Shown here: piece by piece, positions 1-28,131 of the stretch | Layout of the letters: each line of letters opens with the position of its first letter | Numbering within the stretch: position 1 is the stretch's first letter | Virus record (IMG/VR): IMGVR_UViG_3300049893_001380 | Span: 1-28,131 of that record | Strand: one strand, 5' to 3' | DNA from: a virus | Length of the DNA stretch: 28,131 nt | The notes under the pieces: model-generated | Databases searched by the model: none | Told to the model about the DNA's origin: nothing | Seen by the model: only the letters and a program-made list of their open reading frames with translations | Translations under genes and position numbers: made by a program

Positions 1-69
1 AATTTCTCATGTGGATTTTTTTAAATAATAGTTATAATTTATCTAAATATTTTAAAATAATGTGGATTT

Positions 70-78
70 TGATATAAT
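70..78 (+). promoter_or_regulatory. Possible extended -10 promoter for the small basic-protein operon
   Basis: The sequence TGATATAAT is a perfect extended -10 element (TG, one base, TATAAT) 47 bases before the first start codon at 125. No good -35 box lies upstream, which an extended -10 can tolerate. A second TATAAT lies at 33-38, and both are preceded by the same ATGTGGATTTT string (9-19 and 60-70). The window begins here, so more upstream sequence may matter. Confidence 0.4.
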
Positions 79-124
79 TTCTAAACCTATCGAAATAGAT
101 GGGTTTAAATTTGGAGGAATTTAT

Positions 125-313
125 ATGGCTAAATCTAAAAATTGGATACAATCAGCTATCAAGAAACCAGGCGCTCTACATAAAGAATTAGGAATAAAAG
201 AAGGAAAAAAAATACCAGCCAAAACTCTTGCTAAAGCAGCAAAAGCTGGAGGAAAATTAGGACAAAGAGCAAAATTAGCGCAAACTCTAAAAAAACTCCA
301 CAAGAAAAAATAA
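125..313 (+). CDS. Small basic phage protein, first gene of operon
   Basis: This is a 62-residue protein starting MAKSKNWIQSAIKKPGALHK. The start is fixed by a strong GGAGGAAT Shine-Dalgarno sequence just upstream; a longer open frame back to 62 has no such site. It is very rich in Lys and Ala, has no membrane segment, and ends in KKLHKKK. Short proteins with the same N-terminal pattern (AIKKPGALHKELG) recur in many phages as unnamed genes, often near structural genes, which is family recollection and not a search result. It heads a tight operon with the gene at 315. The function is unknown; the charge would suit nucleic-acid binding, but nothing shows it. Confidence 0.8.
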   Translation: MAKSKNWIQSAIKKPGALHKELGIKEGKKIPAKTLAKAAKAGGKLGQRAKLAQTLKKLHKKK

Positions 314-314
314 A

Positions 315-644
315 ATGAAAAAAGAAGTTATAAAAGTAAAAAAGTTATCTCCTAAACAGATGGCAGTCAAGAAACATGGTCGTAAAGAAGAATATTGGGG
401 AATGAATAAGGAAGCAGAAAAACATCTTGGAAAGCCTGTCAAAAAGATAAAATTAAAAGAAGATGAGATAGCAATTAATAAGAAACCATCCCCAAAACTT
501 CAAAAAGAAACTGCAAGACATGAAGTAATAGAAAGAGACGCAGAACTTAAAAGAGGAATAAAGCACAGTAGCGCTCATAGAGAAGCTAATAAAGGAGAAA
601 AGAAGTCTTTAAAAGGAGTTAAGTTTAAAGTTATAAAGAAATAG
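315..644 (+). CDS. Lys-rich hypothetical protein
   Basis: This 109-residue, strongly basic and Lys-rich protein starts one base after the stop of the previous gene and has no clear ribosome site of its own, so it is probably translated by coupling. The centre holds a charged helical stretch (ETARHEVIERDAELKRGIKH) followed by SSAHREANKGEKK. The helix has a HEVIE string, but without further metal ligands it should not be read as a metalloprotease. I do not recognise the family firmly. Its place among other tiny basic phage proteins suggests a shared role in handling DNA or virion contents, which is inference only. Confidence 0.7.
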   Translation: MKKEVIKVKKLSPKQMAVKKHGRKEEYWGMNKEAEKHLGKPVKKIKLKEDEIAINKKPSPKLQKETARHEVIERDAELKRGIKHSSAHREANKGEKKSLKGVKFKVIKK

Positions 645-654
645 GAGAGCTAAA

Positions 655-825
655 ATGCCAGCAGTTAGCAAAAAACAAAGAAAAGCTATGGCAATAGCCG
701 AGCATCATCCAGAAAAGCTTTATAAGAAAAATAAGGGATTAAAAAAAATGAGTAAAGAACAACTTCATGATTTTGCTATAACTTCTGAAAAAGGGCTTCC
801 GAAAACTAAAAAGAGAAAAAAATGA
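655..825 (+). CDS. DUF3008-like small phage protein
   Basis: This 56-residue protein begins MPAVSKKQRKAMAIAEHHPE, has a central MSKEQLHDFA motif and ends near SEKGLPKTKKRKK. The layout of an N-terminal SKKQ.KAM motif, a middle 'MS..QL.DFA' motif and a C-terminal 'KGLP' motif is that of the DUF3008 family of phage and bacterial proteins, whose function is unknown. The start has a good AGGAGAG site seven bases upstream. It overlaps the next gene by four bases (ATGA), typical of translational coupling. Confidence 0.8.
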   Translation: MPAVSKKQRKAMAIAEHHPEKLYKKNKGLKKMSKEQLHDFAITSEKGLPKTKKRKK

Positions 826-1049
826 AAACTAAAATAAAAGATCTAAAACGTGGTTCTAAAATGGAAATGGAGCATACAAAGAGCAAAAAGAAAGCGACTA
901 AAATAGCCAAGGACCATATCAAAGAACATCCTCTATACTATGACAAGAAAGTCGGTCTTCCTGCTATGGAAAAGAAACTTACGAAGATAGAGAAGAAATG
1001 CAATACTTGTAAAAAAGGATTGAGTAAATGCAAATGTGGTGATAAATAA
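822..1049 (+). CDS. DUF5661-like protein with C-terminal Cys cluster
   Basis: This is a 75-residue protein. The first half (DLKRGSKMEMEHTKSKKKATKIAKDHIKEHPLYYDK) follows the pattern of the DUF5661 family: G.E.E.EHT, then a helix with IA.DHL.E.P.YY. Its function is unknown. The last 20 residues add a cysteine cluster (CNTCKKGLSKCKCG) that looks like a small metal-binding knuckle and that I do not remember as part of the family core. It starts inside the stop of the previous gene (ATGA). A nine-codon frame overlaps its stop at 1049-1078 and is probably not a gene. Confidence 0.75.
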   Translation: MKTKIKDLKRGSKMEMEHTKSKKKATKIAKDHIKEHPLYYDKKVGLPAMEKKLTKIEKKCNTCKKGLSKCKCGDK

Positions 1050-1099
1050 TGGATAACGTAAGTTATATAACGAAATAACAAAATCTCAGGAAAAACAAA

Positions 1100-1342
1100 A
1101 TGACTAAAACAAAATGCCCTGATTGCAATGGGAACAAGAAAGTAATGGGTGCTGGATATATGTTCCACGATTGTGAAACATGTTTAGGAAAAGGCGAGAT
1201 AGATTCTAACTTAGCAGAAGCTTTGGATAGTTTAAAAGAAGAGCTAGATGAAGTTATCGAAGGAACCACAGAAGTTACTGAAATTAAAATAGAGAAAAAG
1301 AAACCAGGAAGGAAACCAGGATGGAATAAGAAAGCAGAGTAA
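1100..1342 (+). CDS. Small zinc-finger (DnaJ-type) protein with AT-hook-like tail
   Basis: This 80-residue protein has three parts. Residues 6-33 hold two CxxCxGx(G/K) knuckles (CPDCNGNK and CETCLGKGE), the repeat unit of the DnaJ central zinc-binding domain. The middle (about 37-60) is acidic. The end (KKKPGRKPGW) resembles an AT-hook, which binds the minor groove of A+T-rich DNA. No J domain is present, so this is not a co-chaperone. An AGGA site lies nine bases before the start. Stand-alone two-knuckle DnaJ-type fingers are common small phage proteins. A DNA- or RNA-binding role is plausible but unproven. It is the last gene of the plus-strand operon. Confidence 0.8.
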   Translation: MTKTKCPDCNGNKKVMGAGYMFHDCETCLGKGEIDSNLAEALDSLKEELDEVIEGTTEVTEIKIEKKKPGRKPGWNKKAE

Positions 1343-1411
1343 ATCCCAAGTAAACTGCGACGCTGAAAAGTATCGTAAGCATTTTGTAAAGATGCCTACC
1401 TTGTGGTTCTG

Positions 1412-1624
1412 TTATTTCTTGATATCATCAATCCTTTGGCTTAACAATCTGTCTAGATTCTCTAATTGAAGTTTTAAAAGCTTCATCTGATTTTCTAATT
1501 CGTAAAATGCTCCTACGCGCGAGATAACATATTTGGCAAGCAAACCTATTGCACCAGGCAGCAAAACGCCGCTAATCCAACTTGGCGAACCTATAACAAC
1601 CCAAATGTCATGCAATGAAATCAT
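1412..1624 (-). CDS. Small membrane protein with coiled-coil tail
   Basis: I place the start at MISLHDIW, giving 70 residues; the open frame extends upstream, but only across the tRNA gene. Residues about 7-32 (VVIGSPSWISGVLLPGAIGL and following) form a hydrophobic segment likely to span the membrane. The rest is a charged Leu-heptad helix (ENQMKLLKLQLENLDRLL). It is the last gene of the lysis cassette, separated from the spanins by a tRNA. It may be an accessory lysis or holin-like factor. The family was not recognised and the ribosome site is weak. Confidence 0.55.
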   Translation of the reverse strand: MISLHDIWVVIGSPSWISGVLLPGAIGLLAKYVISRVGAFYELENQMKLLKLQLENLDRLLSQRIDDIKK

Positions 1625-1641
1625 TTTATTACTTAATGCTG

Positions 1642-1715
1642 TAGCGGGGATAAGATTTGAACTTATGACCTGCTGGTTATGAACCAGCAGAGCTACCAGG
1701 CTGCTCCACCCCGCA
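1642..1715 (-). tRNA. tRNA-Met (CAT), initiator-like
   Basis: The minus strand folds as a full cloverleaf of 74 bases without an encoded CCA. It has a 7-base acceptor, D arm GAGC-AGCCTGGTA-GCTC, anticodon stem GCTGG/CCAGC around TTCATAA (anticodon CAT), variable AGGTC, and T arm ATAAG-TTCAAAT-CTTAT. Three points look like an initiator tRNA. The first acceptor pair is a T1/T72 mismatch. The D stem has A11-T24. The D arm is identical to that of E. coli tRNA-fMet as I know it. One point differs: only two of the three usual G-C pairs at 29-31/39-41 are present. It lies between the spanin and small membrane genes, in their transcription direction. Confidence 0.93.
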
Positions 1716-1724
1716 ATCAATTTT

Positions 1725-1943
1725 CTATTTCTTGCCTAAGCAATACTTAACATAGGCGCTATCAACATTATAAATTCTCTGCTTAAGAGTTGTTGACATA
1801 ACTTTGAAGTCTTTCTTTGGAATCATTATTGGTAATATTGAATTGAATGCAACGCAGAAACCATCTGGACTAGTCTTTTGAGACAAACTGCTGCAACTTG
1901 TCATCAAGCTCATTGCTAGTAAGATTATGATTAACTTGTACAT
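1725..1943 (-). CDS. Outer-membrane spanin (Rz1-like lipoprotein)
   Basis: This is a 72-residue protein with a lipoprotein signal: MYKL, a hydrophobic stretch IIILLAMSLM, then TSC as the lipobox, with Cys17 the expected lipid-attachment site. The mature part is about 56 residues, with two further cysteines. Its start lies inside the preceding membrane-protein gene in another frame, overlapping by 74 bases. This architecture is characteristic of Rz/Rz1 spanins, which join inner and outer membranes in the last step of lysis of Gram-negative hosts. The lipobox has Met rather than Leu at -3, which is acceptable but not ideal. The call rests on signal, size, overlap and place next to the holin and endolysin. 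Confidence 0.75.
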   Translation of the reverse strand: MYKLIIILLAMSLMTSCSSLSQKTSPDGFCVAFNSILPIMIPKKDFKVMSTTLKQRIYNVDSAYVKYCLGKK

Positions 1944-2094
1944 CTTTTGCTACCTCAATAGATTTTTTGATGGCCATTTCATTTTGAGTAGATATAATTC
2001 CTTTTTCTCCTCGTTTTTTACCTGTATAGTATAGATAACTAACTATTACTCCAGTAACTATAAATCCTACAAATAAAACTACTAGCCCTGTCAT
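1870..2094 (-). CDS. Inner-membrane spanin (Rz-like)
   Basis: This 74-residue protein has one N-terminal membrane segment (about 3-24, GLVVLFVGFIVTGVIVSYLY), a basic turn (GKKRGEKG) and a helical, charged periplasmic tail ending DDKLQQFVSKD. That is the layout of an i-spanin, though short for the class. It starts four bases inside the end of the holin-like gene (ATGA), and its own 3' part overlaps the lipoprotein gene in another frame. In the usual model the tail meets the lipoprotein across the periplasm to fuse the membranes. It is identified from architecture and context, not from sequence identity. Confidence 0.7.
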   Translation of the reverse strand: MTGLVVLFVGFIVTGVIVSYLYYTGKKRGEKGIISTQNEMAIKKSIEVAKDVQVNHNLTSNELDDKLQQFVSKD

Positions 2095-2348
2095 TGCTTA
2101 TCTCCACCTTTAAAGTTATTTACAATATCTGACATATTCTCTGCTAGATTGCCACCAACTCCTAACCCTGTACCACCATATACGAATGTCTTTATTATAT
2201 CTATAAACATATCCTTATCAGCTATAACATGGTATATGGCTATGATACATAGGAATATAGCTAATACTATTGCTGCTGATATAAGAAGAATAGCACAAAG
2301 TCTTTTAGAGCTTTTGTTTCCATCTGGATCTTGTAAAAATCCTGGCAT
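2091..2348 (-). CDS. Putative holin
   Basis: This 85-residue protein opens with a short soluble part (MPGFLQDPDGNKSSKRL). A strong membrane segment follows at about 18-44 (CAILLISAAIVLAIFLCIIA). A second, glycine-rich, weakly hydrophobic region (FVYGGTGLGVGGNLAEN) comes next, and the tail is polar. The 'FL.D..G..SS.RL' opening is familiar from small phage membrane proteins beside endolysins. An AGGAG site sits eight bases before the start. Position between the endolysin and spanin genes supports a holin, which would form the inner-membrane lesion that times lysis. Holins share little sequence, so this is mainly a context call. Confidence 0.65.
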   Translation of the reverse strand: MPGFLQDPDGNKSSKRLCAILLISAAIVLAIFLCIIAIYHVIADKDMFIDIIKTFVYGGTGLGVGGNLAENMSDIVNNFKGGDKQ

Positions 2349-2351
2349 ATT

Positions 2352-2708
2352 TTAATCTCCTGACATCTCAAAATGATACGGATCATTGCGAGTAGTGAAA
2401 TTTCCACCCCATTTGTTTCTTACGTTAATAGATTCCCAATAGTTTCCTGCTTCTTTATAGAATTCCTTATCGTCAATTAGATTCCAAGTACCTTGGATGC
2501 TTTTCTTAAATAAGAATATATCTTGAGCCAGTCTTTTACAATGCTGACTATTAATTATTCCTTTACCAGTTTTAGCATATATTTCTGCTTGCTCTTTAGT
2601 TCTATAAGCTTCGCCCATAGTCCATTTGTAACAATTCTCTGATAGATAGTTTAGTAATTTAGCAAGATTTTTGGAAAAAATGAATTGATCTTCTAGTAAC
2701 TGTGACAT
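2352..2708 (-). CDS. Endolysin, M15-family peptidase (VanY/T5-endolysin type)
   Basis: This 118-residue single-domain protein cuts the peptide stems of peptidoglycan. The zinc-site signatures of the M15 family are visible. S54-Q-H56-...-A61-Q-D63 matches SxHxxGxAxD, with Arg replacing the usual Gly. W100-G-G-N-F followed by D109-P-Y-H112-F-E114 matches the C-terminal WGG...D.xHFE motif. The zinc ligands would be H56, D63 and H112, with E114 as catalytic base. There is no signal peptide, so it needs the holin to reach the wall. Its ATG overlaps the stop of the nuclease gene upstream (TAATG), so the two are translationally linked. Confidence 0.9.
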   Translation of the reverse strand: MSQLLEDQFIFSKNLAKLLNYLSENCYKWTMGEAYRTKEQAEIYAKTGKGIINSQHCKRLAQDIFLFKKSIQGTWNLIDDKEFYKEAGNYWESINVRNKWGGNFTTRNDPYHFEMSGD

Positions 2709-3049
2709 TATATAGCCCCCACTTTCTTTAAATAATAAACTCTTTTTATTTGCTCCCAGTCTATGTGATTAGGGTCATATCTTAGCAGCGTCCAACCATC
2801 TTCTGCCATAGAGTTATATTTTTCCATGTCTTTTTTAAACCCAACGGGATGAACATGACGCCCCCCTGTCCAGATCGCCCCTTCTAACTCTACTATAATT
2901 TTTTCATGTGTCCAGCAATAATCTGCTCTCCATCTTCTTGTAGAACAGAATTTATATTCTTTAACTGGCTTTTTTAAACCTATCGAATCGCAAATTACAG
3001 TAAAAAAATCTTGTTCTTTCAGCTTATTTTTGCTCATCTGTGGCAGCAC
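2708..3049 (-). CDS. PD-(D/E)XK-type endonuclease-like protein (DUF559-like)
   Basis: This 113-residue protein (GTG start at 3049; an ATG at 3037 is an equally possible start) has the core of a PD-(D/E)XK nuclease. RRWRADYCW supplies the first acidic residue (D43), and IIVELEG the E-x-E strand (E54, E56) where E-x-K is more common. Next come GGRH and a helix with KYNSMAEDGWTLLRYDP, the usual closing strand. Small phage nucleases of this DUF559/Vsr-like build are common and may process or repair phage DNA or degrade host DNA. It lies within the lysis cassette and is coupled to the endolysin through TAATG. The substrate cannot be read from the sequence. Confidence 0.75.
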   Translation of the reverse strand: MLPQMSKNKLKEQDFFTVICDSIGLKKPVKEYKFCSTRRWRADYCWTHEKIIVELEGAIWTGGRHVHPVGFKKDMEKYNSMAEDGWTLLRYDPNHIDWEQIKRVYYLKKVGAI

Positions 3050-3103
3050 ATTCCAGTAATGGATTTTAAAAGATATACTTTAAGTTTATTTAGCAATTCA
3101 TCA

Positions 3104-3493
3104 TCAATGAAGTATTTTTGCATCTTCATTATCACTAGTTACAGATACCTTAAATTCAGCAGTTATAACTTCAGCAATTTTTTCAGGAGTATAATTAGTG
3201 GCATTTTGCGGAGTTACATGTTGAAACACATCATCTTGTGCTAAATCTTGCTGGTGACGTTTTTTACATCTTTCTATACATCTGCAAAAAACCATGACAG
3301 GAAGTTCAAGGAGAAGAGTAAGCATCACTATAACAGAAACGATTCCTGTTCCTAAAATTACATATGGGAGACATGATGCTGATAATATCCCAAAGTACAC
3401 TAGAGTCATAAATGCCAGATTAGTTATTGATGCTACAGAGCAAACCAAAATCATAATCGCATTCAATATTGCTATATATGAATTTATTTTCAT
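3104..3493 (-). CDS. Membrane protein with two or three helices, lysis-cassette leader gene
   Basis: This is a 129-residue protein. Residues about 6-35 and 42-70 are strongly hydrophobic (for example LVCSVASITNLAFMTLVYFG and VILGTGIVSVIVMLTLLLEL). A Cys/basic turn (CRCIERCKKRHQQ) and a soluble C-terminal tail of about 50 residues follow. The start has an AAGGA site and is the first gene after the promoter at 3540-3568, ahead of the nuclease, endolysin and holin genes. It could be a holin, antiholin or superinfection-exclusion factor; nothing distinguishes these, and I recognise no family. Confidence 0.7.
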   Translation of the reverse strand: MKINSYIAILNAIMILVCSVASITNLAFMTLVYFGILSASCLPYVILGTGIVSVIVMLTLLLELPVMVFCRCIERCKKRHQQDLAQDDVFQHVTPQNATNYTPEKIAEVITAEFKVSVTSDNEDAKILH

Positions 3494-3539
3494 TATTAAT
3501 CCTTAAATGTATATTATTCCTTGAAATACGATAATGATA

Positions 3540-3568
3540 ACTATATATAACTCTGCTTGATTAGTCAA
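3540..3568 (-). promoter_or_regulatory. Sigma70-type promoter for the lysis cassette
   Basis: On the minus strand TTGACT (3563-3568) is followed after exactly 17 bases by TATAGT (3540-3545). Each box is one base from consensus. Transcription would start near 3533, about 40 bases before the ATG at 3493. The promoter gives the lysis genes a transcript separate from the long late operon that ends at 3780. Confidence 0.7.
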
Positions 3569-3616
3569 TTCTATTCATTTAAATAGAAGCGAAACCACCT
3601 GATTTTTAGCATATGA

Positions 3617-3668
3617 TTCGTTGCCGTGACATCAAATAAATCCTTAAATGCGTAGCCGCGACAACGAA
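3617..3668 (-). promoter_or_regulatory. Imperfect 14-bp hairpin in the 286-base gap between fibre operon and lysis cassette
   Basis: TTCGTTGCCGTGAC (3617-3630) and GCCGCGACAACGAA (3655-3668) form an inverted repeat with 12 of 14 pairs if one G-U is counted, around a 24-base loop. On the minus strand the loop carries CATTTAAGGAT, the same 11 bases that form the ribosome site of the gene at 3493. A tiny frame of eight codons starts at the loop edge. A short palindrome, GACAAGTTGTC, lies at 3685-3695. No T-run follows, so it is not a standard terminator. The rest of 3494-3779 holds only the promoter above. Confidence 0.45.
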
Positions 3669-3779
3669 CTATCCAAATGGCTGGGACAAGTTGTCACACC
3701 ACCTTGAGATTCATGCCGAATGCAGTAAACAAAAACTCAATCATCTAAAAAAATTTGGATATTTAATAATAATCCTTGA

Positions 3780-6383
3780 TCATAAAGCTGCGACAATATT
3801 TCCCCAGAAACATTGGTTAGAAGAAGAAGCATAGAAGCTTACAGTTTTAATACCGATTGTTGAAACCCGTCCTTGCAATTCGACAGTGTCTCCCTGGTTA
3901 AGAGTAAAAGAAGCTGAAACATTGTCTGTTAGCAACTGTGGCGAGGCACCTGATATAGCAGTGCTACATGAGCGTATCACGCACACCACCTCCTCTATCT
4001 GCGTACCGACGTTGTCTCTCCTAACAAATTTCAAGCTATAATCAGAAGCGCCTGGAAAACCTACAGCGTTAGTCATGGTTATATTAGCGCCAAACTGAGC
4101 CAAGCATTTAAAAGGGGCGCCAAACTGTCCAGTGGATGGATTATAAACATTCCCCACGTCTTCACGTTGCACGTCAAAAATATATGTTACCCAAGTGCTA
4201 TCGCCCGTCACATTAGGTTGAGAAGTCCCTAGTTCAGCAAGGAAGGCATGATCAGCAGTTTGAGCGCTAGTAGTTCTTTTAAGCGAACCATCAGTATCAA
4301 CAAAAACATTAGGAGGTGTTGTTACAGTTGTATTATAAACAGTTAAATCCTTAGTTCCAACAATGATTTTATTTCCAGTTCCTGTGTCTGTTCTTGTTCC
4401 AGACCAATTATATGGCACATAAACAATATTATTGTTGCCAGTAATTTTAATACCACCACATGGACCAACAACACGCACAAAATTTTCATTTCCAGAAATG
4501 GTTAATGAATTGCCATCATGAACATTAAGTACTTGTAGTTGGATTCCATAAGTAGAATCATTAAGTATATCTCCAACAACATAGCCACTGCCTGTAATGT
4601 AAGACCCATATCTGAATGAACCATTGAAAGTTGGGTTGCCAAAAAATACAAAAGATGTAATACTTCCGCCGCTAACATTCGCAGAAAACCAAGCTCCTGA
4701 GCCAGAACCGCCAAGTGCCGCGAAAGCTATCGACCCAGGTATTCCGCTTCCTGGATTAAGAATCGAAACGCCTCCGGCACCATAAGGAGCTTGATTTGAT
4801 TTAGGCGATGTTTTGTCAATAATCGCACCAGCTGGGATATTTGCAGGAACTCTAAATGACGCTATTGAATTGCCACTACCAGATAAAATTAAATTGTGCC
4901 CTACTAATGATGCTATTTGCGAATCATTTTTGCTGTGAGTTATCCAAATTGTTTTAGGATAATCATCACCAACTTGCGATTTATCTGTGATAATTGCAAC
5001 TTCGTCCAAACTCAGCGATTGATTTGCTGTTCCAACTGTATTTGCGTTAATAGGGATAGGAGTTATGCATCCCATTATTTGACCAAATTGCCTATACGCA
5101 CCATTTAATTTAACAGTAAACACAGAGCCATTTTGGACGCTTGTCTGGGAGAAATCTAAAAATCCGTCCAGTCTGAGTACTGTAAAAAGCGTTTTCAACG
5201 TCGATATAGAAGCCAAATTACCAGTACTATTCAAACCACCAATTATTGATACGGTATGGTTCGATATTGAGTAATCACCAAAGTTTTTAGACCCACCAGG
5301 AAATGTAATAGTGGAATTATTAAACAGAGTGGAGCCACCAGCGTTTACAATTGCCGTCGTATCATTTTCAGGCAATAAATATGTAGTACCGGGATAAAAA
5401 ATAATATTTAAAAAAACAAGTGATGGATCTGATGGAGCTATAAATCCTGAAGTATCTTTAACTGCTGCAGATTGATTAAGACTAGTAGCAGGCAAAATAT
5501 GAACGGCAGCACTTGTTGTCATACCAGGAATTACGCTAAATAATCTACCAATACTAGTCCATGAACCGCTAAAATAAATAGCATTTGTAGAACTTGTAGA
5601 TGGGTATAGCCTTATAGAATACGTAGACAAATCAACTGTTTTTTTAGCATAAAAATAATACGCACCTTGATTTGGAATAACAATAGGCGCAGTTTCTGTA
5701 TATCCATCCAAAATTAAAATCTTGTATTTATTAGCATCAATAGCCAATTGTATTGTAGCATAATCTCCACCTGTTCCAACAGTAGCATCATAGTCTTTTT
5801 CACCACCACCACCTGAATGATCATCAACATATTTAATTGTAGCCAATTGCGTACTGCCCGTAGTAAATGTAGGCTCAGTTTGATATTTAGCAAAAATTCC
5901 AGTTGGTATAACAACTCCATTTCCTAATGTTTTTTCTGTTAGGCTATCCGTCACTATATTGCCAGTCATAGATGCTCCAGTAAATGCTCCTGAACCTATG
6001 TCTACACTATCATTAGGAGTGTTAGGAGATAAAACAGTTCCAGTTCTATTCCATAAATTTTCTGACTCAGTAATTACGTTCCAGTTAGATCCATTCCAAT
6101 ATATTTCATCATTAGCTATAAATGATTGTCCTGTGTTAGTTTTGCTAACATCATTATCAGTAACAGCTGTTGTAATTCTATATAACCATCCAACATGTAC
6201 GGCTACTAGCGTTGGGAAATCAGAAGAAGTAGAAATTGTTCCTTTATATATAAAGACGTTGGTTAGAAGTTGATTTGGCGTGGTTTTATAATAAGTACTG
6301 CTTCCATCATCAATTTCAATTTGCTCAGTTCCTATAATAGATGGTATTTGTACCGCATCACGTATCTTTTTTTTAGTAGCCAT
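3780..6383 (-). CDS. Tailspike or receptor-binding protein: anchor, beta-helix, C1q/TNF-like tip
   Basis: This 867-residue protein has three regions. The N-terminus (about 6-40, IRDAVQIPSIIGTEQIEIDDG) is shared with the fibre gene next to it and is probably the virion anchor. From about 200 the text DYDATVGTGGDYATIQLAID marks the start of a pectate-lyase-like right-handed beta-helix, and later rungs are seen in LTISGNENFVRVVGPCGGI and KITGNNNIVYV. The last about 150 residues, ending FWGNIVAAL, read as a jelly-roll of the C1q/TNF type. Such spikes bind, and sometimes cut, surface sugars; I see no certain catalytic residues. The start has a GAGGAT site. It is the last gene of the late operon, just before the 3494-3779 gap. 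Confidence 0.8.
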   Translation of the reverse strand: MATKKKIRDAVQIPSIIGTEQIEIDDGSSTYYKTTPNQLLTNVFIYKGTISTSSDFPTLVAVHVGWLYRITTAVTDNDVSKTNTGQSFIANDEIYWNGSNWNVITESENLWNRTGTVLSPNTPNDSVDIGSGAFTGASMTGNIVTDSLTEKTLGNGVVIPTGIFAKYQTEPTFTTGSTQLATIKYVDDHSGGGGEKDYDATVGTGGDYATIQLAIDANKYKILILDGYTETAPIVIPNQGAYYFYAKKTVDLSTYSIRLYPSTSSTNAIYFSGSWTSIGRLFSVIPGMTTSAAVHILPATSLNQSAAVKDTSGFIAPSDPSLVFLNIIFYPGTTYLLPENDTTAIVNAGGSTLFNNSTITFPGGSKNFGDYSISNHTVSIIGGLNSTGNLASISTLKTLFTVLRLDGFLDFSQTSVQNGSVFTVKLNGAYRQFGQIMGCITPIPINANTVGTANQSLSLDEVAIITDKSQVGDDYPKTIWITHSKNDSQIASLVGHNLILSGSGNSIASFRVPANIPAGAIIDKTSPKSNQAPYGAGGVSILNPGSGIPGSIAFAALGGSGSGAWFSANVSGGSITSFVFFGNPTFNGSFRYGSYITGSGYVVGDILNDSTYGIQLQVLNVHDGNSLTISGNENFVRVVGPCGGIKITGNNNIVYVPYNWSGTRTDTGTGNKIIVGTKDLTVYNTTVTTPPNVFVDTDGSLKRTTSAQTADHAFLAELGTSQPNVTGDSTWVTYIFDVQREDVGNVYNPSTGQFGAPFKCLAQFGANITMTNAVGFPGASDYSLKFVRRDNVGTQIEEVVCVIRSCSTAISGASPQLLTDNVSASFTLNQGDTVELQGRVSTIGIKTVSFYASSSNQCFWGNIVAAL

Positions 6384-6395
6384 TTTTATCCTCGC

Positions 6396-7421
6396 TTATA
6401 ACCAAGAAATTACTCTTCCAGAAAATCTTTGGGAAACTATATTTTCTAAACTAACATTTTTAGCATTGTTCCCAAAAACCGCAATATTAATGCATGCCTT
6501 GTCTCCTTTAGACATCATTACATCAACAGAACGCCCTAATATGTTTATATCGCCCTTGTCATCCTCATTGTTGGAAGTTAATCCAGATTCTAAAGCCATT
6601 GTTTCTTGTAAAACATTTTCTCTATTATATCTGCATAAATTAACTACAAATGATGAATTAAAACCAGATCCAACTTTCAATACGCATCCTATCTTAAATT
6701 CTACTACGCAATTCTCTTTAGCGGTGTAGTATATGCCGTCAAAATCATTGCCTATATTTTTCTTAATGTCTCCATATGAAACATTAACGAAAGTTCCATC
6801 GCCAGTACAATTAGTTTGTGAGACGTTTTTTATCGCAACAAACAATGATGTTATAACGCTTGTCTTAACATCTATATATCCTCTAATTTCTGATAAGGAT
6901 TTGTTAACAGCCGATGTTGTTGCTAATAAATCATAACCATAAATTTTAGAATTAACGTGGTTTTCAATCTGATTAATTGTATGTTCAATTACTTCTCTGG
7001 TAACCACTTCCGAAGGATTAGGAAATGAATCAATTTTATTCTGAATCTCTCTAATTGCATCGTTTATATATCTATGAGTAGGCAACGAATCAATTTTAGA
7101 CAATTTATGTTCTATGTTGGTTTTTAATGCATCTACTTCTTCGTCTACATATTTATGCGTAGGCAATGAATTAACTTTAGATATAATGCTATCAATATAA
7201 TTTTTTAGTTTCTTTATCGATTCATCAACTAATTTGCAAACCGAAGGAAATTTTCCAGCATCTTTCTTAACTTTCTCAATCGTAAACGCAGAAATATCAT
7301 TAATAGAAGCGTTATATAGAACGTTTATTCCATTATCTATTTCTATTAATTCATCACCAGATATATGCGATAATCTAATTCCATCTCGTATTCTTAATGG
7401 AACTATTCCTTCTTCTGTCAT
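6396..7421 (-). CDS. Coiled-coil tail fibre with shared anchor and tip
   Basis: This is a 341-residue protein. Residues about 10-45 (IRDGIRLSHISGDELIEIDNG) align without gaps with the start of the neighbouring spike. Residues about 55-190 form a helical shaft with internal repeats: SLPTHKYVDEEVDAL, then SLPTHRYINDAIREI, then a diverged third copy SFPNPSEVVTREVIE. The last about 140 residues, ending RFSGRVISWL, look like the same C1q/TNF-type tip as in the neighbour (KGDKACINI / QGDTVELQG). It is likely a second, thinner receptor-binding fibre using the same attachment point. It is one gene upstream of the spike with a gap of only 12 bases. Confidence 0.75.
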   Translation of the reverse strand: MTEEGIVPLRIRDGIRLSHISGDELIEIDNGINVLYNASINDISAFTIEKVKKDAGKFPSVCKLVDESIKKLKNYIDSIISKVNSLPTHKYVDEEVDALKTNIEHKLSKIDSLPTHRYINDAIREIQNKIDSFPNPSEVVTREVIEHTINQIENHVNSKIYGYDLLATTSAVNKSLSEIRGYIDVKTSVITSLFVAIKNVSQTNCTGDGTFVNVSYGDIKKNIGNDFDGIYYTAKENCVVEFKIGCVLKVGSGFNSSFVVNLCRYNRENVLQETMALESGLTSNNEDDKGDINILGRSVDVMMSKGDKACINIAVFGNNAKNVSLENIVSQRFSGRVISWL

Positions 7422-7429
7422 TTATAAAC

Positions 7430-7618
7430 CTACGTATAATCAGAATCAGCGGTTATTCTATCATCCCCGGATGATGTAATTCTATCATTATCATCGGAAG
7501 TCTCTCTAAGGATTTCACCGAAAACGTGTGGAACAAGAGATTCATAATCAGTATTTGCAAAAACGCTTTTAACCATTGCAAGCGTTATTTTTCCAAATTT
7601 ACCATTGCTAAATAACAT
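7430..7618 (-). CDS. Small tail-associated protein with RIT repeat (copy 1)
   Basis: This 62-residue protein starts MLFSNGKFGKI and ends with two eight-residue units RITSSGDD and RITADSDY. Repeats of the form RIT..G(D) are common in unnamed phage tail genes beside fibres, by family recollection. Its first 11 residues nearly match the next gene (MLFNNGKVGKI), so the two arose by duplication. The start has a GAGGAT site. A role as fibre adaptor or small virion component is inferred from position only. Confidence 0.7.
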   Translation of the reverse strand: MLFSNGKFGKITLAMVKSVFANTDYESLVPHVFGEILRETSDDNDRITSSGDDRITADSDYT

Positions 7619-7629
7619 AGACTAATCCT

Positions 7630-7821
7630 CTATATTTCCTCGGCATCACCAGCTGGAAGCCTATAGCCCCCATTAGCTCCTAATCTCATCTCTCCTCCAG
7701 CTGACATTCTGGAAAATCCTGATATTATAGCTAATGGTGGAGCATCGTAATTACCACCAGAGAATAGCCCTTTAGTTATAACATAAAGTATTTTCCCAAC
7801 TTTGCCATTATTGAATAGCAT
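7630..7821 (-). CDS. Small tail-associated protein with RIT-like repeat (copy 2)
   Basis: This 63-residue paralogue of the gene at 7430-7618 has the same opening (MLFNNGKVGKI). Its C-terminal eight-residue units have drifted to RMSAGGEM, RLGANGGY and RLPAGDAE, so the repeat register R-hydrophobic-small-x-x-G is kept but Thr is lost. Its start overlaps the end of the previous gene by 14 bases. It is rich in Gly and Ala. The function is unknown; context is the tail-fibre module. Confidence 0.7.
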   Translation of the reverse strand: MLFNNGKVGKILYVITKGLFSGGNYDAPPLAIISGFSRMSAGGEMRLGANGGYRLPAGDAEEI

Positions 7822-8149
7822 AGAATTGCACGCCTACTTCTGCTGTTGTATCATCAGTAACAAAATGGATAACATCACCAGCATTAACTCTAAGTCCCGC
7901 AGGGTTCATAGCAGAACGAGAAATCGCGAATGTTCCTGTTGGCAATGATGCTGGCTCATTAACAGACACCCATACCACTGTACCAGGCTCTATACCAAAA
8001 ATAGCGTTAAAAACTTTAGCATCAGACGGAACTGTTACTGATTGATCAACAGCAGTTGCTAAATTAACAGAATATTTTGTATCAGATATTGGCAGGATAA
8101 AATCTACAAATCCATTAATATCTCTGGTCATATTCATTTTAGTTGTCAT
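7808..8149 (-). CDS. Small beta-rich structural protein in fibre module
   Basis: This 113-residue protein has a regular alternation of strands (VDFILPISDTKYSVNLATA, PGTVVWVSVNEPASLP, GDVIHFVTDDTTAEVGVQFY) and no membrane segment or cysteine. It reads like a small beta-sandwich. A GAGGAAAAAAT ribosome site precedes the start. It lies between the collar-type fibre and the two RIT proteins, so it is most likely a virion component of the tail tip or a fibre adaptor. I do not recognise the family. Confidence 0.65.
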   Translation of the reverse strand: MTTKMNMTRDINGFVDFILPISDTKYSVNLATAVDQSVTVPSDAKVFNAIFGIEPGTVVWVSVNEPASLPTGTFAISRSAMNPAGLRVNAGDVIHFVTDDTTAEVGVQFYAIQ

Positions 8150-8160
8150 ATTTTTTCCTC

Positions 8161-10503
8161 TTAATATTTAATTACTGGCATTATATAAACGTTATAATCG
8201 TTAGTTTGGCTTCCACCATATTCAAATTCTGAAACACGACCTGTTTCTGTTTGAAGCGATGTCTCAGTTCCAGCTACCTCTGGAAGATTTGCGCCAGGAC
8301 CATATATACTATGGTAATGGTTTTCTACTTGCCAAAACTGGGTAGATCCAAGAGAATCTCCTGCAAGAGCGGCGCACCATGAAGAACGAGATGCAACGTC
8401 AGGATCTCTATTGCTAGTTTCTCCATGGCTCCAAAATCTTGGATTTAATCCTCTAAAATCTGGGAATTGGTAATACATCTTGTTAACAGCAATCATTGTT
8501 TTAGATGCAACTTGGGAAATCGTTTCATTTCCAATAAGGCTGACTAATATACCAATAGCTCCAGGAACGGCTGGGTCTGTCCCAACTCCATTTTTTTGAT
8601 ACCATACATAAAAATATCCGCTGGATGGCGTATGGAAAGTGAAATATGATCCAGCAGTTATTGCCGTTGCTGCTAAAGGCTTAATATTAGCTATATAGTA
8701 TCCTGCCGTTGTATCTTTTATTATTTGCTGCAAATCTGCAATAGTATGAGTAGATAATAGATTTATTCTAACTCCAGTACCTCCGGGAGCTGGATCAGTT
8801 CCTACTCCATCAATAGTAAACCAGAAATAGTAGTTTATAACTGTGTCGGCGTAATTGAAGTATCTTCCAGCACTAGGCATGACCGCACCGGTCACAATCG
8901 TTACGATATCTGAATTTAACAGCGCTGTACTAACCCTAAATGAATCTACAGTAAAAGGACTACTACCAGCTGAATATGATAATATTGTATTTTTAGCTAT
9001 AGAATCAAGGTATATTTTACCAGTAGAATCTATGCTTGATCTTACTAAATATCCACTCGATCCTAATGCAACATTTGTAAATGTAAATCCTGTTGGCACT
9101 GATCCATCTGCAACTGGGGTCATTAACCCAGGAGAATTAGTGGTCAACAAAAGATTGCCTGCTGCAGTTGATCTACACCAAGCAAAACCAGCTCCTGTTC
9201 CATATTTTGGGAGGTTTGCAGTATTATCAAATATCTTTGCTTGTAATCTAGCATAAGGTATGCCATTAGAATCGTATGCGCTTGCTCTTACCATGGTTCC
9301 ATCGCATTCATGCTCTCCTATTCCAGGCGTCGAATCTGCGCGTAAGAATATCTTCCCTATATCAGCATCTGAATAAGATAGACCATTTGGAGTTAAAACC
9401 ACTGGCAGATAAAGATTCATTCCATCAGCTGTAGGATTAATAGAATTAGTATTAAAAAGGGAGCCTGTATAGAATTCTTCGTCTGCCATTATAGGAAATT
9501 GATTTAGCGATAGCTCTCCTACACATAATGCAAAATTTGTAAATGAGCAATCAAATGTAACGCTTGGTGATAATGATATTAAAATCTCAACGTAGTCATC
9601 ATCATTAGTTCCCAATATCTTTCCATCATTAGTTCCAAATATAAATGAGACATTATAGTCCTGATACGATGTTCCTATAGACAGAGCAGATTTAACAGTA
9701 ACTATTTCTGTCGCGCTAGGGCTTCCACCAGTTCCATAGAATTTCTTAATTATTATATCTACTGGAAATGATGAACCAGAATTGCTTTTAGCAGTAAAAA
9801 ACAATGTATATTGATTAGTTGCAGAAGCAAATTTATTTACATCAGGAAATCTATACCCAAAATATTTAAATGAATCAGATAGATTTGGGAAAGAACATTT
9901 TATGTTGCATACATACCTAGGATATGAAACCGGAGCAGAAGTTACTGAACCGAATCTTGTAAAAGTAACGTAATCAGTAGCGGTGCTTCCCGTAGATCTA
10001 TCATAAAACCACCCACCAGGTGTAATCGCAGTAGAAGCAGAAGCAATAAGACCGCTATTAGGCAATGAATCTCTAACTTTAAATTGCCCATTTGTGATGT
10101 AGTTCTTTTGCCCTATATCGCTACTTTCTAATATTCCAATATTAGGCTGCCCTTCTCTTGTCCATTGCAATACTGCTGGAGATCCATGGCCATCATTGCT
10201 ATAAACAGTAATATAATATAACTCTATATCTCCATTGGCATTATATGGAAGAGCGTAAGGAATTATATCATTCCCAGAAGCATCCACAAAGCATCCAGCA
10301 TCGTTTAAGACGCATGGATTAGGTAATGGAACGTACGTATAGTTAGGCGGTGTTCCGCTTAGTTTATATACAGTCTTTAACTCTGTTCTTGCCTGATCTT
10401 TATAGAAAGTTACTATGCCAGCAGATAATGGAAGGCCTGTGTCTTTATCTACAAAGTAAGTTTCTAAATAATTCAATGGTACATAATTTAAATCTAAACC
10501 CAT
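8161..10503 (-). CDS. Large tail fibre with collar-type C-terminus
   Basis: This 780-residue protein has an N-terminal attachment-type module (1-130, with LETYFVDKDTGLPLSAGIVT, a 'DxxTGxPLxxGxV..Y' pattern seen in phage fibres). A beta-rich shaft follows. Two copies of a module carry GVGTDPA-PG..G near 566-590 and 639-668, apparently an internal duplication. The C-terminus has DFRGLNPRFW (682-691), GDSLGSTQFWQVENHYH (715-731) and the ending NVYIMPVIKY, which matches the tail-collar pattern, where the fibre commonly ends '...NV.VM..IKY'. It probably binds the receptor. A GGGGG site precedes the start, one base after the upstream stop. Confidence 0.8.
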   Translation of the reverse strand: MGLDLNYVPLNYLETYFVDKDTGLPLSAGIVTFYKDQARTELKTVYKLSGTPPNYTYVPLPNPCVLNDAGCFVDASGNDIIPYALPYNANGDIELYYITVYSNDGHGSPAVLQWTREGQPNIGILESSDIGQKNYITNGQFKVRDSLPNSGLIASASTAITPGGWFYDRSTGSTATDYVTFTRFGSVTSAPVSYPRYVCNIKCSFPNLSDSFKYFGYRFPDVNKFASATNQYTLFFTAKSNSGSSFPVDIIIKKFYGTGGSPSATEIVTVKSALSIGTSYQDYNVSFIFGTNDGKILGTNDDDYVEILISLSPSVTFDCSFTNFALCVGELSLNQFPIMADEEFYTGSLFNTNSINPTADGMNLYLPVVLTPNGLSYSDADIGKIFLRADSTPGIGEHECDGTMVRASAYDSNGIPYARLQAKIFDNTANLPKYGTGAGFAWCRSTAAGNLLLTTNSPGLMTPVADGSVPTGFTFTNVALGSSGYLVRSSIDSTGKIYLDSIAKNTILSYSAGSSPFTVDSFRVSTALLNSDIVTIVTGAVMPSAGRYFNYADTVINYYFWFTIDGVGTDPAPGGTGVRINLLSTHTIADLQQIIKDTTAGYYIANIKPLAATAITAGSYFTFHTPSSGYFYVWYQKNGVGTDPAVPGAIGILVSLIGNETISQVASKTMIAVNKMYYQFPDFRGLNPRFWSHGETSNRDPDVASRSSWCAALAGDSLGSTQFWQVENHYHSIYGPGANLPEVAGTETSLQTETGRVSEFEYGGSQTNDYNVYIMPVIKY

Positions 10504-10504
10504 A

Positions 10505-11980
10505 TTATCCCCCTATCAAATGCTTTAATCCAGATGGCAAAGCAGCAGCACCAGCTATTCCAGCTCCAATCTTTGCTCCAGTCTTCATTCTATTAAATTT
10601 CCTTAAATTCTTTTCTAAATTTCCTATCTGTTCTTCTAATGCCTTAGACTTAAATTGACCTAATCCTTTAGATTCTAATCCTTGAGCAACTTTTAATATA
10701 TTTTCAGGAGTAATGTCTTTAATTCTTCCAAATTCATTATACATAAGTTTATTTTGCAAACTTTCACCCATATCTTCCACAAGTTTTGGGGCACTTTCTG
10801 AAGATAGAATTGATTTTAAAGATTCCATTATCTTCTTAGGATTTTTAATATCTCCAGTAGAAATCCTTGCTAATAAAGAATTGCTCTCATATGGAGCTAC
10901 ATTCTCAGCCCATCCTTTTGCTGTATCTGCGAATTTCTTTGCCAAATTACCTGATGGATCTGTTTTGTCAAAATGAGATTTCATTTGTTTTTTTAGAGCA
11001 GAGTAAGCTTCGTTATAATAATGAAGCTTATCATTTCCCTCTTCAGTTAGAGTCTTGGCGGCTTGCTGAGCTTCTAACCGTCTTTTTTCTCCTCCAATCC
11101 TCTTTAACAAAGAATGTGCTTTTTCTACAGTTGGATTCTCCATAAATTCTTTATTATATTTCTTTATGCTTGCCCCATATCCTTTAATTACATCAGGATC
11201 AAGCTTTGAATATTCGTTTAACTCTATAATATCTTTATTTACTGGTCTAAATATATTGTCATATTCATTTCCCCATTTTTTTTGTGCAGCTCTATATGTT
11301 TCTTCTGTTTGATTAGCTATATCAAGAGCGTTTTGTTCCAAATTCTTACCGTCCCTAAGACTTTCAATTAATGATTCTGCTTGTTTCTGAGGTCTTCCTT
11401 TCCACAATGATTTTGCGCCTTTAAAAGCAGGAGCAATAAGCTCTCCGCCAGCTGATAATGTGGCACCTATCCCAGCGCCTTTCAATCTGTCTTCAGGACT
11501 TACAGCGGCTCCTGCGGCAGCTCCACCAGCAATTCCTCTTAAAGCTCCACCAAGTCCTTTCGCTTGCATTGCTTTTGATAAAAGTGATTGGGCCGGAGCA
11601 AGAGCGCCTAATAATTCTCCACCAGCATAATAACCGCCAATGTCTCCACCAATCTTCCCAGCCTCATATGCCGCACCTTCTCCGCTTTTAGGTCTCAAGA
11701 TTCCTAATGAGTACATTTTAGCAAGAGCATCTCCTGCCCCTAGCACGCCTTGTGTTAATGGATGTCTAGCTAATTCATGTATAGGATCTGCATTAGAAGT
11801 GTCACCAAATCCAAGTTTTTCATACCAAGTAGGTTGACGTTGCATTTGTTGTTGTGGCTGAATCTGTTGAGCATTAGATTCTATGCCAAATTCTTTAAAT
11901 AAATTCTTTGGTTGATTTTGTCCTTCTAACTCCTCTTGTCGGGAACTTATCCCCATTTCTTTAAATAAATTTCTTGGCAT
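10505..11980 (-). CDS. Putative DNA-ejection protein (P22 gp16 position)
   Basis: I start this 491-residue protein at MPRNLFKEMG, with GAGGAA upstream and a stop-N-ATG junction with the previous gene; the open frame continues 15 codons upstream without such a site. The N-terminus repeats NLFKE(M/F)GI(S/E)S twice (about 3-12 and 25-35). Residues about 120-190 are Gly/Ala-rich and amphipathic (GALRGIAGGAAAGAAVSPED, GGDIGGYYAGGELLGALAP), as expected for a protein that inserts into or crosses membranes. The remainder is long charged helix, closing with GAKIGAGIAGAAALPSG. It is third of three genes at the place of P22 gp7, gp20 and gp16. The assignment is by order, size and composition. Confidence 0.6.
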   Translation of the reverse strand: MPRNLFKEMGISSRQEELEGQNQPKNLFKEFGIESNAQQIQPQQQMQRQPTWYEKLGFGDTSNADPIHELARHPLTQGVLGAGDALAKMYSLGILRPKSGEGAAYEAGKIGGDIGGYYAGGELLGALAPAQSLLSKAMQAKGLGGALRGIAGGAAAGAAVSPEDRLKGAGIGATLSAGGELIAPAFKGAKSLWKGRPQKQAESLIESLRDGKNLEQNALDIANQTEETYRAAQKKWGNEYDNIFRPVNKDIIELNEYSKLDPDVIKGYGASIKKYNKEFMENPTVEKAHSLLKRIGGEKRRLEAQQAAKTLTEEGNDKLHYYNEAYSALKKQMKSHFDKTDPSGNLAKKFADTAKGWAENVAPYESNSLLARISTGDIKNPKKIMESLKSILSSESAPKLVEDMGESLQNKLMYNEFGRIKDITPENILKVAQGLESKGLGQFKSKALEEQIGNLEKNLRKFNRMKTGAKIGAGIAGAAALPSGLKHLIGG

Positions 11981-11981
11981 A

Positions 11982-13439
11982 TTAATATTCCTCGCGCATA
12001 CCTTGATTAAGCTGCATACCTTCAATTTGCTGGCTTAACTGACCAAGCTGATCTTCCAAATTAGATTTCTTTTTGTTTCTTATCTGATCTAGCCTTCTCT
12101 TTACCTCTTCGACAGATATTCCTTCTTCTTTAGCTGTATGCCTTATATCTTCTTCGGAAAACTCACTAGTTTCTGAAGATCTAGATTGAGCTGATTGGCT
12201 ATATCCTCTAGCATTAGCTTTATTAGCAGCTCCAACCATTGTGTTTATAAGCTTGTTTGCATAATTTTGAGCTCCCATATAATCTTCTGGAGATATAGTT
12301 AATCCTGGTATTTTAATATTACTTAATGATGATTCAGTTATAGACTTTATTGCCTCTATGCCTAACTGAGCGCCTGCCATAGCTCTAAATCTGACTCCTG
12401 ATATTTCTGGCATTACAATCATAGCGCCCAAGAATTTTTGTCTTTCTGTTGGAGTTGCTGAAGATAAAGCCCTATTAATATCTGATCCAGATATATTTGA
12501 TCCTCCTTTAGTTGAGAACGCATCCATTAAATCTTTTACAGAATAATTTCCAAGTTTTCTTGCATAAGGTGCTATAGCCTTTGTAATTTCTGGCATAACT
12601 GAATCTATCTCAGCTGAAGCGGCTTTACGTTGCTGAATCATTGCTCTTTCTTTTGCGCCAGCAGGATAAATAGGATCTGGCATATTTCTTCTGTCAAAGC
12701 CTTTTTCTTCTGCTAATTGAAAGATTGATTTTCCTTCCATTAATTTAGTGGCTGCTTCTGCTGGGTCATATCCCATTCCTGAAGCCTGCGCAATTAATCC
12801 AGTCTTTTGGTCAATAGGAAGAGATCTATAAGCCATAGATTGCGACATTTTATCTAGATAATTTGCTCTAGCAGATTTATTGTGTTGTTCTTGAGCTATT
12901 CCAGCTTTCAACATATCTGCTAATGAACCTTGATTACGCAAAGGTTGTCCTTCCATTTGCCTACCTGCTTGCCCTTCTATTTGCCCACTACCAAGCTCAG
13001 GATGTTGTTGCAGATGGATCATTGCCCCTATTTGTCCAGCTAAACCACTAGCACCTAACAATGGATTTTGTCTTCTAAAGGCTCCTTCTCGTATTTTTTC
13101 TCTTATCTCGTCAATTTGAGAACTTGCCTTAGGATCATACCATTGAATCTCCTTTTTCTGTAAAGGCAACGTTCCTTCTAGTATTTGCCTTACTAAAGCG
13201 GCTTTATGCGGAGCATCTTGTTGCAGCGATGCTAATTCTGCTCGCGCTCCAGGTTCAACAAACGGCATAAGCAATTGGCTTTTTTTATTAGCTAACTGAG
13301 ATTTTATAAGCTCTTCTTGCAAACTAGGCTCAAGATATTTTTGTCTAGATGTCTGTTCTTTTAAAGAAGCTCCTGTCTTTAGGCCTTCTAATAGCTTAGC
13401 GCCTAGTTCTGTGCTATATATTGGAAAATTCAATGGCAT
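11982..13439 (-). CDS. Putative DNA-ejection protein (P22 gp20 position)
   Basis: This 485-residue, largely helical protein is rich in Gln, Ala and Glu, with no signal peptide. A Gln-rich zone lies at about 150-190, and the C-terminus is acidic and helical (SEEDIRHTAKEEGISVEEVK). The size is close to P22 gp20 (about 470 residues as I recall), and it stands between the gp7-like and gp16-like candidates. P22 ejection proteins leave the virion with the DNA and build a channel through the cell envelope. No sequence motif proves this here. A TAGGAGTTGAAAA ribosome site precedes the start. Confidence 0.55.
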   Translation of the reverse strand: MPLNFPIYSTELGAKLLEGLKTGASLKEQTSRQKYLEPSLQEELIKSQLANKKSQLLMPFVEPGARAELASLQQDAPHKAALVRQILEGTLPLQKKEIQWYDPKASSQIDEIREKIREGAFRRQNPLLGASGLAGQIGAMIHLQQHPELGSGQIEGQAGRQMEGQPLRNQGSLADMLKAGIAQEQHNKSARANYLDKMSQSMAYRSLPIDQKTGLIAQASGMGYDPAEAATKLMEGKSIFQLAEEKGFDRRNMPDPIYPAGAKERAMIQQRKAASAEIDSVMPEITKAIAPYARKLGNYSVKDLMDAFSTKGGSNISGSDINRALSSATPTERQKFLGAMIVMPEISGVRFRAMAGAQLGIEAIKSITESSLSNIKIPGLTISPEDYMGAQNYANKLINTMVGAANKANARGYSQSAQSRSSETSEFSEEDIRHTAKEEGISVEEVKRRLDQIRNKKKSNLEDQLGQLSQQIEGMQLNQGMREEY

Positions 13440-13456
13440 TTTTCAACTCCTATTAT

Positions 13457-14056
13457 TTACAGTATCGAGCCCAATACACCTATAGCTCCGCCTAATGTAT
13501 CTGCCCAATTCTTATTCTTGCTTGCGGCTCCTGAATAAGCTAGGTTAGCTTGAGATTCCAGAACATCCTTTAATGATTGAGCCATTTGCCCAGATGCGCC
13601 ATAACCTAATTGATTAATGTCTCCCATGCCACCAAGACCCATGCCATACATTCTCATCATTTGATTAGCATAGTCGCCAAAATCTTGGCTCTGCAACCCT
13701 GTTAGGATGCGCATAAGCTCTTGTTGTTCTTGAGGACTTCCTACCATGCCTCCAGCAGAAGCTGCTTGGTTCATTCCACGCACGGCCTCATCTCTTTGGA
13801 ACTGATAGTTAGGTGACGCTTGATATCCTCTTGTTAATTTAGTAAACAAATCTCCTGGTCCCTCAATTAAACTGCGATATTGCTCCATTAGAGTAGGAAG
13901 AGCTTCTCTACCTGCATTGACGTATGGATCGTAGTAAGGCTTAATTTGGCCTGGGATTTGTTCTAGATATTTGTTAGCTTCTTTAGCAGGGTCTTTTTTG
14001 TTCCCCAATAAACCGCCAACAAGTCCCGCTCCTGCTCCAATTAATGATCCTAGCAT
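13457..14056 (-). CDS. Putative DNA-transfer/ejection protein (P22 gp7 position)
   Basis: This 199-residue protein opens with a glycine-zipper segment (MLGSLIGAGAGLVGGLLGNK). Next comes a region of the form SPNYQFQRDEAVRGMNQAAS, familiar from short virion proteins of P22-like phages. A Met/Gly-rich zone (MRMYGMGLGGMGDINQ) follows, and the end is hydrophobic (LGGAIGVLGSIL). Both ends could insert in a membrane. It is the first of three genes at the ejection-protein position. P22 gp7 is of similar length (about 230 residues). A GAGGTGAATT site precedes the start. Confidence 0.65.
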   Translation of the reverse strand: MLGSLIGAGAGLVGGLLGNKKDPAKEANKYLEQIPGQIKPYYDPYVNAGREALPTLMEQYRSLIEGPGDLFTKLTRGYQASPNYQFQRDEAVRGMNQAASAGGMVGSPQEQQELMRILTGLQSQDFGDYANQMMRMYGMGLGGMGDINQLGYGASGQMAQSLKDVLESQANLAYSGAASKNKNWADTLGGAIGVLGSIL

Positions 14057-14081
14057 AATTCACCTCGTATTTATTTAAAAT

Positions 14082-14306
14082 TTATTGCCAAATAAAATTA
14101 GAAAATTTTTCAATATCTTCTGCCGCATCTTCTAGTATATCTTCAATGTTTTGTTTTTCTTGTGCTGAAGTATTCTCTTCATAGTTAGGAGATAATTTTG
14201 CCGCATTACAAATATTTATCGCCATATTATATGATCCAATTAAATCGTTAGTTATTTTATATCTAATCAAGTATATAAATTTTGATATATCGTCCGGTCT
14301 TGTCAT
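14082..14306 (-). CDS. Small acidic hypothetical protein
   Basis: This 74-residue protein is helical and becomes acidic toward the end (TSAQEKQNIEDILEDAAEDI). There is no membrane segment or cysteine pair. An AGGTGC site lies just before the start and only seven bases separate it from the gene upstream. In P22 this place holds gp14, a small virion-morphogenesis factor; the correspondence is positional only. Confidence 0.6.
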   Translation of the reverse strand: MTRPDDISKFIYLIRYKITNDLIGSYNMAINICNAAKLSPNYEENTSAQEKQNIEDILEDAAEDIEKFSNFIWQ

Positions 14307-14313
14307 ATAGCAC

Positions 14314-14562
14314 CTATAAATTATTTTTATGATTATAAATACATTCGTCTAAATCAATTTTTTCGCTATCTGTTAAAGCCATATCATCAAATACCACAGT
14401 TGCTAAATCATTAGAACAAAATACACGAAATTTCTTGTTAGGGAACAAGATCTCTATTTCTTGAGCAAGCAATATTTTGTTTCCTTGCCCATCAACGCGA
14501 GCTGGATTGTCTATATTATAAGCATTATCAACAATTTCTCTTGTGTAGTAATATTTATACAT
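14314..14562 (-). CDS. Small hypothetical protein
   Basis: This 82-residue protein begins MYKYYYTREIVDNAYNID and has strands such as KKFRVFCSNDLATVVFDD in the middle, suggesting a small alpha/beta fold. It overlaps the end of the fibre gene by eight bases in another frame, so it is translationally linked to it. I recognise no family. Its place between tail fibre and ejection genes suggests a morphogenesis role. Confidence 0.6.
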   Translation of the reverse strand: MYKYYYTREIVDNAYNIDNPARVDGQGNKILLAQEIEILFPNKKFRVFCSNDLATVVFDDMALTDSEKIDLDECIYNHKNNL

Positions 14563-15883
14563 AAATTAATAACACCCCGATATAATCTATAGAGCCACCA
14601 AGCGTAGTATGCCTAACATTAATCCCACCAACACTACCAGCAACTAAACTTGTCAATAACGGAGTTATTTGCAGATTATACAATCTATTTGTTAGACCTG
14701 TTAAATTATATAATGTTGCCGTATCTGATGCCGTAAATTGATTGTATAACTGGCCAGCCCCGGAGTTGTACTCAACGGTAATATCAATATTTTTATTTGC
14801 TCCAGCAGCGCCGGAAGAAACAAATCCCTGCACATAGCAATCCACTAGAGAATAAAAATCGTTCGGTATTGAAAAATTAAAATTAAAATTTCCAGCCGCT
14901 CCAACATTTCTAGTGCGATAATTATTGTAAATACCGTTTGTTTCAGCAGAAATAAAAATACTACGTGAACCAAGAGATATATTTCCTGTTGCCGCGCTGT
15001 AAATAAGAGGTTGCGTCGCGCTAAATGCATGTATATGATCAGCTCTAGCAATTGTTGATAACGCGCCAACGCTTACCGTTCCATTTGGCTTTATATTCGC
15101 AGTTAATGTTTCAAAGGATTGATTAAAAGCCGTGTTAGTCGCAATATCAGATACATTAGCAAGAACCCCTGTGTTGTTTCCCTTATAAGTATTAGCACCA
15201 GCTTGTTCTAACTTGGCATTAGTTACAACATTGTTTGATATCGTTGCCGCTCCAGTAGACGCCAAAGTTACATCTGTAGACATTGTCTGTGGAACGTACG
15301 CAGTTCCTCCGGCATTTCCAATTAAAACCTGTCCGCTTGCCGGTAAAGTATTAGGAACTATTGCCTCCTTTGTTTGAGCATCGTTTGTAACGTTTCCTAA
15401 ACCTACTGCTGTAGCGTTTAATGTTTGCCAGCTCTTGTCTCCACGCCAATATTGCAAGTTTGTTCCTGCAGTAATCGTAGGCTCTTTAGAGTTTAGTTGC
15501 GCTTGTACATCGGATGTTACGTTAGTTAAATAATCTATTTCTGTTGCTGATGAAAGACCATTTATTAGATTTCCGCCAGCGTCTGTTATAACTGATAGAT
15601 TAGGGGATAACGGCGCGCCTGCTGTTGTTTGTAGCGTCTTAAATACACCGCCAATAGATACTTTTAATGCCCCTGTGTCAGAATCATAAAGAAAAGACCC
15701 ATCAGGAACTTTTCCTTCTAATTCTGTTATATTTGCCGACGATTGACTAGGCGTAACTAATCCTTCAACGGAAGTGTTTTTCTGTAGTTCTATGAATAAC
15801 TGGGAAAGGATATCTCTCCACGTATCCGTTAAACTACCATTTTCATCAACAAACTTAGAGTCTATGAAGTTAGGTATTTTCAT
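14555..15883 (-). CDS. Tail fibre/tail-tip protein (gp26-needle position)
   Basis: This 442-residue protein begins MKIPNFIDSKFVDENGSLTD, followed by TWRDILSQLFIELQKNTSVEG, an N-terminal helix and linker that in related phages precedes fibre shafts. Next comes DGSFLYDSDTGALKVSIGG, a beta module, then repeated shaft text (TNVTSDVQAQLNSKE, YWRGDKSWQTL, VGLGNVTNDAQTK) and a domain with RADHIHAFSATQPL. The final 130 residues are beta-rich and end YIGVLLIYV. In P22 the gene after gp10 encodes the tail needle that plugs the portal. This protein is longer and fibre-like, so I call it a tail-tip fibre. It overlaps the gp10-like gene by four bases (ATGA). Confidence 0.7.
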   Translation of the reverse strand: MKIPNFIDSKFVDENGSLTDTWRDILSQLFIELQKNTSVEGLVTPSQSSANITELEGKVPDGSFLYDSDTGALKVSIGGVFKTLQTTAGAPLSPNLSVITDAGGNLINGLSSATEIDYLTNVTSDVQAQLNSKEPTITAGTNLQYWRGDKSWQTLNATAVGLGNVTNDAQTKEAIVPNTLPASGQVLIGNAGGTAYVPQTMSTDVTLASTGAATISNNVVTNAKLEQAGANTYKGNNTGVLANVSDIATNTAFNQSFETLTANIKPNGTVSVGALSTIARADHIHAFSATQPLIYSAATGNISLGSRSIFISAETNGIYNNYRTRNVGAAGNFNFNFSIPNDFYSLVDCYVQGFVSSGAAGANKNIDITVEYNSGAGQLYNQFTASDTATLYNLTGLTNRLYNLQITPLLTSLVAGSVGGINVRHTTLGGSIDYIGVLLIYV

Positions 15884-17298
15884 TGGTAAATACTCATAAC
15901 ACCATTAGTCATAACAAACCTACTATCTCCCCAAAACCTAAATTGTGGAGTAAATTCATTACATCTTGTTTTGACCCAACTTACCAATCTATTTTGCCTT
16001 ACTCCTAATGGATTTAATGTATAACCTATTATATTTCCAAAGCTTTCCCCACCATCCGTAGAGATGGACACGTCCACACGCTGTATGCTAGAAGAGTCGC
16101 CCTGCTCAATAGGGAAAACCATATTGTTTACAATGAATGGCGATGTATCAGGCAATCTAATTGTTTGCCCTATTCTTATTCTTACAGCTTCTTTACCGTC
16201 TAGGGTTGTATATTCGCTATTCAGCTCATATACATTGCTATCGTTAAAGCTCACGAAGTAATAAGAATTTGCAAATGCAACAACCCTTTTAGCTATATGA
16301 AAGTTCATATTTTCATCACACAGATTAAAAAACTTGTCAGTATTAAAATCATAAGCATAACTTGCATTATCATCTGGGTGAGGAAATGTAAATTGATATA
16401 TTAAATGACCATCTTGTTTAAATAAGAAAGCATAAGCTTCTTCTGGATGCTTTAATTTTGATAATCTAAAGTTAATTCCGTCAGTAGATATCTGCTTAAT
16501 ATCTCCGCCAGAACTATACATAATAACAGGCCCAGATTTCTCGTTAGATCCTATCCATACAACGAAATTTTCACCTGAAGCTATAGTTGCAGGATTTAAA
16601 CATCCATAATCAATGTTAAAACCGCTTGTTCTCTGATATGGGAAGAGATAATAACCAACGTTAATCCATAGTTCAGATACTGTCTTCCCCATAACTAGTA
16701 GATTATTTCCTCTACCAGGAAGCCTCACACATGCAACAACATTATCTGGTTTGGTTTGGAATAATCCAATATTAGCAGGGGCTGCCGGCCAACTTATCCC
16801 ATCATTCAATGCAGACAATCTCCATTTAGGGTTTGAAGAATCTGGAGAGATGAAATAACCGTCCTGAAATGCTATATAACCAGGAGTAAAATCTATCGAC
16901 GCCTTGGTAAAGGTATTAAGATTATAGTTATATATCCAAATATCTTTCTTATCGCATATAGCAATCTGCTTGGCATCATTTTCATCAATAAAAACATCGC
17001 CTGAGAATGTGTCTATTTCGCCTATTTTTGTATAAATAAATGATGCATCTATTGTATATACAGAATCGTATATAACAACTATTAACTTTCCAGATCTAGC
17101 GCTATTAAATAATCCTCTTCCTCCGCCGTTTTTTTCACCTAAATTAACAATACTTTTATAACCTGCGTATGGAACTAACCAATTGTCGGATATGATCATA
17201 TTCCAAGTTTGAGCATTGGAAATTTTGTTGTAACGACCGAATGCGGTAGAGCCAACAATATCTAATGGAATTTCTTGAAAGTGCTGCGCTCTTCTCAT
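15880..17298 (-). CDS. Packaged-DNA stabilisation / tail hub protein (P22 gp10-like)
   Basis: I start at the ATG of 17298, whose TAATG overlaps the stop of the gp4-like gene; this gives 472 residues, the length of P22 gp10 as I recall. In-frame ATGs at 17313 and 17340 are alternatives, and no ribosome site settles the choice. The N-terminus IPLDIVGSTAFGRYNKISNA matches the 'P L ... G ... R ... N' opening of the family, followed by W-rich beta repeats such as DGISWPAAP and SELWINVGYYLF. In P22, gp10 is a six-fold tail hub closing the portal after packaging and carrying needle and spikes. It overlaps the fibre gene by four bases. Confidence 0.8.
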   Translation of the reverse strand: MRRAQHFQEIPLDIVGSTAFGRYNKISNAQTWNMIISDNWLVPYAGYKSIVNLGEKNGGGRGLFNSARSGKLIVVIYDSVYTIDASFIYTKIGEIDTFSGDVFIDENDAKQIAICDKKDIWIYNYNLNTFTKASIDFTPGYIAFQDGYFISPDSSNPKWRLSALNDGISWPAAPANIGLFQTKPDNVVACVRLPGRGNNLLVMGKTVSELWINVGYYLFPYQRTSGFNIDYGCLNPATIASGENFVVWIGSNEKSGPVIMYSSGGDIKQISTDGINFRLSKLKHPEEAYAFLFKQDGHLIYQFTFPHPDDNASYAYDFNTDKFFNLCDENMNFHIAKRVVAFANSYYFVSFNDSNVYELNSEYTTLDGKEAVRIRIGQTIRLPDTSPFIVNNMVFPIEQGDSSSIQRVDVSISTDGGESFGNIIGYTLNPLGVRQNRLVSWVKTRCNEFTPQFRFWGDSRFVMTNGVMSIYQ

Positions 17299-18008
17299 TA
17301 TGGTATTGTCCATCCTTTGCCAAGACTTGCCTGGCTCCAAATTCCCGGTCCTCTCTTACCAAAAGCAGTGATTGTCTGTATGGTAAAATCATATGGGCTA
17401 ATACTTCTAAACATTGATTCAAATTCTTCTAGTTGTCTTTCAACGTCAGGCGGAACATCAATTCCATTCTCTTGACATAGAAAACTAGCTACTTCATATC
17501 TCAGATATGTTAGATAATACCTATCATATGTTAATGATAGATCAGTATCTAAAGATGGAACTTCAGATAAACCAAACTTGCCCCAAATCTTAATAACATA
17601 CGGAGAAGATGGAGAGAAATACAAATAGAGGTCAGAACCTCCTATAACTCTTTCAATTCTATATTTTAAAGGCAATGCATTAACATTATCTATACGAGGA
17701 GTTCCAAAGTAATCATACCTAGACGATCTTTGCATAGATTGCCTGACATTGGTAGCTAGTTGAAACGTGACGGTGTTCTCTGTAATTAAATCAGGAATAA
17801 AATACTTCTCCTGACCAATAACAGATGTCATCACATATTCCTTAAAATATGGAATTAATGATTTATCAACTGACTTAATAGCAAGAACGTCATTTAAAAC
17901 ATCTAGCCCGTCGAGTATCTGTTCACCAGTAACTGATTGAAATCCTCGTGATACTATTGACGAAAGATAATACGCTTTTGTAATGAGTGTTCTTGCTAAG
18001 TAAGTCAT
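17298..18008 (-). CDS. Head-to-tail accessory protein (P22 gp4-like)
   Basis: This 236-residue protein is helical at the start (TLITKAYYLSSIVSRGFQSV, GEQILDGLDVLNDVLA) and then has a beta region with YFGTPRIDNVNALPLKYR. The 'A...LITKAY..L..I..RG...TGEQ...G...LN..L' pattern is that of the P22 gp4 family, which assembles below the portal as the first tail ring. P22 gp4 is 166 residues; this version has about 70 extra, mostly at the C-terminus (ELERQ-type helix and TAFGKRGPGIWSQASLGKGW). Its stop overlaps the next ATG (TAATG). An AGGAAATCAAT site precedes the start. Confidence 0.75.
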   Translation of the reverse strand: MTYLARTLITKAYYLSSIVSRGFQSVTGEQILDGLDVLNDVLAIKSVDKSLIPYFKEYVMTSVIGQEKYFIPDLITENTVTFQLATNVRQSMQRSSRYDYFGTPRIDNVNALPLKYRIERVIGGSDLYLYFSPSSPYVIKIWGKFGLSEVPSLDTDLSLTYDRYYLTYLRYEVASFLCQENGIDVPPDVERQLEEFESMFRSISPYDFTIQTITAFGKRGPGIWSQASLGKGWTIP

Positions 18009-18021
18009 ATTGATTTCCTAA

Positions 18022-18753
18022 TTATAGATATTGTCTATAACCAACTACGCTCAAGCTTAAAGCTCCGCTTGCAGTTACCAAATAATCAATTTTTGGAACA
18101 GCGCTAGAGATTAAGGAAGGAACGCATAGTTGCATTTGCTGAGCTTTAGCAGCTACAACACCACTGATTGTCATTACAGTTGTTGCAGACGACCCAGTAG
18201 GACGAATGCTTGCAATGTCAGCAGCAGCGTTTGGAGTAAAGCTAGCATGTAGAATTACTTCAGTAGCAGCAATAGGCACTGCTCCTGATAGATCAATAGC
18301 AGCATAAGTTGCAGATGAACCACCGCTTAAAACAGAAATCATAGAATCATAAAATACCGTTCTTTCTGTTCCTAATCCATATTGATAGAATGGCAAGAAA
18401 TGAGTGCTACCATCAGAAATGGCGTCACCAATATATCTTATCAAATCATATCCAAATGGCAGCTCAGGGGCAGTCAAAGAAAGCGATAGAATAGTTCCGG
18501 TTGCATTATAACCATGGGAATCTGCAATCACGAACACATGATACTTCGTGCTAGCAGCAAAAGTACCAGTATCTAAACCATTGATGCCATTTACTGCGGC
18601 ATCGATAGTTTTTGGAGAAGCTATTACCATATCAAATGTGTTTGTAGAATCACGGCACTGACCAATTCCAACAGTTAGGGTGGTGGCAGTAGCGTAACTT
18701 AGTTTCAACCCATTGATATACATCAATGGGGCGTTAACAATAGGTTGTGACAT
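18022..18753 (-). CDS. Virion structural protein, possible head decoration/fibre
   Basis: This 243-residue, Ala/Ser/Thr-rich, beta-rich protein starts NAPLMYINGLKLSYATATTL, with TVGIGQCRDSTNTFDMV and TIDAAVNGINGLDTGTFAAS following. These phrases belong to a common but unnamed family of phage structural proteins found beside coat or tail genes. There is no membrane segment. It lies between the coat and gp4-like genes, a place often used for head-surface proteins. A GAGGAT site precedes the start. The exact role cannot be seen. Confidence 0.65.
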   Translation of the reverse strand: MSQPIVNAPLMYINGLKLSYATATTLTVGIGQCRDSTNTFDMVIASPKTIDAAVNGINGLDTGTFAASTKYHVFVIADSHGYNATGTILSLSLTAPELPFGYDLIRYIGDAISDGSTHFLPFYQYGLGTERTVFYDSMISVLSGGSSATYAAIDLSGAVPIAATEVILHASFTPNAAADIASIRPTGSSATTVMTISGVVAAKAQQMQLCVPSLISSAVPKIDYLVTASGALSLSVVGYRQYL

Positions 18754-18770
18754 ATACTTATATCCTCAGA

Positions 18771-20039
18771 TTATGGGTTTAATGGAAAGCAAATTCTCAT
18801 TGCGTTTTCAGATTGCAATGTTGATCCCCAGATACAGTCGTTTACGAACCCTCTTTGATTTTGCCCGAATAACGAACCATAATATGCTCTTATAGAAACG
18901 CCACTTTCTGGATCTGCTTTATTTGCAGTTGGGAATGGAATTTCCTCTGGAAGACGCGGCATTGCCAAGAATAAAGAATCACCAGACCATACCATTCCTG
19001 CTCTGTGATCAGGAATCATTTGTATCTTCATGCCAGCAACAATATTCTTGTTAATGTTCTGATTCTGCGTTGGCTGTGAGCAAAGACCTGGAGAGATGTT
19101 CAATACAACAGTTGTACCTGAAGCATCAGCGCCAGCAGTTGCTCTAATTTGAACTTGGTTAGCAGATACTTGGTGTCCAATAAATGTCAAATAACGAACA
19201 TTTAATGCAGATGATGTTTGATCAACGAAATAGCCTAAGTCATTAGCATTGATAACGCCAGTGTTACCACTGAAAGAAGCGTCGCATGTGCAAGTAATCT
19301 GCGTAATATTTAAACCAGTTGGATCATTCGTGCTCACAACAGTCAATTGTTTTTTAGCAGTTGTGTTTCCATTACCGATTAAACCGGCATATTGTATAGG
19401 CAACAAGTTGGATTTGTAGAAATCTGCATCTGCATATCTGCCTAAATCCCAAGACATGCGTAATTTCTTGTTATCATCTACGACAAATTGGTTCAACATT
19501 GTGTTAACTATTCCTGGAACATTGACATCAGGAATAATTACGCGTTTAGCATTTTTAGCCGATCCATAGTTATCAAAATAAGACAACATGGTAGCCAATT
19601 GTCCTATGGAGTTAATAGCTGTTACGCCATCACCATAGAAACGATATGTTTTGCCAAGAATATTTTTGTTTGCTATATCAGTTTCTACTTTTGTACCTAA
19701 TTCTAGCACAGCAGATTTTCCGAATTTTTCCATATATTCTTTAACGTTGAACAAGAATTGCTGTGCGCTGAAAGCATAAGCGACGTTTGCAGATTCTGAG
19801 CAAGTCAATGATTGAACGCGTTGTTCGCTGTTCTGGAAAACGGCAACTAAGCTATTAGTTGTTGTGAAACGTGGTGGCAAATCCCATGTCACGGTATCAC
19901 CCAAGTTAGCTTCTTTGTCTTGGAAGTTTTGGAATTTTTTGTTGGAAAGATTGACTAAAGCAAACGAGTTCAACAAGTATGCATTTAATCCTGGTTGGTA
20001 CGTCTGTACCGCCTGTAAAACATTATTAGGAAGAGCCAT
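18771..20039 (-). CDS. Major capsid protein (P22 gp5-like coat)
   Basis: This 422-residue protein begins MALPNNVLQAVQTYQPGL and contains KKFQNFQDKEANLGDTVTWD, LPPRF, and FSAQQFLFNVKEYMEKFGKS, which match the opening of the P22 coat family (HK97 fold with an inserted domain). The length is close to P22 gp5 (430). The region at about 230-310 (KKQLTVVSTNDPTGLNITQI and onward) is the likely inserted domain. CGGAGAATTATAA precedes the start. It follows the scaffold gene, as in P22. The 78 bases between the two contain no gene. Confidence 0.9.
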   Translation of the reverse strand: MALPNNVLQAVQTYQPGLNAYLLNSFALVNLSNKKFQNFQDKEANLGDTVTWDLPPRFTTTNSLVAVFQNSEQRVQSLTCSESANVAYAFSAQQFLFNVKEYMEKFGKSAVLELGTKVETDIANKNILGKTYRFYGDGVTAINSIGQLATMLSYFDNYGSAKNAKRVIIPDVNVPGIVNTMLNQFVVDDNKKLRMSWDLGRYADADFYKSNLLPIQYAGLIGNGNTTAKKQLTVVSTNDPTGLNITQITCTCDASFSGNTGVINANDLGYFVDQTSSALNVRYLTFIGHQVSANQVQIRATAGADASGTTVVLNISPGLCSQPTQNQNINKNIVAGMKIQMIPDHRAGMVWSGDSLFLAMPRLPEEIPFPTANKADPESGVSIRAYYGSLFGQNQRGFVNDCIWGSTLQSENAMRICFPLNP

Positions 20040-20117
20040 TTATAATTCTCCGAAAATTGATTAAAAAAATATTATTAAAAAATTTAACGGGTATTTAATG
20101 GCTCGAGATATGTATTG

Positions 20118-20861
20118 CTATCCTCTTAACCAATCTTGAGAACGCAAGTCTGTAACAGTCATAGAGCCACTATCAACACCAGCCGTTGAGGGTCGTTCTT
20201 GACTTAATGGAGCGTTAGGAACGGGTTGTTTTACCGCATCTTGATTTGATTTAATTCCATCAGATATCTTTTTAAGTACTTTAAAAGCCCTATCAGGATT
20301 AGATAATACTGCCGCAAACTGAGGGATTTTTTCAGGATTCTTTCCTAGTTCGTAAATAATATCTGCAGCATTATCAAACTTGTTAAATAATGGCGCAGTA
20401 TAATGATTTACGACATCGCTCATATCACGAGTAACGTCATCCCAATCTTGATACTTCTTGGCAGCCTCTTCAAATGAATCAGCCAACCTATTAGCTTCTA
20501 GCTGCATCTGTCCTTCTAAATATTTCTTTTGAAGGACTTGCTCAACTTTGGCGCCAAACTCATCTGGAGCAACTCCTTGGTTGTCTTGAGGAGATTGGTA
20601 TTGTCTTATCAATTCGGCTTTTGCTTGCTCATAAGCGCTTTGCTTTGCAGCAGCAGTCGCTCTTGCCAATTCGTCTCTTGTAAAAGTTCTTTCATGTCTA
20701 GCCTGCGTCTGCTCAACTGCTTGCGATGCCTGTTGTTGCTCTTTAGGAGCTTCATAAACATTAGTAGTTGTATTAGATTCAGCGCTAGAAACAGAAGGGG
20801 CTTGCACCTCTTGTGTTGACAAATCATCTACTTGCGTAGACATTGATTGCTCATCAGTCAT
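20118..20861 (-). CDS. Scaffolding protein
   Basis: I start this 247-residue protein at MTDEQSMST, preceded by GAGGT; the frame runs 15 codons further up without such a site. It is Gln/Ala/Ser-rich, with a disordered N-terminus, long charged helices (AKYEQAKAELIRQY-like text around the middle, and KVEQVLQKKYLEGQMQLEAN), and a C-terminus ending SQDWLRG. Composition and position between portal and coat are those of P22-type scaffolds, which guide procapsid assembly and exit through coat pores. P22 gp8 is 303 residues, so this is shorter. The minus promoter at 20955-20983 lies about 95 bases upstream of the start. Confidence 0.75.
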   Translation of the reverse strand: MTDEQSMSTQVDDLSTQEVQAPSVSSAESNTTTNVYEAPKEQQQASQAVEQTQARHERTFTRDELARATAAAKQSAYEQAKAELIRQYQSPQDNQGVAPDEFGAKVEQVLQKKYLEGQMQLEANRLADSFEEAAKKYQDWDDVTRDMSDVVNHYTAPLFNKFDNAADIIYELGKNPEKIPQFAAVLSNPDRAFKVLKKISDGIKSNQDAVKQPVPNAPLSQERPSTAGVDSGSMTVTDLRSQDWLRG

Positions 20862-20954
20862 GATTACCTCATTTCTACTATTGACCCCGTAACGGTATTT
20901 CCTCAAGTACGATTGGTAGCGACTATTTTATCCGCATAGTTGCGTTATCACCCA

Positions 20955-20983
20955 TTTATATTATTAATAACAATGGTTGTCAA
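20955..20983 (-). promoter_or_regulatory. Sigma70-type promoter for the scaffold-coat-tail operon
   Basis: On the minus strand a consensus TTGACA (20978-20983) is followed after 17 bases by TATAAA (20955-20960). Transcription would begin near 20948, leaving a leader of about 85 bases before the scaffold start. This promoter is needed because the portal gene upstream is on the other strand. The first DnaA-like box starts four bases beyond the -35 box. Confidence 0.72.
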
Positions 20984-20986
20984 TAG

Positions 20987-21073
20987 TTATTCACATAGTT
21001 ATTCACAAAATATTGCTATTTATTTACATGATTATTAGCAAAATATCATTACTTATTCACATAGTTATTCACA
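20987..21073 (+). repeat. Four DnaA-box-like repeats (TTATTCACA) in two pairs
   Basis: Four identical TTATTCACA sites fit the DnaA-box consensus TTATNCACA, at 20987-20995, 20999-21007, 21053-21061 and 21065-21073. Members of a pair start 12 bases apart, and the pairs are 66 bases apart. A one-mismatch site, TTATTTACA, lies between them at 21020-21028. The surroundings are very A+T-rich. They fill the space between two divergent promoters, and the last overlaps the plus -35 box. They could be a replication origin, a DnaA-responsive operator or a site for a phage regulator. Confidence 0.65.
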
Positions 21074-21096
21074 ATTTATGCGACTAGGGCTATACT
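21068..21096 (+). promoter_or_regulatory. Sigma70-type promoter for the portal gene
   Basis: TTCACA (21068-21073) is followed after 17 bases by TATACT (21091-21096). Each box is one base from consensus. Transcription would start near 21103, 60 bases before the portal ATG. The -35 box is part of the fourth DnaA-like repeat, so a protein bound there would compete with RNA polymerase. Confidence 0.65.
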
Positions 21097-21163
21097 CCAT
21101 AAAAACATTAGGTCTAACTGACCAAAAAACCGCATTTTACCCCTATTTACATTAAGAGGATTT

Positions 21164-23377
21164 ATGGCCGAACTAGCACAAAAATATCAAGATGAATTAC
21201 CAAGGATTAAAAGAAACATAGAGAATTCTTATTCTTGGTTCAAAGAAAACTACGATAGATTCAATGCTTTTAGAAAATATATATTCAAGGAGCAATTAGA
21301 TGAGAACTATTTAAACGTGCTTAGAACTCTTAATAAGCCACAATTAGAATTTAATATACTAGAAGCTTACATATCACGGCTTAAAGGGGAGTTTTCCAAA
21401 CAAGAGCCATCCACAGTTGTATCTGCAGACCATGGAGCACCGGTAGATGCTAGAACAATTAAAGCGGTTGAAGACCATTTCAGATTCATATTAGAAGAAG
21501 CTAAGAAGAGCAATACAATCTACCAAAATTATGACGACACTCTAAGCGGCGGGTTTAGTGTGCTTAAAGTTTGGACAGATTATATCCATGAGATGAGTTT
21601 TGACCAATGTATTAAGCTATCTAGAGTCTACCATCCTGCTTTATGTGGCTTTGACCCACTTGCAAAAGATCCTCATAAGGGTGATGGAAGATTCTGTTTT
21701 GAGATATTCCCACGAGAAGAAATGGAATTTAAGCACGATAACCCAAATATAACTCTAGATAACGTTAAGTTCACAAGATCAACAGACAACTACACAGGAA
21801 TAGGAGGAGTAGGTGGATTTCAATGGTCTTATCAAAATCAAAAAGAAAAGATTCTATTGTTAGTAGATTATTATGAAAAGAAAAAGAAGCGCGTAAAAAT
21901 AGTCAAGACTGCTGATAGTCCAATATTAGGCAAGGGAAGGGTAATGACAATGGATGGATATAAAAAGATGGTTGATGCATGGGACAATATAGTTCCAGCG
22001 CCAGCTATTGTTGGGCAACCAAGATGGTCTACTATAACAACAATATGCAGATACAAGTTAATAGAAGATCAAATAGTATCGTATGAAGAAACAGACTACT
22101 CTAAATTGCCTCTAATATTTGTTGATGGCAATTCTGAAGTAATGCAGGACGCTACAAGCGGAAAAATAAGTCAAATTACTAGGCCATACATATTCCATGC
22201 AAAAGGAATGCAAGATTTAAAAAACTATGCTGGTAATGCTCAAGCGTCAGAGTTGGAAAACATAATCCAACATAAGTTCATGATAGCTGAAGAGGCTATA
22301 CCAGAAGCAGATGATTATAGAAATGCATATAAAGATATACAGAATGCATCACTTCTAGTATACAAGGCCTATTCAGACAAAGAGCAGATGAAGCCTCTAC
22401 CACCTCCTCAGGTAGTTGCTAGACAAATGATTCCTCCTCAAATATCAGAGACATTTATGATGGCTGAGAAGACTATACAGAATCAATTGGGCTCTTATGA
22501 TGCAGCTCTTGGAATAAATGATAATCAGTTAAGCGGGGTAGCTATAGTAGAAGCAGCGACACAATCAAATGCGGCGGCCATGCCATACATAGTGAATGTC
22601 ATGACTGCTTTATCTAGAGCATTTGAGATTATATTAGATTTGATTCCTAAGTATTACGTTACGCCTAGGACTATTCCTATATTTACAAGAGATGGCAAAA
22701 GAGCATATCAAATAATAAACGACCAACAAAATCCTGAATCTGTTAATATGAAATATGACGATAACGTATTGACAGTTAGAGTAGAAGCGGGTTTGAACTT
22801 TGCTATACAGAAGCATCGGGCTTTACAGCAGATAATAGGACTATCTTCGTCTATGCCTATATTTGGTCAGTTTATGAATACAGCAGGTCTGCAAGTCCTT
22901 TTAAATAATCTAGAAATTAAGGACATAGATATTCTTAAAGATCTAGCCGCTAAGTATCAGCAAGAACTAGAGCAACAAAAACAAATAGCCCAACAGCAAC
23001 AACAACAGGCCATGCAGAATGATCCAAGGGTCATGAAAGAACATAACGCTAGAATCAAACTTCAACTAGAAGACAAGATAGAAAGCGATAAAGTGGCGGT
23101 GCAATCAGGTGAGTTGGCTATATCAGAACAGAAGCTTGAGATAGAAAGACTCAAAATATTAGCTCAAATAGAGGAAAGCAAGCGTGCAGCTATAGTTAAT
23201 ATAGATAAGCATATGGCCGAGAAAGAAAGAGCCATGGTAGACCTTGCTATCAAGAAACTACAAACCCATCATACATTACATATGGACCATGGCAAGCATG
23301 AAAGAGAAGAAAGAAGGCTTAAGAGACAAGAGAATCAGCAAGATGAATCGAAAGAGATTGATGAGAATTATATATAA
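21164..23377 (+). CDS. Portal protein (P22 gp1-like)
   Basis: This 737-residue protein is close in length to P22 gp1 (725). The opening helix text (YQDELPRIKRNIENSYSWFK), RPQ-like KPQLEFNILEAYISRLKGEF, ILEEAKKSNTIYQNYDDTLS with GGFSVLKVWTDY, and FDPLAKDPHKGDGRFCFE match the P22-type portal family. The last about 150 residues form a Gln-rich coiled coil (QKQIAQQQQQQAM onward), the counterpart of the long barrel. The portal forms a dodecameric ring for DNA entry and binds terminase and gp4. AAGAGGATTT precedes the start. It is the only morphogenesis gene on the plus strand. I see no clear terminator in the 68 bases after it, where it converges on the large terminase gene. Confidence 0.92.
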   Translation: MAELAQKYQDELPRIKRNIENSYSWFKENYDRFNAFRKYIFKEQLDENYLNVLRTLNKPQLEFNILEAYISRLKGEFSKQEPSTVVSADHGAPVDARTIKAVEDHFRFILEEAKKSNTIYQNYDDTLSGGFSVLKVWTDYIHEMSFDQCIKLSRVYHPALCGFDPLAKDPHKGDGRFCFEIFPREEMEFKHDNPNITLDNVKFTRSTDNYTGIGGVGGFQWSYQNQKEKILLLVDYYEKKKKRVKIVKTADSPILGKGRVMTMDGYKKMVDAWDNIVPAPAIVGQPRWSTITTICRYKLIEDQIVSYEETDYSKLPLIFVDGNSEVMQDATSGKISQITRPYIFHAKGMQDLKNYAGNAQASELENIIQHKFMIAEEAIPEADDYRNAYKDIQNASLLVYKAYSDKEQMKPLPPPQVVARQMIPPQISETFMMAEKTIQNQLGSYDAALGINDNQLSGVAIVEAATQSNAAAMPYIVNVMTALSRAFEIILDLIPKYYVTPRTIPIFTRDGKRAYQIINDQQNPESVNMKYDDNVLTVRVEAGLNFAIQKHRALQQIIGLSSSMPIFGQFMNTAGLQVLLNNLEIKDIDILKDLAAKYQQELEQQKQIAQQQQQQAMQNDPRVMKEHNARIKLQLEDKIESDKVAVQSGELAISEQKLEIERLKILAQIEESKRAAIVNIDKHMAEKERAMVDLAIKKLQTHHTLHMDHGKHEREERRLKRQENQQDESKEIDENYI

Positions 23378-23445
23378 ACTTAGTATGGCTTAAGTAAAGC
23401 AGGTGCCCAAAGCACATATGATATCTATTAATATATAGTTACACA

Positions 23446-25866
23446 TTATCTTCCTCCAAATGCTTTGTTTTTTGCTTGTGAAACTAAATTAGCCTGCCTC
23501 ATAATATCTTTTGCTATTGAGCTTTGTTTTGCTTCTGATGGTTTTACATACAATTTAGATATTAGACTTCGGCTAAGTTCTATATCTATTGCATATGCCA
23601 TTGTATCACAATTAGATACTAGGATATCATTGGCATAATATACACCGATACCGTTAACACAAAGATTGTAAACGTCTTGTGTCTCTTCGTTCTCGCGCTC
23701 TTTTGGCTTCATTGAATTTATAGCATTCGTGAGAGCAGTATCTTGCATTACATGATTTTGCTTCGAATTCTTTTTTACAAATGCAGCAAATATATTTCTT
23801 AACTTTATTGAAACTGTTTTTAGCATTTTGCCTATGCCATTCTCTGCCTTCATTACTTCTATGCCATGCTTTTGCTTGCTCTCTGATACGATTAAGGTGG
23901 TCAATCTGAGCGATTGCAAGAGGAATTCCTTTACGTTTCTCAACATGCATTTTAAGATGTTGCTTATTAGAAAGACATTCCAGGTTGCTATAGTTGTTAT
24001 TAAGACAATCACCATCCTTATGATGAATAATATAGCCTTTTTGAACTGTTTTCCCGCTATAAAATTCCCAAATAGCCACATGCAGTCCCTTAGCATACTT
24101 TCTTTTTGTATAGTCATCTGATTGGCTAAGATAATATCTTTTCGAGCCCATAAGTTTATATTTGATTCCATTAAATATAATAATTTCTTGTATTTCCATT
24201 TAAATATGCCTCCAAATGATAGCATATCTAAACAAGAATCGTCGGTCAATGTATCCAGTCGCTTAAACTCATTATCGCTAAAGATAGGATGCCCTGTTGT
24301 TCCTATAAGATTCTTATACCTAATTACCGATTTGTTTATCCCACTCATTCCGCATGACAATACTCTTCGCAAACCAAACGGAGTAATAACAAAGTCTTTC
24401 TTTGTTATTGTTTCAATATTTTTATATCCAAATAATGTAGCTATTTTTGTCCCAGCAACAAAACAAATATCGTCAAATCTATGAGTGTTATTAGCCGTTA
24501 TCTTTCTGACATGATCTAAACACATGTTTGTATGAGTTCCATATCTAGGCAATGACACTAGATGTTTAGCAAGATATGGTTGAGCAGCTAAAAATCTGGC
24601 TGTTTTGCTATTAGATCGTCCATCAGATGTCGTCGCATTACATTGTATATCTATAACTTGTATTCCATGATATTTACTTAGAAGAGACAATAGAGTTGTG
24701 CCAGTACTTTTCTTTTCAATTGCTACGGCTGAAGGCTTAACATTATATTGCAAACATTTATTATAGAATGCTATAAACTCACTCTCCAAGTCCTTAGGTT
24801 CTACCCTTATCTGTACGCATTCCATCCAATGTAAAGCTACCTGATCAGCAATATTCCCTATAGCAATAGGCTTATACAAACCCCACAAACTAAATACTGT
24901 AGCGTCATTATAAGTCTTAGATGTCTCTGCAGTGTCAACTGTTATAAAAGATGCCAATATATTCGGTTCTAACTCTAATAGAGGAAACCAATCTGGCTTA
25001 AATATACCGCCACCAGAAGGCTGAGGATTTTGTTGATATTGGGCAGCAAAAGTATATGGCTCCTGCTCCTGCATCTTAAGTAATTGCTCAGATGTATGTA
25101 TACGAGGATCTAAAGCATTGTTATAGCTATCAAGAGCAGGTATAACCAATGAATGCCAACTATCTTCTTTCATCAAATGCGCAGTTAAGTCTGCTTCATG
25201 AACTCTTTGCCCTATGTTAATTGTGGGAGTTCTGTCTCCATTGTTACGACGGCTAAGAGCAGTGTTATAATACCAGTCTATACTTCCTTCTCTAACAACA
25301 TCTGAAGATGCTTCATCTGGCTTTATTAGATCGTCAAATACCATAGCCCCAGTAAATCTATCTATTGTATACTTAACGCCTGCTCCTCGACCGGTAATAG
25401 TACCTCCTGTTCCTGCAGCATATACACAACCACCAGCAGAAGTTTCAAAATTACCTTTACTATAAACAACATCAGACATTTCTACGCCAAATATAGTTCT
25501 ATATGAAGGCATAGACATTATTTCTCTTATTGTTTGAGTTTGCTTAACTGCTAAATCATAGCTATAGCATATATACAGATAGTTGCTATCAGGATATCTT
25601 GCCATAGTCCATGCTATAAAGTGGATTAGAAGTTCTGACTTGCCATATCTAGGTGGCACGTTGATATTAAGTTGGGTTGTTTCTCCCTTTGCAACCTTTG
25701 ATAATGCTCTACATATCTGTATGTAATGCGATTCTCTAGAGATAGGAAACGACATTTCGAAAGGACGACCCGTGCGTAGCTCATAGAAATACTGCGTAAA
25801 ACGCAACAGAGATGCTAATAAGTCTATTTTAAGCTCTTCTGTATTTAGGCGTCTATCTGTTATCAC
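23446..25866 (-). CDS. Terminase large subunit precursor containing an intein
   Basis: This 806-residue precursor (GTG start) would give a 521-residue packaging motor after splicing. The ATPase has a terminase-type Walker A (VPPRYGKS, about 70-77) and Walker B (AMVFDDL, about 174-180). The RNase-H-like nuclease has ITVDTAE (D311) and AVAIEKK (E384), and a third acidic cluster FDDI/CDTMAYAID (D465, D466, D754) that is split by the intein at 468-752. It packages DNA through the portal and cuts it at head filling. The GTG start overlaps a 21-codon membrane-peptide gene. The frame stays open through 182 codons that also encode an HNH enzyme in another frame. Confidence 0.93.
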   Translation of the reverse strand: MITDRRLNTEELKIDLLASLLRFTQYFYELRTGRPFEMSFPISRESHYIQICRALSKVAKGETTQLNINVPPRYGKSELLIHFIAWTMARYPDSNYLYICYSYDLAVKQTQTIREIMSMPSYRTIFGVEMSDVVYSKGNFETSAGGCVYAAGTGGTITGRGAGVKYTIDRFTGAMVFDDLIKPDEASSDVVREGSIDWYYNTALSRRNNGDRTPTINIGQRVHEADLTAHLMKEDSWHSLVIPALDSYNNALDPRIHTSEQLLKMQEQEPYTFAAQYQQNPQPSGGGIFKPDWFPLLELEPNILASFITVDTAETSKTYNDATVFSLWGLYKPIAIGNIADQVALHWMECVQIRVEPKDLESEFIAFYNKCLQYNVKPSAVAIEKKSTGTTLLSLLSKYHGIQVIDIQCNATTSDGRSNSKTARFLAAQPYLAKHLVSLPRYGTHTNMCLDHVRKITANNTHRFDDICFVAGTKIATLFGYKNIETITKKDFVITPFGLRRVLSCGMSGINKSVIRYKNLIGTTGHPIFSDNEFKRLDTLTDDSCLDMLSFGGIFKWKYKKLLYLMESNINLWARKDIILANQMTIQKESMLRDCMWLFGNFIAGKQFKKAILFIIRMVIVLITTIATWNVFLISNILKCMLRNVKEFLLQSLRLTTLIVSESKQKHGIEVMKAENGIGKMLKTVSIKLRNIFAAFVKKNSKQNHVMQDTALTNAINSMKPKERENEETQDVYNLCVNGIGVYYANDILVSNCDTMAYAIDIELSRSLISKLYVKPSEAKQSSIAKDIMRQANLVSQAKNKAFGGR
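23611..24465 (-). mobile_element. Intein in the terminase nuclease motif
   Basis: It spans residues 468-752 of the precursor, 285 residues. Block A is C468-FVAGTKIATLFG, with the nucleophile Cys. Block B is IGTTGHPIFS, with the TxxH signature (H526), followed by an N4-like LDTLTDDSCLDML. Block F is VYNLCVNGIGVYY (732-744) and block G is ILVSN752, followed by +1 Cys753. The C-terminal 22 residues line up without gaps with canonical inteins of the form VFDLTVPGPHNF..., except that the block F His is Gly741 and the penultimate His is Ser751. About 175 residues between blocks B and F are not an in-frame endonuclease but the other-frame reading of the HNH gene. Confidence 0.92.
23654..24199 (-). 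CDS. HNH homing endonuclease nested in the intein in another frame
   Basis: This 181-residue protein is complete in itself. GGAGG (24209-24213) lies nine bases before the ATG. The codon before the ATG is TAA in the same frame, so it cannot be read in from upstream. The N-terminus has YYLSQSDDYTKRKYAKGLHV and AIWEFYSGK. The HNH core is GYIIHHKDGDCLNNNYSNLE, then CLSNKQHLKMH (H59/H60, the NNN/N72 region, H81). The C-terminus has a CxxC...CxxxC zinc motif (C138, C141, C155, C159). Such enzymes cut intein-free alleles to spread the element. Relative to the terminase frame it covers residues 556-738 and its stop lies inside intein block F. Confidence 0.93.
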   Translation of the reverse strand: MEIQEIIIFNGIKYKLMGSKRYYLSQSDDYTKRKYAKGLHVAIWEFYSGKTVQKGYIIHHKDGDCLNNNYSNLECLSNKQHLKMHVEKRKGIPLAIAQIDHLNRIREQAKAWHRSNEGREWHRQNAKNSFNKVKKYICCICKKEFEAKSCNARYCSHECYKFNEAKRARERRDTRRLQSLC

Positions 25867-25918
25867 GATCCATTAATTCCCATGCTATAAGTACAAGTAG
25901 AACAACTATAATCATCAT
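25853..25918 (-). CDS. Tiny membrane peptide overlapping the terminase start
   Basis: This 21-residue frame opens MMIIVVLLVLIAWEL and ends MDRDNR. The first 13 residues are almost purely hydrophobic, enough for a short membrane helix. An AGAGGC site stands eight bases upstream of the ATG, a better ribosome site than the GTG of the terminase has. It overlaps the terminase start by 14 bases in another frame, so it may drive translation of the terminase by coupling. It could also be a chance frame; conservation would decide. Confidence 0.45.
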   Translation of the reverse strand: MMIIVVLLVLIAWELMDRDNR

Positions 25919-26010
25919 ATTATTTGCCTCTGTTTAGATATATGTAGCGTCGCCATTAACACTAGTCATAATCAGCATGCAGTATAATAGCTTCTTCTAG
26001 ATTAGAAATA

Positions 26011-26433
26011 TCAATAATCCTTCTCTCTCTCTTTAATCTTATCCATTAGCGCATGTAATTGCTCTAAATCTGTCCTGGCTACTATATTAAGCTTCTTATC
26101 AGCCTCATAGAATCCCCTAAGTTTACATAACTGCTCACCTGCCAAAAGAGCAAGCCTTGCCATCATCAAGTTAAGAGGCTCATCGTCATCTGGTATTCCA
26201 TGGTTTATAACCTTAACTAATTTATATATATACCATTCTTTGCTTGCATTCATATCTGTAGGCAGACCTAATCTACTAGTCTGCCTTATCCAATCTTGTA
26301 TTTTTGGTTTAGCGAATAATGCCTTTGCTGTAGCTAATGCATAACCAGATGTTTTTGCAGCTTGTTTTATATCTCCACATTTCACATATTCCATACAGAA
26401 CAAATTCTGTTGTGGAGTAACGCTTTTAGACAT
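26011..26433 (-). CDS. Terminase small subunit
   Basis: This 140-residue protein has an N-terminal helix-turn-helix of the small-terminase type: TPQQNLFCMEYVKCGDIKQA followed by AKTSGYALATAKALFAKPKI, the 'Q..F..EYL..G....AA..AGY' pattern. A central helical part (LMMARLALLAGEQLCKLRGF) follows, with a charged C-terminal tail (MDKIKEREKDY) that probably contacts the large subunit. It recognises the packaging start site, which in P22 lies inside this gene; I cannot locate it here. It is first in its operon, downstream of the minus promoter at 26606-26633. The 144 bases before the large-subunit gene hold only the 21-codon peptide. Confidence 0.85.
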   Translation of the reverse strand: MSKSVTPQQNLFCMEYVKCGDIKQAAKTSGYALATAKALFAKPKIQDWIRQTSRLGLPTDMNASKEWYIYKLVKVINHGIPDDDEPLNLMMARLALLAGEQLCKLRGFYEADKKLNIVARTDLEQLHALMDKIKEREKDY

Positions 26434-26446
26434 GTTTTATCCCAAT

Positions 26447-26472
26447 AAAATGTTTCACGAAAATGTTTCACG
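26447..26472. repeat. Tandem 13-bp repeat in the small-terminase leader
   Basis: AAAATGTTTCACG occurs twice in direct tandem (26447-26459 and 26460-26472), 14 bases before the small-terminase start codon. TGTTTCACG is one half of the bacterial parS palindrome TGTTTCACGTGAAACA, but the second half is absent and the two halves point the same way. It may be an operator or an element in the mRNA leader. Confidence 0.6.
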
Positions 26473-26503
26473 CATACACTAAATACTTGTACAAAAAATG
26501 AAC

Positions 26504-26585
26504 AATGTCCGATAATAACAATTTCAAATACTTCGTTTTATCCCTATTTTTCTAGGAAAATAAATTTCAAATGTCCGATAATAAC
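26504..26585. repeat. Pair of 16-bp direct repeats AATGTCCGATAATAAC
   Basis: AATGTCCGATAATAAC is present exactly at 26504-26519 and 26570-26585, 66 bases apart. A second string, AATTTCAAAT, is present twice (26520-26529 and 26563-26572), following the first copy but preceding the second. The 10-base GTTTTATCCC is also present twice (26434-26443 and 26535-26544). The leader therefore consists largely of duplicated short blocks in changed order, suggesting repeated protein-binding sites or past slippage. Confidence 0.7.
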
Positions 26586-26605
26586 TTATTATCACTTAAA
26601 TTGAT

Positions 26606-26633
26606 ATTATAACATAAAAAAAACAATTGACAA
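26606..26633 (-). promoter_or_regulatory. Sigma70-type promoter for the terminase operon
   Basis: On the minus strand TTGTCA (26628-26633) is followed after 16 bases by a consensus TATAAT (26606-26611). Transcription would start near 26600, giving a leader of about 165 bases full of repeats before the small terminase gene. The -35 box lies within the first copy of the 21-bp operator-like repeat. Confidence 0.65.
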
Positions 26634-26666
26634 TGTTAAAATAATAATTGACAGCGTTAAAATCAA
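26625..26666. repeat. Two 21-bp operator-like repeats spanning divergent -35 boxes
   Basis: The units at 26625-26645 and 26646-26666 share AATTGACA(A/G)(T/C)GTTAAAAT in direct tandem with a 21-base period, two helical turns. Each unit contains an imperfect dyad TTGACA-N-(T/C)GTTAA. The first carries the -35 box of the minus promoter and the second that of the plus promoter. A repressor binding both dyads would control both operons together. No repressor gene is recognised in the window. Confidence 0.65.
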
Positions 26667-26676
26667 ATGCTATTAT
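26648..26676 (+). promoter_or_regulatory. Sigma70-type promoter for the plus-strand small-gene operon
   Basis: A consensus TTGACA (26648-26653) is followed after 17 bases by TATTAT (26671-26676), one base from consensus. Transcription would start near 26683, about 29 bases before the ATG at 26712. It is back-to-back with the terminase promoter. Confidence 0.72.
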
Positions 26677-26711
26677 AAGCTTATCGTAAACAAATATTAT
26701 GGAGTAATCAC

Positions 26712-26891
26712 ATGGAAGACTACGCATTAACAAAATCAGATCTAGAAATATTAACTTACATTTCAGATAAATTTAGGAAAATACGACAGCTTAATGGAAC
26801 ATTTGATGACATAGATCATCTTAGAAATCTTATGTTAATAACATGGTCAGAGAAGAATAAAGCATTCAAGCACGTAATAAATATTTTATAA
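26712..26891 (+). CDS. Small hypothetical protein
   Basis: This 59-residue, predicted helical protein begins MEDYALTKSDLEILTYISDK and includes FDDIDHLRNLMLITW. A GGAG site stands seven bases before the ATG, and a strong promoter lies just upstream. Its stop is immediately followed by the start of the next gene (TAAATG). There are no metal sites or membrane segments. It could be an early regulatory protein, judging by its place beside the operator repeats, but the family is not recognised. Confidence 0.7.
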   Translation: MEDYALTKSDLEILTYISDKFRKIRQLNGTFDDIDHLRNLMLITWSEKNKAFKHVINIL

Positions 26892-27134
26892 ATGAGAAAA
26901 TTATCCAAAAAACAATTTGACAATTTAGATGTACAGAACTTTAAACGTTCATTATCTACTATTTTTATTAAATATGGCCATCATGACCTTGCTAATGATG
27001 TTGAGCTATCAATGCCTTATCATATGTTAGAACACTACGTAAGTTTAGCTACTGAACTTTTAGAATCAGATAACTCAATGCCTATGGTAAGAAGGATAAA
27101 TAATGCTTTAATAGAACTAAGATTAGGAGTTTAA
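26892..27134 (+). CDS. Small helical hypothetical protein
   Basis: This 80-residue protein begins MRKLSKKQFDNLDVQNFKRS and continues with helical text (MLEHYVSLATELLESDN, VRRINNALIELRLG). It starts directly on the base after the previous stop, without its own ribosome site, so translation is probably coupled. No family was recognised. The basic start and acidic middle would suit a small protein- or DNA-interacting factor, but there is no motif to support one. Confidence 0.7.
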   Translation: MRKLSKKQFDNLDVQNFKRSLSTIFIKYGHHDLANDVELSMPYHMLEHYVSLATELLESDNSMPMVRRINNALIELRLGV

Positions 27135-27135
27135 A

Positions 27136-27267
27136 ATGATTAAATTTAAGACATATAAACTAGGTTTCACAAAGCTAGAAACAAAGATATTGGATATTAT
27201 AATTTTTGCATATGCTTTTGTGATAGTATCTGCTATTTCTGTATCTACTATAGCTTATTTTTGGTGA
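27136..27267 (+). CDS. Small single-pass membrane protein
   Basis: This is a 43-residue protein. A basic N-terminus (MIKFKTYKLGFTKLETK) is followed by one membrane helix from about residue 19 to the end (DIIIFAYAFVIVSAISVSTI). An AGGAG site lies six bases before the ATG, and the gap from the previous gene is one base. By the positive-inside rule the N-terminus should face the cytoplasm. Tiny membrane proteins like this in early phage operons sometimes block superinfection or act on host membrane proteins; no evidence chooses between them. Confidence 0.65.
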   Translation: MIKFKTYKLGFTKLETKILDIIIFAYAFVIVSAISVSTIAYFW

Positions 27268-27360
27268 TAATGATGATTCGGAAATTCCTACTGGAGAAAA
27301 GACACAGAAAATTATCCTACAAATAATCTTTTACTATCATTTTGAAAAGGCAAATACTTG

Positions 27361-27392
27361 AAAAAAAGTATCATCGTGATATAGTGATGCTT
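27361..27392 (-). terminator. Rho-independent terminator after the acetyltransferase operon
   Basis: On the minus strand AAGCATCAC (27384-27392) pairs with ATGATACTT (27366-27374) over nine bases, counting G-U pairs, around a nine-base loop. It runs straight into seven T residues (27361-27367, the first two forming the stem foot). The plus strand has no T-run after the stem. It lies 35 bases beyond the stop of the acetyltransferase gene. Confidence 0.7.
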
Positions 27393-27426
27393 CGCATGAT
27401 TATAGTTTTTCTAATTATAAAATCTT

Positions 27427-27921
27427 TCATAAATCCAATTCCATAACATGGTCATAGTCTTTAAACTTCATCAATTCACAAACATGGATGGCTAATAGAT
27501 TTCCGGAGCTAACATTCAAAGTGATTTTATTCGCTTTTCTTTCTTTACTCCATCTTACGAATTGAGATATTAGAGCTTTCCCAATTCCAAGACCCCTGGC
27601 TCTTCTAAGAACAAACATTCCGTCTATACGAGTACATTTATGACTGGTGCGATAGCTATGATGGGTAGAATAGCATCCTACGATGTATCCAACTATAATA
27701 TTTTCTAATATTGCAACGTAGCAAATCTCATTTGGATTTTCAATTGCTTTTATTATTGATTCTTGCCCACAATTTGAGCCATCTTCTTTATTATCATCAA
27801 ACCAATGATCGTTGATAGTCGGATCGAATATCTTCTCACATTTAATAAAAATTTTAGATAATCTTAAAATGTCTTCAAAATCGTTGCGTGTTGATTTTCT
27901 TATTACAAATTTCCTATTCAT
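27427..27921 (-). CDS. GNAT-family N-acetyltransferase
   Basis: This 164-residue protein transfers an acetyl group from acetyl-CoA to an unknown amine. Motif A, the pyrophosphate-binding loop, is clear as RRARGLGIGKAL (R109-x-x-G112-x-G114), preceded by the strand IDGMFVL and followed by helix LISQFVRWSKE. Motif B appears as ITLNVSSGNLLAIHVCELMKF with KDYDHVMELDL. The N-terminus FVIRKSTRNDFEDILRLSK is typical. The start overlaps the previous gene by eight bases. Phage GNAT proteins may modify host proteins, antibiotics or other targets; the substrate cannot be told here. The gene runs opposite to the small operon and ends at a terminator. Confidence 0.88.
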   Translation of the reverse strand: MNRKFVIRKSTRNDFEDILRLSKIFIKCEKIFDPTINDHWFDDNKEDGSNCGQESIIKAIENPNEICYVAILENIIVGYIVGCYSTHHSYRTSHKCTRIDGMFVLRRARGLGIGKALISQFVRWSKERKANKITLNVSSGNLLAIHVCELMKFKDYDHVMELDL

Positions 27922-28111
27922 TTTTGATTATTTTCTCAGTAATTTCCCCTATTTCTCCGCAATAAAAACATATATATGTGCCATTTTCTAACACTATAGT
28001 TTCATTAATTCCTTTTTCATCATCACCATATGGACAATTTGTGATTTTTTTCACATATGGCGATCTTTTTACTCTTTCCATAATGTAATTTGGGAACAAA
28101 AAATACATCAT
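27914..28111 (-). CDS. Small Cys-containing (zinc-ribbon-like) protein
   Basis: This is 65 residues from the first ATG at 28111 (the ATGs at 28108 and 28081 are alternatives, and the ribosome site is not decisive). It has CPYG at about 26-29 and YICFYCGEIG at about 46-55. The latter is a CxxCG knuckle, so three cysteines are available, one short of a standard four-ligand zinc ribbon. It is coupled to the acetyltransferase gene by an eight-base overlap. The window ends 20 bases upstream, so its promoter is not visible. Confidence 0.6.
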   Translation of the reverse strand: MMYFLFPNYIMERVKRSPYVKKITNCPYGDDEKGINETIVLENGTYICFYCGEIGEITEKIIKNE

Positions 28112-28131
28112 CCGAGTTATTATCCAAAGAG

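Follow-up and report, generated by a model that had tools for sequence, protein, structure and literature searches.

The head-gene module and its box array

The window, that is the whole stretch of DNA analyzed here, comprises 28,131 bases from a single IMG/VR virus record, which is incomplete, at 28 kb compared with about 37–40 kb for long relatives. It contains the head module of a podophage-like virus, with a P22-type portal, a PHROG 283 coat protein and a terminase, and an array of DnaA-box-like sites takes up the space that separates the two −35 boxes of the predicted divergent portal and scaffold-coat promoters. The features of this part of the window are as follows.

18771..20039, minus strand: major coat protein gene (PHROG 283)
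20118..20861, minus strand: scaffold gene, assigned by position and by similarity to the scaffold genes of relatives, without a PHROG match of its own
20862..20948, minus strand: 5′ leader of the scaffold operon, a predicted double-pseudoknot RNA downstream of the scaffold promoter (start estimated)
20955..20983, minus strand: predicted scaffold-coat promoter, TTGACA 20983–20978, 17 bp, TATAAA 20960–20955 (by eye)
20980..21079, plus strand: three 33-bp direct repeat units bearing the six sites (starts 20980, 21013, 21046)
20987..20995, plus strand: DnaA-box-like site 1, TTATTCACA, exact match
20999..21007, plus strand: DnaA-box-like site 2, TTATTCACA, exact match
21020..21028, plus strand: decayed site 3, TTATTTACA, 1 mismatch
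21032..21040, plus strand: decayed site 4, TTATTAGCA, 2 mismatches, placed by the register of the 33-bp repeat
21053..21061, plus strand: DnaA-box-like site 5, TTATTCACA, exact match
21065..21073, plus strand: DnaA-box-like site 6, TTATTCACA, exact match, containing the −35 box of the predicted portal promoter
21068..21096, plus strand: predicted portal promoter, TTCACA 21068–21073, 17 bp, TATACT 21091–21096 (consensus match only)
21164..23377, plus strand: P22-like portal gene, opposite in direction to terL and scaffold

In portal relatives (40–50% identity) terL, portal, scaffold and coat are all co-directional. The portal is inverted in L197 too, and both portal and terL are inverted in L220 (the same contig as L350), so the inversion is not peculiar to the window assembly. 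Its extent relative to scaffold-coat differs among the window, L197 and L220/L350, and no inverted repeats of note that would make the portal an invertible segment were found. The terminase large subunit ORF of the window (23446–25866, minus strand) has an intein-like insertion at about residues 470–745, judged by eye, and inside this insertion, in another frame of the same strand, lies an ORF of 181 aa for an HNH_3 endonuclease (23654–24199, minus strand), both frames being open over about 540 bp. There is also a gene for tRNA-Met (CAT) at 1641–1715 on the minus strand, which has an Rfam match as well. A search for the host through prophages gave one doubtful Myxococcales bin only and was not used.

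The four identical TTATTCACA sites that an earlier note on this DNA had described, at 20987, 20999, 21053 and 21065 on the plus strand, are the only TTATNCACA matches in 28 kb and agree with the consensus of the DnaA box, a 9-mer with a free fifth base. The spacings given there were confirmed, at 12 bp inside pairs and 66 bp from pair to pair; the fifth near-match is the TTATTTACA at 21020, in a decayed middle unit, and the stretch described as A+T-rich measures 79% A+T. Units 2 and 3 of the 33-bp repeat have 74% and 88% identity to the first unit, and with the decayed middle unit counted the full layout is one of six sites spaced 12-21-12-21-12. At such distances, close to one and two turns of the helix, the sites would lie on roughly the same face of the DNA. 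In 400 dinucleotide shuffles of the whole window there were never more than two sites within 90 bp, and 5000 shuffles of the 302-bp intergenic region never gave more than two, so that by shuffling the four sites are not a product of chance. The exact sites are not independent draws, because they are carried in the 33-bp direct repeats.

The overlap with the portal −35 box, also part of the earlier description, is real, in that TTCACA lies inside the last site and the predicted promoter matches the consensus at 10/12 positions. At the other end of the array the scaffold −35 box TTGACA is 3 bp from the first site, which on the minus strand reads TGTGAATAA, followed by CTA and then TTGACA.

Boxes at the scaffold and portal promoters of relatives

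Portal relatives taken alone are without boxes near the portal, which would favor rejecting a role for the array, and this was reversed by closer relatives, found by coat protein. L183 and L184 (66% coat identity) have TTATCCACA arrays ahead of the portal, where L233 also has an array, and separate TTATACACA or TTATCCACA boxes ahead of the scaffold. The portal and scaffold arrays of L184 are 2.7 kb apart, the portal boxes pointing toward the portal and the scaffold boxes away from the scaffold. Inversion of the portal with its own boxes would have joined two such arrays in one orientation, leaving two pairs back to back as in the window; flank similarity between the two pairs shows local duplication too.

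Among 86 non-redundant loci, boxes lie 890–1040 bp upstream of the coat start, just ahead of the scaffold leader, and the carriers of this cluster are the window, L183, L184, L190, L191, L220, L233 and L234. In the 330 bp upstream of the scaffold gene, TTATNCACA occurs 14 times, in seven loci among 77 relatives (the window not counted), with 13 of these sites sharing one orientation, and it ranks first among 560 same-letter permutations upstream of the scaffold (mean 1.42, sd 1.43). With the window included, box density is 0.70 per kb upstream of the scaffold and 0.043 per kb elsewhere in the same loci. Position 5 is C, T or A in homologous arrays, the other eight bases being fixed by the search pattern. 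On a coat-protein tree, for which bootstrap values are rough, box carriers fall on at least five separate branches, with the window, L183 and L184 clustering together. The arrays may have been gained repeatedly at one place or may be an old feature lost many times, and both histories would point to function.

The position of the final box is also fixed. It ends 3 bp upstream of the predicted −35 box in the window, L183, L184, L220, L327, L333, L370 and L406. The arrangement is box-CTA-TTGACA in the window, L220 and L333, with the variants box-CTA-TTGACT in L184, box-GTG-TTGACT in L183 and box-CTA-TTTATA in L234; the box-CTA-(−35) geometry of the window scaffold promoter is thus shared with L184, L220 and L333. 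Conservation of the 12-base spacing had been proposed for checking, and the spacing recurs in L333, where five TTATCCACA sites at 21-21-12-12 precede CTA-TTGACA, the distances being the same 12 and 21 bp as in the window.

When IMG/VR was scanned, in both orientations, for two boxes followed by TTGACA within 24 bp, such pairs were common in many phages among the matches listed. Because they are frequent, closeness of boxes to TTGACA does not by itself mark out this kind of promoter; a gap of exactly 3 bp and the gene that follows do. With the distance to TTGACA set at 3 bp, a gene-blind search for two boxes covered IMG/VR completely and returned 12 stretches, eight of them distinct (L370 occurs as four near-identical copies), and five of the eight distinct sites lie 98–170 bp upstream of scaffold and then coat (L327, L333, L350, L354/L406, L370). 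The coat is of PHROG 283 in L327, L333, L370 and L406 and was identified in L350 by tblastn with the coat of the window, and PHROG 8865 scaffolding is found in L327, L333 and L406. L402, with six boxes and a 4-bp gap, is of the same kind. In L313 the boxes lead, by sequence reading, to a putative small terminase, a GroES-like protein and a large terminase, and at the 3-bp-gap sites of L314 and L318 no such gene was seen. The portals of L354, L370 and L402 are only 22–25% identical to that of the window.

The exact 21-mer occurs in 20 stretches of IMG/VR, several of which are unrelated phages with TTATTCACAT arrays, and is taken as a lead only. Arrays resembling AGTTATTCACAT, with spacings of 11–12 and 19–23 bp, were seen in L009, L014, L016, L018, L020 and L022, some beside structural genes; these have T throughout at position 5, perhaps reflecting another binder. 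Among the matches listed, L292, L298, L303, L309, L343 and others have two TGTGGATAA boxes upstream of TTGACA, and in this group a third box lies inside the −35/−10 spacer of apparent sigma-70-type promoters.

A possible replication origin, and host DnaA or others as candidate binders

The earlier note had offered the array as a replication origin or a DnaA-responsive switch, and the two halves of that claim have fared differently: the switch has strong comparative support from the promoter-linked arrays and the 3-bp gap, and the origin did not gain such support. If the array were the origin of the phage, DnaA on the boxes would melt the adjacent A+T-rich DNA, and a tandem row of six sites, 12 and 21 bp apart, in such DNA would suit this, as would a DnaD-like helicase loader encoded by G003, which could act after DnaA; moreover, in the genomes of G001 and G003 the only clustered boxes are these arrays. 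Nevertheless, boxes are absent from most relatives, the link of 3 bp to a −35 box is fixed, and instead of the single compact locus with a nearby replication gene typical of oriC there are two arrays in L184 and a distance of 10 kb in G003, a genome complete by its 1,796-bp terminal repeat, between a DnaD-like/O-like initiator gene at 7.3–8.1 kb and boxes at 18.4 kb. Cumulative skew, suggested in the earlier note as a check, rises monotonically through the array of G003 with no inflection, and the local change of skew sign in the window follows the inverted portal gene. In G010 and G018, two DnaA boxes accompany iteron arrays elsewhere, at genes of replication type by sequence reading. Since the initiator of G003 and the iterons of G010 and G018 lie elsewhere than the arrays, relatives place their origins with replication genes. 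The only repeats of note in this region are the box units, and no replication gene was identified in the window. The two arrays of L184 and the fixed promoter distance would rather speak for transcription, and we consider an origin at this locus quite unlikely.

Comparison with known origins gives a similar picture. Bacterial oriC arrays share with the window tandem TTATNCACA boxes in one orientation and A+T-rich surroundings, but the present array is without dnaA or dnaN neighbors, has no skew inflection as judged from G003 and is split at two promoters in L184. The likely iteron origins of G010 and G018 likewise have two same-orientation DnaA boxes, but these are 18 bp apart beside repeated iterons, and the window has neither iterons nor a replication gene there. 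Likely origins of relatives, with iterons and two same-orientation DnaA boxes 18 bp apart at replication-type genes, are placed at L522 2061–2087 and L523 2719–2745.

A regulator encoded by the phage, rather than DnaA, could bind TTATNCACA-like sites at head promoters as a late-gene switch. The gene for it might lie off the contig, the window being incomplete, G003 does encode a small HTH protein, and the exclusively TTATTCACA arrays of other phages could reflect a dedicated protein. It is unlikely, however, in that a regulator and its site would be expected to diverge together and one 9-mer, its fifth base free, is shared by phages at only 22–25% portal identity; a limited look found no candidate common to box carriers. 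Titration of DnaA of the datA type would be another way for the boxes to act. Many phage copies would then serve as a decoy, blocking host initiation or holding back the host cycle, and four consensus sites per genome, exact in the window, could at high phage copy number tie up much of the DnaA in the cell. There would be no need for a decoy to lie at the scaffold −35 box with fixed spacing and orientation in distant phages, and as the purpose of the array it is very improbable, although titration could be a side effect. That the sites arose by chance and local duplication, without function, would accord with the pairs sitting in duplicated 33-bp units, but the boxes recur at homologous promoters, beyond chance by the permutation test, as well as on separate branches and among distant phages, which makes this explanation hardly credible.

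The array is probably a regulatory element of two head-gene promoters, most likely bound by host DnaA. We infer from the sequence comparisons that host DnaA would be the binder, and it would fit better than a phage protein because of the free fifth base and the same 9-mer across distant phages. No DnaA domain IV (PF08299, Bac_DnaA_C) was found in 18 phage records, the window and several relatives among them being incomplete, with 10 of 14 control genomes positive. DnaA bound to tandem boxes adjoining a −35 box would alter recruitment of RNA polymerase, so that expression of scaffold and coat, and here of the portal too, would track DnaA availability, i.e. the replication state of the host and the number of competing phage genomes. 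This suggests that the phage may time or tune head production by sensing host DnaA. The promoter-proximal box immediately upstream of the scaffold −35 is positioned where an activator could help polymerase, whereas on the portal side the last box overlies the −35, so that a protein bound there would stand in its way; the sign of regulation may be proposed with less certainty than DnaA as the binder.

Some observations count against a DnaA switch. Exact boxes are lacking in 70 of the 78 relatives, and because of this the boxes are not essential; a consensus scaffold −35 box is present whether boxes are present or absent, and the four exact sites of the window came partly from one duplication. 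The cultured relatives checked are without arrays near the portal and scaffold genes, which also counts against it, and their portal–scaffold gaps are under 100 bp where measured.

As a transcription factor, DnaA is known from a limited number of bacterial genes and from lambda. Like the window, E. coli nrdAB and other DnaA-controlled promoters (dnaA, mioC, gua) have boxes in the promoter region; the predicted DnaA boxes of the window differ in being in a phage, at structural genes, and in uniform tandem arrays abutting the −35 box. At nrdAB the effect of DnaA depends on its level and nucleotide state, with activation when ATP-DnaA is low and repression when it is high, and DnaA also acts on phage lambda (review PMC8203912). 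Lambda pR and ori-lambda, which host DnaA stimulates, provide a case of phage transcription responsive to host DnaA, as proposed here, but there the effect concerns replication proteins and the activation of the origin by transcription, in contrast to the scaffold-coat operon of the window.

It is possible, though we advance it tentatively, that these promoters form a class of late promoter that recurs among phages and has arisen independently several times. A phased array fixed 3 bp from the −35 box would couple the capsid operon to host DnaA, with head production timed by DnaA titration as phage genomes accumulate. If so, replication state and genome copy number would serve such phages as the cue for head assembly, with no need for a late regulator encoded by the phage, and tandem boxes, 3 bp and TTGACA would define the promoter architecture. 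In the literature searched there was no report of a box-array capsid promoter, and nothing relevant was found on autoregulation of the P22 scaffold.

The scaffold leader RNA

Downstream of the scaffold promoter lies a conserved leader RNA, which its ACCG...GGG core reveals at 34 of 78 loci, with leaders in the range L183–L274 besides that of the window. It comprises a hairpin with a pseudoknot and then a second pseudoknot ahead of the Shine-Dalgarno sequence. Sequences, which are related, were aligned by MAFFT and the structure was picked by eye; pairing held in 80/96 for P1, with 21 double changes, in 140/163 for the first pseudoknot, with 31, and in 121/128 for the second, with 7, and none of 2000 shuffles reached the observed pairing. 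The predicted double-pseudoknot structure is thus supported by covariation. Rfam at gathering scores gave no match to the leader in the window, L183, L184 or L190. As a guess, the leader might control translation of the scaffold. The leader of the window itself has a compensated change, UAC/GUA for GAC/GUC.
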